A stretch of 64,000 nucleotides of DNA from Ignavibacteriaceae bacterium (GTDB taxonomy: Bacteria; Bacteroidota; Ignavibacteria; Ignavibacteriales; Ignavibacteriaceae). The stretch lies in NCBI GenBank assembly GCA_013359345.1, contig JABWCA010000001.1, forward strand, positions 1 through 64,000, in the 5' to 3' direction. A model generated the notes under the pieces. That model was not told the DNA's origin, searched no databases, and worked only from the letters and a program-made list of their open reading frames with translations. This document shows, piece after piece, positions 1-64,000 of the stretch. The position numbers and the translations under genes are program-made. Position 1 is the stretch's first letter; every line of letters starts with the position of its first letter.

Positions 1-1391
1 ATTGCAATACCTGCAACCGCATATTTAACCGGAACTCCGCCTTCCATTAATGAGAGGGAGCCGGCGCATACGGTAGCCATTGATGACGATCCGTTTGATT
101 CCAGAATGTCTGAAATAAGACGGATTGTATATGGAAATTCTGCTGATTCCGGAATCATATTTTTGAGCGATCTTTCAGCCAGATTACCATGGCCTACTTC
201 TCTTCTGCCCACACCAGTCATTCTTCCGGTTTCCCCGACGCTGAACGGCGGGAAATTATAATGTAATATGAATCGTTTTGTTGATTCGGCTTTAAGCCCG
301 TCAATGATCTGCTCATCATTTGATGTGCCTAAAGTGAGAGTAGTCAAACTTTGTGTTTCGCCTCTGGTGAAAAGTGCCGAACCATGCACTCTCGGAAGCA
401 GACCAAGCTCCACGGTAATAGGTCTGATATCCGTTGTGGATCTTCCGTCAAGGCGTTTCCCCTCTTCAAGTATACTCTTTCTTATAAGTTCGTATACCAG
501 GTCATCAAGATTTCTCTTTATGACTTTTTCCTGCTCGGGATATTTTTCTGCAAGAGCTGTTTTGACGGATTCAAATATTTCACCCATCCTGTCAGCTCTT
601 TCCTGTTTAGGAAGAACCGTATAGATAACTTCTTTCAGTTTTTCATACGATTCTCTGCGTACGTCTTCAACGAGTTCTGCATTAACTTCTGCGGGAGTGA
701 CAACCATTTTCTCAACTCCGCATTCTTTCTGCAGTTCTCTCTGTACTTCAACAATTTGTCTGATTGCTTCCTGAGCAATTCTCAGAGCATCAATCATATC
801 CTGCTCTGATACCTCTTTTGCCTCACCTTCAACCATCATGATTGAGTCTTCGGTTCCGGCAACAACAAGCTCCATATCGCTTTTTCCGAGCTCTTCAAAA
901 GTCGGATTAATGATGAACTGCCCGTCAACACGTCCCATTCTCACTCCGGCAATCGGCCCGAGGAAAGGAATATGGGAGATTGTAAGAGCAGCCGATGCGC
1001 CCACGATTGCGAGCACATCGGGATCATTTTCAGTATCAAATGAGTAGACGGTTGCAACAATCTGAGTTTCATGTTTGAACTCATCGGGAAACAGAGGTCT
1101 GATGGGTCTGTCTATGAGTCGTCCGCTCAATACTTCATTGTCGCTTGGTTTTCCTTCGCGTTTTAAGAATCCTCCGGGAATTTTGCCGGCAGCAGATAAT
1201 TTTTCGCGGTATTCAACCTGAAGCGGGAAAAAATCAATATCTTCCATTGGTTTTGCAGCAGCAACAGCAGTAACCAACACCATCGTATCACCGCATCTTA
1301 CCATAACGGCACCGGAGGCTTGTCTTGCGTACCTGCCGGTCTCAATCGTTATTTTCTTTCCACCAACTTCTATTTCTTTGATGCAAATCAT
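1..1391 (-). CDS. pnp: Polynucleotide phosphorylase, N-terminal part (runs off left edge)
   Basis: Phosphorolytic 3'-5' exoribonuclease of RNA turnover. I translated the minus strand from the ATG at 1391, which gives MICIKEIEVGGKKITIETG, a typical PNPase start. About 463 codons are visible: the first RNase PH domain (with RPIRPLFP near residue 95), the helical linker, and the start of the second RNase PH domain with GRREVGHGNLAERSL and LESNGSSSMA. The C-terminal part of that domain and the KH and S1 domains expected in a protein of roughly 700 residues lie outside the window. It follows rpsO by 11 bases, the classical rpsO-pnp arrangement in which the two are co-transcribed. Confidence 0.96.
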   Translation of the reverse strand, partial: MICIKEIEVGGKKITIETGRYARQASGAVMVRCGDTMVLVTAVAAAKPMEDIDFFPLQVEYREKLSAAGKIPGGFLKREGKPSDNEVLSGRLIDRPIRPLFPDEFKHETQIVATVYSFDTENDPDVLAIVGASAALTISHIPFLGPIAGVRMGRVDGQFIINPTFEELGKSDMELVVAGTEDSIMMVEGEAKEVSEQDMIDALRIAQEAIRQIVEVQRELQKECGVEKMVVTPAEVNAELVEDVRRESYEKLKEVIYTVLPKQERADRMGEIFESVKTALAEKYPEQEKVIKRNLDDLVYELIRKSILEEGKRLDGRSTTDIRPITVELGLLPRVHGSALFTRGETQSLTTLTLGTSNDEQIIDGLKAESTKRFILHYNFPPFSVGETGRMTGVGRREVGHGNLAERSLKNMIPESAEFPYTIRLISDILESNGSSSMATVCAGSLSLMEGGVPVKYAVAGIA

Positions 1392-1402
1392 CTTAAAATA
1401 CC

Positions 1403-1666
1403 TTATTTCCTTATATTTAATTCTTTAATAATGGCTCTGTAACGGGAAATGTCCTTTTTAGCCAGATAATCAAGCAGGTGTCTTCTCTTGCCAACCATCA
1501 TAAGGAGTCCCCTTCTTGAGTGATGGTCTTTTGAGTGAGCCTGGAAATGGCTTGTGAGGTCATTGATTCTCTTTGTTAAAAGAGCAATCTGAACTTCGCT
1601 TCTTCCCGAATCAGATTCCGAGGTTCCGAACTTACGGATTATCTCGTGTTTTTCTTCTTTTGTCAT
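1403..1666 (-). CDS. rpsO: 30S ribosomal protein S15
   Basis: Small-subunit primary binding protein of the 16S rRNA central domain. The 87-residue product has the near-universal length and the S15 signature, including [31 protein letters not shown] and a C-terminal region rich in basic residues ([11 protein letters not shown]). It sits between ribF and pnp on the minus strand. Only 11 bases separate it from pnp, so co-transcription is likely. Confidence 0.98.
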
Positions 1667-1718
1667 TTTACTATTGCCTTTGTTTAGTTATACGATCCAA
1701 CCCCAGAATTAACCGGGA

Positions 1719-2648
1719 TCAATTATTGAAAAAATCTTTTGCCTTCTGAATGTCAGTCTTAATCTGTTCAATCAGATCATTTTTTGATATAAATTTCTTT
1801 TCGCCCCGCATTCTTTCAAGTACGGTCACTTTCATCTCTTTGTCATAAAGATCTCCGTCAAACCCCAGAAGATGCACTTCAATTGTGAGTTCACCCGTAA
1901 CAAATGTAGGCCTGTATCCCACATTCATCACTGAATTGTATGCCGTGCCTTCAACCTCTGCCTTAACGGCGTAAACCCCAACCCCGGGGATTATCTTGTC
2001 TTTGTTTGAGAGTCTTATGTTTGCGGTCGGGAACCCGAGCAGTCTGCCTCTCTGATCTCCTTTTACCACATGCCCCAGAAGGGAAAAATTTCTGCCGAGC
2101 ATCTTATGCACGAGGCCTGTCTCACCTTCAAAAAGCAGATGTCTTATCTTTGAGCTGCTTATTATGATATCGCCAATCTGAACTGCGCCAACCGTTGTGA
2201 CATCAAAACTGTTTGCGGCTGCCAGCCCGCGGATTATATCTTCTCCGCCGTCCCTTCCTTTACCGAATCTGTGATCATAGCCGATAATACAGCTGGTCAC
2301 ACCAATTTTATCAATGATATATTCCCTGAAAAACACCTCGGGGGGTGTCTGTGAGAATTCTTCCGTAAAGTTGATTATAAGCAGGTTTTCAACCCCGGCC
2401 TTCTCAAACAGTTCCGTCTTTTCTTCAATTGTGGTAATCAGGTGAAGAGGGCTGCCAAGACCGATAACAACGGTGCGGGGATGGGGTTCAAACGTGACAA
2501 CAAAACTTCTTAACCCTTTTTCGGCCGCTTTATTTTTAAGCACCGATAAAATTTCCTGATGGCCAAGATGAAGACCATCAAATGTTCCTATTGTAAGGGC
2601 GGTTTTTTTGTCAAATCCGACTTCTTGAATACTTCTGTATATATTCAT
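1719..2648 (-). CDS. ribF: Bifunctional riboflavin kinase / FAD synthetase
   Basis: Makes FMN and then FAD from riboflavin in the cytoplasm. The 309-residue length fits RibF. The N-terminal nucleotidyltransferase domain shows TIGTFDGLHLGHQEIL near residue 20 (the HxGH-type nucleotide-binding motif) and YDHRFGKGRDG near 125. The C-terminal flavokinase domain shows GRLLGFPTANI and PGVGVYAVK near 205-230. It lies between truB and rpsO, a common order in the nusA-infB operon of many bacteria. The 61-base gap to truB is AT-rich and has no clear terminator. Confidence 0.97.
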   Translation of the reverse strand: MNIYRSIQEVGFDKKTALTIGTFDGLHLGHQEILSVLKNKAAEKGLRSFVVTFEPHPRTVVIGLGSPLHLITTIEEKTELFEKAGVENLLIINFTEEFSQTPPEVFFREYIIDKIGVTSCIIGYDHRFGKGRDGGEDIIRGLAAANSFDVTTVGAVQIGDIIISSSKIRHLLFEGETGLVHKMLGRNFSLLGHVVKGDQRGRLLGFPTANIRLSNKDKIIPGVGVYAVKAEVEGTAYNSVMNVGYRPTFVTGELTIEVHLLGFDGDLYDKEMKVTVLERMRGEKKFISKNDLIEQIKTDIQKAKDFFNN

Positions 2649-2709
2649 CGATAAAAATATTTTTTCACAAATATTAAGTTAATAATTTTATTTCATTATC
2701 TTGTTATAT

Positions 2710-3438
2710 TTATCGGGTCTGACTGTCAACTGCGCCTTTCGCCTTCATCATCTCAATGAAACCGGCCGGTGAAAAGGCATCCTCCACATCATAATCACCA
2801 ATCTTTGTTCTTCTCAGTTCGGTAAGATAAGCACCGCATCCAAGCTTTGAGCCAAAATCATCTGCTATAACTCTTATATAAGTCCCCTTTGAGCAACCTA
2901 TTCTGAATCTGATTTCAGGAAGAGAAATTTCAGTGATCTCAAATTCAGTAACCACGATTTTCCGCGGTTCCCGCTTAACTTCCCTGCCTGCCCTGGCAAA
3001 CTTGTAAAGCTTTTTACCGCCGTAATTTACAGCCGAATACATGGGGGGAATCTGCTCTGTTTCGCCCATGAAAGTTTTTCTCACCTCTTCAATCATTTCA
3101 GGGGTGACATGGCTGTAATCCTTCTCTTCAGTCACTTCGGTTTCGGCATCCATTGAAGGAGTCCTTTTACCGAGTGTTATTACACCGGTATAGGTTTTCC
3201 CGAGATCCTGAAATTCTGTGATGCTTTTGGTTTTTTTACCGGTGCAGATAATGAGAAGTCCGGTTGCCATGGGGTCAAGAGTTCCTGCATGACCCACTTT
3301 TCTGGTTCCGCAGTACTTTCTGACTTCATGAATGACCTTAAAAGAAGACCATCTCCGGGGTTTGTCAATAAGAAATACTTCGCCCGCAGTAAAATCAGGG
3401 GTTATGTTATTCCCGTTCTCTCTGGTTATCACTTTCAT
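2710..3438 (-). CDS. truB: tRNA pseudouridine(55) synthase
   Basis: Isomerises U55 of the tRNA T-loop to pseudouridine. The catalytic aspartate is in GHAGTLDPMATGLL near residue 55, preceded by the family motif DKPRRWSSF. The later KGTYIRVIADDFG motif matches the TruB RNA-binding face. At 242 residues it is on the short side and lacks a long C-terminal PUA extension. Its start lies inside the 3' end of rbfA (32-base overlap), so the two are probably translationally coupled. Confidence 0.97.
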   Translation of the reverse strand: MKVITRENGNNITPDFTAGEVFLIDKPRRWSSFKVIHEVRKYCGTRKVGHAGTLDPMATGLLIICTGKKTKSITEFQDLGKTYTGVITLGKRTPSMDAETEVTEEKDYSHVTPEMIEEVRKTFMGETEQIPPMYSAVNYGGKKLYKFARAGREVKREPRKIVVTEFEITEISLPEIRFRIGCSKGTYIRVIADDFGSKLGCGAYLTELRRTKIGDYDVEDAFSPAGFIEMMKAKGAVDSQTR

Positions 3439-3766
3439 GAATCTGCTTTAACAGGGAATCAATTTTTTCAACATAATCCTGAGTGTCATCAATAAAAAAC
3501 TTAAGATCGGGCACAAACCTCACTCTTATTTTATGAGCAAGTTCGGTTCTGATCATTCCTCTTGATGCCTCAAATTTTTCAAGCACAACGGGTCTGTTGC
3601 TTTTTTCGTAAACAGAGATGTAAACTTTGGCAATTTTAAGGTCGGGTGACAGTTTTACCCCTGTAATTGTCACCAGCCCGAATGCCGAATCCTGCATTTT
3701 GTGCAGTACGATAAGACTCAGTTCATCTTTAATCTGACTTTCAAGCCTTGCTGCCCTGTGTCCCAT
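3407..3766 (-). CDS. rbfA: Ribosome-binding factor A
   Basis: Late 30S maturation factor that binds near the 5' end of 16S rRNA. The 119-residue protein has the single KH-like fold pattern of RbfA: an N-terminal helix (RAARLESQIKDELSLIV), KIAKVYISVY, and LRF-type strand RVRFVPDLKFFIDDT. It sits between infB and truB, the conserved rimP-nusA-infB-rbfA-truB order. Its 3' end overlaps the truB start. Confidence 0.95.
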   Translation of the reverse strand: MGHRAARLESQIKDELSLIVLHKMQDSAFGLVTITGVKLSPDLKIAKVYISVYEKSNRPVVLEKFEASRGMIRTELAHKIRVRFVPDLKFFIDDTQDYVEKIDSLLKQIHESDNQRERE

Positions 3767-3794
3767 AATTCACCTTACCGCTTTCGCACATGAA

Positions 3795-3821
3795 AAGCTG
3801 CAGCCCTTAAAGCCGCAGCTT
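3795..3821 (-). terminator. Weak hairpin between infB and rbfA
   Basis: Inverted repeat with arms at 3795-3801 (AAGCTGC) and 3815-3821 in the 67-base infB-rbfA gap. No strong U-tract follows, so it is more likely a processing or attenuation hairpin than a full terminator. Confidence 0.3.
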
Positions 3822-3833
3822 ATCCGTGTAATT

Positions 3834-6722
3834 TTAAGATAACTTTTTCTTGGTTTCAACTACTTTGAAACCTTCAATTATATCGCCTGTCTTGAGGTCA
3901 TTAAAGTTGTTGAGGCTTATACCGCACTCATAACCCTGATCAACCTCTTTCACGTCATCCTTGAATCTCTTGAGCGATGAAATATCACCGGTCAGGATCA
4001 CGATACCGTCTCTGATAAGTCTTATCTTATCATTTCTGTGTATCCTGCCTTCAAGCACATAACATCCGGCAACTGTGCCCACTTTCGGAACCTTAATCAC
4101 CGCTCTCACTTCTGTTGAAGATGTGATCTCCTCAGAAAGTATTGGTGAAAGCATTCCTTCAAGGGCCGCTTTAACTTCATTTATACAGTCATAAATGATG
4201 TTGTAAATTCTGATATCAACCTTATTGGTTTCGGCAAGTTTCCTGGCATTTGCGTGAGGTCTTACATGGAAACCGATAATGATTGCCTGCGATGCATCAG
4301 CAAGCAGCACGTCACTTTCAGAGATTGCTCCCACTCCGCGGTGAATAACTTTAACTTTCACCTCCTCGGTTGAGAGTCTCATGAGCGAATCTGCGAGAGC
4401 TTCAACTGAACCATCCACGTCACCTTTCACAACAATCGGGAGCTCTTTAACACCGCCGAGGCTGATCTGTCTTGAAATTTCATCAAGGGTGATATGATGA
4501 ACCTGTCTCTTATCCTGCTCGCGTTTAAGCTGCTGTCTCTTGTTTGCTACTTCACGGGCTGTTTTTTCAGAATCAACCACGACAAATAAATCACCTGCCT
4601 GCGGCTGACCTTCAAAACCGATCACAAGAACGGGTGTTGATGGGCCCGCTTCATGCACCTTTTTATTTCTTTCATCAAACATTGCTCTTACGCGGCCATG
4701 AAAGATACCGCAAACAAAAGGATCGCCCACAGAAAGAGTTCCTTTCTGGATGAGCACTGTTGCGGTTATACCGCGGCCTTTATCAAGCTCTGATTCAACA
4801 ACAACGCCTCTTGCGCCTCTTTCGGGGTTTGCTTTAAGTTCAAGAAGGTCAGCTTCAAGAAGAATCTTCTCAAGGAGAAGATCAACATTAAGCCCTTTCT
4901 TGGCTGAAAGTTCAACGCACTGATATTTTCCGCCCCATTCTTCAACAAGAATGTTACGGTCGGCAAGCTGCTGTTTGATTTTATCAGGGTTGGCGCCGGG
5001 CTTATCAATTTTGTTTATTGCAACAACAATAGGTGAATTTGCAGCCTGCGCATGGCTTATGGCTTCAACCGTCTGAGGCATCACGGCATCATCTGCCGCA
5101 ACAACCAGAATAACTATATCGGTTATCTGGGCACCGCGGGCACGCATAGCGGTGAACGCTTCGTGACCGGGGGTATCAAGAAATGTTATATATCTTCCGT
5201 CTGAGACTTCAACCCTGTAAGCACCAATGTGCTGGGTAATACCGCCTGCTTCACCGGCAACAACGTTTGCACTGCGTATGTAATCAAGCAGTGATGTCTT
5301 ACCGTGATCAACGTGACCCATGATGGTTACAACAGGAGGTCTTGTGCTCAGATCCTCGTCATCATCATCAAGATCAATAAGTTCTTCTGATGTGAATTCG
5401 TCTTCAAGTTCAACCTGGAATCCGTATTCATCGGCAACCAGGGTGATTGTATCCATGTCAAGTCTCTGATTGATTGAAACCATGAGACCGAGCCCGATAC
5501 ATTTGGCAATAACTTCTGCAGCAGAAACTCCCATGAGATTTGCGAGCTCATTCACCTGAATGTACTCGTTAACACGGAGTATTTTGCTTTCAAGCTCTTT
5601 AATTTCAAGCCTTCTCTCCTCAAGCTCAAGCCTTTGCTGTCTCTTCTTTTTTCTGGAGGCGGCTCTGGCCGAAACGCTTGATTCATCGGCATTCAGCATT
5701 GTTCTTCTTATAGATTCCTTAACTTCCCGCTGATCAACTTCGAGCTTTTTGACCTTCTGCTTTTTCTTTACTGCTTCATTATCTTCAACCGGGGCATCTT
5801 TCTTCTTTGGCCTTGGTTTCTTTTTCTTTTTATTCTTCTTTTTATCATCCGAAAGATCAGATGAAGGAGTTTGCCCCGCTCCGCCCTGCTCTGTGGGTCG
5901 GGGAGGTCTCTTAATGTCTCTGTTCTGATCCTGTGAACCCTGCTGGCCGTCTTTGGATCTGTCTGCAGGTTTATATTTGATATCTTCATATCTGCCCACA
6001 ATTGTGAGGCCCTGCATTTTTCTTTTGCCTACAAAATTAGCGCTTTCAGGCTGACGCGGCTGATGCTCTTCCTTTTTGGGAGCTTCAGGCTGAGGTTTCG
6101 GCACTGTTTGCTGAACTCTCGGCTGCTGATAAGCCGGTTTATCCTGCGGCTGACGCTGAGGCGGTGTGTAGGCCGGTTTCTGAGGCGCCTGGCTCTGCAC
6201 AGGCTGCACAGGGGCTTTGGGCTCCTCTTTAACGGGCTGAACTTCTTTGACTTCGGGTTTCACTTCCTCTGCTTTAACAGGTTCGGCCGGTTCAACGGCT
6301 TCTGCTGCAACAGGCTTAACCTCCTCTTTCACGGGCTCTTCCGTTTTAACAGGAGCGGCCTCTTCTTCTGCCTCATCAATTTCCTGCAGGGGTGTGTACA
6401 CTTCTTCGGGCTGCTCTTCTTCGCCTTGTTCCGAGGGGGTCACATTCGCGATATCTTCGGATTCAGACTGTCTTTCTTCTTCCTTCTTTCCAAAGAGCTT
6501 TTCTTTTATCGTTTCAACCTTCTTGTAATGAGCCTTGGCTTTTTCTATTTCCTTCTTGAACTGCTGTTCAATGGCCTCCATCATCTCGTCGGTAACCGGC
6601 GTGTTGATGCTTCTGGCCTCAAAGCCTTTCTTTTTAAGAAACTCAATAAGAAGATCGGATGAAAGATTATACTCCGATGCAACCTTGCTTATTCTTATTT
6701 TCTTTTCTTTTGTTTCAGACAT
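3834..6722 (-). CDS. infB: Translation initiation factor IF-2
   Basis: GTPase that places initiator tRNA on the 30S subunit. The 962-residue protein starts with an IF2_N-like segment ([20 protein letters not shown]). A long low-complexity Pro/Glu/Lys/Gln-rich linker fills roughly residues 60-330, with a basic [15 protein letters not shown] run inside it. The G domain begins near residue 466 with [14 protein letters not shown], then DTPGHEAF and NKIDKPG. Domains II to IV follow to the end. It sits between nusA (30-base gap) and rbfA. The plus-strand Phe/Leu-rich open frames across this gene are antisense shadows of the linker. Confidence 0.98.
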
Positions 6723-6752
6723 ATTCTGTATCCTGTTCTCCCGAATTCTGTA

Positions 6753-7997
6753 TTAGTCTTCCTGCAATCCGGTTTTCAAAATCTCGCGTACCTTTTCAAT
6801 GGTAGCTTCATCAAAACCTTCAATTCTGCCCAGCTGATCGTCAGTTGCTTTAAGTACTTCAAGCATGCTGTCAAATCTTGCATTGATCAGTTTGAAGTAA
6901 ATTTCATCTCCGAGCTCATCTCTGAATTCATATAAATCAACATCATAATCCAGCTCATCAATATCCTTAAGCTCTCTTATAAGCATTACCTTGTATCCGG
7001 TAAGCTTTTCGGTAAGCTCAATATTAACACCCTGTCTGCCCACAATCAGGCTCGCCTGATCAGTGTCGGCATAGACGTTAATGAGATTTTCATCATCAAT
7101 TATCTCAACCTGATTGATCTTTCCGGGGGCAAGAGATCTCTCCACAAGCACCTTAAGATCAGGCGAGTAATTTATCACGTCAATGTTTTCACCGTTGAGT
7201 TCACGCACTATTGAGTGAATTCTCACACCCTTCATGCCTATACATGCACCCACGGCATCAATTCTTTTATCAACAGATTCAACTGCAACCTTGGCCTTAA
7301 CGCCGGGTCTTCTTGCAATTGCCTTTATCTCTATAATGCCGTCATAAATTTCGGGCACTTCAATTTCAAAAAGTCTTCTGAGAAGAAGATCATCGCTCCT
7401 TGAGATAATAACCTCAGGACCGTTCTTGCCTCTTCTTACCTCTTTGACAATGGCTCTTATTGATTCCCCTTTTTTGTATTTTTCGTGAGGTATCTGCTCT
7501 TCACGGGGGAGCATGAGCTCGTTTTTGTTATGGTTCACCAGAATATCGTTTTTTCTGATCTGATAGATATCACCGATAACAATTTCATTAACCAGGTCTT
7601 TGTATTTGTGGAAAAGGTTTTCCTTTTCAACTTCCCTGATCTTCTGGTTCAGGCTCTGTTTTGCGAGAGTCACAAGACGGCGGCCAAAGGCAGCGAGCGG
7701 AATTTTTTCAACATATTCATCATCGATATCCAGCTCGTCTTCATTACCCCTCATTTCAACCTCTTCAAGGCTGATCTGCATGTTGGGGTCTTCAACTTCT
7801 TCTACTATTGTCCTGGTCAGATAAATTTCTATATCGCCGCGGTCAATGTTAACAACAACGTCAAATACGGCTTCCTCGCCATATTTTTTCTTAACCATAA
7901 TACCAAAGATATCTTCTATAATACCGTGAAGAACATCTTTATCAACTCCCTTTTCTCTCACCATTTGAGAAAAGGAATCGACTATCTCGGCATTCAT
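6753..7997 (-). CDS. nusA: Transcription termination/antitermination factor NusA
   Basis: RNA polymerase-binding elongation factor. The 414-residue protein has the N-terminal RNAP-binding domain, an S1 domain near residues 130-200 (VGDIYQIRKNDILV region), and two KH domains with GACIGMKGVRI (near 225) and SLIVGRQGVNIEL (near 320). It ends with a short helix-hairpin-helix-like tail (RIEGFDEATIEKVREIL). This is the compact form without the duplicated C-terminal repeats of E. coli. It lies 13 bases downstream of rimP in the same operon. Confidence 0.97.
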   Translation of the reverse strand: MNAEIVDSFSQMVREKGVDKDVLHGIIEDIFGIMVKKKYGEEAVFDVVVNIDRGDIEIYLTRTIVEEVEDPNMQISLEEVEMRGNEDELDIDDEYVEKIPLAAFGRRLVTLAKQSLNQKIREVEKENLFHKYKDLVNEIVIGDIYQIRKNDILVNHNKNELMLPREEQIPHEKYKKGESIRAIVKEVRRGKNGPEVIISRSDDLLLRRLFEIEVPEIYDGIIEIKAIARRPGVKAKVAVESVDKRIDAVGACIGMKGVRIHSIVRELNGENIDVINYSPDLKVLVERSLAPGKINQVEIIDDENLINVYADTDQASLIVGRQGVNIELTEKLTGYKVMLIRELKDIDELDYDVDLYEFRDELGDEIYFKLINARFDSMLEVLKATDDQLGRIEGFDEATIEKVREILKTGLQED

Positions 7998-8010
7998 CCT
8001 GCTTCCTCCG

Positions 8011-8466
8011 TCATGAAAAACTTATTTTTACAATTGCTTTTATTATCTGTCCGTGTTCAAGTTCAATTTCCTCTTTACGGACAGCAAACTTTAATTTACT
8101 GCCTTCAACGCCAAGCAGTTTACCCGAAAGTTTCTTTGTTTCACCATTCTCTGTGTATTCGATGTCAAATAATCTTCCGTTGTTCTTGGGAAATTGCTGA
8201 AGATACCTGAGAGGCCGGTCTGTTCCCGGTGAAGATACGTCAAGCCGGTAGTTACCGTCAATAACAGCATTCTCTTCGAAAATGGTATTAATTTTTGTGC
8301 TCAGAGCAGCGCAGTCATCAATAGTGACGGGATTTTCGGAGTCAATAAAAACCTCTATAATCAACTGATTTTTACTGCCTCTTATTACCGTTTCAACCGG
8401 CAGGAACCCCTCACTTACTGCTGTTTCTTCGCAAATTTTTATTATTTCGTCGTTCTTTTTGCTCAT
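8011..8466 (-). CDS. rimP: Ribosome maturation factor RimP
   Basis: 30S assembly factor and first gene of the nusA-infB operon. The reading frame is open from 8517, but I place the start at the ATG at 8466 (MSKKNDEIIKICEE), giving 151 residues, the normal length. The extra 17 codons would run through a hairpin and a T9 tract at 8478-8501 and start next to a -7 promoter element at 8515-8522, so they are almost certainly not coding. The family motif DVSSPGTDRPL is present. The C-terminal half has the expected Sm-like beta pattern. Confidence 0.94.
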   Translation of the reverse strand: MSKKNDEIIKICEETAVSEGFLPVETVIRGSKNQLIIEVFIDSENPVTIDDCAALSTKINTIFEENAVIDGNYRLDVSSPGTDRPLRYLQQFPKNNGRLFDIEYTENGETKKLSGKLLGVEGSKLKFAVRKEEIELEHGQIIKAIVKISFS

Positions 8467-8477
8467 AGCCTTACTAT

Positions 8478-8501
8478 AAAAAAAAACGCCCAAAACGGGC
8501 G
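8478..8501 (-). terminator. Hairpin plus T9 tract in the rimP leader
   Basis: On the minus strand a 5-bp GC stem (arms 8497-8501 and 8487-8491) with an AT loop is followed at once by nine T residues (8486-8478), then the rimP ATG at 8466. This is an intrinsic-terminator layout inside the 5' leader of the rimP-nusA-infB operon. It may act as an attenuator, as a terminator for upstream read-through, or as a 5' protective hairpin. Confidence 0.55.
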
Positions 8502-8514
8502 ATTTAGAAGAATA

Positions 8515-8545
8515 CAAATATAACCATTTATATGATCAAAATCAA
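8515..8545 (-). promoter_or_regulatory. Bacteroidota-type promoter for rimP operon
   Basis: The minus strand reads TTG (8545-8543), 20 bases, then TATATTTG (8522-8515). This fits the Bacteroidota consensus of TTG about 20 bases upstream of TAnnTTTG. Transcription would begin near 8508, just ahead of the hairpin at 8478-8501. Confidence 0.55.
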
Positions 8546-8549
8546 ATTG

Positions 8550-8575
8550 GCGGGCGGCTCATGAGAACCGCCCGC
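8550..8575 (-). terminator. GC-rich hairpin after methyltransferase gene
   Basis: Perfect 8-bp inverted repeat GCGGGCGG / CCGCCCGC (8550-8557 and 8568-8575) with a 10-base loop, just past the stop at 8584 of the minus-strand methyltransferase gene. The following T-tract is weak (CAATTTGATTTT). Likely its terminator, separating it from the rimP operon. Confidence 0.55.
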
Positions 8576-8583
8576 GCTTCTTG

Positions 8584-9342
8584 TCACATTTTTCTCATCA
8601 CATAAAAAACATAACCATAATATCGGGAGTATTTATGGTAAAAATCTATCTCTTCCTCAAGCTCTGCGAGTTCCTTTTCAAGCTCAGGATCCTTTTCACC
8701 TGCCTCGTTTTCTGCTCTGAATCTGTTAACCGCCTCTGCCATCGGGGTGAAATAATCATCAATCCATGCAGATTCAGGCAGCACAAAGTGCCCCTCCTCA
8801 CTCAGACCGCATTTTCTGATTATTTCAAGATTGCCTTCAATGGTTGTTGCCGCAGGGTAATATCGTGACATGAAATTTTTCACGGCATCGGGAGCATTGT
8901 CTTCAAGAAGAGTGAGCTCGGTGACCGCAATATACCCGCGGGGATTAAGCGCCCCGGCAAATGTCTTCAGGCCGTTTTCAAACCCGAGATTATAAACTGC
9001 TCCTTCAGACCAGATGAGATCAAATTTTTTTCCAAGTCCTCCGGAATCACCCATGTCGTGAACAAGCGCTTTCACCCTTGTTTCAAGCCCTCTGTTTATA
9101 ATCTTTTCATTAAGTATTTCAATTACTTTTTCAAATATGTCAATAGCAGTCAACTGACAATCAAGATTCCGGGAAAGCACAAGAGTTGAGGCACCCACAC
9201 CGCAGCCGGCATCAAGCACTTTAGGGCTGCAGACAAGGTCATTTATAATTCTGAGAGCTCTTATGGTGCTCCCTTCATTACCCGGACCACCGCGTGGGAG
9301 TCCGCAAAACAGATCAAATATCTTTTTATGCATTGAAACCAC
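8584..9342 (-). CDS. Class I SAM-dependent methyltransferase
   Basis: Rossmann-type methyltransferase, 252 residues. Motif I is clear: VLDAGCGVGASTLVLS near residue 40. It is followed by the acidic strand-2 end (QLTAIDIFEKVIE) and motif IV-like FDLIWSEGAVYNLGF near 115. The N-terminus GLPRGGPGNEGSTIRAL resembles the UbiE/MenG-like family entry helix. The substrate cannot be read from the sequence, and the neighbours (a DNA repair protein upstream, the rimP operon downstream) give no pathway. Its own hairpin terminator suggests a single-gene unit. Confidence 0.85.
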   Translation of the reverse strand: MVSMHKKIFDLFCGLPRGGPGNEGSTIRALRIINDLVCSPKVLDAGCGVGASTLVLSRNLDCQLTAIDIFEKVIEILNEKIINRGLETRVKALVHDMGDSGGLGKKFDLIWSEGAVYNLGFENGLKTFAGALNPRGYIAVTELTLLEDNAPDAVKNFMSRYYPAATTIEGNLEIIRKCGLSEEGHFVLPESAWIDDYFTPMAEAVNRFRAENEAGEKDPELEKELAELEEEIDFYHKYSRYYGYVFYVMRKM

Positions 9343-9409
9343 TCCTGATTAAAAATACAGACATAGCCGGCACAGATTCAGATGCCCTTTAAGTTCAGGG
9401 AATAATTAC

Positions 9410-10123
9410 TTATAAGGTCTCATCCGCAAGCATCAGTATCTTTCTTCCGAGTCCTCCGGCATAGCCGGTAAGATCACCCGAAACGCCCACCACCCTGTGG
9501 CAGGGTATAAGAAAACTGACGGGGTTGGCACCTGTAATTGCTCCTGCAGCACGTGAGTACCCTTTCGAAAAACCGGCGGCTTCGGCAAGAACCGAATATG
9601 ACGCAAGCCTTCCCGCGGGTATTCTGGCAATTGTTTCCCATATTTTAACATGGTTTTCATCACCAAGCAGCAGAACCTTGATTCCGCCGAAATCACGCGC
9701 AAATATTTTTTTGAATTCTTTCTTAAGAGAATTGTCTTTCCGGAGGCTGAACGGCGGTTTTTTACCATCCTCCCCCCTGAAGTCATCTTCATCAACAGCA
9801 GTGAAATAAACGGCAGAGAGGTAATCTTCTTCATAAAATACAGTGCAGATGCCGTATTGTGACTCTCCCGTGTAATATCTGAGCTCGGCTGATTCTATCA
9901 CATCATCTGTTTCGATATGAAACGGCGGATCCGTTTTTCTGAGCGCGGCGGCATCGGTGATTAGTCTCTCTTTCAGGAAATACCTGTCAAGAACTCTTTG
10001 AATTCTTGAGGCTTCATTCCCGAAATTATCTGCTATGAACTTTTCTGCTTCTGTAAGTATTAATTTGTTATCTTTGCCGGAATCAAATATATCGCTGAAC
10101 CGGCGGATTTTATCTTCATTCAT
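9410..10123 (-). CDS. Methylated-DNA--protein-cysteine methyltransferase
   Basis: Suicide repair enzyme that moves alkyl groups from O6-alkylguanine to its own cysteine. The acceptor Cys is in SFLIPCHRVVG near residue 206, and the helix-turn-helix recognition helix lies just before it (YSRAAGAITGANP). At 237 residues it is longer than a minimal Ogt. The first 75 residues look like a separate helical segment, and the middle carries the poorly conserved N-terminal Ogt half. No AraC-type Ada domain is visible. It is transcribed divergently from the frameshifted gene at 10143, with only 19 bases between starts. Confidence 0.92.
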   Translation of the reverse strand: MNEDKIRRFSDIFDSGKDNKLILTEAEKFIADNFGNEASRIQRVLDRYFLKERLITDAAALRKTDPPFHIETDDVIESAELRYYTGESQYGICTVFYEEDYLSAVYFTAVDEDDFRGEDGKKPPFSLRKDNSLKKEFKKIFARDFGGIKVLLLGDENHVKIWETIARIPAGRLASYSVLAEAAGFSKGYSRAAGAITGANPVSFLIPCHRVVGVSGDLTGYAGGLGRKILMLADETL

Positions 10124-10142
10124 CGGAGTGTTTCAAAGTTTT

Positions 10143-10986
10143 ATGTCTGTACCGAAAAATTACAATTTAATCACGGGATTAACAATTATTCTTGCCCTCT
10201 TTTTTTCGGTGAGTGCCGCAGCTCAGACATTCAAAACCTGGAACATTACAAAGCTGCCAGGGTTTACGGCCGGTGAATATGTTCAGACTGCATATCTGAC
10301 CGCCCCCCCGCATCTTTAACGCATCATCATCCGACGGAATCATTTTTCATCTCCACGGTGATCATGAGACGGTTAAAAACCAGTTCACCGGCTCGGGATT
10401 CAACGGTATACTCGTTTCTCTCGATCTCGGTGTGCTGAGCGGCAGTTATGAACGGAGGTATTTCTCTGATAAAAATAAATTCACCGGACTCCTGGATGTG
10501 ACTTACCGCTTTATCAAAGATTCCCTGAAAACAGACCTCCCCGCCTCATTTCCCGTTTACCTTACGGCGTTCAGCGCGGGTTATGCAGGTGTGAGGGCAA
10601 TACTTAAAAATCATTACGGGAGGATAGCGGGCATCGGGCTGGCCGACGGGCTCTATGCAGATTTTGATGCGGATTCACTGAAAAAGCAGATGCCCGATTT
10701 TAAGAAAATGGCAAAACAGGCCGCAGCATCTGAAAAGAAGTTCATCCTCACTCACTCTTCACTCACGGTGAAAGAGTATATGACTGCTGCTGCAGCAGCT
10801 GATCTTATCCTGGAAGAGCTCGGGGTAAAAAGGGAAAAGAAAGGTTATGATGACGGAACCGGATTTCTTGAAACTTCGGCAGAGAAAGGGAAACTGCTTA
10901 TAAAAGGCTATTCATATAAAACCCCCGCAGATCACTGGTCGCATCTCAGCCACATCGGCAGAATTTTCAGATTTCTGAAGCAGTAA
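10143..10986 (+). pseudogene. Exported alpha/beta-hydrolase-like protein, frameshifted at a C7 run
   Basis: Two open frames make up one gene. The first (from ATG 10143) encodes a signal peptide, ITGLTIILALFFSVSAAAQ, and stops at 10319. The downstream frame is open from just after the TGA at 10297-10299 through 10986 and continues sensibly: RIFNASSSDGIIFHLHGDHE, then LTAFSAGYAGV, which looks like a serine-hydrolase nucleophile elbow, and a late DHWSHL. The frame changes at seven consecutive C residues (10303-10309). Removing one C joins the halves into about 280 residues. It is either a true pseudogene, a phase-variable tract or a sequencing error. The hydrolase call is tentative. Confidence 0.6.
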
Positions 10987-11102
10987 AATGGCATGGTTTT
11001 TGTAAAAGTATGTCAGTATTTATTAAATTAAATTAATCAGGGCATTTTTTGCATCAAAATGAGAATTATCTCATAAAGATGTCATATAATGGAGCAAAAT
11101 CA

Positions 11103-14100
11103 ATGAAGATTACTCATGCAGTACTCTTTTTAATAATCTTATTTTCGTGCCACACAGTCACAACGGCACAGACCACAAATTATCTCACGCTCGGCACATG
11201 GAACTCAGAAGGTGTGCCAAATTATCTTCAGCAGAACGACATTGTATCGCAGGATTTTCTGAACTGGATACGCGCAAGCGTAAAAGACGGCCAGAACGTT
11301 CCGAGAACTCACCCTGAATGGCTGAGCGATACCGTGGTGACAAACCTTTATGTAATTCAGAACTGCGATGTGTTCGTTACCTTTATTGATGAAGGTGCCG
11401 GTTACCGCAATACACTCGGTTTTTATACCTACAATGTCAATAACCCCCCGCAGACAATAGCTGATATTCAGAACACCATGACTATAATTTTCCCGAATTC
11501 CTCAAAGGTTAACAGCGGTGGGGGAATGAGAGCGGGAATGAAAGTGAAAATCGGGACATTCACACCCGGCACAGTCATTGGCTGGTTTATCATTGCCGAC
11601 GGCTTCAGAAGTTCAAATGTGACTAACGGCAACTGGAGGCTTTTCTCCAATCCAAATCTGAATCCTCAGACAAACACTGCACTCAAACAGCAGAATCTCC
11701 AGCTTAAGGATCCCAACAGCGGAAGAGTGGTGCTCACTTTTGAAGATATAAGAAGAGATTACGGCGGATGCGATAACGATTTTGAAGATGTTGTGTTTTA
11801 TGTCTCGGCTAATCCCGTATCAGCCATTAATTATCAGAATATCCCGGAACTGATTAACCCTAACCCGGTGCCAAAGGCTGATCTTCAGCTTCAGAAGTCG
11901 GTTGATGACAATACCCCTGATGATAATCAGATAGTTAATTACACCCTCACCCTAAGAAATAACGGACCGGATGCTGCAACACAGATAAAGATTAAAGATG
12001 TGCTCCCGGCAGGACTGATTTATCAGAACCATACAGCGGGTTCAGGATCTTATGACACAGCAACGGGATTCTGGGATGTTCCATTCCTCCTCAATCAGGG
12101 GGTTACCACTCTGAGCATATCTGCAAAAGTCAGTATAGCATCAATATCGCAGTCTGCATTTGACCTCAGTTTCGCAAAAGATTTTAACGTCTTCACATTC
12201 GGCGATATGTACCAGCCATCTGCTGATGCCGAAGGGCGCGTTGCTGTTGGCCGCGATGCATTTTTTGCCAACTACAGCGTCGGGAATATGCTTAATTACC
12301 CGGCCGGAGCAGAAGATGTTCTTATTGTGGGGCGCAATCTGATCTACCTGAGCGGAAGCGTGTATAACGGGAATGTTGTTTATAAAGACAGCACAAATCT
12401 CCCCATAAATCAGGTGAGCATTGAAAACGGAACCCTGAGAAAAGACAGCCTGATAAATTTTGAGGCTGCTGAAAGTTATTTCCGTTCGCTTTCACTCTCA
12501 CTGGCTCAGTATACTCCCAACGGCACTGTTACAATTCAGAACAGCGGACTTGTGCTGAACGGCAGCCATCCGTTCCTCAATGTGTTTAATGTAAAAGGCA
12601 ACCAGCTTTCACAATCAACAAGCTTCACGCTTAATGTTCCCAACGGATCTGTTGCCCTCGTGAATATCGATTCAGCTTCAGTTAAATGGAGCGGCGGACT
12701 CGTGGTAAACGGAACTGCCACAACCAATGTGCTTTACAATGTATGGCAGGCCGAAGGTCTTAAAATCACTGAGATTGATCTCAGGGGAACACTCCTTGCT
12801 CCGCGTGCAACTCTTGATTTTCCCGGTGGAGTGATCAACGGTCAGGTGATTGTAAAATCAATTTACGGCCCCGGCCAGTTTAATTCGGGTGAGCATAACG
12901 CCACATATTTCAAAGGTAAAATTCCGGTCAGAGAAACACTCCTTAACTCGGCCGAAGTAATTTCTCTTAAGGAGCAGGATCCGGATTCCATAAATAATTT
13001 TGCTCAGGTGACCGTTTCTCTCACAGGTTACGGCGATCCCGGTCAGACAGGCAACGTAAACTGGCAGCAGGCTCAGGGTGGTCAGCCGGCAGGTGATATG
13101 ATCTGGGTGATGAAATACGGACCCGATAATAATCTCTATGCGGGAACCTGGGGCGGCAAAGTGCTGAGATCAACCAATAACGGAACCGACTGGACCCATA
13201 TTAATTCTTCAATGCTTGTGGGTTATCTCTGGGATCTGGAGTTTGAGAGCGCATCAGTTATATATGCTGCCACTGAGCGCGGTGTTTACAAAACCACCGA
13301 CGGAGGCGCAAACTGGGCAGTCACTGCTCTTGAAAATGTTGACGTAAGAACAATACTCAGAAGGGGCGGCACCCTTTATGCAGGAGCATGGGGAACCGGA
13401 GTTTACCGTTCAGCAAACGGCGGAGCTTCATGGACCGCATTCAATGCCGGACTCACTTCTCAGGTTGTTAATGCCATCCGCGCTGACGGCAACGGGAATC
13501 TCTTTGCCGGCACATTCGGAGGCGGGGTATTCAAACTTCCTTCAGGAACCTCTTCATGGGTGAAGCTCAATACCGGATGGGATTTTATATGGTCGCTTGG
13601 CATTGATCAGAACAACAGAATCTATGCCGGAACTTACGGCAACGGCATGTACAGAAGTATTGACGGCGGAAACACATGGTTTATGATCAACAGAAATCTG
13701 CCTGCAACTCATATTTATGGCATTACGATCGACCCCTCTAATAATGTATTTATAACAGGCTGGGCAAGCGGCGTATATTCTCTCACTCCCGCAGCAGCAA
13801 AAGGCGGTGAAAACACAGACGAGTGGGGTTACACGGGACTCGGCGGGCTTGAAGTATCTTCAGTTATTTTCAGCCCGGTAACAGGCAGCCTTATTGCAGG
13901 AACCTCATCAGGTGCGGTTTACACAAACAATAATCCGCTGCTCGGAATTAAAGACGGCAGCAAACTCAATCCTTTTGAGTTCAGCCTGCTGCAGAATTAT
14001 CCTAATCCGTTCAATCCCGCAACAAGGATCAGTTTTGTGCTTCCTGAAACCGGAACAGTAAAACTGAATGTTTATAATATTCTGGGTCAGTTAGTAAAAG

Positions 14101-14237
14101 AATTGTATAACGGAGTGCTTGAGGCGGGTGAACACACCCTTAACTTTGATGCATCGGGGATGCCATCAGGCACTTACATCTATCAGATTGAAGCCGGTAA
14201 CTATATCTCAGCCAGGAAAATGGTTCTGCTCAAATAG
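11103..14237 (+). CDS. T9SS-secreted multidomain protein (DUF4114, DUF11, choice-of-anchor A, BNR repeats)
   Basis: Large secreted protein. I start it at ATG 11103 (MKITHAVLFLIILFSC signal peptide), with GGAG nine bases upstream, rather than at the upstream in-frame ATGs. Domains in order: a DUF4114-like module (FVTFIDEGAGYRNTLGFYTY, about residues 80-240); a DUF11-like adhesion module (LQKSVDDNTPDDNQIVNYTL, about 260-340); a choice-of-anchor A module (FNVFTFGDMYQPSADAEGR, about 355-600); several BNR/YCF48-like propeller blades containing NNGTDW, TDGGANW and IDGGNTW (about 650-950); and a C-terminal type IX sorting domain with LLQNYPNPFNPATR ending in ARKMVLLK. It is probably exported by T9SS and anchored on or released from the cell surface. 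Ligand unknown. Confidence 0.9.
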   Translation: MKITHAVLFLIILFSCHTVTTAQTTNYLTLGTWNSEGVPNYLQQNDIVSQDFLNWIRASVKDGQNVPRTHPEWLSDTVVTNLYVIQNCDVFVTFIDEGAGYRNTLGFYTYNVNNPPQTIADIQNTMTIIFPNSSKVNSGGGMRAGMKVKIGTFTPGTVIGWFIIADGFRSSNVTNGNWRLFSNPNLNPQTNTALKQQNLQLKDPNSGRVVLTFEDIRRDYGGCDNDFEDVVFYVSANPVSAINYQNIPELINPNPVPKADLQLQKSVDDNTPDDNQIVNYTLTLRNNGPDAATQIKIKDVLPAGLIYQNHTAGSGSYDTATGFWDVPFLLNQGVTTLSISAKVSIASISQSAFDLSFAKDFNVFTFGDMYQPSADAEGRVAVGRDAFFANYSVGNMLNYPAGAEDVLIVGRNLIYLSGSVYNGNVVYKDSTNLPINQVSIENGTLRKDSLINFEAAESYFRSLSLSLAQYTPNGTVTIQNSGLVLNGSHPFLNVFNVKGNQLSQSTSFTLNVPNGSVALVNIDSASVKWSGGLVVNGTATTNVLYNVWQAEGLKITEIDLRGTLLAPRATLDFPGGVINGQVIVKSIYGPGQFNSGEHNATYFKGKIPVRETLLNSAEVISLKEQDPDSINNFAQVTVSLTGYGDPGQTGNVNWQQAQGGQPAGDMIWVMKYGPDNNLYAGTWGGKVLRSTNNGTDWTHINSSMLVGYLWDLEFESASVIYAATERGVYKTTDGGANWAVTALENVDVRTILRRGGTLYAGAWGTGVYRSANGGASWTAFNAGLTSQVVNAIRADGNGNLFAGTFGGGVFKLPSGTSSWVKLNTGWDFIWSLGIDQNNRIYAGTYGNGMYRSIDGGNTWFMINRNLPATHIYGITIDPSNNVFITGWASGVYSLTPAAAKGGENTDEWGYTGLGGLEVSSVIFSPVTGSLIAGTSSGAVYTNNNPLLGIKDGSKLNPFEFSLLQNYPNPFNPATRISFVLPETGTVKLNVYNILGQLVKELYNGVLEAGEHTLNFDASGMPSGTYIYQIEAGNYISARKMVLLK

Positions 14238-14258
14238 AGCCGGTTATATCTCCATAAA

Positions 14259-14288
14259 AGGCGGGCGTGCCATAACCCTCCTTTTTTT
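14259..14288 (+). terminator. Terminator after the T9SS protein gene
   Basis: Imperfect 7-bp stem (14259-14265 with 14276-14282, one mismatch) followed by a T7 run to 14288, 22 bases past the stop at 14237. The convergent gene ends at 14287, so the element sits at the junction. Confidence 0.55.
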
Positions 14289-14511
14289 ATTTCCTGAAAA
14301 GGTACAAAATCAGACTGATCAGAAGGCTGAGAGCAATTGAAGTGACTATCGGGAAATATATCGTGAAGTTTTCCCTCCTGATCAGAATATCGCCCGGCAG
14401 TTTCCCAATAAACGGGATTTTATTCCAAAACAGAATTATGAGCCCGGCCGCTGTCATAATCACTCCCCCTGTAATCAGCAATTTCCCAATGCCTGAGAAC
14501 TCCTGCATCAT
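14287..14511 (-). CDS. DUF2905 small membrane protein
   Basis: A 74-residue protein with two transmembrane helices (roughly residues 9-29 and 50-71). The connecting loop IPFIGKLPGDILIRRENFT is the hallmark of DUF2905. Its function is not known. Its start lies 2 bases past the yyaL-like stop (14514), so the two genes are co-transcribed. Confidence 0.85.
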   Translation of the reverse strand: MMQEFSGIGKLLITGGVIMTAAGLIILFWNKIPFIGKLPGDILIRRENFTIYFPIVTSIALSLLISLILYLFRK

Positions 14512-14513
14512 TC

Positions 14514-16592
14514 CTATCCCGAAAAATTCAGTTTATGAAGGCTGCTGAATATGGCATCTTTTTCAGTAAGGGGTAGTTCACAAACATGGTCACGGCAGAT
14601 ATAGACGGTTGTTTTTCCTCCGGATGCGGTGTAATTTTTAAGCATTTCAAATCTCCGGGCGGCTTCAGAATTTTTATTCAGGATCACGGCTGTAACATCA
14701 GGCATGTAGTGAGAATCGATCGCCGATTTAATCTCTGACTCCATTCCGTCATCTCCCGCGGCTATAACCACCTCGGTTGTGTTTCTGAGATAAAGATCAA
14801 GCGCGAGCATAAAAAATGAGTGCGCAAAGGGTATTTCAGAGATCCTGCCATGAAAGAACTTAAGCGTTGATTCTGCAGCCTCAAAGTAACGGGTTTCCCC
14901 GGTTATGAGCCACAGCTTCATTAGTGACCATGCGGCAACAGAATTTCCTGAGGGCGTTGCCCCGTCATAAACTTCCTTCTGTCTTACAATCACGTCGGTG
15001 TTTTCTTCAGGCGATGTATAAAATCCGCCCGACTCACTGTCATAAAACCTGCTGATCATCTGATCTGCGAGGCTTGCAGCGTATAAAAGATACTTCTCAT
15101 CACCTCCGGCATAGAATAGCTCAAGTGCGGCAAAATTCATAAATGCATAATCCTCAAGCATTCCGGTTATTCCGGCCGATCCGTCCTTGTATCTGTGAAA
15201 AAGCTTTCCGCTTTTATCCGTCATTTCTGCTGAAATGAATTCAAACGCTTTAACTGCAGCCTCAAGATAACGCGGTTCACTGAAAACCCCTGATGCCCTG
15301 GCAAACGCCGCAATAATCAGGGCATTCCAGTCAGTGAGAATCTTTTCATCTCTGTGAGGCCTTATTCTCCCTTTCCTGACTTCTCTGAGTTTCACAAGCG
15401 ATTCACTCAGATCTGAAGCCTGCCCGAATGCAAGGGCTATCAGGAAGTCATCATCTGTAATGTGGGGAATGTTCTCACCTGTGAACGATCCTTTCACGGG
15501 GTCATAAAAATTACCGTTTTCTTTTATGTTAAATACAGGAATGAACACGGCAGCATCCTCCCCCAGAAGCTCTTCGATCTCCTTTTTATGCCAGAGATAA
15601 AATTTGCCTTCCTCACCTTCGCTGTCTGCATCCTCTGCAGAAAAATAAACCCCCTCGGGTGAAAGCATATCGGTCTGAAGATAGTCAAATATCTCATCCA
15701 CAGTATTTTTGAAAATCGTGTTCCCGGTGGCCTGATAAGCATCAGAATAAGCCAGAATCAGCATTGCCTGATCATAAAGCATCTTCTCAAAGTGGGGCAG
15801 CAGCCATTTTTCATCGGTTGAGTATCTGTGAAACCCGTAACCGGCATGATCATACATTCCCCCTTTTCTCATTTCAGTGAGTGTTATCACAGCCATATCC
15901 AGCGCTTGCCTGCTTCGGGTGCGGCGGTACTGAAGCAGAAGAAACATCAGATTGTGGGGCGAAGGAAATTTTGGCTGCTTTCCGAATCCGCCGTATTCAG
16001 GATCAAATCTTTTGGCAAACTGATCAAGGGCAAGGTCAAAGAGTGCAGGCAGCAGTTCGCCTTTTGATTCAGGCATTGTTTCATCACGGAGTGCAGCCGT
16101 TATCTGACCCGCAGAATTTTCAATTTCATCTCTTTTTGATTCCCAGAGAGTTTTTATGCGGGGTACAAGATCAATCATCCCCATTCTGTTGTACTTGCCG
16201 TATTTAGGGAAATATGTGCCGGCAAAAAACGGTTTTTTATCGGGTGTGAGCATTACTGTAAGCGGCCACCCTCCCGAGCCCGAAAGCATCTGGCAGACTG
16301 CCATGTAAATTGCATCTATATCAGGGCGCTCCTCACGGTCAAGTTTGATTGATACAAATGTGTCATTGAGCAGGCGTGCCACTTCCTCATCCTCAAAAGA
16401 TTCCTTTTCCATGACATGACACCAGTGGCAGGTTGAATACCCGATAGAAAGGAAAACCGGCTTATCTTCAGCCCGGGCTTTTTCAAATGCCTCTTCGCCC
16501 CACGGGTACCAGTCAACCGGGTTCATGGCGTGCTGAAGCAGATAAGGGCTTTTTTCGTTGATGAGTCTGTTAGGGGTTCTTCCTGTGAGCAT
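14514..16592 (-). CDS. Thioredoxin-domain protein, YyaL/DUF255 family
   Basis: 692-residue member of the family typified by bacterial YyaL and mammalian SPATA20. The N-terminal thioredoxin-like DUF255 domain starts [19 protein letters not shown] and carries the redox-type motif STCHWCHVM near residue 55. The rest is an alpha/alpha toroid similar to N-acylglucosamine 2-epimerases and cellobiose epimerases ([26 protein letters not shown]). No catalytic reaction is established for the family. It forms a two-gene unit with the DUF2905 gene. Confidence 0.93.
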
Positions 16593-16704
16593 AAATTCTC
16601 TGTAATTAGTATTAATGATATTTTAACAGGCAACAGGGCAGTAAAAGTTTACAAGCCCGCTTAAAGAAATGCGGAGTATCCGGAATTAGCAGATTAATAC
16701 GGGT

Positions 16705-17982
16705 TTACATTACTTTTCTGATCAGGATCATGGCAAAAAGCAGTATGCCAAGCAGGCCGAAAAACGCAATGAATATGATGATCTTGTTTGTTCCGGTCTG
16801 TCCGGTCTCTGATCCTGAAGACTCTCCGGGCTGATCACCCGAATCAAATCTATATATTTTCCCGTTATACCCCAGAATGTAAAGCCGGTTTTGAGAGTCG
16901 GTGCCAAACGAGGGGATAAAATCAGGCGCTTCACTTATCAGCAGTTTGTTTGATGCTTTTTTACCGTTTTCAACCCTGAGAGCCCAGATCTTTTTTGCAA
17001 CGTAATCACCATAGATGTAATGCCCGTATAGTTCGGGGAAATCTGATCCCCTGTATACAAAGCCTCCGGTTACCGAAAATCCCCCTTGCTCATCATGGCC
17101 ATACTCATGAACCGGCAGTATCAGGCCTGTGGTATCACACCCCTCAGAGGGGTTATAACAATGGAAACCTTCCATTATTCTCCAGCCGTAGTTACCGCCT
17201 GAGGTGATGATATTAATCTCCTCATACTTGTTCTGCCCGACATCAGCAGCCCAGAGGTTCCCCGTAATCCGGTCAAAACTGAATCTCCAGGGGTTTCTGA
17301 GTCCGTATGCAAATATCTCCTCTCTGTAACCGCTTTTATTTCCGGCAAAAGGGTTATCTGACGGGATACCGTAATTTTTCCCGCCCGAAGGTTTATCAAT
17401 ATCAATCCTGAGTATTTTGCCAAGCAGGTTTGTGAGGTTCTGAGCGTTATTCTGCGGATCGCCTCCCGAACCGCCGTCGCCTGTTGCAATATAAAGATAA
17501 CCATCCTGCCCGAACGAGACCTGGCCACCGTTATGGTTGCTGTAAGGCTGGCTGAACTCAAGCAGCACGGTTTCACTTTCTGCAACTGCACCGGGAGCTA
17601 TATTTTTACCCGCCCTGAAACGTGAGATCACGGTTCTTTTCGGGTTATCTGCCACATAATTGACATAAAAAAAGCCGTTTTCACTGAACCGGGGGTGGAA
17701 TGCAAGTCCTAAAAGCCCCTGCTCGCCGGAGAATATTATTTTCTCACTGATATCAAGTATCAGTTCACTTTTCTCAGCTGATTCATTGCCCGAAAACCTG
17801 TATATCTCGCCCGACTGCTGAACCACATAAATCATCTGTGATGAATCATAAGGCATCTGCAGATCCACCAGATTCTTAAATTCAAGCTTCGGGAAAGCAT
17901 CTTTCAGTCTGTACTGAGCATTCACAGCAGTGAAACCTGCAGCCAGAAAGAGCACGAACAGAATTTTAACGGGCAGCTTCAT
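16705..17982 (-). CDS. PQQ-dependent sugar dehydrogenase-like protein (GSDH family)
   Basis: 425-residue exported beta-propeller of the glucose/sorbosone dehydrogenase family. An N-terminal signal peptide (KILFVLFLAAGFTAVNAQ) leads into the propeller, with GLLGLAFHPRF near residue 95, SNHNGGQVSFGQDGYLYIATGDG near 155-175 (quoted in part: the NHNGG and TGDGG motifs), and GLRNPWRFSFD near 235. The C-terminus has a Ser/Gly/Thr linker and one transmembrane helix (IIIFIAFFGLLGILLFAMILI), so the propeller is probably tethered facing the periplasm. The start lies 2 bases from the stop of the large amylase-like gene, so they are co-transcribed. Sugar oxidation is a family-based guess. Confidence 0.88.
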   Translation of the reverse strand: MKLPVKILFVLFLAAGFTAVNAQYRLKDAFPKLEFKNLVDLQMPYDSSQMIYVVQQSGEIYRFSGNESAEKSELILDISEKIIFSGEQGLLGLAFHPRFSENGFFYVNYVADNPKRTVISRFRAGKNIAPGAVAESETVLLEFSQPYSNHNGGQVSFGQDGYLYIATGDGGSGGDPQNNAQNLTNLLGKILRIDIDKPSGGKNYGIPSDNPFAGNKSGYREEIFAYGLRNPWRFSFDRITGNLWAADVGQNKYEEINIITSGGNYGWRIMEGFHCYNPSEGCDTTGLILPVHEYGHDEQGGFSVTGGFVYRGSDFPELYGHYIYGDYVAKKIWALRVENGKKASNKLLISEAPDFIPSFGTDSQNRLYILGYNGKIYRFDSGDQPGESSGSETGQTGTNKIIIFIAFFGLLGILLFAMILIRKVM

Positions 17983-17983
17983 C

Positions 17984-20900
17984 CTATTTTTTACCTTTTG
18001 CTTTTGCAGCGGTTTTTTCAGCAGTCTTTTTCCCGGTTTTTTTTGCAGCCGATTTCTTTTTCACAGCCGGCTTTTCAGAAGCGGTTTTTTCTTTTTTGAC
18101 CGGTTTCTTTGCTTTTACCGCTTCAGCATTTTCTTTATTATTCTTCTTTGCAGACATTCCGGCTTTAACCTTTCCCGCAGTTTTAACACCTGCTTTTTTA
18201 ACCGCCGTTTTCTTACCTTTTTTTGCAGGTTTCTCAGCGGGTGCGGGAGCAGTGGTTTTTGCATTCTCTTCAAGAATCAGGGTTATAAATTCATCAAGTC
18301 TGAATCCGCTTTTTTCTGCGAGTTTGTAGAGAATCTGCACGTATTCTTTCATTCCGTCAAACCCGGCTCTGAAATAGTCTGATCTGATCACCGAATCAAA
18401 CTGCGCCTCGGTTAATGGAACCGGTACCGCCCTGGCAAGTGATCTTTCAGAAAGCGATACAAGGTTCAGGGTGTAAACCCAGTCAATAAGCAGCTCAATT
18501 CTTTCCTTGCTGAAATATGCAACACTCTGATAAAGGTTATAGTTAATGAACTCTTTCACTCTGGGGTGATTGAGCAGCATGGCAGTGGGCGGTTTCAATG
18601 CCTCACCTGTTTTAACATCGGTGGTCAGAAGAGAGTCTGTATAGAACCTGCTTCTTCTCTTAAAGAGGCTCTCTCCCGATTCAAGAATTGAGAGCAGATC
18701 AAATTCTGTTTTAACGCTGTTATAATCATCACTGAGCCTCAGAATTGCAATCCAGGCCGGCTGTTCAAGCAGAAATTCCTCATAAACATTGCCGGTGTAT
18801 GAGCCGTTCATTGCGTATGAGAATATCTCTTTGAGAGTGAAATAGATTGCCAGCACGTTTTTATAAAGCTCTCCCTTTCCGGGATCATAAGCCACAACGT
18901 GAAGCTTGTTCTTTTCTGAGTTGATAACCGCCCTGTTCAGAGCTCTCAGCAGACCGAATTTTGCCTTCAGGTTCTCAACGAGTTCTTTCCTGTCAATTTT
19001 AATCTTTTTATACTCTTCAATTTCTGATATGGTTGAACCGAGCTTTGCGAGAAAATCGGGTGAGAGTATAAACCTGGGGTCCTGTTTTTCCTCAAGTCCC
19101 GTGTTCTGCCTGATTTCGGTGATAAACCTCTTTGAAAGCAGCTCTGCCACTGAGTTGTGCAGAGGTTCAAGCAGGAGCTGCCTGAGGCGAAGCTCAACCG
19201 AGGGAACCCCGTTATCACCGATTATCTTATAAAGCTTCTGGTATTCACCGTTAACATCGTAAATTTCGGCAAACTCCATGTAAACTTTGTAATCATAACC
19301 TTTAAGAGTTACGCTCAGCCCTGAATCTGCAAGAAGCTGACCCGGTCTCAGATACTCAAGCCCGGATATCGCATCCCTGAATTTATAGAAATAGTGAGGC
19401 TGCCGCTTGAATCTCAGGCTCTGGGCAAGCGATTTGATTTCAAGCTCAGATGCTGATACAGGCTTCTCTTCTTCAAATGCTTTCTCCCAGTCGATATCCT
19501 GCTGTTCCGTTTTGGCATATCTGCTTTTGATTCTCTTGGGGGAGCTGAATTTAATGTAACCTGTGGTCTTGTAGTAAGAGTTATTGTAGAATACCACAGC
19601 TTTTTCGTCTCCTTCAAAGTTAGAAAACGCAAAAACATTGTGATCAATATGTCTTTCGGGTGTTATCAGGTCATAAAGCTCAAAATTCTCTGCCTCCGAA
19701 AAGATGTATCTCTTTTTGAGCAGAGGGAAAATCTCTCTCTCATGGCGCTCAATGAGGTAACCATCGGGGGTTTCATTGTAGTAGGCGCGCTTGTATTCCA
19801 TCCCGTATTTTTCAGTAAAGCCTTCCACCTGACCGTGAGCAAACATGGGGAGTCCCGGCAGAGTTATCATCATAAGGCAGACACCAAAATACTTATCACC
19901 CTTGCCAAACTGGTTTATTGCCGTTTCCTCATCGGGATTCGACATAAAATTGACATACCGCTTGAGTATCTCGGGATCAAATTCTATCGTGTTTTTAATA
20001 ACCTTTTTATACTTTTCATTCTCCTCCTTCATAAACATATGCATAAAAGCGGAGTTGTAAACGCGGTGCATACCCAGAGTTCTTACAAAGTAACCTTCCA
20101 TGAGCCAGAACGCTTCGGCAAGCAGCAAGGTGTTGGGCAGCTCCTCATTGATTCGGTCAACCACCTCACGCCAGAACTCCTTGGGCAGTAAGCGGTGAAA
20201 CATCTCTTTGGGCATCGCAAAATCTGCTCTTGAGGGCACTCCCCCTGCCATGCCCGGCTGAGGGAACCAGAGCCTCTGAATATGTTTTTTTGCGAGAACC
20301 ATTGCCGCATCAAATCTGATGATCTGAAATTTCCTTGCGACATTCATGATCACCTGAATAACCTCTTCCCTCACAACGGGATCAAGGTAATTGAGCTGTG
20401 CAGTATCGTTCCAGGGCATATTAGTGCCGTCATTGCCGTGATACATGTAACGCACAGTACCTGTTCTTTTATCGATATGCTGAAAAACAACCGCGGCATC
20501 CTGCCTGGTGTAATATTTATCTTCAAGCCTTATTTCAACAGATTTATCTTCCGAAAGATCAGGCCCTGTGAATGAATAGCTTGGGTAGGGAGGTTCGGGA
20601 GCGCTTATAAAATATTCCGGATGGTCAACTATCCATCTTGAGTAAATGCCTGTGTGGTTAGGCACCATATCGCTTGCGAGCCTTATGCCCCTGAGCGCGC
20701 ATCTGTGCCTGAGATTATGATAGGCATGATCACCCCCGATTTCCTGAGCAATATCATAGTCATAAAGAGAATAGGCAGATGATGCAGCATCCGGATTTCC
20801 GCAGAACTGCTTGATCACTCTTGAAGCCTTGCTTCTTTCCCAGATGCCTATAAGCCAGAGGGAATTTATATTTCTTGCAGCAAGCCTGTCAAGTTCCTCA

Positions 20901-21949
20901 TCGGGAATCTGGTCAAGCGTTTTGATTTGCCTGGCATAAGTCCTTGAAAGCTGGTCAAGCCATACAAGAGTGTTTTTTGCAATCATCACAACATTGGGCA
21001 TCCAGTGAAGATCTTCGGTGAACTTCTCCTCCTCAATCATATAGCTGAGTTCAAAATCATCATAAAGGATCTCATCTTTTTTCCTGCCCGATTTCAGAAT
21101 TTTATCTATCTCTTCCTGAGAGAGCTTAAACTGAGGAACAGGGGGGGTGCCTTTGCCGCCTCCGGGCGGAGTGAAGAGCCGTGCATCTTCATACAGAAGA
21201 TCGGAACCTGAAAGAATTTTACTTTCAAAATCATCGGGGATCAGATCCCAGAATGATCTGAATGCCTTAAGCTGTTCTATGATTTCATACGGATTTTTAA
21301 GGATGATCTGTTCAAATGCATCAAGCAGTGATACACCAAACTCTCCCGGCGGCCTTTCCAGCCTGAAAAATTCTTTTGTGACCTTAATAAATTCACGGTA
21401 TGATGATTTAACCTCAAGCGGTTTATCATCAAACATCTCCTTGAGTGAATCAAATGCGGGGTTCAGGTTTTCAAGGTGCAGAATTATGATTTCTTCAATC
21501 AGAATTTCCTTGTTTGATTTATCGCCCGTTTTGCCCGCAATGTAATCTTCCGGTCTGATCAGTCCCTTATAAACGGGAACCGGGGGAAATTCTTCCACAA
21601 ATGCTGATATAACCTTACTGAATCTCTCCTCACCAAGCTGCTCCGAAAGAAACTTAACCGACCTGACAAAAACTCCCGGGTTCTCTATTGTTTCATAGTT
21701 TCTTATAACAACGTGAACCAGTTCATGCATAAGACCAATTGCATTTAACTGACCCGGCGTTACAGGCTTGTCGTTTTTACCTTCAGCTTCTCTTGTTTTA
21801 TTTATTTTATCTGAAAGGATTCTCGCCTGCCTGAAGCTCGCAATGATGATTGCTCCCACAGATGAGTAAAGTGATTCTTCAAATTTATATTTATCCCTGG
21901 AGTATTTTGAGATGTGAAGGTCATATTTGATCAGTTCTGGTCTGTTCAT
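17984..21949 (-). CDS. Large alpha-amylase-family (GH13-like) enzyme with histone-like Lys/Ala tail
   Basis: 1321-residue protein with no visible signal peptide, so probably cytoplasmic. A helical region of about 330 residues comes first. The GH13 barrel follows: region I DMVPNHTGIYSRWIVDH, the nucleophile Asp in IIRFDAAMV near residue 545, the acid/base Glu in LLLAEAFW near 612, and the third acid in FMSNPDEETA near 671. A long C-terminal region of unknown fold follows. The last 75 or so residues are nearly all Lys, Ala, Pro, Thr and Val (KKAVKKAGVKTAGKVKAG and similar), like the tail of histone H1. The catalytic domain suggests glucan or maltooligosaccharide processing; exact specificity cannot be read. 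Confidence 0.85.
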   Translation of the reverse strand: MNRPELIKYDLHISKYSRDKYKFEESLYSSVGAIIIASFRQARILSDKINKTREAEGKNDKPVTPGQLNAIGLMHELVHVVIRNYETIENPGVFVRSVKFLSEQLGEERFSKVISAFVEEFPPVPVYKGLIRPEDYIAGKTGDKSNKEILIEEIIILHLENLNPAFDSLKEMFDDKPLEVKSSYREFIKVTKEFFRLERPPGEFGVSLLDAFEQIILKNPYEIIEQLKAFRSFWDLIPDDFESKILSGSDLLYEDARLFTPPGGGKGTPPVPQFKLSQEEIDKILKSGRKKDEILYDDFELSYMIEEEKFTEDLHWMPNVVMIAKNTLVWLDQLSRTYARQIKTLDQIPDEELDRLAARNINSLWLIGIWERSKASRVIKQFCGNPDAASSAYSLYDYDIAQEIGGDHAYHNLRHRCALRGIRLASDMVPNHTGIYSRWIVDHPEYFISAPEPPYPSYSFTGPDLSEDKSVEIRLEDKYYTRQDAAVVFQHIDKRTGTVRYMYHGNDGTNMPWNDTAQLNYLDPVVREEVIQVIMNVARKFQIIRFDAAMVLAKKHIQRLWFPQPGMAGGVPSRADFAMPKEMFHRLLPKEFWREVVDRINEELPNTLLLAEAFWLMEGYFVRTLGMHRVYNSAFMHMFMKEENEKYKKVIKNTIEFDPEILKRYVNFMSNPDEETAINQFGKGDKYFGVCLMMITLPGLPMFAHGQVEGFTEKYGMEYKRAYYNETPDGYLIERHEREIFPLLKKRYIFSEAENFELYDLITPERHIDHNVFAFSNFEGDEKAVVFYNNSYYKTTGYIKFSSPKRIKSRYAKTEQQDIDWEKAFEEEKPVSASELEIKSLAQSLRFKRQPHYFYKFRDAISGLEYLRPGQLLADSGLSVTLKGYDYKVYMEFAEIYDVNGEYQKLYKIIGDNGVPSVELRLRQLLLEPLHNSVAELLSKRFITEIRQNTGLEEKQDPRFILSPDFLAKLGSTISEIEEYKKIKIDRKELVENLKAKFGLLRALNRAVINSEKNKLHVVAYDPGKGELYKNVLAIYFTLKEIFSYAMNGSYTGNVYEEFLLEQPAWIAILRLSDDYNSVKTEFDLLSILESGESLFKRRSRFYTDSLLTTDVKTGEALKPPTAMLLNHPRVKEFINYNLYQSVAYFSKERIELLIDWVYTLNLVSLSERSLARAVPVPLTEAQFDSVIRSDYFRAGFDGMKEYVQILYKLAEKSGFRLDEFITLILEENAKTTAPAPAEKPAKKGKKTAVKKAGVKTAGKVKAGMSAKKNNKENAEAVKAKKPVKKEKTASEKPAVKKKSAAKKTGKKTAEKTAAKAKGKK

Positions 21950-22017
21950 CAGTTCACCGGTATTTCTTTAATTTCGGAATTGAAAATTAAAACGATTAAG
22001 CTTCAGCTTTAAAATAT

Positions 22018-22049
22018 AAAAACCGTCTCATTTATTTAAGACGGTTTTT
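22018..22049 (-). terminator. Terminator after the permuted ATP-grasp gene
   Basis: 10-bp inverted repeat AAAACCGTCT / AGACGGTTTT (22018-22028 and 22039-22048) around a short AT loop, with T/A tracts on both sides, located 18 bases past the stop at 22066. Functional on the minus strand; it could also act on the plus strand. Confidence 0.75.
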
Positions 22050-22065
22050 GAATATCTGAAAATAA

Positions 22066-23247
22066 TTAATCTTCGGGGTGGAATGCGGTATTTGAGCCGA
22101 CCCATGTTTTATTTTTGTTAAAGTCAACTCCCATCATCTTCCCTTTGGAGAATCTGGTGAGATTATTCACCAGCATGGGCTTGTCATTCCAGAGAAACAT
22201 CATTCTTATTTCCACCTTTGAGGGTATATCGGGTGTTTCAACCAGCGGGGCATACTCAATCTTTTTCTGAAGAATGTAATTCTCTTTGTTCTGTTTGGAA
22301 TCAAGGCTTTCTTTTGTGACATCTATCTCAACCCCGAGCCCAGCAAATGAATAAAGAGGCTTAAGCACATAATTGTGCAGATCTTCAGGGTATTTATCAA
22401 TCTCATGAAGGAAATATGCCTCGGGCGAGTATTTTGTTTTAAGCCTGGGCAGAGTGTACTTGCTGATCCTGAAAAACCAGTCGGGGTGGCCAACCCACTG
22501 AACATCAAGCTCATCGGCAAAACTGAAGCCGAACTCAACGCCTGATCTTTCAAGTTCATCCTGGATAACCCTGTTGTAGATTCTTCTGATCTGAATCTCT
22601 TTTCCGTTTTTACTATAAAAGAGTTTATTACCGCGCTTTTTTACTTCTGTGAGGCATACAGGGGTTATGCCTGTGTAATGTTCGGTTGCAAGAAAATCAA
22701 TAAGTGTCTTCTGCTGATACGGATAGATCTCCAGAAGAACGGTTTCTTCGGGATCGGTGTCACCCACAATTGTATTATAAAGCAGCTTTTTGTAGCTCTC
22801 CAGGTTCAGGCCGTTATAGTATGCAGTAAAGCCTTCCGGGAGATGGAAATGTTTCTGATAGATTTCCTGAAAATAAGCCTGGAAACCGTAAAGTGACGGA
22901 AATCCCTGCAGTTCAATCAGTCTTGGTGTGAATCCGCCGTTTTCATCATTGCAGATGGCAAAATCTATCTGGAGAAACACAGGGTGTGAGGTATCACCCG
23001 GCACTTTAAGATGAGAGGGGATCCCGCTTTTTGAGAACTCCATATATTCTTTTGTGCTGATCTGGTCAATAATTTCACCGCACGCCTTTTTCAGTTCTGA
23101 TGTCAGTTCGCGTGAAAGGAAAAGGGGTGTCTCGCATACTCTGAACTCAATTTTGCTGTTAAGTGTATTGTTCAGGTCATCAACAAATGCGTTGTATTTC
23201 TCGTAAGAAAATTCCGAATTGTATTTTCTTCTGATCTCTTTTATCAT
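22066..23247 (-). CDS. Probable circularly permuted ATP-grasp ligase
   Basis: 393 residues, cytoplasmic, not a family I can name with certainty. Motifs suggest an ATP-grasp fold with shuffled order. An early acidic metal-ligand-like strand, PRLIELQGFPSLYGF near residue 110, resembles the IEFN motif of glutathionylspermidine-synthase-like enzymes. The nucleotide-binding lysine strand comes late, YVLKPLYSFAGLGVEI near residue 290, followed by ILQKKIEY and VEIRMMF near 320-345. It is the last of three ligase-type genes on this strand; a hairpin at 23318-23340 separates it from the GCS2 gene. It likely forms an amide or peptide-like bond on an unknown substrate. Confidence 0.6.
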   Translation of the reverse strand: MIKEIRRKYNSEFSYEKYNAFVDDLNNTLNSKIEFRVCETPLFLSRELTSELKKACGEIIDQISTKEYMEFSKSGIPSHLKVPGDTSHPVFLQIDFAICNDENGGFTPRLIELQGFPSLYGFQAYFQEIYQKHFHLPEGFTAYYNGLNLESYKKLLYNTIVGDTDPEETVLLEIYPYQQKTLIDFLATEHYTGITPVCLTEVKKRGNKLFYSKNGKEIQIRRIYNRVIQDELERSGVEFGFSFADELDVQWVGHPDWFFRISKYTLPRLKTKYSPEAYFLHEIDKYPEDLHNYVLKPLYSFAGLGVEIDVTKESLDSKQNKENYILQKKIEYAPLVETPDIPSKVEIRMMFLWNDKPMLVNNLTRFSKGKMMGVDFNKNKTWVGSNTAFHPED

Positions 23248-23317
23248 GGCTGTATAATTATCAGATAGTGGAGGAAAAACGGCTGCCGGTTTATTACTTG
23301 CTACGGCAGATAAAGAT

Positions 23318-23340
23318 GGGCGGAGTGTTAAGCTCCGCCC
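23318..23340 (-). terminator. GC-rich hairpin after the GCS2 gene
   Basis: Perfect 8-bp inverted repeat GGGCGGAG / CTCCGCCC (23318-23325, 23333-23340) with a 7-base loop, 6 bases past the stop at 23346. No strong T-tract follows, so some read-through into the next gene is possible. Confidence 0.55.
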
Positions 23341-23345
23341 GGAGT

Positions 23346-24461
23346 TTATTTCAAGTTCAGACCGAAATGAGTTTCATCAATTATATAATCCACCACGTTT
23401 TTGGTGTCATAACTCTGTTCCCACACAGCCAGCTGCCTGTCTGCACCGGTACCCATTTCAAGTATCTTCTTAATATTGTTTATTTCTTCACGGCTTTCAA
23501 GTTCATCAACCACCTCATCAACAAACTCAAGGAGTTCAAAGATAAGATCTGTTGTGGGCACTTCTTCTTTCTTCCCGAAATCAATCAGTTTTCCTGAAAT
23601 GCCGTATCTTGAAGCTCTGAATTTATTCTCGGCAATTAATGCCCTTCTGTAAAGCCTGAATCCGAGATTCTGTTTTATCAGCTTGTAAAGCTTTACAACA
23701 ACTGCCTGCATGAGTGCGGTGAGCGCTATCGTCTCATCTGCTCTCATGGGTATATCGCAGATTCTGAATTCAATTGTGGGGAAGAACGGATGCAGCCTTA
23801 TATCCCACCAGATTTTTTTTGCATTATCAATGCAGTTCGTTTTAATGAGGAGGTTAACGTAGTTATCGTACTCCCCTATACTGGTGAAATAATCAGGAAT
23901 GCCTGTTCTCGGGAAACGGTCAAAAACCTTGGTTCTGTATGATTTGAAACCCGTGTTTCTTCCCACCCAGAAAGGGCTGTTTGTTGAAAGTGCGAATATA
24001 TGAGGAAGGAAATACCTCACTGCATTCATTATATGGATAGCCATTTCGCGGTCTTCCACACCAACGTGAACATGAAGCCCGAAAATCAGGTTGGCCCTTG
24101 CAACAAGCTGCATATCATCAACCACCTGTTTGTATCTTGGGTGCTCCGTTATGCGCTGATCTTTCCAGTGAGAGAAAGGATGAGTGCCGGCCGCAGCAAT
24201 TCTCAGGTTGTTTTTGATCGCCAGTTTTGCAAGTTCGCTTCTGAGTTTGAAAACCTCAGTCCTTGCTTCTTTAATGTTCTTGCATACTCCTGTACCCGTC
24301 TCAACAACAGACTGGTGCATTTCCGGTTTTATGAACTCTTTAAGATAGAGTTCCCCGTCTTCATAGATCTGCTGTATGTGAGATTTCAGTTCACGTGTAA
24401 CCGGATCCACAATCTGAAATTCTTCTTCAATTCCTAAACTGAAAGTTGGGTTGTTAGACAT
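23346..24461 (-). CDS. Carboxylate-amine ligase, GCS2/YbdK family
   Basis: 371-residue ATP-dependent ligase of the glutamate-cysteine ligase type 2 superfamily. The opening SLGIEEEFQIVDP carries the acidic metal-binding cluster, and ANLIFGLHVHVGVED near residue 130 is the family signature. IEFRICDIPMRADETIAL near 235 also fits. YbdK itself has weak gamma-glutamylcysteine activity, and many members have unknown amine substrates. It starts 13 bases after the upstream ATP-grasp gene, so the two are in one operon. The gene pair implies sequential amide-bond formation. Confidence 0.9.
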   Translation of the reverse strand: MSNNPTFSLGIEEEFQIVDPVTRELKSHIQQIYEDGELYLKEFIKPEMHQSVVETGTGVCKNIKEARTEVFKLRSELAKLAIKNNLRIAAAGTHPFSHWKDQRITEHPRYKQVVDDMQLVARANLIFGLHVHVGVEDREMAIHIMNAVRYFLPHIFALSTNSPFWVGRNTGFKSYRTKVFDRFPRTGIPDYFTSIGEYDNYVNLLIKTNCIDNAKKIWWDIRLHPFFPTIEFRICDIPMRADETIALTALMQAVVVKLYKLIKQNLGFRLYRRALIAENKFRASRYGISGKLIDFGKKEEVPTTDLIFELLEFVDEVVDELESREEINNIKKILEMGTGADRQLAVWEQSYDTKNVVDYIIDETHFGLNLK

Positions 24462-24474
24462 ATAGGCTCTCTGC

Positions 24475-25416
24475 TTATTTAGCTGTATTCTTTATGAATT
24501 CACCCCATGTGGTGTTGTATTTCTTGGGGTTCCATGCCTTTGCTCTTCTTATTGCCATTTTTGCTGCGTTTTCAACCACCCATTCAAAGTTTTCCTCACC
24601 CACTGAATTTACGTCAGCATCGGGGGCAGGGTTGCAGAAATCGATTGCATAGGGAATTCCGTCGCGCACGGCAAATTCCACTGTGTTGAAATCATAACCG
24701 AGAGCGTTGTTCAGCTTCAGAACATATTCCCTGATCTTGCCGATAAGTGCCTTTGAGTGTTTTTTAGGCTCTCTCACGTATCTCAGGTGATGCGGCTGCT
24801 TGGGATCATAATCCATGATTCTGATCTCTTTCCTGTCAAGGCAATAGCATCTGAAATAGTCTGTGAACACTATTTCTTCCTGAAGCATCATAACCAGCTG
24901 ACCCGTTTCATGATATGCCTCAAAAAACTGTTCTCTGTTTTCAATGCGGTAAACATTTTTCCAGCCGCCGCCTGCAAAAGGCTTAAAGTATGCGGGGAAG
25001 CCTACGTAGTTGAAAATGCCGTCCCAGTCGAGGGGGTAAGCCAGGTTTCTGAATGATTTTGATGTCGTATCGGGCGGATGAACGTTTGAAGGAAGTATGA
25101 CAGTTTTAGGTACCGGAACTCCTATCTGAGTAGCGAGGGCATTGTTAAAGAATTTATCATCTGCGCTCCACCAGAAGGGGTTGTTGATTACGCATGTACC
25201 GGCTGCAGCCTCATTTTTGAGCATTGCCCTGTAAAAAGGCACATCCTGTGATATTCTGTCGATTATCACCGCATATCCGAGGGGCTGACCCATTGCAACT
25301 TTATCAACAGTTACATACTCAGCCACTATATCTTTTTCATTTTTGGAGTTGACTCTTTCCACAAAAGCAGGCGGGAAAGTCTCTTCCATTCCAAATAAAA
25401 TACCAATTTTTTTCAT
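24475..25416 (-). CDS. ATP-grasp ligase (RimK/D-Ala-D-Ala ligase-like)
   Basis: 313-residue ATP-grasp protein. The nucleotide-binding lysine is likely in FPAYFKPFAGGGWKNVYRI near residue 145, the glycine-rich loop follows directly, and the metal-binding end is FAVRDGIPYAIDFCNPAPDAD near 255-275 (IDFCNP replaces the usual E-x-N). The N-terminal domain is a short Rossmann-like unit (KKIGILFGMEETFPPAFV). The substrate is unknown. It is first in the unit that continues with the GCS2 ligase, with a promoter-like element upstream at 25488-25495. Confidence 0.82.
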   Translation of the reverse strand: MKKIGILFGMEETFPPAFVERVNSKNEKDIVAEYVTVDKVAMGQPLGYAVIIDRISQDVPFYRAMLKNEAAAGTCVINNPFWWSADDKFFNNALATQIGVPVPKTVILPSNVHPPDTTSKSFRNLAYPLDWDGIFNYVGFPAYFKPFAGGGWKNVYRIENREQFFEAYHETGQLVMMLQEEIVFTDYFRCYCLDRKEIRIMDYDPKQPHHLRYVREPKKHSKALIGKIREYVLKLNNALGYDFNTVEFAVRDGIPYAIDFCNPAPDADVNSVGEENFEWVVENAAKMAIRRAKAWNPKKYNTTWGEFIKNTAK

Positions 25417-25487
25417 TGTGATCCGGAGATTTAAATTAACAAATTCGGGTTTTGTTTTCGTATCAGAGAGGATAAATCAAATATTTT

Positions 25488-25495
25488 CAAAGATA
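25488..25495 (-). promoter_or_regulatory. TAnnTTTG element upstream of the ligase genes
   Basis: Minus strand TATCTTTG about 72 bases before the ATP-grasp start at 25416. The matching upstream element at the usual spacing is TTT rather than TTG, so this is a moderate match only. Confidence 0.35.
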
Positions 25496-25583
25496 GCAAA
25501 AATTCGCCACTGTTAAAAGATTTATTTGACTTACAGCCGCTCCAAATATCATTTTTAATGAAGATGCAACTTATTTCTTTCAG

Positions 25584-25913
25584 TTATTCTTCTTTCTTTG
25601 AGTTTCTCAGTTTGTTGAATCCTTTGATCACAAGAAATATTGTAAAAGCCACAATCAGGAAATCAAGAACATGATTTATGAATACGCCATATCTTATTGC
25701 CGAGAGCACTTTACCATCGGCATCGGTTTTCAGCACAAGCTGCAGTGATCTGAAATCGGCGCCTCCCAGCAAAATCCCGACCAGCGGCATAATCACATCT
25801 TCAACCAGTGAACTTACAATTTTGCCGAAAGCCGCACCGATTATAACGCCCACAGCAAGATCAACAACATTGCCTTTTACGGCAAATTCCTTAAATTCTT
25901 TCATCATGCTCAT
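25584..25913 (-). CDS. mscL: Large-conductance mechanosensitive channel
   Basis: Tension-gated inner-membrane channel that releases solutes on hypo-osmotic shock. The 109-residue product has the N-terminal amphipathic helix ([16 protein letters not shown]) and first membrane helix with [18 protein letters not shown], the gate-lining segment. The second membrane helix is [21 protein letters not shown], followed by a short charged tail. It is shorter than the common 130-150 residues, mainly in the periplasmic loop. The start at 25913 has AGGAG six bases upstream. Confidence 0.95.
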
Positions 25914-25957
25914 GAATCACTCCTGTTTTTATTGTTGTAACACTTCCGCTGATCTCT

Positions 25958-27394
25958 TTATTTATCAGCTTTTTTATAATCTATGTTAATATCATAATTC
26001 CAGTTGTTGAAGTAGAGGTTTCCTGCCTTCCACTCAACTTCTCCTCTCTGGAAATCAACCGTTTCACTGCGCGGGTAAGTTTTTGCAGGAAACAGTTCCT
26101 GAGAATAATCATCATTAACCACAAAATGGTAAGCATCAATGTTCCCGAGGAAGAAATATCTGACCTGCGGGTCATCACTTTTCTGAAGTTTGAATGACTG
26201 ATCAACAGGCACCCATCCGGTCTGATCAAAGTAGATTTCGCACCAGTCATGCAGATTCACTTCAGGCGGATGAAGCATCCAGCCGCTCTGCCATCTTGCG
26301 GGAATTCCGTTCATTCTGCAAAGTGTCATAAAAAGCAGCGTCTGAATGCCGCAGTCGCCGTGCATATTTTCATAACAGTATGAAGAAATATTCGGAATGG
26401 TAGAATACTCAAGCGCACTTGCCCAGGGGATGTTGTCATTTATCCACTCATAAATCTTTTTTGCTTTAAGTGCCGGATCTGTTACTCCTGCGGTAATCTG
26501 CGCATTGAGATTTTTCAGCGCATCTGTATATACAATATGAGGTGCCCGTTCACCCGTGTGATTCTTAAAGGCTTCTGAAAGAGGATCAATAGTGTGGGTT
26601 TTGCTGAAATCAATCCCGGAAACTATACTATATCCCCTGAATGAATATGAAGCTTCAAACAGGGTTGGTTTTCCCGCTTCGGTAACAGCTTCAAGGTATA
26701 TTGTTCTCTGAAGCCGGTCGGAAGGTGCAATCACGGGGTTACTCCTGTTGGCAGAAATAAAGGTGAGATTCTCCTGCCTTCCTTTTATCTCCCGCGGGTA
26801 TGGCAGCCATACTCTAAGCACTTCACCCGCTGGTATGACATCAGGTTTCACGGTAAGGGTGTATCTAATCGTGAAATCAATTGGCATCACGCTTCTTTTA
26901 CCTGATGCGGCAGATTCTTTAAGCAGCTGAGGCAACAGTTCAGCCAGAAAGTTATCAAGCTCTCTCGGCTCATTCCCTTCAACTTCAATAAACCTCTTTT
27001 TAGCTTCTTTATTGATTCTGAAGAGATTTCTTGCCCCGTTTTTAAAATATTTTTTCACTCCGTTAATTCTCCGCATCTCAAGCGAGCCATCTCTTTCCCA
27101 TTTTTCAAGATCGGCTGATTTGATCCCCGGGTAGTACTTGCTGAGCCAGGCAAGCACATCATCTTCCGTTTTAGTGAAATCACGCTCTATCCTGAACATG
27201 AGATCTGTATAAAAATTGTAATTATATATTTCCTGCGGCGAGAGTCTGCCTGAGGCGAGTTCACCGGCAATAATGCTTTCCGCCTTTTTGAATTCACCGT
27301 TTTTAATCAGTTCATTTAATTTATTGTTGTTTCCGGTATTTTGTGCCATGACCGTAAATAAAAGAAGTTGTGTTAAAATTATGAGATATTTCAT
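25958..27394 (-). CDS. Exported transglutaminase-like protein
   Basis: 478 residues with a signal peptide (KYLIILTQLLLFTVMAQ). The C-terminal half has a transglutaminase-like core: Cys in MHGDCGIQTLLFMTLCR near residue 345, His in VNLHDWCEIYF near 382, followed by GWVPVDQS with the third acidic residue. The N-terminal half is a helical and beta region of unknown fold (PDVIPAGEVLRVWLPYPRE resembles the beta domain often found before such cores). It probably acts as a protease or amidase in the periplasm. It is divergent from the T9SS gene at 27543. Confidence 0.87.
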   Translation of the reverse strand: MKYLIILTQLLLFTVMAQNTGNNNKLNELIKNGEFKKAESIIAGELASGRLSPQEIYNYNFYTDLMFRIERDFTKTEDDVLAWLSKYYPGIKSADLEKWERDGSLEMRRINGVKKYFKNGARNLFRINKEAKKRFIEVEGNEPRELDNFLAELLPQLLKESAASGKRSVMPIDFTIRYTLTVKPDVIPAGEVLRVWLPYPREIKGRQENLTFISANRSNPVIAPSDRLQRTIYLEAVTEAGKPTLFEASYSFRGYSIVSGIDFSKTHTIDPLSEAFKNHTGERAPHIVYTDALKNLNAQITAGVTDPALKAKKIYEWINDNIPWASALEYSTIPNISSYCYENMHGDCGIQTLLFMTLCRMNGIPARWQSGWMLHPPEVNLHDWCEIYFDQTGWVPVDQSFKLQKSDDPQVRYFFLGNIDAYHFVVNDDYSQELFPAKTYPRSETVDFQRGEVEWKAGNLYFNNWNYDINIDYKKADK

Positions 27395-27542
27395 GTTAAT
27401 GCCAGCTGCAAATTTTTATTATTATAAACATACAATGAGATTAATTAAATATCAACCTGATAATAGTTATTTTAGCTTTAAACCAAAAACAAAAATTCGT
27501 TGTCATAACTCTGACTCTCTTGCAAATTAATGAGGATTAATA

Positions 27543-28385
27543 ATGAAATTTTCAGTTCTTTCAGTTTTAATATTTTTTCTTGCTGCCGGCACTTACGGGC
27601 AGATTCAGCTTCAGTGGACATCCTCCGCTATATCAGACGCAAATTTATCAGGTTTTATTGACTTTGAGAAATCAGGGCAGACATTCACTCAGAGGGTTTA
27701 CCTTCTTGATTCTCTCTCATTCAGAATCTGTCAGCCGGGTTTTTCGGTCACACCTCAGTACACATATACGTTTAATGCAGCAGAACGTCTTGCCGGCGCT
27801 CAGGTTTATTCAATGACAACCGATCTTGACGGCAACGGATATGTTGATTTTTATATAATCGGTTATGTGGGTACTTCAACAAATTACCGCCAGTCAATGA
27901 AGATATTTGACATCACCACCGGCGCTGCAATTCTTGAAAAAAATGATGCATCATTTTCCTACTCATACCCCACACTTGATGATGCAGACGGCAACGGATT
28001 ATATGAGTTAATTATTGCCAAATATCCGCTGCCTTATAACGGTACTTACATGCTTGAGGTTTATTCAACTAACGTCCCCTCAGATGTTAACGAAAACAAC
28101 AAGCCGTCATTGTTCAGATTACAGCAGAACTACCCTAACCCTTTTAACCCCTCAACAACCATTGAGTACTCGGTTTCTGTTCCGGGACTGACCGAATTAA
28201 AAATCTATGACATTTCGGGTCAGCTTATTAAAACACTGGTTTCAGAATTCAGGGAAGCCGGTGATTACAGTGTGAACTGGAACGGCACCGATAATTATGG
28301 CGGTAAGGTCCCTTCAGGCATTTATTTCTACAGAATGAACAACGGGGATAATTCAACTTCCCGGAAGATGATTTTATTAAAATAA
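27543..28385 (+). CDS. T9SS-secreted protein with FG-GAP/VCBS-like segment
   Basis: 280 residues. A signal peptide (FSVLSVLIFFLAAGTYGQ) is followed by a beta-rich domain holding two Asp/Asn/Gly calcium-loop-like stretches, TTDLDGNGYVDFYIIGY and DDADGNGLYELIIAKY, as in FG-GAP/VCBS repeats. The C-terminal sorting domain begins RLQQNYPNPFNPSTTIEY and ends SRKMILLK. It is the first gene of the long plus-strand string and lies 15 bases before the PqqD-like gene, which suggests co-transcription and perhaps a role in the same process. Confidence 0.88.
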   Translation: MKFSVLSVLIFFLAAGTYGQIQLQWTSSAISDANLSGFIDFEKSGQTFTQRVYLLDSLSFRICQPGFSVTPQYTYTFNAAERLAGAQVYSMTTDLDGNGYVDFYIIGYVGTSTNYRQSMKIFDITTGAAILEKNDASFSYSYPTLDDADGNGLYELIIAKYPLPYNGTYMLEVYSTNVPSDVNENNKPSLFRLQQNYPNPFNPSTTIEYSVSVPGLTELKIYDISGQLIKTLVSEFREAGDYSVNWNGTDNYGGKVPSGIYFYRMNNGDNSTSRKMILLK

Positions 28386-28400
28386 CTTAACGAGATAATC

Positions 28401-28655
28401 ATGAAAAAATTTGAAATTCCTGGCAATATAGCCGTCAGCGAAAGCGGATTCGCTTTCTCTCCTTCGAGCGGAGAAACCTTTAATTTCAATGAGCTGGGTG
28501 CATCTATCTATAAGAAACTCAGAGATAATGCTGATCCTGATCAGCTCATTAATGAAATGACGGATGAATTTGATGCCGACAGGGCAATAATCGAAAAAGA
28601 TCTTTATGATTTTATTTCTGAACTGAAAAAATTTGGACTTCTGAAAGAGTTATGA
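28401..28655 (+). CDS. PqqD-like small protein (RRE-fold peptide chaperone)
   Basis: 84 residues with the PqqD pattern: a beta-strand start (KFEIPGNIAVSESGFAFS), the FNFNELGASIYKKL strand-helix that corresponds to the conserved 'yxLNxtaaxIWxll' core, and a helical C-terminus with DLYDFISELKKFGLLKEL. PqqD proteins are RiPP precursor recognition elements that bind a leader peptide through a winged-helix groove. No radical-SAM partner or pqq gene is nearby. Its stop overlaps the ATP-grasp start (ATGA). The likely partner is the leader-like N-terminus of the decarboxylase two genes downstream. Confidence 0.8.
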   Translation: MKKFEIPGNIAVSESGFAFSPSSGETFNFNELGASIYKKLRDNADPDQLINEMTDEFDADRAIIEKDLYDFISELKKFGLLKEL

Positions 28656-29686
28656 AAATAGCAGTAACAGGCTTAAATGCCACCGATAACCCGGGTCCCG
28701 GGGTTCCAGTTATACGAAGCATTCAGATGGATAAATCCATTGATGCAGAGACCATTGGGCTGATTTATGACTCTCTTGAGCCCGGTATCTATATGGAAAA
28801 CATCCATAAAAAATGTTACCTGATACCCTACCCTTCAAGCGGTCTTGAGGGACTTTTTAACAGGTTAAAAGAAATCAATGAAATTGAAAAAATTGATATT
28901 ATAATACCTACTCTTGATTCTGAGCTTTATGCATTTATTAAGCTTGAACCCAGGCTGAATGAGCTTGGAATTAAGCTGTTTTTGCCGACCTCAGAGCAAC
29001 TCAATATCCGTTCAAAGGATAAATTGTTCAATTTCTGCAAGGCAAATGATATCAAGGTTCCTAAAAATATCACTGCAGGCAGCGTGCAGGATCTGTATAA
29101 TATCCCCTCGCTCGGTGATTATCCTGTTGTGGTAAAGGGGATCTTTTATGAAGCATATATAGTGAATAATTTTGAAGAAGCTGTGGCGGCTTTCCATAAA
29201 ATAGCATATAAATGGGGCTACCCGGTTATCATTCAGGAATTTGTTAAAGGCAGTGAGTATAATGTGGTTGCACTGGGCGACGGGAACGGAACAATGACCG
29301 GCGCTGTGGCAATGAAAAAACTGTATATCACGGATAAAGGGAAAGGATGGTCGGGGGTGACTATTCATGATCCAGCGCTTATCTCAATCAGTGAAAAAGT
29401 GATTGCAGCAACCAAATGGAAAAGCGGTATGGAGCTTGAGTTTATAAGAACTGCCGATACCGGAGAGTACTATCTGCTTGAAATCAATCCCCGTTTTCCG
29501 GCCTGGGTGTTTCTCTCACCAAATGCAGGGCAGAACCTTCCTGCGGCAATGGTGCACATGATTAAAGGTGAGAATGTGCCGCCGTTTACGGATTATAAAA
29601 CGGGTGTAATGTTTGTAAGGGCTGCATGGGATTTAATTTCTGATGTATCCACTCTTGAAAAAATTTCAACATTAGGTAATGTTTAA
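28652..29686 (+). CDS. ATP-grasp ligase (CarB-like)
   Basis: 344-residue ATP-grasp protein with an N-terminal Rossmann-like preATP domain (KIAVTGLNATDNPGPGVPV, then DIIIPTLDSELYAF near residue 95). The ATP-grasp core shows YPVVVKGIFYEAYI near 165, IIQEFVKGSEYNVVAL near 195 and the metal-binding MELEFIRTADTGEYYLLEINPRF region near 265-290 (ExN in LLEINPR). The last 30 residues are extra. It overlaps the PqqD-like gene by 4 bases. In RiPP and amino-acid pathways such enzymes activate a carboxylate as acyl-phosphate and join it to an amine; the substrate here is unknown. Confidence 0.88.
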   Translation: MKIAVTGLNATDNPGPGVPVIRSIQMDKSIDAETIGLIYDSLEPGIYMENIHKKCYLIPYPSSGLEGLFNRLKEINEIEKIDIIIPTLDSELYAFIKLEPRLNELGIKLFLPTSEQLNIRSKDKLFNFCKANDIKVPKNITAGSVQDLYNIPSLGDYPVVVKGIFYEAYIVNNFEEAVAAFHKIAYKWGYPVIIQEFVKGSEYNVVALGDGNGTMTGAVAMKKLYITDKGKGWSGVTIHDPALISISEKVIAATKWKSGMELEFIRTADTGEYYLLEINPRFPAWVFLSPNAGQNLPAAMVHMIKGENVPPFTDYKTGVMFVRAAWDLISDVSTLEKISTLGNV

Positions 29687-29705
29687 TTACCCCAAGGAGT
29701 TTATT

Positions 29706-31064
29706 ATGGAAAAGAAAAGATATGAACGACCGACAGTGATAAGACAGCACAGCGGATTTATGAACAAATTCGGCAGCAAGCAGATTGCCTCGGCTGTAAG
29801 GGAGATTGAGGGTATACCGGTAAGTTACCTTCTTGAAAAGTTCGGGTCACCCCTGTTTGTGATTTCAGAAAACAAAATCAGGGAAAACCAGAGAAAAATG
29901 AACCGTATTTTTAAGACGAGATACCCCCGGGTTCAGTTTGCATGGTCGTATAAAACCAATTATCTTGATGCGGTCTGTTCAGTGTTTCACTCAGAAGGAT
30001 CATGGGCTGAGGTTGTTTCGGGATTTGAATACGATAAGGCAAGAGCTCTGGGAGTAAGAGGCGAATACATCATTTTCAACGGGCCCGATAAAAGCCGCTC
30101 TGCACTTGAAAGGGCCATCAATGAATCCGCAAAAATACATATCGATCATTTTGATGAGCTTTATGATATTATCGAAATTGCAGGGATTCTCGGGAAAAAA
30201 GCGAAGGTTGCAATACGCGTGAACATGGATACGGGAATTTATCCTAAATGGGACAGATTCGGATTCAATTATGAAAACGGTGAGGCATGGCAGGCAATCA
30301 AACGGATAATTTCATCAAAGGAAATGGATCTGGTGGGGCTTCACACCCACATAGGCACCTACATGATGAGTGCCGATGCGTATAAAGTGGCAGCATCAAA
30401 GCTTGCAGCGCTTGCAACATCAATCAAATCTGAGTACGGTATACTGCTTGATTATATTGATATGGGCGGCGGTTTCCCCTCAAACAACACACTTAACGGC
30501 CAGTATCTGCCTGCAGAACAGGTGCTCCCTTCACCCGAAGAGTTTGCCGAAGCAATTTCGTCAGGTCTTTTTGAGATGCATTTCCGTCCCGATGAACTCC
30601 CTATGTTAATTCTTGAATCAGGGCGCGCGCTCATTGATGATGCCGCACACCTTCTTTCAACTGTTCTCGCTGTCAAGAGACTTTCCAACGGGAAAAGAGC
30701 GCTGATTATTGATGCCGGCCTTAATCTGCTCTTCACTAAACTGTGGTATAAACACCGCATTTCACCCGCGCAGGAGAGCGGACTTTTCACAGAGGATGTT
30801 GCGATCTACGGTCCCCTCTGCATGAATATTGACTGCATTGCCGAAAGCATTACTCTTCCGGTTCTAAAAAAAGGTGACAAAGTGGTTATAGACTACGTGG
30901 GAGCCTATGACATGACTCAATGGCTGCAGTTCATACACATGAGGCCAAACATAGTTATGATCATGAAAGACGGCTCTGTTGAGATCATCAGAAAAGAAGA
31001 GAACCTTGAGTATATTAAACAGCAGGAAATATTACCTGAATCACTTAAATTCACATTAAAATAA
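29706..31064 (+). CDS. Fold-III PLP-dependent decarboxylase with leader-peptide-like N-terminus
   Basis: 452 residues from ATG 29706, chosen because AAGGAG lies 8 bases upstream; the frame is also open from an ATG at 29679 inside the previous gene. Homologous to diaminopimelate/ornithine/arginine decarboxylases. The PLP lysine is in FAWSYKTNY near residue 84, the phosphate-binding strand includes LHTHIGT and DMGGGFP, the substrate arginine is in ESGRALIDDA, and the dimer-interface cysteine is in GPLCMNIDC. The first 18 residues, MEKKRYERPTVIRQHSGF, match the KKxYxxPxV leader pattern bound by RRE proteins in lasso-peptide systems. Neighbours suggest a modified amino acid or amine product. Confidence 0.88.
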   Translation: MEKKRYERPTVIRQHSGFMNKFGSKQIASAVREIEGIPVSYLLEKFGSPLFVISENKIRENQRKMNRIFKTRYPRVQFAWSYKTNYLDAVCSVFHSEGSWAEVVSGFEYDKARALGVRGEYIIFNGPDKSRSALERAINESAKIHIDHFDELYDIIEIAGILGKKAKVAIRVNMDTGIYPKWDRFGFNYENGEAWQAIKRIISSKEMDLVGLHTHIGTYMMSADAYKVAASKLAALATSIKSEYGILLDYIDMGGGFPSNNTLNGQYLPAEQVLPSPEEFAEAISSGLFEMHFRPDELPMLILESGRALIDDAAHLLSTVLAVKRLSNGKRALIIDAGLNLLFTKLWYKHRISPAQESGLFTEDVAIYGPLCMNIDCIAESITLPVLKKGDKVVIDYVGAYDMTQWLQFIHMRPNIVMIMKDGSVEIIRKEENLEYIKQQEILPESLKFTLK

Positions 31065-31115
31065 ACCATATTCCTGAATTAAGAGGCAACGGTTTACTAA
31101 AATTTAAGTGATGTC

Positions 31116-33260
31116 ATGAAATTATTCATCAATGCAATATTATACAGCTATGCCCAGATCTTTTTCTCAAACAGAAAATGGTTTGGGCTGCTGGCCCTCA
31201 TCTCAACTTTCGTGTTCCCTGAGATCGGGCTGCTTTCCCTTCTCGGAGTGGTGATATCCAACTTTGTGGCTGTGCTGCTCAAATTCGACAAAGGGAAAAC
31301 TGAAAGCGGTTTCTATGGTTTTAACGGATTGTTATTTGGTGCCTCAACGGCATTTTACTATCAGTTTTCACTTGAGCTGATCCCGGTGGTGATTATATTT
31401 ATTATTCTCACCTTTCTTATCTCATCAGTTCTTGAAAACTATATGGAAGCAGCTTTTAATTTACCGGGCCTTTCACTCCCCTTCATCCTTTCACTTTATA
31501 TTTTCCTGATTTATCTGGGGAACTATACCGGCATTGAATCAAAGGTGCTTTCTTCAGGTGATCTGCCGTGGGGAATCTCATTCGGTAAATTTTTTGACAG
31601 TTATTTCCACTCTCTCGCATTTATTCTTTTCCAGCCGGGAATCCTTACCGGAATAGTTCTTGCTGCGGGGCTGCTGCTTTTCTCAAGGGTGCTCTTCCTG
31701 CTGAGTCTCATTGCGTTCACGCTCAATTACTACATTCTGATGTATTTCCTCCCTGATTACATGAACAGCTTTCTTATCACAACAGGATTTAATGCAATTC
31801 TTACGGCATTTGCTCTGGGAGGCAGCCTCGTTTTGCCTTCAAGAAAAAGTCTTATGCTGGTGGTGATATCCACGCTGCTTGTTGTGATTATGTACGGATT
31901 CTTTTACAGGCTCCTCTATTCAACCTATCTGCCTGTGCTGGTGCTGCCTTTCAATTTCATTGTGCTCTCAACAATTTACTCGCTTAAATTCAGGCAGGAC
32001 ACCACAGATCTCGTGCTCCTCTATTTCAAGCCGGGTTCTCCCGAGGAAAACCTCTACTACCACAACACCCGCAAAAAGAGATTTGACAGGTTTAAATATT
32101 ATTTTGCAGAGCTGCCGGTATGGGGCGAGTGGTATATATCGCAGGCGTTTGAAGGTGAACATACCCATAAAAATGAGTGGAAATTTGCATGGGATTTCAT
32201 TATAAAAGACAATGAGAATAAAGAATATTCTGATAAAGGTTATGCGCTTCAGGATTATTACTGTTACAAACTGCCTGTGGTTGCAACTCTTGAAGGAAAG
32301 GTCGTAAAGGTTGTTGACGGCATACCCGACAACAAACCCGGCGATATTAATATCGAGAAAAACTGGGGGAACACTGTAATAATTGACCACTTTCAGGGGC
32401 TTTATTCGGCCGTTTCTCATCTTGTTCCGGGATCAATTAAGGTTAAGGAGGGTGATGTTGTTAAAAAGGGTGACCTTCTTGGCACCTGCGGAAACAGCGG
32501 ACGCTCACCTTATCCCCACATCCATTTCCAGTTTCAGCTGAACAATAAGGTGGGTGACTATACCTATAAATTCCCGATAGCTCATTTCATTGAGAATAAT
32601 AACGGCAAATACAGGCTCAGAACTTTTGATTACCCGGAGCTTGGCACAAGAATACAGAATATTGTTACGCACAAGACCATAAGAGGCGCTTTTGATTTTT
32701 CAATAAATGATGAGTTTACCGTTGAGTATCAGCTCGGAGGCAAAACGGCAACCGAAACATGGAAATGTCAGGTAAATATCATGAATCAGAAATATCTTGA
32801 GAATAACAAAGGCGATACGGCATATATTTATCCCGCTGAAAAGATATTTTATCTTTCAAATTATACCGGGGCAAAGAATTCGGCTCTTTATTACTTTTTC
32901 CTTGCAGCCTATGAGATTCCGCTTACTTTTCATGAGAATCTTGAGTGGGAGAGCCATTACAGCTATTCCCTGATGCCTTATTCGCTGCAAAGATATATAA
33001 CCGAGTTTTTCCTGTTTCTCGGGACACCTGTTACCGCCGCGGGAAGCTTTCATTATGAAGAGCGGCATGAAGATGATAAATTCTTCAGAGTGCATAATGA
33101 TATCAGCATACAAGGGCACGGATTATTCAGATTCATTCAAAGAAAGATTCAGTGCAGTCTTACTATTAATGAAGACGGAGTGATTGATTCTGTGAAAGTC
33201 AGCGCTCCGGGTACAGATTTTGAAACAAAGAAAATTGAATACAAAAGGAAGGCTTTATAA
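31116..33260 (+). CDS. Urea transporter fused to M23 metallopeptidase
   Basis: 714 residues. The N-terminal 300 or so are a polytopic membrane domain with both internal repeats of the UT urea-channel family: SGFYGFNGLLFGAS near residue 67 and TTGFNAILTAFALGGSLVLP near 225. The C-terminal half is a LytM/M23 domain: HKNEWKFAWDF near 350 supplies the H-x(n)-D zinc pair, GNTVIIDH near 418 and PYPHIHFQFQ near 468 supply the rest, and a beta-rich tail of about 230 residues follows. The zinc ligands look intact. It lies 51 bases after the decarboxylase gene and its stop shares one base with the next start (TAATG). Confidence 0.88.
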   Translation: MKLFINAILYSYAQIFFSNRKWFGLLALISTFVFPEIGLLSLLGVVISNFVAVLLKFDKGKTESGFYGFNGLLFGASTAFYYQFSLELIPVVIIFIILTFLISSVLENYMEAAFNLPGLSLPFILSLYIFLIYLGNYTGIESKVLSSGDLPWGISFGKFFDSYFHSLAFILFQPGILTGIVLAAGLLLFSRVLFLLSLIAFTLNYYILMYFLPDYMNSFLITTGFNAILTAFALGGSLVLPSRKSLMLVVISTLLVVIMYGFFYRLLYSTYLPVLVLPFNFIVLSTIYSLKFRQDTTDLVLLYFKPGSPEENLYYHNTRKKRFDRFKYYFAELPVWGEWYISQAFEGEHTHKNEWKFAWDFIIKDNENKEYSDKGYALQDYYCYKLPVVATLEGKVVKVVDGIPDNKPGDINIEKNWGNTVIIDHFQGLYSAVSHLVPGSIKVKEGDVVKKGDLLGTCGNSGRSPYPHIHFQFQLNNKVGDYTYKFPIAHFIENNNGKYRLRTFDYPELGTRIQNIVTHKTIRGAFDFSINDEFTVEYQLGGKTATETWKCQVNIMNQKYLENNKGDTAYIYPAEKIFYLSNYTGAKNSALYYFFLAAYEIPLTFHENLEWESHYSYSLMPYSLQRYITEFFLFLGTPVTAAGSFHYEERHEDDKFFRVHNDISIQGHGLFRFIQRKIQCSLTINEDGVIDSVKVSAPGTDFETKKIEYKRKAL

Positions 33261-33892
33261 TGAAAACCTTTTTATCTCTCTCAGTGCTTACAATTATTTT
33301 TATAGTTTCGGCAATCACTGTTAATGTCCTATCTCAGGAAAACGATTCTCTGGTTAAGGCATTTAACAGGTCGGTGAACTTTGAAGCAGAAAAGAATTAC
33401 ACATCTGCCATCTCAGAACTTGAAAAGTTCTCGGCAGAAGGCAGTAACGTATATCTTTTTAACCTCAGAATGGGCTGGCTCAAATACAGCACTGCCGATT
33501 ATGACGGTTCAATCAAATATTACAAAAAAGCGGCAGAACTCAACCCGAAAAGCCCTGAACCGCTTCTGGGGCTCAGACTTCCGTATGCTGCCCGCAATGA
33601 ATGGACCGAGGTCAAAAACATTTACAACAGTATAATTGCCCTTGATCCCAACAATTATGAGGCAAATCTCAGACTTGGTCAGATTGCCCTTAATGAGAAT
33701 CTGCAGTCAGCCAAATCATACCTTGAAAAGGCGTACACCATTTCACCCTCACAGTATGAAGCAAATCTCTCACTCGGGTACACTTATTATTATCTCGGCA
33801 ATTCATCCAAAGCGCGTGAACATCTCAACAATGCCCTTATGGTTTCTGAAAATGATTCACTGGCTCAGGCAGGATTAAAGTTACTGAAATGA
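33260..33892 (+). CDS. Exported TPR-repeat protein
   Basis: 210 residues with a signal sequence (FLSLSVLTIIFIVSAITVNVLSQ) and at least four tetratricopeptide repeats (DGSIKYYKKAAELNPKSPEP, NIYNSIIALDPNNYEANLRL, and the repeats ending SPSQYEAN and AREHLNNALM). It probably acts as a periplasmic scaffold. One-base overlap with the UT/M23 gene and a 4-base overlap (ATGA) with the next gene place it firmly inside the operon, between an inner-membrane and an outer-membrane protein. Confidence 0.9.
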   Translation: MKTFLSLSVLTIIFIVSAITVNVLSQENDSLVKAFNRSVNFEAEKNYTSAISELEKFSAEGSNVYLFNLRMGWLKYSTADYDGSIKYYKKAAELNPKSPEPLLGLRLPYAARNEWTEVKNIYNSIIALDPNNYEANLRLGQIALNENLQSAKSYLEKAYTISPSQYEANLSLGYTYYYLGNSSKAREHLNNALMVSENDSLAQAGLKLLK

Positions 33893-34701
33893 AAAAAGTA
33901 TTAATTCTCTCTCTGCTCCTTTTTACAGGCTCGCTGACCTTTGCAGATTCAACATATGTGTATGCTTCCTATTTCTATACATACGGCGATTTTTCAAACA
34001 AAGGGACATCAGATGATCACGGAGCCTATATCAGCACAGTTCTGGGCTACACCAACATTTTATCGGGTGCATTTAATAAAATTAACCGTGAAGATAAAGA
34101 CTGGCTGTATGAACAGAATTCATTTTTTGCGGGTTACACAAAAGTGCTGTTTCCCCTCTATCTTAAAGCTAACTATGCGCATATTACCGGCACCTTTGAT
34201 TACAAGCCTTATGAGTATCAGTATAAAGATAAAACAAACCTCTTTAATATAGGCGCTGCCTATTACGTGCCATGGTTTTATCTGAGTGCGGGAGCCACTT
34301 ACCTCAATGTTGACGGCTTTAAACCGGTTGATGTTTACAGCGGTGTGTTAAGAGCTGATTATGTGCCCAGCTGGTATTTCTCTCTCACTCTTGCCCCGCA
34401 GTACACAAAGGTTTCTGACGGAAGATCAATGTTCGGTCTGAACGTGAAGCTTAACTGGATGATCAATAATAATCTGATATTCAGAGGATCAGCTTTCACG
34501 GGTGAAAGAGCATATCATTTTGACAGCGATCTGTTCACGATTTATAATCAGGATGAAACTCAGAAACTGCTGCTTTCAGGAACCATTGAGCACAGGCTTT
34601 TTAATTCGTTTGCTCTTCAGCTTTCATATCAGTACAATGACTTCACCAATTATCAGGTAAACTATTATATTGCAGGTATAAAAACGAATTTTACGTTCTG
34701 A
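33889..34701 (+). CDS. Outer-membrane beta-barrel protein
   Basis: 270 residues with a signal peptide (KKVLILSLLLFTGSLTFA) and alternating aromatic/polar strands throughout (for example FFAGYTKVLFPLYLKANYAH, FNIGAAYYVPWFYLSAGATY). It ends in Phe (IKTNFTF), the classical outer-membrane barrel terminus. The pattern resembles YaiO-type small barrels, but I cannot assign the family. Overlaps the TPR gene by 4 bases. Confidence 0.75.
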   Translation: MKKVLILSLLLFTGSLTFADSTYVYASYFYTYGDFSNKGTSDDHGAYISTVLGYTNILSGAFNKINREDKDWLYEQNSFFAGYTKVLFPLYLKANYAHITGTFDYKPYEYQYKDKTNLFNIGAAYYVPWFYLSAGATYLNVDGFKPVDVYSGVLRADYVPSWYFSLTLAPQYTKVSDGRSMFGLNVKLNWMINNNLIFRGSAFTGERAYHFDSDLFTIYNQDETQKLLLSGTIEHRLFNSFALQLSYQYNDFTNYQVNYYIAGIKTNFTF

Positions 34702-34734
34702 AAATTATCTGCAAAATCATTAACCCCTTCCCTG

Positions 34735-35619
34735 ATGAATAAAATATTAATTACCGGAGCCGCCGGATTTCTCGGCGGCTATCTCTTCAGACTTGCCCTT
34801 GAAAAAGGATATGAGGTAACCGGCACATATCATACAACACCCGGTCACCGTGAGCTGGTAAAATGCGATTTCACCGGCCGGGATGAAGTAATATCACTGG
34901 TCAACCGCATTAAACCTGATGTGATTGTGCATGCCGGCGCCATTTCAAAGGTGTCTGACTCCATTCCCTATGACCATTATCACCGCTCAAATACTGAGGC
35001 AGTACGCTCTCTGGCAGAAGCTGCATCTGAAAATAAAGCCCGTCTGATTTATATATCAACCGATCTTGTTTATGACGGCACCTCCGGTTTCATGAGAGAT
35101 GAGGCGTACAAAATTGCTCCGGCATCTTCTTACGCTGAGACAAAATACAAGGGGGAAGAAGAAACTGCAAGTGTTCTCAGCCCCGGGGAGTACCTTATCC
35201 TGCGGGCGTCCCTGATGTATGGTTTCGGCGGGGTCAATTTTTTTGAAAACTCCGTGAATAACCTGCTTGCCGGTAAACCGGTCAATCTTTTTACGGATCA
35301 GTACCGGACCCCTCTTTACGGGAAAACTGCCGCTGAGATTATTCTTTATCTCGCAGAAAGGAATATCACCGGCATTACCATGAATATGGGGGGAACTGAA
35401 AGAATATCCCGCTGGGAATTCATGAAAAGATTTGCCATAAAAGCCGGTATATCAGAAGGGCTGCTTATCCCCGTGCCAATGTCTTCTGTGCCGGTACCGC
35501 AGGTTGCCGATGTTTCAATGGATATATCTGCGCTTAAAGAAACCGGTGCCGTTGTATCGGATATAGATGAGTCATTCAGCCACATTATTTCTCAATTAAG
35601 AATCAGCGGAAAGTTATGA
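34735..35619 (+). CDS. RmlD-like NAD(P)-dependent sugar-nucleotide reductase
   Basis: 294-residue extended short-chain dehydrogenase. The N-terminal NAD(P)-binding motif is ITGAAGFLGGYLFRLA, and the active-site tyrosine and lysine are in YAETKYKGEE near residue 140. The central region DVIVHAGAISKVSD and the C-terminal substrate domain fit the dTDP-4-dehydrorhamnose reductase family. No rmlABC genes are in the window, so a role in rhamnose synthesis is not shown. It starts 33 bases after the barrel gene and overlaps the next gene by 4 bases. Confidence 0.87.
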   Translation: MNKILITGAAGFLGGYLFRLALEKGYEVTGTYHTTPGHRELVKCDFTGRDEVISLVNRIKPDVIVHAGAISKVSDSIPYDHYHRSNTEAVRSLAEAASENKARLIYISTDLVYDGTSGFMRDEAYKIAPASSYAETKYKGEEETASVLSPGEYLILRASLMYGFGGVNFFENSVNNLLAGKPVNLFTDQYRTPLYGKTAAEIILYLAERNITGITMNMGGTERISRWEFMKRFAIKAGISEGLLIPVPMSSVPVPQVADVSMDISALKETGAVVSDIDESFSHIISQLRISGKL

Positions 35620-36476
35620 TTACAGAGAAGAAGAATCAGTTAATGGGTGCCCACACTTCAACTCAGGGAGGCGTTGCAGCTTCTGTTGATCTCGCACAGA
35701 AACTCGGGTTCACTGCCATGCAGATCTTCACTAAAAATAATAACAGGTGGGAAGCAAAGCCCCTGACCGATGAGGAAATTGAAAAGTATAAAGAAAAGCT
35801 GGCCGCTTCTGAAATAAAATATGTCGTATCGCATGATTCATATCTGATAAATCTCTGCGCCCCTGATCCCATTATGCTTGATAAATCACGGCGCGCATTC
35901 CTGGATGAACTTCAGCGCTGTGAACAGTTAGGAATCCCCCACCTTAATTTTCATCCCGGTGCTCACCTTGGCAAAGGGGAGGAGGAGGGAATCCGGATAA
36001 TTGCAGAATCACTGAATATGGCACATGATAAAACCCCCGGCTATAATGTGAAAAGCATGCTTGAGGTCACTGCGGGGCAGGGCTCTGCAATCGGGTATAA
36101 ATTTGAGCATATCCGTGATATTATTGATCAGGTTAAAAATAAATCACGCATGGCAGTATGTATTGATACGGCTCACGTTTATGCGGCTGGTTATGACATA
36201 TCAGAAGATTATGAAAATGTGATCAGGATGTTTGATGATATAATCGGGCTTGCATACCTGCAGTGTTTTCATATAAATGACTCAAAGAAGGCGCTTGGCT
36301 CAAGGGTCGACCGTCATGAGCACATAGGAAAAGGCACAATCGGGGTTAAGGGTTTTGCAAATATTCTTAACGATCAGCGACTTCTGCACATCCCCAAGGT
36401 TCTTGAAACACCCAAAGGGAAAGAGCAGCTTGAGGATCTTGAGAATCTTGAAGTGCTCAGGGGATTGATAGTCTGA
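35616..36476 (+). CDS. nfo: Endonuclease IV (AP endonuclease)
   Basis: 286-residue zinc-dependent AP endonuclease/deoxyribonuclease IV that cuts DNA at abasic sites in base excision repair. Family motifs are present: MGAHTSTQGGVA at the start, FHPGAHLG near residue 110, LEVTAGQGSAIG near 145, CIDTAHVYAAGYD near 180, and HINDSK and HEHIGKGTIG near 225-245, together holding the three-zinc-site ligands. The start overlaps the RmlD-like stop (ATGA). The terminator at 36534-36563 closes the long plus-strand string. Confidence 0.96.
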   Translation: MITEKKNQLMGAHTSTQGGVAASVDLAQKLGFTAMQIFTKNNNRWEAKPLTDEEIEKYKEKLAASEIKYVVSHDSYLINLCAPDPIMLDKSRRAFLDELQRCEQLGIPHLNFHPGAHLGKGEEEGIRIIAESLNMAHDKTPGYNVKSMLEVTAGQGSAIGYKFEHIRDIIDQVKNKSRMAVCIDTAHVYAAGYDISEDYENVIRMFDDIIGLAYLQCFHINDSKKALGSRVDRHEHIGKGTIGVKGFANILNDQRLLHIPKVLETPKGKEQLEDLENLEVLRGLIV

Positions 36477-36533
36477 GAGGCTGAGTTAATAGTTACTTCT
36501 GATTCCTGATACCAGTGCTGCTAAAGTCAAAAC

Positions 36534-36563
36534 AATCCGGTGAAGAGAGACTCCGGGATTTTT
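36534..36563 (+). terminator. Terminator after nfo
   Basis: Imperfect inverted repeat AATCCGG / CCGGGATT (36534-36540 and 36553-36560) followed by T5 to 36563, about 60 bases past the nfo stop, in the convergent gap before the minus-strand GH gene. Confidence 0.5.
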
Positions 36564-36627
36564 AGCAATCTTATTCCGAGAGATCTCCTCCTCAGTCGGT
36601 AATTGAAACTTCTTTTACGGCAGTTTA

Positions 36628-37542
36628 TCACTTCTTAAAAGGCAGACTGATATACAGTTTCCCGAGCTGAGTCATTTCACCCGGTGCGGGGGTGAACAAA
36701 TAAGTGTATTTATTATCCGGATATGTTCCCCTCCCTATAAACCAGGCGTATCTGAATACATCATCCCGGTTTTCGCACAGGGCTACCATCTCGCGCATCT
36801 GTTCAGCCTGTTTTTCATAAGAATTAATGTTGGCATTCCAGTTTGCCATTTCGGTGATCCATATCTTTTTACCGTATTTGGCGAGCCTGTCAAGCTGGGC
36901 TGCAAGACCGTAATCATACCAGTGGAAAGCAAGATAATCAATGCGCGGTGCCCTGCCCCCGTTATTAGTCCTGAAAACTGCGTAAAACGTATCGAGCCAT
37001 TTAACCGGATCGGAGTAGTTGGTCATTGTGCCCCAGTTCATTGCGGGACCCACCAGATAAACTATCCGCCCCATGGCAGCAAGATCATCGATGACTTTTT
37101 CATAAATCAGCCAGTCTTCAGCTGCCTGCTGCGGTGTTCTGTTTGCCTGATCAGTCAGATTAGGTTCATTCATCACGAGCAGATATTTGATTTCAGGATG
37201 TGAAAGTATGAAAGACTTAACACTTGCAATCTCTGAAGATGAAGGGCTGCCTCCCCAGAGCATCGGGATAAACTCCATCTGATAATCCTTATAGTAGTCA
37301 AGTGTGACATCGGTCTTAAAGTACCAGTTGTACCACCATGAAACTCCGCTTTTCAGCGAGTCAAAATCAAGCTTATATCTCAGATCATAGGAGAGCCCCC
37401 GCTTCGGGCTTTTATTAATAACTGAATCGGAGGGAGGGGGGTTGGTGTTATTAGTGTTTACATTTGTTGAATTATCTCCACCGCATGCTGAAAACCACAG
37501 CAGGCCTGAGAGAAGGAGAATCACTTTATAAATCGCAGTCAT
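36628..37542 (-). CDS. Glycoside hydrolase, GH128-like, lipoprotein
   Basis: 304-residue lipoprotein: a hydrophobic signal ends in a lipobox, LLWFSACGG. The mature protein begins with an Asn/Thr/Pro-rich linker. The barrel matches Asl1-like/GH128 endo-beta-1,3-glucanases: KRGLSYD, VSWWYNWYF, the acid/base Glu in YLLVMNEPNLTD near residue 125, FHWYDYG near 200, and the nucleophile Glu in KKIWITEMANW near 230. It is probably surface-exposed or periplasmic and acts on beta-1,3-glucan; this is inferred from the family. It stands alone on the minus strand. Confidence 0.85.
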   Translation of the reverse strand: MTAIYKVILLLSGLLWFSACGGDNSTNVNTNNTNPPPSDSVINKSPKRGLSYDLRYKLDFDSLKSGVSWWYNWYFKTDVTLDYYKDYQMEFIPMLWGGSPSSSEIASVKSFILSHPEIKYLLVMNEPNLTDQANRTPQQAAEDWLIYEKVIDDLAAMGRIVYLVGPAMNWGTMTNYSDPVKWLDTFYAVFRTNNGGRAPRIDYLAFHWYDYGLAAQLDRLAKYGKKIWITEMANWNANINSYEKQAEQMREMVALCENRDDVFRYAWFIGRGTYPDNKYTYLFTPAPGEMTQLGKLYISLPFKK

Positions 37543-37925
37543 TTCACTTCAGGATTTCTGTAAAATTTATTATGCGTCAAACATCATGCCGATATTCCGA
37601 CTATGATTAATCTGATTAAAGGTGATTTCGTAAGGGTGATTTTATAAAATTGATAATGTCTGATTATTAAAATGAGAATTTTATAAGCCGGGCACCGGGT
37701 CAGCTATTTATTGTTACACCTCGGTTTTTCTTCAGGACATCATTATTCTGACGAAGCAATAAAGATCAATTCCGGAGATTTTTGGCGCTCCCTTTGTACA
37801 GATATAAGACAAACCTGTACAAATGAGATAATCCGATAGTTTGATTAATTCCGGACATTATGCTATATTTCGGTTTAATATTTATGCAATTTATGCTTAA
37901 CTGCATATAAAAAGAACCAATATTT
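37543..37925. other. 383-base intergenic region between GH128-like and abiE genes
   Basis: No credible gene or RNA seen. The stretch is AT-rich and separates divergent genes. Its right part holds the abiE promoter-like element at 37841-37871. The left part probably carries the promoter of the lipoprotein gene, but no clear match was found. Confidence 0.5.
37841..37871 (+). promoter_or_regulatory. Promoter-like element for abiEi-abiEii
   Basis: TTG at 37841-37843, 20 bases, then TATATTTC at 37864-37871, one base from the Bacteroidota TAnnTTTG consensus. It lies 55 bases before the antitoxin start. Confidence 0.4.
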
Positions 37926-38519
37926 ATGAGTGAAATCAGATCAGTTTTTCAGCAGCAGAACGGTTATGCAAGGATGCATGATCTTAAAATTGCAGGCATT
38001 CACACCAGGAAGATTGCTGCTGCTGTAAAAACAGGTGAAATTGAAAAAATCCGGCCGGGTCTTTACAGGCTGGCAGAATATCCGCGTGATCAATTCAGCA
38101 GCTATTATGACATATATGCAGCTAATGACAAAGCTGTTATTTGCCTTGTTTCAGCAAGTGCTTTTCATGAGCTGACAGATTACATTCCTGAAGAGACATC
38201 AATTGCACTTCCCCGTAATTACACTTCTTTTGCAATTGAATATCCGCCGGTGAATATCTATTACTTCCCCGAAAAGCACCTTAAATCAGGAGCAGAGTTC
38301 ATAATAACAGATAATGGCCGGTTCAAAGTATTTTCAGCTGAGAAAACGATAGCTGATCTGTTCAGGTACAGAAAAAAAACAGGTGATGATATCGTTCTTG
38401 AGTCGCTCAAAAATTACCTGTCCCGTAAAAACCGTGATATTAACAAACTGCTGGAATACTCTGCTGAATCAGGAGTACAGAAACAGATGATGCCATATCT
38501 GAAAGCCATGGTGATCTGA
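37926..38519 (+). CDS. Type IV toxin-antitoxin antitoxin, AbiEi family
   Basis: 197 residues. The N-terminal winged helix is clear (QQQNGYARMHDLKIAGIHTR, then GEIEKIRPGLYRLAEY), as in AbiEi antitoxins, which repress their own operon and neutralise AbiEii. The C-terminal half (FSAEKTIADLFRYRKKTGDD) is the neutralising domain. The stop overlaps the next ATG by one base (TGATG). Local base composition is more AT-rich than the flanking housekeeping genes, which fits horizontal gain. Confidence 0.9.
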   Translation: MSEIRSVFQQQNGYARMHDLKIAGIHTRKIAAAVKTGEIEKIRPGLYRLAEYPRDQFSSYYDIYAANDKAVICLVSASAFHELTDYIPEETSIALPRNYTSFAIEYPPVNIYYFPEKHLKSGAEFIITDNGRFKVFSAEKTIADLFRYRKKTGDDIVLESLKNYLSRKNRDINKLLEYSAESGVQKQMMPYLKAMVI

Positions 38520-39427
38520 TGAAAGGGAACGTCAAAAATCTTTCTGCATCCGTAAAAGACAGGCTTTATGAACTTGCAGTTAAAAAACGAGTTGAATTTA
38601 ACTCTGTATTAATGCAATTTGTGCATGAGAGATTTTTATACAGGCTTTCTGTCTCACCATTCAGGCAGAAACTTATTCTCAAAGGGGCTGTCTTATTCAC
38701 CGCTTATGATATCAGTAATAGCAGGGTTACAAGGGATATTGATTTTCTTGGTCATGGATTCAGGTCAGAAGAGGATGTGGTTAAAAACATAATTTCTGAA
38801 ATATGTAGTGTTGGCTATCCTGACGGACTTGTATTTGATTCACAAAAAATAGTCACTGAAAAAATAAAAGAGAATGATGAGTACTCCGGTGTAAGGGTAA
38901 CAATACCCTGTTCGTCTGGAAGTGTAAAAACAAATCTTAAACTGGACATCGGATTCGGAGATGAAATTACAGGAGGACCTGTGCAGCTTGAATTTCCTGT
39001 TCTTCTGGACTTTGATCCTCCTGTTTTATATGCCTATTCTCTTGAAACCGCAATTGCTGAAAAGTTTGAATCAATTGTTTCACTGGGGTTGATTTCAAGT
39101 CGTATGAAAGATTATTATGATATAAGTTTTCTGGCCCAAAACCACAGTTTTAATGGGTCAATTTTAACTGAGGCAATTCAGAAAGTATTTACCAACAGGC
39201 AAACTGATCTTAATAATCACATTTACATTTTTAATCATGAATTCATGAATAACAAAGATTTGCAGTTAATGTGGATGACATTTGTAAAAAAACGAAAGCT
39301 TGATATTGAATCTGATTTCTCCCTGATAGTTAAAAACATCGAAAGATTTTTACTTCCGGTAATTAACAGCCGGGGAGCAGGTCTCATTTGGGATAATCAC
39401 AAACGTGAATGGCGGACAGACGGATAA
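38519..39427 (+). CDS. Type IV toxin-antitoxin toxin, AbiEii nucleotidyltransferase
   Basis: 302-residue nucleotidyltransferase-fold toxin. The catalytic site is LILKGAVLFTAYDISNSRVT followed by RDIDFLGHG near residue 75, with the DxD metal pair in RDIDF. Later motifs LKLDIGFGDE near 145 and ETAIAEKFESIVSLG near 180 are typical. AbiEii uses nucleotides to inactivate tRNA or other RNAs and causes growth arrest or phage abortive infection. It is co-transcribed with the upstream antitoxin. Intact frame, so the pair is probably active. Confidence 0.92.
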   Translation: MKGNVKNLSASVKDRLYELAVKKRVEFNSVLMQFVHERFLYRLSVSPFRQKLILKGAVLFTAYDISNSRVTRDIDFLGHGFRSEEDVVKNIISEICSVGYPDGLVFDSQKIVTEKIKENDEYSGVRVTIPCSSGSVKTNLKLDIGFGDEITGGPVQLEFPVLLDFDPPVLYAYSLETAIAEKFESIVSLGLISSRMKDYYDISFLAQNHSFNGSILTEAIQKVFTNRQTDLNNHIYIFNHEFMNNKDLQLMWMTFVKKRKLDIESDFSLIVKNIERFLLPVINSRGAGLIWDNHKREWRTDG

Positions 39428-39641
39428 TTGTGAAGGATGGATTTCTTATAAAAGCAGTTAATGAACCGGGGATGTTATTCTCAGGCTTGATTTCTCCGCA
39501 TTACACTCAATTATTAGCTTCGGTATAAAAGTTCTGAGAGCCAGATTCAGATAATCAGATTTTTCAGGTTCTCGGAAATCCCTTGTCTCGAAATATCGTC
39601 ACTACTGATTCAGTTCTAAACTGATCCGCGGCGGCCTGTTA

Positions 39642-40493
39642 CTAATGACTTACCGCTCTCAGCACCACAATCCCCTTTGATTTTTGTATCGCCGGGATAT
39701 AATCTGCAAGCGGCTTTTTAGTTATCTCCACTTTTTTGCCGGCCATTGGGGCATGCAGAAACTTAAGCACATTATCATCTCCTCTGTAAGCAAAACCGGT
39801 GTGTGAAATATCCAGCCCCTCAACCGAGGTCACAATCCCGATAAGATCGCCCGACATTATTTTATCCTGAACATCCTTTATCCTGCTGTTCGGAATGTAA
39901 TAATATTCTCTTGCTGCTATTTCCTTTTCCTGCTGTTTTATCTGCTTCAGGAATTCATCATTGCCTTTCAGCATCATATAAAGCTTAGGATTGTTCCCCA
40001 TGAAGCTGACATTAAACACTATCTTTTCACCGCCGATTTCACGGCTGATATCCTTAATAATCCCCTTTTTCACATTATCATAGATCCAGTCAGAGAAGTA
40101 ATGAAGACGTGAAGGGTAACCGTTAAGTTTGCCGCCCCGGTATCTTATCTCTTCGAGCTTCTGCAGATATTCTTCAAAAGAATCCTTCCCGTCAGCACAG
40201 GTTCTTGCAACTGTTACGGCAGTTTCAAGAAAAGTGGTGCAGTCAAGTCCCCTGAAATTAACGGTCAGAACCTCAGGGCCATCAGTTTCAAGAGTAAACC
40301 CGACATAATCTGTGCCGGCGAAAGACGAAGCAACTTTACTTATAACTGCGTTAAGTTCAGCTTTATCTCTTATAGCATCTGAAGCAATTTTCGCCTTGGC
40401 GGCATAAATTTCCTTATCCTGAGGGGTGTAGTTCTGAGCATTATTAAGTATTGTGAAAAGCAGCAGGGCTGCAGTATAAATCAGTTTTTTCAT
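39642..40493 (-). CDS. DUF1460 N-acetylmuramoyl-L-alanine amidase-like protein
   Basis: 283 residues with a signal peptide (KKLIYTAALLLFTILNNAQ). DUF1460 members have an NlpC/P60-like cysteine peptidase fold. The Cys is in NFRGLDCTTFLETAV near residue 80, and the His is in VEGLDISHTGFAYRG near 230. It probably cleaves cell-wall peptides in the periplasm. The start overlaps the dnaB stop by 4 bases, an odd pairing of an envelope enzyme with the replicative helicase. Confidence 0.88.
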   Translation of the reverse strand: MKKLIYTAALLLFTILNNAQNYTPQDKEIYAAKAKIASDAIRDKAELNAVISKVASSFAGTDYVGFTLETDGPEVLTVNFRGLDCTTFLETAVTVARTCADGKDSFEEYLQKLEEIRYRGGKLNGYPSRLHYFSDWIYDNVKKGIIKDISREIGGEKIVFNVSFMGNNPKLYMMLKGNDEFLKQIKQQEKEIAAREYYYIPNSRIKDVQDKIMSGDLIGIVTSVEGLDISHTGFAYRGDDNVLKFLHAPMAGKKVEITKKPLADYIPAIQKSKGIVVLRAVSH

Positions 40494-41923
40494 ACAAAAT
40501 CCGGTTCTTCATTTCTGTTTGACTGGGGTTCGTCGATTCTTCTTACCATTTCGAGGTTTTCAAATCTCGCAATATCATTCTGGAACTTGAGTTTCACTTC
40601 GCCAACCGGGCCGTTTCGCTGTTTTGCAACAATAATCTCTGCTATTCCTTTTGTTGAATTTCCATCCTCAAACTTTTCCTTGCCGTAGTACTCGGGTCTG
40701 TGGATAAACATCACCACATCGGCATCCTGTTCAATTGAACCCGATTCCCTGAGATCAGAAAGCATCGGTCTTTTATCAGTTCTTTCCTCATTCTTTCTGT
40801 TCAGCTGGGAAAGTGCAATAACCGGAATATTAAGTTCTTTTGCAATGGCTTTGAGCGTTCTTGAGATTTCCGAAATTTCACGTTCCCGGCTCTCCATTCC
40901 TTTGGGGCCTCTCATGAGCTGGAGATAATCAATGATGATCATTCTGATATCAAATTCCGATTTCAGCCTCCTTGCCTTCGATCTCAGTTCAGATATCGAA
41001 AGTGCGGATGTATCATCCATGATCAGCGGTGCATTTGCGAGTTTGCTTGCAACTTTAACAAGCCGGGCATTATCCTCCTGCGGCACCCTGCCTGTTCTCA
41101 CCTGCTGGGCATTAACCTTTGCCTCGGCACAGATAAGTCTCATAACAAGCTGCTGATAGCTCATTTCAAGGCTGAACACACCTACGGGAAGGTTGTGCAT
41201 CACCGCCGCATTTCTCGCAAGATTCAGCGCGAGCGCAGTTTTACCCATTGACGGCCTTGCAGCAAGTATTATCAGATCTGATTTCTGAAATCCTCCCAGA
41301 ATGTCATTCAGAGCATAAAATCCGGTTGGCACGGCAAAGTTTTCATATGACTTGCTCTGTATGGCTTCAATATACTCCAGGGTATCTGTAATTGCCTCTT
41401 TCATTCCCATGAAGGTCTTCTTAACATGGAGCTGAGCAAGATCGAAAATTCTTTTTTCCGCGTATTCAACAATGTCAAAGGCATCTTCATCAGCCTTGAA
41501 TGATTTTGTGGCTATATCTCCCGATATCGTAATCAGATCCCTGAGTATTTTTTTCTCCAGAAGTATCTTAATATGATACTCAATGTTTGCTGCGGTGAAA
41601 ACATTATTTGTCAGATGTGAAAGATATTCTATTCCCCCCGCCTCCTCAGCCTTATTCCGCTTTTTCAGTTCCTGATATACAGTTGAAAAATCAACGGGTT
41701 CTCTGGATGAATAAAGTTTAATAATTGCATCATAGATTGTACGGTGCGCGGGCCTGTAAAACACATCACGGTCAATTAGCGCAGTGGCCGAGTCTATTGC
41801 GGTCTGTTCAATCATAAGCGCACCGAGTACCGTGGCTTCAACGTCAAGCGCCTGCGGCGGCTGAAGATGGGCGGGTATTATACTCGTGTTTTGCTGTGGT
41901 TTTTCAGGGCTGAGTTCTGACAT
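40490..41923 (-). CDS. dnaB: Replicative DNA helicase
   Basis: 477-residue hexameric 5'-3' helicase. The N-terminal domain starts AHLQPPQALDVEATVLGALM. The RecA-like domain has Walker A in ARPSMGKTALALNLARN near residue 225, Walker B in MIIIDYLQLMRG near 340, and LSQLNRKNEER near 375. The arginine-finger region VAKQRNGPVGEVKL is near 440. No intein interrupts it. It is followed by the DUF1460 gene in the same transcript. Confidence 0.98.
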   Translation of the reverse strand: MSELSPEKPQQNTSIIPAHLQPPQALDVEATVLGALMIEQTAIDSATALIDRDVFYRPAHRTIYDAIIKLYSSREPVDFSTVYQELKKRNKAEEAGGIEYLSHLTNNVFTAANIEYHIKILLEKKILRDLITISGDIATKSFKADEDAFDIVEYAEKRIFDLAQLHVKKTFMGMKEAITDTLEYIEAIQSKSYENFAVPTGFYALNDILGGFQKSDLIILAARPSMGKTALALNLARNAAVMHNLPVGVFSLEMSYQQLVMRLICAEAKVNAQQVRTGRVPQEDNARLVKVASKLANAPLIMDDTSALSISELRSKARRLKSEFDIRMIIIDYLQLMRGPKGMESREREISEISRTLKAIAKELNIPVIALSQLNRKNEERTDKRPMLSDLRESGSIEQDADVVMFIHRPEYYGKEKFEDGNSTKGIAEIIVAKQRNGPVGEVKLKFQNDIARFENLEMVRRIDEPQSNRNEEPDFV

Positions 41924-42081
41924 GGTTTTTATTTTATGTATTAAAGTTATGCATCAATTTCTGAAACAGGGGTTTCAATATGCTAAATACCGGCACTAAT
42001 TTCCAAGTTATTATTTTATTCTTTTATGCCGGGGTAGCAGGTCACTGATAAAGTTGTTCAGGAGGAAGGGAATTCTGATTC

Positions 42082-42810
42082 TCAGTTCCCGAATTTCTCA
42101 TCATAATTTTTTCTGAAGAACTTTACATCTTCCCAGCAGTCCCTCTTATAGCCGGGATTTCTGAGCAGTGCTGCCGGGTGGTAAGTCGCGAAGACTTTTG
42201 CACCCATAAAGTCGTAGATTTTGTTCCTGAATGACCCGAGCGACCCCTTCTGCCCGAGGATTGCCTGAATTGATGTGGAGCCCAGGCACAGAATGAATGC
42301 CGGTTTTATGATTTCTATCTGTTTATGAAGATAAGGGATGCATTCTGAAATTTCATTGGGAAGCGGCACTCTGTTCCCCGGCGGACGGCATTTAACAATA
42401 TTTGCTATATACACTTCTTCACGCTTAAAATTAACGGCTTCAAGAATCTTATCAAGCAGCTGCCCTGCCCTGCCAACAAACGGTCTTCCCTGCATATCCT
42501 CGTCTGCTCCCGGGCCTTCACCAATCACCATCACCCTGGCTTCAGGATTTCCTTCACCGAATACGAATTTGTTGCGTGCGGTGCCGAGCGGACATTTAAC
42601 ACAGTTACAGATTTTCTCATTTAATTCATGCAGACTGGTTATGCCGTTAAAATCAGGAGTGAAGAGTCCGGCATCTTCAGTCTGAGGTGAAGTTTCATTA
42701 ATCTGCTGAACGGGTTTTTTCACATCAATTCTTTCGTACAGGGTATCTCCGAATATTTCCTGCTGAAGCTCCAGAATTTTCCTGATTTCATTGTTGTTTT
42801 CTTCAGGCAT
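42082..42810 (-). CDS. Uracil-DNA glycosylase, type 4/5-like (UdgA family)
   Basis: 242-residue Fe-S uracil-DNA glycosylase that removes uracil from DNA. The iron-sulfur cysteines start at ICNCVKCPLGTARN near residue 68, with MVIGEGPGADEDMQGRPFVG the active-site loop near 95-115, and KCRPPGNRVPLPNE near 145 a further cluster Cys. FATYHPAALLRNPGYK near 210 is the late His motif. It has an extra N-terminal stretch of about 60 residues. It shares one base with the coaBC stop, so it is part of the same operon. Confidence 0.93.
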   Translation of the reverse strand: MPEENNNEIRKILELQQEIFGDTLYERIDVKKPVQQINETSPQTEDAGLFTPDFNGITSLHELNEKICNCVKCPLGTARNKFVFGEGNPEARVMVIGEGPGADEDMQGRPFVGRAGQLLDKILEAVNFKREEVYIANIVKCRPPGNRVPLPNEISECIPYLHKQIEIIKPAFILCLGSTSIQAILGQKGSLGSFRNKIYDFMGAKVFATYHPAALLRNPGYKRDCWEDVKFFRKNYDEKFGN

Positions 42811-44024
42811 CAGATCTTCGTGACAATTTTATCGAGAATTTTATGAGCTATCTCGGTTTTAGTGAGAAGTCCTGTTTTAACCTTTTCGCCGCTTCTCTCA
42901 ATCATTGTTACGAGATTAGTGTCATACTCAAAACCGCTTCCGGTATCATTTAATGAATTCAGGATGATCATGTCAAGATTCTTGCGGTGCATTTTATCAA
43001 CTGCTTTCTGTTCTTCATTATCAGTTTCAAGAGCAAAACCGACAGCAAGTTTTTTGGGGCGCTCCTTCAAAGAGAAGAGAATATCATCTGTGAATCTGAG
43101 CTCAATGACGGGTGCGGTTTCGGCTTTTTTAATTTTCTTTTCACCGGGGGCCGATGGAGTGAAATCTGCAACGGCGGCAGCCATAATCAGGATTGTGTCT
43201 TCTGTCAGATTTTCTTCAACCGCTTTTTTCATCTGATCTGCAGTGCGCACATTCATTCTGGTGATCTCGGGGTACAGGGCGAGAGAAGAGGGTCCCGCAA
43301 CAAGTGTGACATCAGCACCACGCAGCCAGGCGGCTTTTGCAATTTCGAAACCCATTTTGCCTGATGATCTGTTGCCGAGATACCTTACAGGATCAATATC
43401 TTCGTAAGTGGGGCCTGCGGTGACAAGCACTTTCCGGCCTGCAAGGTCTTTTTGGGTTGAGCCCGTATATAAAATAAGTTTTATAGCCTCAACTATTTTT
43501 CCTGTTGCGGGGAGTCTGCCTTTACCGGTAAGGCCGCTGGCCAGTTCGCCCGATTCCGCTTCAAGAATATAAGCCCCCTGATCTTCAAGCAGTTTAAGAT
43601 TTCTCTGTGTGAGCGGATACTCATACATGTCAACATCGGCAGCGGGGCACACCAGCAGCGGTGATCTTCGTGCAGTGACAAGGGTTGTTAAAGCGTTATC
43701 TGCAAAACCCATGGCCATTTTGGCAACAGTATTAATTGATGCAGGTGCAATAACCATCAGATCGGCCCAGAGGCCGTATTCTATATGCCAGGGATCAGCT
43801 TCAACAACGGGTCCCTTCTGAGCAGGGAATATTCCCTGAATCACTTTATTGCGTGAAAGGGTTGACAGTGTGAGTGGAGAAACAAATTCAGAAGCCGAGG
43901 GAGTCAGTACAACGCGTACATCCGCACCGTTTTTAACCAGCTCCCTCACTAATAAACAGGATTTGTATGCCGCTATGCAACCCGTTACACCGAGAATTAT
44001 TTTTTTACCGGTAAGCGGGTTCAT
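42810..44024 (-). CDS. coaBC: Bifunctional phosphopantothenoylcysteine decarboxylase/synthetase
   Basis: 404 residues, two steps of coenzyme A synthesis. The N-terminal flavin-dependent CoaC domain begins KKIILGVTGCIAAYKSC, with the substrate-binding motif APASINTVAKMAMGFADN near residue 90. The C-terminal CoaB ligase domain begins GRKVLVTAGPTYEDIDPVRY near 195, followed by NRSSGKMGFEIA and MAAAVADF. It sits between rpoZ (5-base gap) and the uracil-DNA glycosylase gene. Confidence 0.97.
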   Translation of the reverse strand: MNPLTGKKIILGVTGCIAAYKSCLLVRELVKNGADVRVVLTPSASEFVSPLTLSTLSRNKVIQGIFPAQKGPVVEADPWHIEYGLWADLMVIAPASINTVAKMAMGFADNALTTLVTARRSPLLVCPAADVDMYEYPLTQRNLKLLEDQGAYILEAESGELASGLTGKGRLPATGKIVEAIKLILYTGSTQKDLAGRKVLVTAGPTYEDIDPVRYLGNRSSGKMGFEIAKAAWLRGADVTLVAGPSSLALYPEITRMNVRTADQMKKAVEENLTEDTILIMAAAVADFTPSAPGEKKIKKAETAPVIELRFTDDILFSLKERPKKLAVGFALETDNEEQKAVDKMHRKNLDMIILNSLNDTGSGFEYDTNLVTMIERSGEKVKTGLLTKTEIAHKILDKIVTKI

Positions 44025-44029
44025 AGGGA

Positions 44030-44335
44030 TCAGAAATTTTCTTTTTTAACTCTGTAACGGTATGCAATATCACCGTCTAAAAGCTTGTTAAGAGCCTGAA
44101 TATGCGGCTTTTCTCTTTTCTCAAATGTAAGAGAAAGTTTGAGCTGCTGAGGGTTATTCAGATCTTCGCCGTCTTCTTCCTGATTGCTTTTAGGAAGCGT
44201 TTCAAGCGCCTGCTTGAATTCTTCCCTGGTTTCATTGTTCATCAGCCTTGATTTTTTTGCTGCAACAATGATTGCCTCATAGACGTTGTTGGCTCTTTTA
44301 TCTATCTCTCTTAAATCGATAGGGGATGCGGACAT
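44030..44335 (-). CDS. rpoZ: RNA polymerase omega subunit
   Basis: 101-residue omega/Rpb6-like subunit that aids RNA polymerase assembly. The core PIDLREIDKRANNVYEAIIV followed by AAKKSRLMN near residue 25 is the omega signature (the Rpb6 'NRYELVxIAaKRAR' region). A C-terminal extension specific to this lineage is present. Lies between gmk (4-base gap) and coaBC, a common gmk-rpoZ-coaBC arrangement. Confidence 0.93.
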   Translation of the reverse strand: MSASPIDLREIDKRANNVYEAIIVAAKKSRLMNNETREEFKQALETLPKSNQEEDGEDLNNPQQLKLSLTFEKREKPHIQALNKLLDGDIAYRYRVKKENF

Positions 44336-44339
44336 CTTA

Positions 44340-44915
44340 TTAATTCTCCGTCTTTATTTTATTAATAATTTCTATAAGTTCATGAGTTGCTCTGTGCAGC
44401 TCATCGTTTACAATTTTATAGTCAAAGTGCGGTGCGGTTGAAAGTTCTTTTTCGGCACGCGCAATTCTTGTCTTTATTGTCTCTTCGTCTTCTGTTTTTC
44501 TTTTTCTCAGACGATTTTCAAGTTCACTTACATGCGGCGGCAGAATAAACACGAGAACCGCTTCGGGGAAAATTTTCTTTACATTAAGGGCACCGTTCAC
44601 GTCAACTTCAAGCAGAATGTCTTCACCAGCATTTATAATTGACTCCACATCGGTCTTAAGAGTTCCGTAATAATTCCCGAAAAAGTTTTCCCATTCCAGA
44701 AACTCTTTATCCTCAATTTTCCTTTTAAATTCATCCTCTCTGATGAAGTGGTAATCCTTGCCTTCAACCTCACCGGGGCGTTTCTTCCGGGTGGTTACCG
44801 ATACAGAAAATCTGAATCCGTTATGCACTTTCAGAAATTCTTTCAGAATTGATGATTTCCCTGCACCTGATGGCGCCGAAACCACCAGAATGAGTCCTTT
44901 ATTCTTCTCCGTCAT
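44340..44915 (-). CDS. gmk: Guanylate kinase
   Basis: 191-residue enzyme that phosphorylates GMP to GDP. The P-loop is VSAPSGAGKSSIL near residue 14, followed by the GMP-binding signature FSVSVTTRKKRPGEVEGKDY near 38-55 and LLEVDVNGALNVKKIFP near 105. It overlaps yicC by 4 bases. Confidence 0.98.
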   Translation of the reverse strand: MTEKNKGLILVVSAPSGAGKSSILKEFLKVHNGFRFSVSVTTRKKRPGEVEGKDYHFIREDEFKRKIEDKEFLEWENFFGNYYGTLKTDVESIINAGEDILLEVDVNGALNVKKIFPEAVLVFILPPHVSELENRLRKRKTEDEETIKTRIARAEKELSTAPHFDYKIVNDELHRATHELIEIINKIKTEN

Positions 44916-45784
44916 TCTATATTCTGAACCTGTTCCCTGATTTTCTCTATTTCTTCACGGATAAAGACTGATGAATGAATTATCTCAGTTGAGATCGATT
45001 TTGAGGCAATCGTGTTTGCCTCGCGGTGCATTTCCTGGCAAATAAAGTTCAGTTTTTTGCCTGCTTCATTTTCTTTTTTCAGAATAGTCTCAAAAAAAGA
45101 AAGATGGCTCTTAAGACGGACACATTCTTCGGTGATGTCTGATCTTTCTGCCAGCAGAGCAAGCTCAAGCTCCATCCGCTCTTCATTCACAGGTTCTGTT
45201 ACTATCTCCTTAACGCGCGCTTTCAGCTTTTCGTAATATGCTGTAATATCATTTCTGAAAGATTCTTCTATCTTTTCAACCGCAGCATTAATAGTGTTTA
45301 TTCTGGCAAGAAGATCTGCTGTGAGTGTTGTGCCTTCAATTGCACGCATCATGTTGAGCTGCTCAACCGATTTAAGTATACAGTTTTTAATCTCCCCGAA
45401 ATGCTCTTCAGTCAGCTGATCAAGCTCCGGCGAAAAGGCATCCCTGAATGCCAGAAGATGCTCAAATTTAACTTCTTCTTTTATACTGTATCTGCTTTTC
45501 ACTATGTCAAAAACGGCAAATATCTCATTAATCTTTTTTTCGTTAAAGAAAATATCCGTGTTTGAACCGCTTATCGGTTTCACTGAAACCGTAATGTATA
45601 TCTTTCCCCGCTTTAAATAAGATTTAACCGCTTCACGTATCTCGTATTCTTTGAACTGAAGCGCCTGAGGAAGCTTTATCGATAATTCTAAATATCTGTT
45701 ATTCAGGCTTTTGGACTCGACTTCAACGATATAACCGTTTATTTCTGAAGCCGACTTTCCATAGCCGGTCATGCTGTTTATCAT
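44912..45784 (-). CDS. YicC-family endoribonuclease-like protein
   Basis: 290-residue member of the YicC/YloC family. The N-terminal INSMTGYGKSA and SLNNRYLELSIKLP motifs and the C-terminal NFICQEMHREANTIASKS motif are diagnostic. Family members are described as endoribonucleases or stress-linked proteins. First gene of the yicC-gmk-rpoZ-coaBC-udg operon. A TATATTTG promoter element lies 17 bases upstream. Confidence 0.95.
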   Translation of the reverse strand: MINSMTGYGKSASEINGYIVEVESKSLNNRYLELSIKLPQALQFKEYEIREAVKSYLKRGKIYITVSVKPISGSNTDIFFNEKKINEIFAVFDIVKSRYSIKEEVKFEHLLAFRDAFSPELDQLTEEHFGEIKNCILKSVEQLNMMRAIEGTTLTADLLARINTINAAVEKIEESFRNDITAYYEKLKARVKEIVTEPVNEERMELELALLAERSDITEECVRLKSHLSFFETILKKENEAGKKLNFICQEMHREANTIASKSISTEIIHSSVFIREEIEKIREQVQNIE

Positions 45785-45800
45785 AGAAAAAGGAAAACTA

Positions 45801-45808
45801 CAAATATA
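45801..45808 (-). promoter_or_regulatory. TAnnTTTG promoter element for the yicC-gmk operon
   Basis: Minus strand TATATTTG at 45808-45801, identical to the rimP element. The upstream site at the usual spacing is TTT instead of TTG. Transcription would start only about 10 bases before the yicC ATG. Confidence 0.5.
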
Positions 45809-46000
45809 ATATTTTTTTGATGCCTAAAAAAGAAGATACACTCACCATTTATCCTCTTTGAGATCAGTCACTTATTACTGACCGGACTGTTATCACAATT
45901 TATTAAGAACTCTTTTTCCCCCGTGCTTAATCCCGCCGGATTATGCCTTTCACCCCACAAATCTGAACTTCCGGTTGTCAGACTTAATCAGGATGAGAAA

Positions 46001-46249
46001 CTATTTCCCTTCAATTTTATTTCTGACGAGAAAGCCCCTCTCTTCTGCCAATGAAACTGCTGCACTCAGGATTCTTTTCTCCACCAGCATGAGTTCCATC
46101 TCCTTCTCCATCTGACGCAATTTCTTTTCCATCTCCTTTATCCTTTTCACTTCATCTGCATTTTCTTTTTTTACTGCTTTTTTCATGATGGCCTTCCTGT
46201 TTGCTTTTTTTATCCTGAAACCAAGGGTAAATTCTCCCCTTTTCCGCAC
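46001..46249 (-). CDS. Small coiled-coil protein, possible IS3 OrfA remnant
   Basis: 82 residues at most; a start at ATG 46186 (MKKAVKKENADEVKRI) would give 61. It is highly charged, with a predicted coiled coil from about residue 35 to 65 (EMEKKLRQMEKEMELM). Its end, LSAAVSLAEERGFLVRNK, is similar in layout to the C-terminal leucine-zipper part of IS3-family OrfA proteins (alternating Lys/Glu helix, then 'IDIAEKxLxIxIRKK'). No OrfB or terminal inverted repeats were seen beside it. It could equally be a real small protein of unknown function. Confidence 0.35.
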   Translation of the reverse strand: MRKRGEFTLGFRIKKANRKAIMKKAVKKENADEVKRIKEMEKKLRQMEKEMELMLVEKRILSAAVSLAEERGFLVRNKIEGK

Positions 46250-46430
46250 ACTTTATTTTACTTGTCTGAATAATTGTTTAATTCCCGGACTTATTCTCAT
46301 CCGTTGCCCGCTTACTGAATGCTTCGCTGTAGCGGTATATCCGGCTGCGTTCTGCTCTCATTTTTTCTATGCCTTTCCTTTTTTTGGAAATTCATAGTGT
46401 CAATATATATCAGGACAAGACACAAGACAC

Positions 46431-46475
46431 GAACAACGAACAACGATCAACGAACAACGATCAACGAACAACGAC
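46431..46475. repeat. Short tandem repeat, unit CAACGAA/CAACGAT
   Basis: About six copies of a 7-base unit that alternate A and T at the last base, making 14-base repeats at 46441-46454 and 46455-46468. It lies directly after the stop of the BamA-like gene (46478, minus strand), and a looser GACACAA-type run precedes it. No dyad symmetry, so not a CRISPR repeat. Confidence 0.8.
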
Positions 46476-46477
46476 TT

Positions 46478-48484
46478 TCAAAACGCTTCCCCGATACCAA
46501 AATGGAACTGCATCACATCCAGAAAGCGCCTCTCATTAAGGGGTGTCCTGTCATAAGGATCATAAGTCTTAAACCCGAAATCAAGCCTCACTGCCGCAAA
46601 CGGAGTGTAAAATCTGAATCCGAATCCCGTTGCAACGGCAATTTCCTGGATCTTAATGATCGACGGATCCTCCCAGGTGTTTCCCCAGTCGGTGAAAACT
46701 GCCATGCCAAGAAACTTGCCAAACCTCATCCTGAATTCAAATGAACCCTCGAGCAGTACAGTGCCGCCGGGGAGCTGAGAAACGTCAAGGTTCTGCGTTG
46801 AACCCTGCGGGGGCGGAAAAGCCCTTGCAGCCCATCCTCTGAGCGAGTTGCTGCCACCCACAAAAAACTTTTTTGTGTTCTGCAGATCTGCAACCGATCC
46901 GTTTAATATCTGGATATAACCGAGTGAGGTCTTTGCCGCAAATGTCATATCCCGGGCAATTGAAAGCGGAATATAAAAACTGTTGGTTACCTGACCCTTC
47001 ATGAAGATGACCGATTTGAAATCATTCCCCAGCGTTTTGCTTATCAGATAAGGCAGGGTGTTGCCTTCTTCAACGTAAATATCAAGGACACTTCCTTCGG
47101 TGGGGAAAATGATATCATCAGAGTGCGAGGCAATAACGTTAGCGCCAAAACCCGCACTGATTGAACTGGCGCTGGGGTTTCCGAAAGAAGGAGCTATAAT
47201 GGTGGCAATAACATTTTCAACCGCGTAGAAAGTACGAAGATAATTCACAAATGTGAATTTGGGCAGCTCATAGTCAAAAATAAGCCGTCCTGAGTATTTG
47301 GTGATCTTATAAAAACCAAACTTTGCCAGCGTGGCCGTGAATTCAAGCGACCCAAAGATCGGTTCACCCAGAAAATACGGCTGCTCAAGCTGGGTTTTGA
47401 ATTCAGCCTGCCCGTAAGTGATTGTATCATCAAGTGTTATGATACTGAATATTCTTTTGAAATTAAGATTAAGAACATCCTGATAAAATGCTGTGCCCCT
47501 GAGCGTAAGCTTTCTGGCACCACCGAACAGATTTTTTCTCTTATACTCTATGGCACCGCCAAGATTAAAAGAACTCTGCTCGTTGTTCATGATAAGCTCG
47601 GGCGCAAGTTCATTCATTGAGCCGATGCTTCCCTCAACTTTAAGAGGCACCAGATCATTCTCCAGCGAATCAGTCTCGGGGAAGAGCCGCACGTATGAGA
47701 ACAACCCGGTTCTGAAAAGCCTCACCTGACTCTGCGTTATTTTTCCCGCATCATAGTATTCATACGGTTTAATTGCAATAAGATCCTTAATCAGTTCAGG
47801 ATCAACAGCATCAGCCCCGTCGCCCTGAGTGGAAACAGCAACATCCTTTATTCTGTACTGTTTACCGAGCGTGAAATAAACTTTAATATCTGCCCGGTCA
47901 TGAATGGTATCTCTCACCACAATTGTTGAATCATAGGCAGAAAGGAGAAAACCCTTTGTTTTAAGCAGATAGTTGAGATCATTTATTACCGTGAGAACCT
48001 GACTCTCTGAATAACGGCTGCTTGAATCAATCTTAATTTTTTCATCAACCTGCCATCTGTACTCGGCGGGATAAACATCAAACCCGAAATACTCAAATTT
48101 CCCGAATTTTGCCTCGGGTCCCTCATTAATATCAAACCTCAGATTTGCCGTCTGTTCAGCAGAATCAATTGAGTATGAAGAAGTGATGCTGCTCTCAAAA
48201 AATCCGTTGGCGTTGTAGAATCCTTTCAGGATCACAATATCATCATCAATATAAGAAGTGTCAAAGTAAGAGGGCGGGGCTCCGAACGAAGAATACTTTC
48301 TCAGGAACTTAAAAAACCAGTTAGGGGTCTCTTTTGAAATGATAAGACCTGATAATACCTGCGTGGGGAAACTTGAATTGCCTTTGAACTCAATTCCCGC
48401 AAGCTCAAATTCAGTTTCTGACTGAGCTTTAAGCGGCAGAATATAAATCAGCGTAAAAAATGAAATAAGTAAAAGTCTTATCAT
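46478..48484 (-). CDS. BamA/TamA-type outer membrane assembly protein
   Basis: 668 residues with a signal peptide (LLLISFFTLIYILPLKAQ). The N-terminal half holds POTRA domains (FELAGIEFKGNSSFPTQVLS, then GPEAKFGKFEYFGFD and TLGKQYRIKDVAV). The C-terminal 16-strand barrel has KFFVGGSNSLRGWAARAF near residue 540, a variant of the conserved RGF/RGY loop. It ends FHFGIGEAF, with a terminal Phe. It is shorter than canonical BamA (about 800), so a TamA-like or accessory role is possible. It shares one base with the upstream lipoprotein gene. Confidence 0.9.
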   Translation of the reverse strand: MIRLLLISFFTLIYILPLKAQSETEFELAGIEFKGNSSFPTQVLSGLIISKETPNWFFKFLRKYSSFGAPPSYFDTSYIDDDIVILKGFYNANGFFESSITSSYSIDSAEQTANLRFDINEGPEAKFGKFEYFGFDVYPAEYRWQVDEKIKIDSSSRYSESQVLTVINDLNYLLKTKGFLLSAYDSTIVVRDTIHDRADIKVYFTLGKQYRIKDVAVSTQGDGADAVDPELIKDLIAIKPYEYYDAGKITQSQVRLFRTGLFSYVRLFPETDSLENDLVPLKVEGSIGSMNELAPELIMNNEQSSFNLGGAIEYKRKNLFGGARKLTLRGTAFYQDVLNLNFKRIFSIITLDDTITYGQAEFKTQLEQPYFLGEPIFGSLEFTATLAKFGFYKITKYSGRLIFDYELPKFTFVNYLRTFYAVENVIATIIAPSFGNPSASSISAGFGANVIASHSDDIIFPTEGSVLDIYVEEGNTLPYLISKTLGNDFKSVIFMKGQVTNSFYIPLSIARDMTFAAKTSLGYIQILNGSVADLQNTKKFFVGGSNSLRGWAARAFPPPQGSTQNLDVSQLPGGTVLLEGSFEFRMRFGKFLGMAVFTDWGNTWEDPSIIKIQEIAVATGFGFRFYTPFAAVRLDFGFKTYDPYDRTPLNERRFLDVMQFHFGIGEAF

Positions 48485-49113
48485 CAGTTGAATTTATAAT
48501 CCTCGGAAACTATTCTCAGACCGGGGAACGACCTCCTGAATCTTCCCTCAAGATACTTGCCTGCAAATTTTCCCGCCGCATTAGGCGAGAGATACAGGGA
48601 GGGTAAAGATTCACCCGGAATAACAAAAAAATGCCCGGTATAGATTTTTTCGGCATCGCTGTCAATAAGATGAGCAAAAATCTCACCGCCGCCTGAGCCC
48701 ATGTAAAATCCCTCCGAGTCATAATACAGAAGGTCTTTATCGGCCGATACATCTCTCAGCCTTCCCAGTTTGCATTTAGTGAGAGATCCTTCAAGCACAG
48801 GTGTCTGATAATACTGCTCAACGGTATCGCCGGTGATCTGGCAGAAATAGAAAGTTATGCCCCAGGTATCGGCTGTGAATATCTCACGCCCGAACGCCAT
48901 CTCCTGCACCTCATCACCATTGAAATCACCTGAAATGGCCCGCATGATCTCGTTTCCGTACAGCTTCTTGCCGTATCTGATCAGTTCAGTTTCATTATTC
49001 AGCATAGGAAAAAGCTTTGAGCGCCTGATTTCTTCAGGCGAACTGCTTTTTTTACATCCGCCCGCAAAAATCATGAGCAGGAGGAGAGGAATTAATAGTC
49101 TGGGATTAAACAT
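48484..49113 (-). CDS. Putative lipoprotein of unknown function
   Basis: 209 residues from ATG 49113 (MFNPRLLIPLLLLMIFAGGC); an in-frame start at 49128 is possible but overlaps a promoter-like element. The lipobox is IFAGGC. The mature part is beta-rich, with ISGDFNGDEVQEMAFGREIF, a calcium-loop-like NGDE stretch as in FG-GAP repeats. No enzyme motif found. It is coupled to the BamA-like gene by a one-base overlap, suggesting an outer-membrane role. Confidence 0.75.
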   Translation of the reverse strand: MFNPRLLIPLLLLMIFAGGCKKSSSPEEIRRSKLFPMLNNETELIRYGKKLYGNEIMRAISGDFNGDEVQEMAFGREIFTADTWGITFYFCQITGDTVEQYYQTPVLEGSLTKCKLGRLRDVSADKDLLYYDSEGFYMGSGGGEIFAHLIDSDAEKIYTGHFFVIPGESLPSLYLSPNAAGKFAGKYLEGRFRRSFPGLRIVSEDYKFN

Positions 49114-49125
49114 GGAATATCTTAC

Positions 49126-49133
49126 CAAAAATA
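49126..49133 (-). promoter_or_regulatory. TAnnTTTG element before the lipoprotein-BamA pair
   Basis: Minus strand TATTTTTG 13 bases before the lipoprotein ATG at 49113. No good TTG at standard spacing. It argues that the start is 49113 rather than 49128. Confidence 0.3.
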
Positions 49134-49138
49134 CAAAA

Positions 49139-49189
49139 GCGGAATTACCAATAAAATTCAGAAAATCTGAAACTGATGGGCAATTCCGC
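49139..49189. repeat. Nested inverted repeats after frr
   Basis: Outer arms GCGGAATT (49139-49146) and AATTCCGC (49182-49189) enclose an inner hairpin TTCAGA / TCTGAA (49157-49162, 49166-49171). It lies between the frr stop and the lipoprotein start, and may serve as frr terminator or a regulatory structure. Confidence 0.5.
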
Positions 49190-49213
49190 CGGGAAGTGTA
49201 AAAAAATTATTAA

Positions 49214-49768
49214 CTATACTTCCATTATTTCTTTTTCTTTGTGTGCAAGAATCTGATCAATTTCAGTGATGAAATCATTTGTCAGTTTCTGCACTCTTGC
49301 CTCAGCGTCTTTCAGAAGATCTTCAGAAATTTTATCGTCTTTCTGTTTTTTCTTCAGATGCTCGTTTGCATCTCTTCTGATATTTCTTACGGCAATTTTT
49401 GCATCTTCACCAAATTTTTTAACGAGCTTTACAAAATCTTTTCTTCTCTGCTCGGTAAGAGGCGGAATAGGAATTTTAAGGTTTGTACCATCGCTGACGG
49501 GATTAAGCCCCAGATCAGCCTGAAGTATCACTTTATCAATGGCGTTAACAAGGGTTTTTTCCCAGGGAGTGACAGATAATGTGTGGGCATCAAGAACAGT
49601 AATGTTTGCCACTTGTTTTAATGGAGTAAGAGTACCATAATAATCCACTTTGAGGCCGTCAAGGAGGGCAGTTGTTGCTTTGCCGGTTCTGATTTTAGCG
49701 AGCTCTGATCTGAACGCTTCAATCGATTTTGCCATCTTATGCTTGGATTCTTTGATAATTTCTTCCAT
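49214..49768 (-). CDS. frr: Ribosome recycling factor
   Basis: 184-residue protein that splits post-termination ribosomes with EF-G. The standard length and the sequence RTGKATTALLDGLKVDYYG near residue 27-45, PPLTEQRRKDFVKLVKK near 100, and NIRRDANEHLKK near 130 are diagnostic. It follows pyrH by 25 bases in the conserved tsf-pyrH-frr order. Confidence 0.98.
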   Translation of the reverse strand: MEEIIKESKHKMAKSIEAFRSELAKIRTGKATTALLDGLKVDYYGTLTPLKQVANITVLDAHTLSVTPWEKTLVNAIDKVILQADLGLNPVSDGTNLKIPIPPLTEQRRKDFVKLVKKFGEDAKIAVRNIRRDANEHLKKKQKDDKISEDLLKDAEARVQKLTNDFITEIDQILAHKEKEIMEV

Positions 49769-49793
49769 AATTTATCCTGTTTTAATCTCTGAA

Positions 49794-50510
49794 TTAGTCT
49801 TTTACTATAGTACCAACTTTTTTACCGGATAAAAGTTCCTTAAGGTTCCCCGGTTTGTTGAAATTCATTACAACGATCGGGAGCTTGTTCTCCTGACAAA
49901 GAGATATTGCAGTCAGATCCATTACCCGAAGATTTCTTTTTAATACCTCAAAATAACTTAATTCTTCAAATTTTTCAGCATCCGGATTCTTTTCAGGGTC
50001 AGAATCATAAATTCCGTCAACCCGTGTGCCTTTAACAAGGATATCCACCTCCATCTCAACAGCCCTGAGGCTGGCAGCAGTATCAGTGCTGAAGTAGGGA
50101 TGTCCCGTGCCGGCACCAAAAATAACGATCCTTCCCTTTTCCATATGTCTGAGTGCCCGTCTTCTGATAAACGGTTCTGCAACTTCATCCATTTTGATTG
50201 CTGTCATAAGACGGGAGTAAACGCCTTCTTTTTCAATGGCCGACTGCAATGCGAGCGAGTTAATATTTGTGGCAAGCATTCCCATGAGATCACCGGTAAC
50301 TCTGTCGATACCTGAATCCTCGGCGCTCAGGCCTCTGAATATATTGCCGCCGCCTATCACTATTCCTACCTGCACCCCAAAATCATGGGCTTCTTTAATC
50401 TCCCTGGCAAAAAATGTAAGAGTATCAGGATCAATCCCGAATCCCTTTTTACCCATCAGCGATTCCCCGCTGAGCTTCAACAAAATTCTCTTAAAGGCTG
50501 GTTTGCTCAT
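49794..50510 (-). CDS. pyrH: UMP kinase
   Basis: 238-residue kinase of the amino-acid-kinase fold that makes UDP. The opening [15 protein letters not shown], the glycine-rich [13 protein letters not shown] near residue 48, [15 protein letters not shown] near 130 and [19 protein letters not shown] near 158 are characteristic. A strong hairpin separates it from tsf, so its expression may be attenuated relative to the ribosomal genes upstream. Confidence 0.98.
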
Positions 50511-50530
50511 TAATTCTCCGGAATGTAAAT

Positions 50531-50560
50531 AAAAAAAAAGGTCTGAAAGTCAGACCTTTT
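50531..50560 (-). terminator. Bidirectional terminator between tsf and pyrH
   Basis: Perfect 7-bp stem GGTCTGA / TCAGACC (50540-50546, 50550-50556) with a 3-base loop and A9/T4 tracts on either side. On the minus strand the hairpin is followed by nine T residues, the strongest intrinsic terminator in the window. Confidence 0.85.
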
Positions 50561-50565
50561 TCAAT

Positions 50566-51420
50566 TTATTTGCTTTCGTCACCCAGGTGATACCTTATGA
50601 ACGAGGCAACTTTAACTTCAGACGCATGCTGTTTGTTGTATTCTGCAAGAAGCTGTGTAACAGTCTTTGAGTTGTCTTTTATAAAGACCTGCTCAGCAAG
50701 ACAGTTTTCCTGATAATATTTATCAAGTCTGCCCTGTGCAATTCTATCGAGCATGTTCTCGGGTTTGCCTTCTTTTCTGGCAAGCTCTTTATAGATATCG
50801 AGCTCTTTGGCAACAACTTCGGCGGGAACGCCGTCTCTGCTTATTGAGACCGGTTTCATTGCAGCAACCTGCATTGCGAGGTCTTTAGCCAGAGTTGAAG
50901 CAGAAGCAGTATCTTTAACACCGCTTAAGCTGAGTATTACGCCAAGCTTTGCGCCGGGATGAATGTAATCGGCAATGTAACCGTCACCGGCTGTAAGAGA
51001 AGCAACTCTTGCAACCTGGGTTTTTTCACCCACTTTACCGGTAAGAGTAACCAGATCATTTTCAATACCGGAATATTTAGTTTTTAAGTCTTCTAATGAA
51101 GATACTTTATTTTCAAAGGCTTTGCCTGTAACATCGGCTGAGAAATTAACAAAATCGGCTGATTTGGCAACGAAATCGGTTTCACAGTTAACTTCAACAA
51201 TAACGCCAAATTTTCTGTCGTCAGAAACTTTGGTTGAAACAATACCTTCGTTTGCTGATCTGTCTGCTCTTTTAGCAGCAGTTGCAGCACCTTTTTTTCT
51301 TAATATCTCAATAGCCTTTTCCTGATCGCCATTAGATTCTTCAAGTGCCTTTTTGCAATCAAGCATGCCGGCACCGGTTTTCTGTCTCAGTTCATTTACC
51401 TGAGCTGCAGTAATAGCCAT
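50566..51420 (-). CDS. tsf: Elongation factor Ts
   Basis: 284-residue nucleotide exchange factor for EF-Tu. The N-terminal UBA-like domain begins ITAAQVNELRQKTGAGMLDC and the core contains VEVNCETDFVAKSADFV near residue 75. The domain NNSKTVTQLL... reads here KDNSKTVTQLLAEY near 260. It follows rpsB by 9 bases and ends at a strong terminator. Confidence 0.98.
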   Translation of the reverse strand: MAITAAQVNELRQKTGAGMLDCKKALEESNGDQEKAIEILRKKGAATAAKRADRSANEGIVSTKVSDDRKFGVIVEVNCETDFVAKSADFVNFSADVTGKAFENKVSSLEDLKTKYSGIENDLVTLTGKVGEKTQVARVASLTAGDGYIADYIHPGAKLGVILSLSGVKDTASASTLAKDLAMQVAAMKPVSISRDGVPAEVVAKELDIYKELARKEGKPENMLDRIAQGRLDKYYQENCLAEQVFIKDNSKTVTQLLAEYNKQHASEVKVASFIRYHLGDESK

Positions 51421-51429
51421 TTTCTATCC

Positions 51430-52302
51430 TTACTTATTATCAGTTTGTTCTGAATCTTTATCTTTAGCAGGTTCAGCTTCCTGATTCGGTTTAGCTTCTC
51501 TATCTCTGTGTTTATGTCTTCTCTCTCTGTCGGGTCTGTCGGAAGATCTCTCCCTGTCACCGCCATCTCTTTCCTTGCGTGTTCTTTCAGATTCAGCGGC
51601 CTGCTCAGCTTTCACTTCACGGGCTTTAAGAGAACCTTCGGTAACAGCTTCCATCATCACTTTCACAACTAATTCGATTGTTTTTACGGCGTCATCGTTA
51701 GCCGGGATCAGATAATCCACTTCATCAGGGTCACAGTTAGTGTCAACTATTGCAAAAACCGGTATACCCAGTCTTTTTGCTTCTTTAACTGCAATAGATT
51801 CTTTTTTGATATCAACTATAAAGATTGCTCCCGGAATTTTACCCATGTTCTCAATTCCTTCGAGAACTTTTTTGAGTTTGTCTTTTTCACGGGAGAGGAA
51901 GAGTCTCTCTTTTTTAGTGATCTTGTCAAAAGTACCGTCAGTTTCCTGCTTTTCAATAAGGTGCAGTCTTCTGATACTTTTTCTGATTGTCGAGAAGTTG
52001 GTAAGCATTCCGCCGAGCCATCTTTCTGTCACCCAGAACTGATCAGCTTTTCTTGCCTCTGTTTCGATAATGTTTTTTGCCTGTTTTTTGGTACCGACAA
52101 ATAAAACTTTATTGCCCTGGGCAACAACGTCGGTTAAAACAGACTTGCATTCTTCGAGATGTTTTTTGGTTTTGTTGAGGTCAATAATATGAATGCCGTT
52201 CTTCTCCATGAAGATATACGGCTTCATCTTAGGATTCCATCTGCGGGTAAGATGACCGAAATGCGCCCCTGCTTCAATAAGCTGGGTTAATTCAACTGCC
52301 AT
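51430..52302 (-). CDS. rpsB: 30S ribosomal protein S2 with long charged C-terminal tail
   Basis: 290 residues from ATG 52302 ([17 protein letters not shown]), which has AGGAG 8 bases upstream; the frame is open to 52335. The S2 core shows [15 protein letters not shown] and [13 protein letters not shown] near residue 85. From about residue 225 there is a tail of roughly 60 residues rich in Arg, Asp, Glu and Lys ([20 protein letters not shown] and similar), which is beyond the usual 240-residue length. Such tails occur in some Bacteroidota and Chlorobi S2 proteins; their role here is unknown. Confidence 0.96.
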
Positions 52303-52409
52303 TAATGTCTCCTGTTTATCTTCTGCTTCCTTCAACTTTACCTTAGGCTCTTAAGCAGGGCACAGGCGGTAAATCCGTGAAGCATGAATTTTGTTTAAAA
52401 AATTTACTG

Positions 52410-52796
52410 TTAACGTTTCGAGAACTGGAATCTCTTACGTGCTTTCGGTCTTCCGTATTTTTTACGTTCAACCATTCTGGGATCTCTTCTGAGAAATCCT
52501 TCTTTTTTGAGTGCCGGTCTTAATTCGGCATTTTCACCTGATAACGCTTTGGATATAGCAAGTCTGATGGCTTCAGCCTGGCCTGAAATTCCGCCGCCTC
52601 TTACGTTTACCAGAACATCATATTTTCCTTCAACCTCGGCAACGAGGAAAGGATTTTTGATGTCATCCTGATGTATTTTCATCGGGAAAGCCTCTTCCAG
52701 TGCTCTTCCGTTGACGGTGAATTTTCCGTTACCTGCTCTTAAGACCACTCTCGCTACAGCGGTTTTTCTTCTACCGACAATAACTGTGTCTGACAT
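52410..52796 (-). CDS. rpsI: 30S ribosomal protein S9
   Basis: 128-residue small-subunit protein whose C-terminal tail reaches the P site. VGRRKTAVARVVL at the start, RGGGISGQAEAIRLAISKAL near residue 65, and the terminal KYGRPKARKRFQFSKR are diagnostic. It follows rplM by 11 bases. Confidence 0.99.
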   Translation of the reverse strand: MSDTVIVGRRKTAVARVVLRAGNGKFTVNGRALEEAFPMKIHQDDIKNPFLVAEVEGKYDVLVNVRGGGISGQAEAIRLAISKALSGENAELRPALKKEGFLRRDPRMVERKKYGRPKARKRFQFSKR

Positions 52797-52807
52797 ATAA
52801 CTCCTGA

Positions 52808-53245
52808 TTAACTTAATACTTCGGGCTGCTGAGCTGTATGTGGATGCTCTGCACCGCGATATACTTTTAACTTTTTGATCAGCTTGTTTCCTAAACGGGT
52901 TTTAGGAAGCATGCCTTTCACTGCGTGTTTCACCACAAATTCGGGATTTTTCACTTTTAATTCTTTGTATAACTGGGTTTTCTGACCGCCCGGGTATCCA
53001 GAGTGATGTTTGTACTCTTTTAACTGGGCTCTTTTTCCTGTTACAACAACCTTATCGGCGTTAAGAACTATAACAAAATCCCCTGTATCTGCATTAGGTG
53101 AAAAAGTAGGCTTGTTTTTGCCTCTGATGACGCTGGCAACCTTTGTTGCAAGCCTTCCGAGAACCATGTCCTGTGCATCAATCACAAACCATTTTCTCTC
53201 GGCCTGTCCGGTGCTAACCCATCTTGTTTGTTTTTCCTGCTTCAA
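52808..53245 (-). CDS. rplM: 50S ribosomal protein L13
   Basis: 145 residues with a TTG start at 53245. The Shine-Dalgarno GGAGG lies 8 bases upstream and would be inside the coding region if the more distal TTG at 53260 were used, so I prefer 53245. Signature segments: [17 protein letters not shown] near residue 18, [16 protein letters not shown] near 105 and [17 protein letters not shown] at the end. First gene of the rplM-rpsI-rpsB-tsf unit, with a strong promoter match at 53287-53317. Confidence 0.97.
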
Positions 53246-53286
53246 GGGGTATTCCTCCAAAATACATTTTGAGAAAATAAAGATTA

Positions 53287-53317
53287 CAAAGATACCGTTT
53301 TATTTTTTAATTGTCAA
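53287..53317 (-). promoter_or_regulatory. Bacteroidota-type promoter for the rplM operon
   Basis: Minus strand TTG (53317-53315), 20 bases, then TATCTTTG (53294-53287). The spacing and sequence fit the TTG/TAnnTTTG consensus and equal the layout at rimP. It stands about 41 bases before the TTG start of rplM. Confidence 0.6.
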
Positions 53318-53403
53318 CAAAAAATGAGGAGCTGAAAGTTCTCGGGAGCCGTTTTTATGCACTTTTGCATCAATTTCAACGCTTATTTCCGGCCGGTTTA
53401 AGA

Positions 53404-56070
53404 TTAAATTTTCAGGTCAGTTTCATCATTAAGGAAGTCTTCAAACTTCAGATGGTATTCTTTACCCGTTTCTTCTCTGAATTTTTTTGCGAACTTCTCA
53501 TAGGCAGTGTGTGCGGTTCTAATATTGCGCTGGCTTATCTGCAGCTTAATCATAAAATGGAAGGCAGTTTCATTGAGTTCATCATACATCAGAATAACGG
53601 AGGCTATCCTGAGCTTCAGGCGGTTGTCTCTGTTCTTCCTTATTTCTTCAAAAAAGGCATTAAGATTAAAAAGTATTCTATGGTTTACGTTATCCTGATA
53701 AAAATCAAGCCACTCATGCGATAATCCCTCAAGGAACCTTCCCTTCTCTGTAATTGAGAGGTAGATGCCGAACTCTTCAGAACTCCGGTTTTCAAATTCA
53801 TCTTTTCCGGCAAGAGAAAGAAGAATCATATAGTCAATACCCAGTTCCTCTGATATTTCAAAGTAAAAATGCTGATGCTGATATACAAGCTCTATCCCGT
53901 CAGTATCAGCAATGGCTTCGCGGATCCGCTTTATGTTAACATTCCGGTTGTTTTTCACACTCGAGGCCGGCAGATCTTGCCAGAACACTTCCCCGAGCTG
54001 ATCAGATGTAACACCCTTTAATCCCGATTTATTCTCTATGCTGTGCAACAGAATATAAAGGAATACCTGTTTGTTTTTTGATGTCATCTGCAGCGCTGCA
54101 TTTTCACCGTTCCGGTTAAGTATCTGGAACTCCCCGAACAGCCTTATAAAGTTTCGTGACATATCAGATTTCTTCAGTAATTCAGCAGTGCTGATATCCT
54201 GCCCCGTCTCAGCCGGCACCTCAGCTGTTCCGCTGATTCTTTTCATTCTTTTCCTGCGGGCATATTTCATTGCTATGAATCCGGTTACAAGAAATCCCAC
54301 CCCGCCAAAAATAACATAGTATACCGCCGCGAGAAAATCATTTGGTTTATAACCTGAAAGCGCTCTGAGTTCCTCATATTCCTCATCGGTCATGAGCGGA
54401 GTCTTCATGACATTCAGCATTACTCTGGTCTGGCCCGTTGAGTCATGAATGCCTGTCATTAAATATATTTCCTCTCTTTCCGCTGAGAACTTCATCCCTC
54501 TGACACCTTCCATAAAACCCTCGGAGTATGGTGCTGTTTTGCTGCCGTAATATCCGAGCTTTCTTTTTGATGAAAGCAGTTTAAGTTCACCTGTGGAGGC
54601 TTTGAGATAGAACAATCCCACCTTCCTCGATTTTACCTGTTCAATATTAGCCGGTCTTGTTGAGGCAAAAATAATAAACTCGTCATTATTATAATACTGT
54701 AGTACCGAGGCGATTGACCACTTGGTGTTATCGAAATCCGTTGTTGAAATTAAGGTGAAAGTTGTATCTCTCAGATCAAGTTTTAAAATTTCATTATGAA
54801 AAGTATTGCCATCCAGCGGCTGCCTGCCATCTGCAGAACCTTCTCCGCCAATGATGTAAAGAACCGAATCATTCAGGATTGAATAATTATCACCCGGGGC
54901 TCTGAAGAAATTGCTGTGTGCTTTTTCGGGCAGAACCATCCATTTGCCGGTTTCAGGAATGTATTTCCTTATGTAATCCTTGAAAGTGTAATAACCGTAG
55001 CCGCCGTAAGACCAGAATTCCCCTGCAACCGGATTATAAATTATGGCCGAACGGTAGTGATGCTGTTCATACTGCCCCGTTGTATCAATTTCACTCCATC
55101 TCCTTTTCTGCAGGTCAAAAACTGAAATCTGAGCATCACCGCCGCAATAGGTAGCCGCAAAAGAATTTCCGTATTTCATGAACTGGCTTGCAGGATGAAT
55201 AATTGTTGGCACCTTCTCCACTCTGGTGCGCATATCCTTAAGTGAAAGAAGCTTCAGAATTTTGTCTTCGAAGATATAAAGGGTATCACCAAAGCATGCT
55301 GTTCTTGCGTTATTATATACTTCACGGTGATTTTTTGTGTATGAGCTCGTAATGAACACTTCTTCTTCTTTTGGTTCATAACGGAGCCGGTTAAGCCATA
55401 CACCATATTTAACATTGGCATAATTTCCCGACTTTGTATCACGGGCGGTCGTGCCCTCAACTTCATAAAGGGGATAGTATTCTGAAATATCATCGGCGAA
55501 GACTGAAATATTTCTCACCGCCACGCTGGCCAGCTCGTGCCTTACCGATGTGCTCTGAAACGGCAGCCCGAATGTAACATTTATTTTGCTTCCGAAATCC
55601 TGAAAGTAATTGCAGCTTAGGTTTTTACCGGCTGCTTCAAGCCCGAATTTCTTTGAGACCGGATCAAGTGTTATCTTAAATTTGTGCCACTTATATCTTG
55701 AGAGAACATTTTTGTTGTATGTGAGGAAATATTCCTTACCGTCCTTTAAAAAGTCGACCCGTATGACAGCACTGTCTGTTTCAGGCAGATGAACATAGCT
55801 GATTCTTACAAAAACCTCATGCAGGTCATGAAGAGTGAATATATACCCCCTTACATCCGTGGCGAGCCATGTGATTTCGGCCTCTACTGTAAGGCTGTTA
55901 CGGATATTGTAGACATTTCCTCCGTTGAGTTCAATTGACGTAACACTTCCTGTGTACAGATCTGACCATCTGTTATTAAATATAACGCCGCCTTCATTCA
56001 GGAATTTCTGTGGCTGAATGCACCCGTTATACAACAGCAGTATTACAAAAATCCGGATTAATGTTTTCAG
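53404..56070 (-). CDS. Membrane-anchored kelch-type regulator with winged-helix output domain
   Basis: About 888 residues. A canonical frame starts at TTG 56034, but the frame is open further upstream. A CTG at 56070 would give MKTLIRIFVILLLYNGC, a full lipoprotein-type signal, so I extend it there. Order: a lectin/LamG-like beta domain (about 40-200), kelch/galactose-oxidase-like repeats (about 230-540, WSYGGYGYYTF and IIGGEGSADGRQPL), one transmembrane helix near 585 (VYYVIFGGVGFLVTGFIA), a winged-helix domain of the OmpR/SARP type (about 650-760, SSVKNNRNVNIKRIREAI), and a bacterial transcriptional activator-like helical tail. It probably senses an extracytoplasmic ligand and controls transcription from the membrane. 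Confidence 0.78.
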   Translation of the reverse strand: MKTLIRIFVILLLYNGCIQPQKFLNEGGVIFNNRWSDLYTGSVTSIELNGGNVYNIRNSLTVEAEITWLATDVRGYIFTLHDLHEVFVRISYVHLPETDSAVIRVDFLKDGKEYFLTYNKNVLSRYKWHKFKITLDPVSKKFGLEAAGKNLSCNYFQDFGSKINVTFGLPFQSTSVRHELASVAVRNISVFADDISEYYPLYEVEGTTARDTKSGNYANVKYGVWLNRLRYEPKEEEVFITSSYTKNHREVYNNARTACFGDTLYIFEDKILKLLSLKDMRTRVEKVPTIIHPASQFMKYGNSFAATYCGGDAQISVFDLQKRRWSEIDTTGQYEQHHYRSAIIYNPVAGEFWSYGGYGYYTFKDYIRKYIPETGKWMVLPEKAHSNFFRAPGDNYSILNDSVLYIIGGEGSADGRQPLDGNTFHNEILKLDLRDTTFTLISTTDFDNTKWSIASVLQYYNNDEFIIFASTRPANIEQVKSRKVGLFYLKASTGELKLLSSKRKLGYYGSKTAPYSEGFMEGVRGMKFSAEREEIYLMTGIHDSTGQTRVMLNVMKTPLMTDEEYEELRALSGYKPNDFLAAVYYVIFGGVGFLVTGFIAMKYARRKRMKRISGTAEVPAETGQDISTAELLKKSDMSRNFIRLFGEFQILNRNGENAALQMTSKNKQVFLYILLHSIENKSGLKGVTSDQLGEVFWQDLPASSVKNNRNVNIKRIREAIADTDGIELVYQHQHFYFEISEELGIDYMILLSLAGKDEFENRSSEEFGIYLSITEKGRFLEGLSHEWLDFYQDNVNHRILFNLNAFFEEIRKNRDNRLKLRIASVILMYDELNETAFHFMIKLQISQRNIRTAHTAYEKFAKKFREETGKEYHLKFEDFLNDETDLKI

Positions 56071-56664
56071 ATAATATCCGATTCTGACTGAGAATTAAAC
56101 CGTAAATATAAGCATTCGCTGGAATAATGAAAACCCGGAATAATTATTTATTAAAAGCGGAACGATTATCAGCCTGCTGTTTTCCTCGTGACCTCAAAAA
56201 AGCAGTCTTATTTGAAAGATTATCTCCTTCAATTTCCTTTTGACAAATTTTACCTGCATTCTGAATTGCTGTTTTCTCCCCCGGGGAGAAATTGTGTTTT
56301 TATTTACTTATCCGGATGAAGCAAAACCTGCCAATCCTCCCCGGGAACGGATTACAAACAGGATGACAGTCCCCGCAATATTTTATGATCTGAAGCTTCA
56401 GTTTACTTATGTCATTTCTTAAACCAAGCAGCTTTGTGTGAAAGACATCCGGCAATATTTTCTTCTGTAATTCAAAACCAAACGGTGAAACGTTTCAGGC
56501 AGATGATTTGCTGAAATATTGCATCGGGCGCAGCATTTCTGCAACTAACACCATAAAATAAATTGTTTTAATTATTAATCGGTTACATCAGATATTCTTC
56601 TTAATCCATATTTTTAATTAACGGGTTAAATAAAATCCGGAATCATAATAAATCAGCGGATCAA
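56071..56664. other. 594-base intergenic region
   Basis: No gene, RNA or mobile-element end could be supported. The only small open frame (60 codons near 56240) has no ribosome-binding site or recognisable content. A perfect GC palindrome CTCCCCCGGGGAG lies at 56276-56288. The last 90 bases are AT-rich and probably carry the aldehyde dehydrogenase promoter. Confidence 0.5.
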
Positions 56665-58026
56665 TTGGAAATAACAGAAAAACAACGGAAATTCTTCAGA
56701 AGCAATAAAACCAGAGACATTGCTTACAGAAGAGAGATTCTTGTAAGGCTTAAAAATGTTCTGAAAGAAAATGAACAAAACTTTTATGATGCCGTTTACA
56801 AAGATTTAAGAAAATCAGAATATGAAGCTTATGCCACTGAACTGAGTCTCGTTTTCAGTGAACTTAATGATGCACTTTCAAACCTGGCTTCACGGAGCAG
56901 AAAAAAAAGGGTCAGAACCAACCTGGTGAATCTGCCCGGCAGAAGTTATCTGCTGCCGGAACCTTACGGGGTCTGTCTGGTGGTCAGTACCTGGAACTAC
57001 CCGTTTCAGCTCAGTCTCATACCCCTTATTTCTGCTGTTGCTGCAGGGAATACCGTTATCCTCAAAACCTCTGAATATGCGCCGCAGAGTTCTGCAGCCA
57101 TTGCACGGGCTATTAATTCAAATTTCCCTCCTGAGCTGATGTATGTAATTGAAGGAGATGCTGAAACCGGCAAAAAACTGCTGGAAAACCGGTTTGATAA
57201 AATTTTCTTCACCGGCAGCACTGCAATAGGCAGGCTAGTCTATCAGCAGGCGGCAAAACATCTCACCCCGGTAACACTTGAACTGGGAGGCAAAAGCCCT
57301 GCATTTGTTTTTGATGATATCAGTGCCCGAATGGCGGCTAAAAGAATAGTATGGAGCAAATTCCTGAATTCAGGGCAGACCTGTATTGCAATCGACTACA
57401 TTCTTGTGAAAAGAGAATTTCAGGAAAAACTGATCAGCCTGATTATATCCGCGGTAAAAGAGGTGCTTGGGAGCAACCCCGCAGAGTCTGATAATTATGT
57501 CAGTATTGTAAACAGCAGACACCTTGAGAGGTTAAAGTCCCTGCTTGATAAAGATAAGGTGGTATATGGCGGGGAGTGGAATGATGAAAAGCTTTATCTT
57601 TCGCCAACCATTATGAAGGATGTCACATTCACTGACAAAGTCATGGAAGATGAAATATTTGGTCCTGTACTTCCTGTTGTGCCGTATGATAATCTTGAAG
57701 AAGCGATAAATGAAGTAAAAGATCGCCCCAAACCCCTTTCGCTGTATGTGTTCAGCCGTGATAAAAAAATCAGGAACAGACTTCTTAATGAAATCTCTTT
57801 TGGCGGCGCCACGGTGAATGACGGAATAATGCATATTTCCAATCCTCACCTTCCGTTCGGTGGTGTCGGGGAAAGCGGAATCGGCGGTTACCACGGTCAG
57901 TACGGGTTCGATGCATTCACTCATTATAAGTCAGTGCTTGAGAAGACTTATCTTTTTGAGCCCTTCCTTAAGTATCTGCCATATAAAAACTGGAAAAAGA
58001 AAATTCTTAAGCTCCTGATAGAGTAG
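56665..58026 (+). CDS. Class 3 aldehyde dehydrogenase
   Basis: 453-residue NAD(P)-dependent dehydrogenase that oxidises aldehydes to acids, with a TTG start. WNYPFQLSLIPLISAVAAGN near residue 110 and FFTGSTAIGR near 180 build the coenzyme site. The general base Glu is in VTLELGGKSP (about E206) and the nucleophile Cys in NSGQTCIAIDY (about C240). LPFGGVGESGIGGYHG near 395 is the family end motif. The length and the C-terminal hydrophobic tail (LFEPFLKYLPYKNWKKKILKL) fit the ALDH3/fatty aldehyde group. No substrate link from the neighbours. Confidence 0.94.
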   Translation: MEITEKQRKFFRSNKTRDIAYRREILVRLKNVLKENEQNFYDAVYKDLRKSEYEAYATELSLVFSELNDALSNLASRSRKKRVRTNLVNLPGRSYLLPEPYGVCLVVSTWNYPFQLSLIPLISAVAAGNTVILKTSEYAPQSSAAIARAINSNFPPELMYVIEGDAETGKKLLENRFDKIFFTGSTAIGRLVYQQAAKHLTPVTLELGGKSPAFVFDDISARMAAKRIVWSKFLNSGQTCIAIDYILVKREFQEKLISLIISAVKEVLGSNPAESDNYVSIVNSRHLERLKSLLDKDKVVYGGEWNDEKLYLSPTIMKDVTFTDKVMEDEIFGPVLPVVPYDNLEEAINEVKDRPKPLSLYVFSRDKKIRNRLLNEISFGGATVNDGIMHISNPHLPFGGVGESGIGGYHGQYGFDAFTHYKSVLEKTYLFEPFLKYLPYKNWKKKILKLLIE

Positions 58027-58038
58027 TGCGTATTTATG

Positions 58039-58069
58039 AAGGGGGAGGGAATCCTCCCGATCCCCCCTT
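58039..58069. terminator. Bidirectional terminator between ALDH and BLUF genes
   Basis: 7-bp stem AAGGGGG / CCCCCTT (58039-58045, 58063-58069) with an overlapping inner GGGAGG/CCTCCC pairing. It lies in the 51-base gap between convergent genes. Confidence 0.65.
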
Positions 58070-58077
58070 TTATTTTC

Positions 58078-58485
58078 TCAGCCGGCAAAATGTCTTATAA
58101 TATCCATAACCAGGGCGGTATCCTGAGTTAAACCGGTAAGGCTGATCTCTTCAGCTTTAACGCCGTGCAGTGCGGATTCCTGTCCCGATATATTTTCAAG
58201 ATCTATGAATTCCATGCTTCCGCTGAACAGTTTATCTCTTGATACACCGGAGAGAACCTCTTTCACTTCAGTGTTGCGGGTATCTGATTTTATGGCGGTC
58301 ATGAGTGAATCAACAGCTTCACGGCTTCCTTCAAGATACTGCATGTAATATCCGTCTTTATAAAATAAGATTCCGGAGATTCCTGAGTTAAGATTATTTT
58401 CTTTAGATTTCTCCACAATTGATTTAATTGCAGCAGTGTCAGTGCCTTCAGATGCTTTGCTGAGATAGACTGTGTAGTGTACCAT
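58078..58485 (-). CDS. BLUF-domain blue-light photoreceptor
   Basis: 135-residue stand-alone BLUF protein (flavin-binding blue-light sensor). The conserved flavin-contacting residues are present in context: Tyr in VYLSKAS near residue 7, Asn in NNLNSGISGILFY near 32, and Gln in MQYLEGSREAVDSLM near 49. The semi-conserved Trp of the F-x-x-W-x-M motif is absent (FSGSMEF). There is no output domain. The divergent histidine kinase starts 173 bases away, which suggests a possible light-sensing partner. Confidence 0.87.
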   Translation of the reverse strand: MVHYTVYLSKASEGTDTAAIKSIVEKSKENNLNSGISGILFYKDGYYMQYLEGSREAVDSLMTAIKSDTRNTEVKEVLSGVSRDKLFSGSMEFIDLENISGQESALHGVKAEEISLTGLTQDTALVMDIIRHFAG

Positions 58486-58657
58486 ATTAATACTTTCAGT
58501 TTGATAAATTGAGTGAGCAGAACTTCATCCTGATAAGAGCGGACGGAGCCCTGAACAAAAAAAACTTTATATATTGAGTAAAAAAAACAAAATAATCGTG
58601 ACTTTAACAAAAAAATGCGATAATTTGATACCCAGTGTTTTATGAGTTTTAATAGCA

Positions 58658-60706
58658 ATGACCACTTCACTAAAATATGCTGCCGTAATTCTTTATGTTC
58701 TGATTTCAATATCAGATCTTTCCGCACAGATTGATACTGTCAGAATTAAAGCAAAACTTGAAAGCCTCAGGGCAGCAGCTTATTCTGATGACGGGAAAAA
58801 TTCCTCTGCCGCCATTGCTTTAATAAGATACAATTATGAAGTCCAGCCCTATACCGCACTTAAACAGGTTGATCATTTCCTGCCAAAATTTGAATCCGAT
58901 AAAGGCATCTACGCTTATCTGCTTAATCTTAAAGGTCTTATCCTAAGACGCACAAAGAATTTTGATGAAGCCGCTGAAGTTTACAAAAAAGCCGTGAATA
59001 TAAAGAGAGAACTCAAAGATTATCAAGGCTTATCAGAGATACTCATAAACTATGCCTATCTGAAACTGGTGGAACCCGATTATTCAGGAGCAGGCGAATT
59101 TCTCATTGAAGTCAGTTCCTATATGGAATTCATAAAGGACACCCGCATTGAAGCTGATCTTTACAATGCACTGGCAATCCTTGACTTTATACTGAAAAGG
59201 TATGAAAGCTGCCGCAGCAACTCAAATAAGGCTCTTGAGCTTTCTCAGAAAATAGACTATCTTTATGGTATGGCCGATGCAAATGAGCATCTTGGCATTC
59301 TTGAGCTTACACTGAAAAATCACGCAAAGGCAGGCGATTTTTTTGACCGCGTGATTAAATTCAGAATCAGCACTGATGACCTGGCGGGAGTGGCAGGTAA
59401 TTATGACAACAAAGCGTTAATTGCCAGCCGTAATGAAGACTATGAATCCGCACTAAAATATGCATTCATGGCGCTTGATATCAGGGAGTTTTGCTCCCCC
59501 GGTGAGGGTGCGGCAACCTCATTCACAATTATCGGCAGCAATTACACCAAGATGGGAAAGAATGAGGAAGGGCTCAGATATCTGTACAAAGCTCTTGAAA
59601 GAAGAATTCTCTATAATGATAAACGGGGGCTGATAAGCACCCTGAGGCAGCTTTCTGAGGCTTATGAAAGGATAGGCGATCTTAAGCAGGCCCTTAATTA
59701 TTACCGTCAGTTCAAAGCCGAATCAGATTCTCTGCAGATAGAAAAAAATGCAAGAGCAATTGAGGAGTACAAGCACCGGTTTAATCTGCAGCAAAAAGAT
59801 ATTCAGCTTAAAGCACTTCAGGCTGAAAATCAGTTCAAAGGTTACCTTACCCTGGGTTTTGGCGTGCTTGTTATTATAGCAATTTCAATCATTGTTTTTG
59901 TAAATAAAAACAACAAAAAAATACACAGCCTGAATAAGCAGCTTGAAGAAAAAAACAGGCTTGTTGAACAGAACGCAGAAAACCTTAAGCAGAGCAATGA
60001 GCAGCTTGTAAAACTTAATAAAGAAAAAGATGTTCTGTTCAGCGTGGTCTCGCATGATATCAGGAACCCGATTATGGCATTCCTGGGTTACTCATCACTT
60101 ATAGAAGATGATCTGGAAGTGCTTGAAAAATCCGAGATAAAATCACTGCTGCGTAAAATGAATAACGCGGCGGTCAATCTGAATAATCTGGTTGAAAATG
60201 TGCTTAACTGGTCTCTGCTTAATCTGGAAAAACTTTCAATACAGCATGATTATTTTGATATAAACAAAGAAATCAAAAAAGTAAATTATATGCTTGCAGG
60301 CATTGCCGAGGTCAAGGATATAAACATTGAAATTCCGCCCGAAGAACATGTGCAGGTTTTTGCCGACAGAAACGTTACAAATCTTATACTGAGAAATATT
60401 GTTACTAACGCAATAAAGTTTTCGCACCCGGGATCAAGAATTTCAATTCACACAGAGCTTGTTAATTCTCATGCGGCAGTGCATGTTGATGACAGCGGCA
60501 TAGGTATTGCAGATGAGATTCTGGAAGAGATAAGAAAGGGTTATGTTAAATCAACATCTGGCACCGGCAATGAAAAAGGAACAGGATTCGGGCTCAGTCT
60601 CTGTTTTGATCTCGCAAAAAAACAAGGGGGCAATATTGAAATAAACAGTGAAGTCAATAAAGGAACCAAAGTTAAAATCATACTCCCTTCTTATCCCCGC
60701 AACTGA
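58658..60706 (+). CDS. TPR-containing sensor histidine kinase
   Basis: 682 residues. A signal/anchor (AAVILYVLISISDLSAQ) precedes a periplasmic tetratricopeptide region of about residues 30-380 (for example NLKGLILRRTKNFDEAAEVY, ALKYAFMALDIREFC). A transmembrane helix lies near 396-417 (LTLGFGVLVIIAISIIVFV), then a coiled coil, the HisKA phospho-acceptor in FSVVSHDIRNPIMAF near 465, and a HATPase domain with the N box LRNIVTNAIKFSHP, G1 DDSGIGIAD and G2 GTGFGLSLCFDLAKK. No response regulator is adjacent. The signal it senses is unknown. Confidence 0.93.
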   Translation: MTTSLKYAAVILYVLISISDLSAQIDTVRIKAKLESLRAAAYSDDGKNSSAAIALIRYNYEVQPYTALKQVDHFLPKFESDKGIYAYLLNLKGLILRRTKNFDEAAEVYKKAVNIKRELKDYQGLSEILINYAYLKLVEPDYSGAGEFLIEVSSYMEFIKDTRIEADLYNALAILDFILKRYESCRSNSNKALELSQKIDYLYGMADANEHLGILELTLKNHAKAGDFFDRVIKFRISTDDLAGVAGNYDNKALIASRNEDYESALKYAFMALDIREFCSPGEGAATSFTIIGSNYTKMGKNEEGLRYLYKALERRILYNDKRGLISTLRQLSEAYERIGDLKQALNYYRQFKAESDSLQIEKNARAIEEYKHRFNLQQKDIQLKALQAENQFKGYLTLGFGVLVIIAISIIVFVNKNNKKIHSLNKQLEEKNRLVEQNAENLKQSNEQLVKLNKEKDVLFSVVSHDIRNPIMAFLGYSSLIEDDLEVLEKSEIKSLLRKMNNAAVNLNNLVENVLNWSLLNLEKLSIQHDYFDINKEIKKVNYMLAGIAEVKDINIEIPPEEHVQVFADRNVTNLILRNIVTNAIKFSHPGSRISIHTELVNSHAAVHVDDSGIGIADEILEEIRKGYVKSTSGTGNEKGTGFGLSLCFDLAKKQGGNIEINSEVNKGTKVKIILPSYPRN

Positions 60707-60709
60707 CCG

Positions 60710-61360
60710 TTACCCGTTAATATTCCTGAAAAATTCTGCAACTTTTGTGCTGTCAAGCATTCCGTTTGTGCGCAGACCTGAACAGATATCAACTCCGTAA
60801 GGTTTTACATAATCAACCGCCTCTTTTACATTCAGGGGTGAAAGGCCGCCCGCAAGAAAAACGGGAACTCTTACTTCGGAAACAATTTTTCTGCTGAGAT
60901 CCCAGTTATGTGTTTTGCCGGTGCCGCCCAATACTTTTACATCAGCATAAGGATTGCCTGAATCCAGCAGAAGAGCGTCTGCAACGGCTGAATATTCTGC
61001 TGCCAGCTTTACATCATCATCACCTGTAACGTGTATAACCTGAACAATTTTAACCGCCGGCAACGTTCTTTTTACTTCTGCAAGCACTTCATGCTTCACA
61101 TAATCAACAATCTGAAGCACCGGTGTGTTTGTTCTTTTTTGGTGATCAATAATGCCCCGTGCCGTTGTTTCACTCGTAAGCAGGAACGCCGAAACACCCG
61201 GGGGAACTGCTCCGGCTATCTCCCTGATCATATCATCTGATATCACACCCGGCCCGCTTGGCATCCTCCCCACAAGTCCTATTGCAGAAACTCCGTGCCT
61301 GACTGCCGTTGCTGCTTCTTCCTGCGAGCTGATACAGCAAATCTTTACTCTTGCATTCAC
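60710..61360 (-). CDS. trpF: Phosphoribosylanthranilate isomerase-like protein
   Basis: 216-residue TIM barrel of the TrpF family (tryptophan synthesis, PRA to CdRP). The catalytic Cys is in VKICCISSQEEA near residue 8 and the catalytic Asp in VADALLLDSGNPYADVKVLG near 128. GTGKTHNWDLS near 148 and VFLAGGLSPLNVKEAV near 165 bind phosphate. No other trp genes are in the window. GRMPSGPGVISDDMI replaces the usual phosphate-loop-adjacent YPKSPRxV, so specificity may have drifted. It is convergent with the kinase, 4 bases apart. Confidence 0.85.
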   Translation of the reverse strand: MNARVKICCISSQEEAATAVRHGVSAIGLVGRMPSGPGVISDDMIREIAGAVPPGVSAFLLTSETTARGIIDHQKRTNTPVLQIVDYVKHEVLAEVKRTLPAVKIVQVIHVTGDDDVKLAAEYSAVADALLLDSGNPYADVKVLGGTGKTHNWDLSRKIVSEVRVPVFLAGGLSPLNVKEAVDYVKPYGVDICSGLRTNGMLDSTKVAEFFRNING

Positions 61361-61424
61361 TCTCTTTTATACTTTCCTTTATTTTAACTTAAATAAAAAT
61401 GTTCTTTCTGAGGAACAAAACCAA

Positions 61425-61432
61425 TAAATTTG
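61425..61432 (+). promoter_or_regulatory. TAnnTTTG element upstream of the first DUF3298-like gene
   Basis: TAAATTTG at 61425-61432, 66 bases before the ATG at 61498. The site at N20 upstream reads TTC rather than TTG, so it is a moderate match. An AGGAG-type Shine-Dalgarno is present just before the ATG. Confidence 0.3.
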
Positions 61433-61497
61433 AAGTAGCAATTATATCAAATTGCAAACCCATCTCATTTATAAAATTACACGAGGAGTTTTAATTA

Positions 61498-62244
61498 ATG
61501 ATAAAAGCCGGATTTATACCTGCAGCAGTAATAATTTTTCTTTTTTCCGCTTTCACGCTGAAGGCGCAGTCTGATTTTTATACAATTGTTAAAGATTCAC
61601 TTACATACTCAGATTCAGCCGGGAAAACCGTACTCAGTGTTTACTTTGAATATCCCGTTTTCACAGAAAAGTATTCAAAATCATATCTTATGATCAATGA
61701 TGCCATTAACCTTATGTACAGGGTAAATGACATTCAAAGTTCTTTTGATTATTTTCTCGAAGATTACAAAGCGCAGCTTGCAGATAATCCGGAATTCAAC
61801 GAGATCTGGCGTGAGGAGTTTATTTTCAAAGTTGAACAGATTGACTCAGACCATTTCCTCCTTTTCTCAAAGAACTCAAAAGTGACCGGAAATTTTTACT
61901 GGGAAGACATTGGCCGGACCAATTTCCTTTCTGATGGTGATTATCTTTCCCTTGCCTCTCTCTTTTCTGAAGATGACACCGAAAAAGTTAACAAAATCGC
62001 TGAAAAGCACTTCAGGAAGACTTACCTCAATGGTGACCCCGGAAAAGATATCTCTTCTGCCGGCATCAGCTTCAGTGAAGGCAGATATTATGTGCCTCTT
62101 GAATTTTCTTTTACTGATAAGGAGCTGATTTTTTATCACGAATCAACAACTCCTGTTGTAAAAGTCTTTCCTGTAAAAATTCCTTACTCAGAGCTGAAAG
62201 GGCTGATCAGACCCGGTACATTTGTTGATAAATACGTAAATTAA
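61498..62244 (+). CDS. Exported DUF3298-like protein, copy 1
   Basis: 248 residues with a signal peptide (GFIPAAVIIFLFSAFTLKAQ). The body has the DUF4163/DUF3298 layout: an N-terminal beta domain with EYPVFTEK (first strand pair), then a C-terminal half with LSDGDYLSLASLFSED and FYHESTTPVVKVFPVKIPY. These domains occur in periplasmic proteins such as RsiV and PdaC, but no enzymatic residues are evident here. It is the first of three tandem paralogues with similar overall order. Confidence 0.7.
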   Translation: MIKAGFIPAAVIIFLFSAFTLKAQSDFYTIVKDSLTYSDSAGKTVLSVYFEYPVFTEKYSKSYLMINDAINLMYRVNDIQSSFDYFLEDYKAQLADNPEFNEIWREEFIFKVEQIDSDHFLLFSKNSKVTGNFYWEDIGRTNFLSDGDYLSLASLFSEDDTEKVNKIAEKHFRKTYLNGDPGKDISSAGISFSEGRYYVPLEFSFTDKELIFYHESTTPVVKVFPVKIPYSELKGLIRPGTFVDKYVN

Positions 62245-62268
62245 AATAATTCTTTAACGAGGAGAACT

Positions 62269-63027
62269 ATGAAAATTAATATCCTGGCTTTTATTCTGGG
62301 CGTTCTGTTTTATTTTAATCTGAATGCGCAGAGTAACGAGTTCTACGAAACGGAATCGGGCGCTTACTACTTTGTAAATGCAAAAGGTGATACGGCAATA
62401 ACATACAGTTATTCCTATCCTGTTTTCAATGAAAACAATCCTGCAATTGACGGTGCTGCACTTAATACATATTTATCCAGCTCGGGACTTCTGGATTTTG
62501 CGCAGAAGTTTGAAGAATATAAAGGCATGTACCAGGATAACAAAATGGATGAGATGGATTGGGGCAATATCTGGGAAGAATCAATTAACATTGAGGTTCT
62601 TGCTGTCACCCCCGGTCTCATCAGTCTTTCATCATCATATTATAATTATCTGGGCGGAGCCCACGGTATGTACGGAACATCAGGCATACAGTTAAATCCT
62701 GAAACCGGGATGCTTTACACAAATGATCAGATACTCAATTATGATGCAGCCATCTATGAAGGCCTCAGGGGCGTGGCCGAAAGCAGACTCCGTGAAAAGT
62801 ACGGAACAGGCAGTGAAAACGAGATGCTCTCGGATCTCGGGTTCTGGTTTGAAAACGATGAATTTATACTTTCGGAAAACTTTCTGATCACCGATACAGG
62901 TTTTGTATTTTTATACCAGCCCTATGAGATAGCACCCTATGCATTGGGACTTGTAGAGATTCCCCTCACATTTGAAGAAATGGAGCCGTTTCTGAGTCCT
63001 TCATGCCCGGTCCTCTCAATCAAATAA
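62269..63027 (+). CDS. Exported DUF3298-like protein, copy 2
   Basis: 252 residues with a signal peptide (INILAFILGVLFYFNLNAQ). It has the same layout and the most typical family feature, YNYLGGAHGMYGTSGIQLN near residue 125, the DUF3298 GGAHG-type motif that the other two copies lack. It ends YEIAPYALGLVEIPLTFEEM, the conserved strand before the C-terminus. It lies 24 bases after copy 1, so they are co-transcribed. Confidence 0.8.
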   Translation: MKINILAFILGVLFYFNLNAQSNEFYETESGAYYFVNAKGDTAITYSYSYPVFNENNPAIDGAALNTYLSSSGLLDFAQKFEEYKGMYQDNKMDEMDWGNIWEESINIEVLAVTPGLISLSSSYYNYLGGAHGMYGTSGIQLNPETGMLYTNDQILNYDAAIYEGLRGVAESRLREKYGTGSENEMLSDLGFWFENDEFILSENFLITDTGFVFLYQPYEIAPYALGLVEIPLTFEEMEPFLSPSCPVLSIK

Positions 63028-63034
63028 TTTTTAC

Positions 63035-63053
63035 GGGGGGCGTACTGCCCCCC
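63035..63053 (+). terminator. Terminator-like hairpin after copy 2
   Basis: Perfect 7-bp GC stem GGGGGGC / GCCCCCC (63035-63041, 63047-63053) with a 5-base loop, 8 bases past the stop of copy 2. Only a short T stretch follows, so termination may be partial. Confidence 0.5.
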
Positions 63054-63184
63054 TCTTAAACTGCAAACAGACCTGTATACATTCCGCTCAAAAAAATAAT
63101 CACCCTTTTATCCTTAACACCTGATAATTCCGGAGATTTTGCATTATTTTATAGAATGAAGAATTCTTATTTCATCAGCAGGAA

Positions 63185-63955
63185 ATGAAAACGACGAGAG
63201 TTAATATGAGATTTGTATTACTGCTTTTAATTTTGAGTGTGGTTCCGCTGAGTGCTCAGAAAGGAAATGAGCTTTTTTCATACAAAACAGATTCTCTCAT
63301 CTATTCAGATGAGAATACAGGTAAAATGCTCATAAAATTCAGGTACCAGTATCCGTTCTTCAGCATCAATCCTTTCGGCATAAATGCGCGCGCAATAAAT
63401 AATCTTATTTTTGATTCATTTGATCTTGATATGCAGTATAAATTTGAATCAATGATTGAAGCATACAAAAGAACCAGGAAAATTGATCCCTCTTATTCAG
63501 AACTGTGGAGCATAGAGGAATATATTCTCGTTACCTTCCTTAATTCAAGGATGATGGGAATAGACCGGCTCTATCTTTCATTTCTGAAAGGCGTTATGCC
63601 GGTGATAGTTATCTCTTCACTGAATATAGAAAACAATACTGCGAGGGTGCTTCAGTTTGATGATTTTTTTGCTCAGGGAAGCAAAGACAGTATTATTGCC
63701 ATTGCTGAGCGATGTTTTTTAAAGAAGTATTTCGACGGGAAGGCGCCGGCGTCTTATAAAAGCAACGGTTTCATGTTTGACCATGATAAATTCATTTTGC
63801 CGGATATAATCTCAACAGATGGCAAGAGTTTTATTTTCAGGTATCAGCCGGAAGAATACACTCCTGCTGAGTATGGCATTGTTGAGATACGAGTCCCCTT
63901 ATCAGATCTTGAACCTTACATCAACCGCACTAATGATCTGATACTGACTGATTAA
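63185..63955 (+). CDS. Exported DUF3298-like protein, copy 3
   Basis: 256 residues from ATG 63185; an internal ATG at 63206 (MRFVLLLLILSVVPLSAQ) would give a cleaner signal peptide and may be the true start. It keeps the family outline (KFRYQYPFFSINPFGINAR near residue 48, YQPEEYTPAEYGIVEIRVPL near the end) but lacks the GGAHG motif. It is separated from copy 2 by 158 bases including a hairpin, so it is likely a separate transcript. Confidence 0.7.
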   Translation: MKTTRVNMRFVLLLLILSVVPLSAQKGNELFSYKTDSLIYSDENTGKMLIKFRYQYPFFSINPFGINARAINNLIFDSFDLDMQYKFESMIEAYKRTRKIDPSYSELWSIEEYILVTFLNSRMMGIDRLYLSFLKGVMPVIVISSLNIENNTARVLQFDDFFAQGSKDSIIAIAERCFLKKYFDGKAPASYKSNGFMFDHDKFILPDIISTDGKSFIFRYQPEEYTPAEYGIVEIRVPLSDLEPYINRTNDLILTD

Positions 63956-64000
63956 GCTGTTACTTCGGAAACCGGAATCCGGAGAACTATTCTTGTGCCT

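Follow-up and report, generated by a model that had tools for sequence, protein, structure and literature searches.

Why does a predicted metabolic enzyme begin with what looks like the leader of a lasso peptide? This question is raised by a decarboxylase gene in a 64,000-nucleotide stretch of an Ignavibacteriaceae genome (the window), the nearest named relatives of which are Ignavibacteria. A sequence-only reading of the window had pointed to a KKxYxxPxV segment at the N-terminus of the enzyme and to an RRE-fold gene two genes upstream, and had suggested that the enzyme is recruited by the RRE or that its N-terminus is a carrier or substrate. Translation from the ATG at 29706 bore out the segment, and the upstream gene proved to be a PF05402 (pqqD) gene, separated from the decarboxylase by a single ATP-grasp gene. 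In order, the operon runs pqqD, ATP-grasp, decarboxylase, urea-transporter/M23 fusion, TPR protein and outer-membrane-type protein, and the genes around the decarboxylase are the following.

28401 to 28655, plus strand: discrete PqqD-family RRE protein (PF05402, E 7e-12, above its cut-off)
28652 to 29686, plus strand: ATP-grasp ligase, CarB/PylC-like (Pfam ATPgrasp_Ter and ATP-grasp_3), overlapping the RRE gene by 4 bases
31116 to 33260, plus strand: urea-transporter domain fused to an M23 metallopeptidase (PF03253, 7e-46; PF01551, 7e-15)
33260 to 33892, plus strand: TPR protein of the operon, in 63 of 80 loci
33889 to 34701, plus strand: predicted outer-membrane-type protein, the Ignavibacteria version of the operon, in 28 of 80 loci

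The last of these products had no NCBIfam match and no other family match; its sequence suggests an outer-membrane type.

The start of the decarboxylase is well supported because a ribosome site, AAGGAG, lies at 29694-29699, six bases 5' of the ATG. Residues 1-23 (29706-29774) read MEKKRYERPTVIRQHSGFMNKFG, and the protein runs from this conserved tag through a variable linker into the catalytic domain.

29706 to 29774, plus strand: leader-like tag, residues 1-23 of the translation, a conserved block in alignments of 70 to 139 sequences, with AlphaFold pLDDT below 50
29721 to 29738, plus strand: putative RRE-contact core YERPTV (YxxPxV), residues 6-11, assigned from [YF]xxPx[ILV] conservation and the lasso RRE motif (PMC13381572)
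29754 to 29774, plus strand: second conserved element, G17-x3-K21-F22-G23
29775 to 29804, plus strand: variable linker of low conservation, residues 24-33
29805 to 31064, plus strand: AR-fold (type III) PLP decarboxylase domain, residues 34-452 (Pfam Orn_Arg_deC_N / Orn_DAP_Arg_deC)

The tag thus precedes a 419-residue enzyme domain in a 452-residue protein. No core peptide follows it, and the features of a lasso leader end (a short core peptide, a penultimate Thr or Ile) were not found.

Related loci came from a genome collection (80 loci) and from searches of whole genomes at the level of the class, the phylum and four orders, and 139 non-redundant PqqD-decarboxylase pairs were assembled. 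Pro9 is present in all 139 pairs, residue 6 is always Tyr (97) or Phe (42), and residue 11 is always Ile, Val or Leu, giving a core of YxxPx[ILV] in 97 pairs and FxxPx[ILV] in 42; [YF]xxPx[ILV] also occurs in 126 of 126 distinct decarboxylase proteins. Lys21 and Gly23 are each kept in 138 pairs, Gly17 in 135 and Glu7 in 132. Gly17, eight residues C-terminal to Pro9, is the weakest of the near-invariant tag positions, and the conserved block reaches K21-F22-G23, farther than had been described. Positions 5, 10, 12, 14, 15 and 24-29 drift in the alignment, and linker residues 27-29 are the least conserved of the whole decarboxylase. A loss of Tyr or Pro among orthologues, which would have counted against the idea, was looked for and not seen, Phe being the one alternative to Tyr. 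Since Pro9 is invariant, Tyr or Phe at position 6 and Ile, Val or Leu at position 11 are universal, and neighboring residues drift, the presence of KKxYxxPxV in the decarboxylase N-terminus is not due to chance.

The conserved tag looks like an extra, disordered piece of the enzyme. An AlphaFold model of the monomer, built on a 70-sequence alignment, gave residues 1-20 a mean pLDDT of 40-44 and no secondary structure; pLDDT stays below 50 over residues 1-25 and reaches about 95 from residue 31, where the confident catalytic domain sets in. The model being of a monomer, the tag might become ordered on the partner subunit of a decarboxylase dimer. Solved homologues have no counterpart of the tag, their matches starting at decarboxylase residues 28-44. 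The tag was also absent from 12 LysA-type relatives, and no PqqD was detected in their available flanks, which included only a short upstream stretch in three of them, two of these being the same gene.

The PqqD-family protein resembles the RREs that read lasso leaders. Its AlphaFold model is a winged helix of the PqqD fold that matches RRE families, with TM scores of 0.81-0.86 to leader-bound TbiB1 and TfuB1, and a sequence search found TbiB1 (1.7e-11), TfuB1 (1.7e-10) and PbaB1 (2.8e-5), with PqqD itself at 0.01. By both sequence and fold, its best PDB matches are lasso RREs solved with YxxP or WxxP leaders. The ligand motif of lasso RREs is [Y/W]xxPx[L/V/I/F/A] (PMC13381572), which the decarboxylase tag carries near its N-terminus. 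In the LppB-LppA complex, D70 makes a hydrogen bond to the leader Tyr, and N33 grips the backbone at the Pro; N33A nearly abolishes the complex and D70A weakens it, and F74 of LppB, like F83 of PbaB1, divides the two pockets (PMC13381572). These contact residues have counterparts in the window, among them both of the LppB residues with mutational support for YxxP binding (as Asn30 and Asp67).

28488 to 28490, plus strand: RRE Asn30, LppB N33 equivalent as mapped by alignment, Asn in 139 of 139 pairs
28599 to 28601, plus strand: RRE Asp67, LppB D70 equivalent, covarying with tag residue 6 in the 139 pairs
28611 to 28613, plus strand: RRE Phe71, LppB F74 / PbaB1 F83 equivalent, Phe in 129 of 139 pairs

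The same genome encodes a second, unrelated PqqD-family protein between transporter-like and peptidase genes (L115:1474-1854, minus strand; G000:C14).

The RRE and the tag vary together. Position 67 was chosen from the LppB contact, and its trend with tag residue 6 was first spotted by eye in 13 sequences, then tested in 120 sequences and again in 139. All 97 pairs with a Tyr tag have Asp (85) or Asn (12) at RRE position 67, and all 42 with a Phe tag have Tyr (31), Ser (8), Ala (1), Phe (1) or His (1), a switch without exception in 139 pairs. From these sequences, a putative hydroxyl acceptor is kept at RRE position 67 only where tag residue 6 has a hydroxyl. Phe at residue 6 falls outside the stated lasso consensus, yet it is paired with a changed RRE residue. 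By APC-corrected mutual information, pair 6-67 stands above all others among 37,632 column pairs between the two proteins. Normalised mutual information, which is not APC-corrected, places it 11th, and the ten pairs above it, which involve the near-invariant PqqD columns 11 and 75, most likely owe their rank to a handful of unusual sequences. The runner-up PqqD column misassigns 19 of the 139 sequences, and position 67 misassigns none.

On a tree built without the tag or PqqD, both traits change at least three times each, and the joint trait likewise needs just three changes. The first switch, to Phe, lies at the root of a 55-member clade with support 0.997, within which there are two reversals to Tyr, one with Asn and the other with Asp at RRE position 67. 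Under uniform rates, the rough chance that three independent changes hit the same three branches would be 2e-7, rising to 2e-5 once 84 columns are allowed for. An independent-pairs test, on a tree that counted four changes per trait, yielded 2-4 pairs, all concordant and too few to reach significance; tree-based sign tests have no power here because the Tyr/Phe switch occurred only about three times. Covariation of the tag with the ATP-grasp ligase was not distinctive, the tag appearing in 2 of the top 50 pairs with 2.6 expected.

The two partners also occur together. Strict clustering placed PqqD in 65 of the 80 loci, and a profile search found it in all close loci whose upstream sequence was long enough. 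Genomes that carry the pqqD gene and lack the tagged enzyme would speak against recruitment; of the 294 class genomes, the tagged enzyme was found in 47 (E <1e-140) and PqqD in 48 (E <1e-13), and in the one extra genome (G188) the contig ends about 0.7 kb past pqqD, within the ATP-grasp gene. Of the other partners, the ATP-grasp ligase is found in 78 of the 80 loci and the urea-transporter/M23 fusion, which has no described role in the literature searched, in 76. Decarboxylase searches gave a match at E<=1e-40 in 59 of the 294 class genomes, the tagged enzyme in 47 of these, and matches at E<=1e-100 in 34 of 396 genomes across the phylum. Because these counts are so patchy, the operon is accessory in Bacteroidota rather than housekeeping. 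A plasmid search and a PHROGs search found nothing.

Several neighboring genes deserve mention in their own right. In locus L068 (780-1379) and 15 other Bacteroidota loci, the gene directly upstream encodes an AraC-type helix-turn-helix protein with an HMA-like Cys-Cys N-terminus, suggesting metal- or thiol-responsive control of the operon. In the window, the region upstream of pqqD (27543-28385) encodes a protein whose C-terminus bears a type IX secretion signal; about 30 of the 80 loci have homologues of it. An extra TPR-containing protein of about 445 amino acids, possibly of the outer membrane, lies between the urea-transporter/M23 and TPR genes in 38 loci (for example L069:5614-6945). Farther upstream, on the minus strand (22066-25416), a YbdK-type carboxylate-amine ligase of the GCS2 family is flanked by two proteins (one weakly RimK-like, the other lacking a family match; possibly ATP-grasp). 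This cluster represents a further amide-forming pathway nearby and is not among the conserved neighbors of the operon.

A lasso RRE and a lasso-type motif might be expected to mark a lasso-peptide cluster, a reading that our searches rule out. A search of the genome for the B2 transglutaminase-like leader protease family (PF13471) gave nothing at E<=0.001, and for the lasso cyclase (PF00733) there were just short marginal matches, none of them full-length and none on the contig of the operon. The short YxxP open reading frames near the operons were either internal starts, at Met codons within operon genes, or unique frames scattered here and there. No short precursor gene recurs around the operons, although one could lie unlinked to them. 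A DNA pattern scan of the genome for the tag core returned the decarboxylase and one other match, at which no precursor-like open reading frame was evident. Adjoining the operon, on the minus strand at 25958-27394, is a gene for a secreted-looking protein with a transglutaminase-like core. We rejected it as a leader protease, its main match being PF01841 and its position outside the core set of the operon.

The catalytic domain points to a different kind of chemistry. It is an AR-fold decarboxylase with an intact PLP site, in which Lys83, His215, Gly254-256, Glu304-x-Gly-Arg307, Cys372, Asp376 and Tyr401 are invariant across the family, with catalytic roles that we take from family knowledge. 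Its nearest solved enzyme by sequence and fold is FslC/FigC (7kh2), at about 31% identity, and its scores fall under the NCBIfam cut-offs for FslC, LysA and DokD. BtrJ is the ATP-grasp ligase of butirosin biosynthesis, and the BtrI/BtrJ/BtrK system likewise joins such a ligase to an AR-fold decarboxylase, there acting on a carrier-bound amino acid; the butirosin carrier is a separate acyl carrier protein, whereas our operon lacks a carrier gene and has an RRE and a tagged enzyme instead. FslC/FigC, an N-citrylornithine decarboxylase, also acts after a ligase (PMC7857480), but this ligase is an NIS synthetase, not an ATP-grasp enzyme, and FslC/FigC has neither an N-terminal tag nor an RRE partner. 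FigC groups with SbnH, AcsE, MccE and BtrK, which decarboxylate amino acids that are already conjugated (PMC7857480). On the RRE side, TbiB1/TbiA (5v1v), TfuB1/TfuA (6jx3), PbaB1/PbaA (9x90) and LppB/LppA (9x8z) share with our protein the fold and sequence, the YxxPx[I/V/L] ligand, the Asn and Asp contacts and the pocket-dividing Phe. Their ligand is a precursor peptide, whereas ours forms the N-terminal end of a metabolic enzyme of 452 residues, in a genome that, unlike lasso systems, has no match to the B2 protease family or to a full-length cyclase.

The explanation that we favor, at a probability of roughly 70%, is that the tag is a built-in RRE-binding peptide that docks the decarboxylase on the RRE for a ligase/decarboxylase complex. 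Residues 1 to about 15 would form the binding peptide within the enzyme, and the PqqD-like protein would grip YxxPx[IV] in its sheet/helix 3 cleft as a lasso RRE does its leader. Asp67 would take hold of Tyr6, and Asn30 of the kink at Pro9. Docking would bring the decarboxylase and the RRE together in a small biosynthetic complex that presumably also includes the ATP-grasp ligase. There the ligase would conjugate an amino acid to a partner molecule, and this conjugate would be decarboxylated by the tagged enzyme, as in FslA/FslC and BtrJ/BtrK. With an ATP-grasp ligase encoded alongside, a ligate-then-decarboxylate pathway in which the RRE holds the decarboxylase in the complex is the simplest reading, and recruitment may serve substrate hand-over. 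The tag and its conservation, its disorder in the AlphaFold model, the fold of the RRE, their co-occurrence and the covariation are computed results, and we strongly infer that tag and RRE bind physically; that the RRE binds the decarboxylase tag seems very likely indeed. The suggestion that the RRE recruits the enzyme is well supported at the sequence level because every tag has its Pro and either Tyr or Phe, PqqD co-occurs with it and residues 6 and 67 covary perfectly. A peptide-recognition module has apparently been repurposed for enzyme recruitment, with the RRE changing in step with the tag.

Docking alone does not explain the conservation of Gly17, Lys21 and Gly23, which lie past the leader stretch that an RRE contacts. 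This leaves some room for the N-terminus as a substrate or carrier in cis, where the RRE would read YxxPxV as a leader, the ligase would aminoacylate the GFMNKFG element at Lys21 and the same enzyme would decarboxylate the product. Lys21 and Gly23, each in 138 of 139 pairs, lie beyond the contacted stretch, the ATP-grasp ligase and AR-fold decarboxylase repeat the BtrJ/BtrK combination, and a separate precursor gene was not found around the operons. Borosins (omphalotin methyltransferase) are enzymes with a RiPP-type peptide segment in cis and carry their own core, a precedent together with BtrK acting on BtrI-bound glutamate, although the borosin segment is a C-terminal core substrate and ours an N-terminal recognition sequence. 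The relatives FslC, SbnH, AcsE, MccE and BtrK all act on conjugated amino acids (PMC7857480), and the corresponding end of the LppA leader has been suggested to serve modifying enzymes (PMC13381572). However, one orthologue (L031) has Gln21, the operon has no conserved leader protease and the 10-residue variable linker may keep residue 21 from the active site. We consider this reading unlikely, and the specific proposal that the decarboxylase is its own RRE-presented carrier, with the conjugate built by the ligase on Lys21 and decarboxylated by the same enzyme, slightly more so; a docking-only role is preferred over an added carrier or substrate role.

The true ligand could also be a precursor encoded elsewhere, which the tag would mimic. 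The tag would then be a decoy or regulator that competes for the cleft or reports its occupancy. RREs are otherwise known as binders of precursor peptides (PMC7470986), and an unlinked precursor could hide in the genome, but the scan for the tag core offered no candidate beyond the one match described above, and the RRE and tagged enzyme co-occur essentially one to one, which makes this very improbable. That the segment is an ordinary structural N-terminus (a lid or dimer contact) with a coincidental YxxP is the least credible reading, since, even though conserved N-termini are often structural and our model is a monomer, no solved relative has the segment, the model leaves it disordered, and residue 6 covaries with the RRE cleft above every other inter-protein pair.

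The pairing of an RRE with a YxxP ligand is already known. Among CC-licensed papers we found none that describes its use on an enzyme, an RRE/PqqD paired with this decarboxylase or a leader-like enzyme tag, and an earlier description elsewhere is possible. The prevailing view takes RREs to be devoted to reading the leaders of RiPP precursors, and a PqqD-like gene serves in genome mining as a flag for RiPP clusters; here, a lasso-type RRE appears to read the tag of a metabolic enzyme. Docking of the decarboxylase on its RRE would show that RRE and YxxP form a transferable docking pair, would account for some RRE genes without a precursor and would point to a ligation-decarboxylation product. 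If the carrier-in-cis pathway on Lys21 were true instead, it would join RiPP recognition to small-molecule synthesis. The Tyr/Asp versus Phe/other co-switches are a ready natural experiment in specificity, and possibly a source of orthogonal pairs for engineering.
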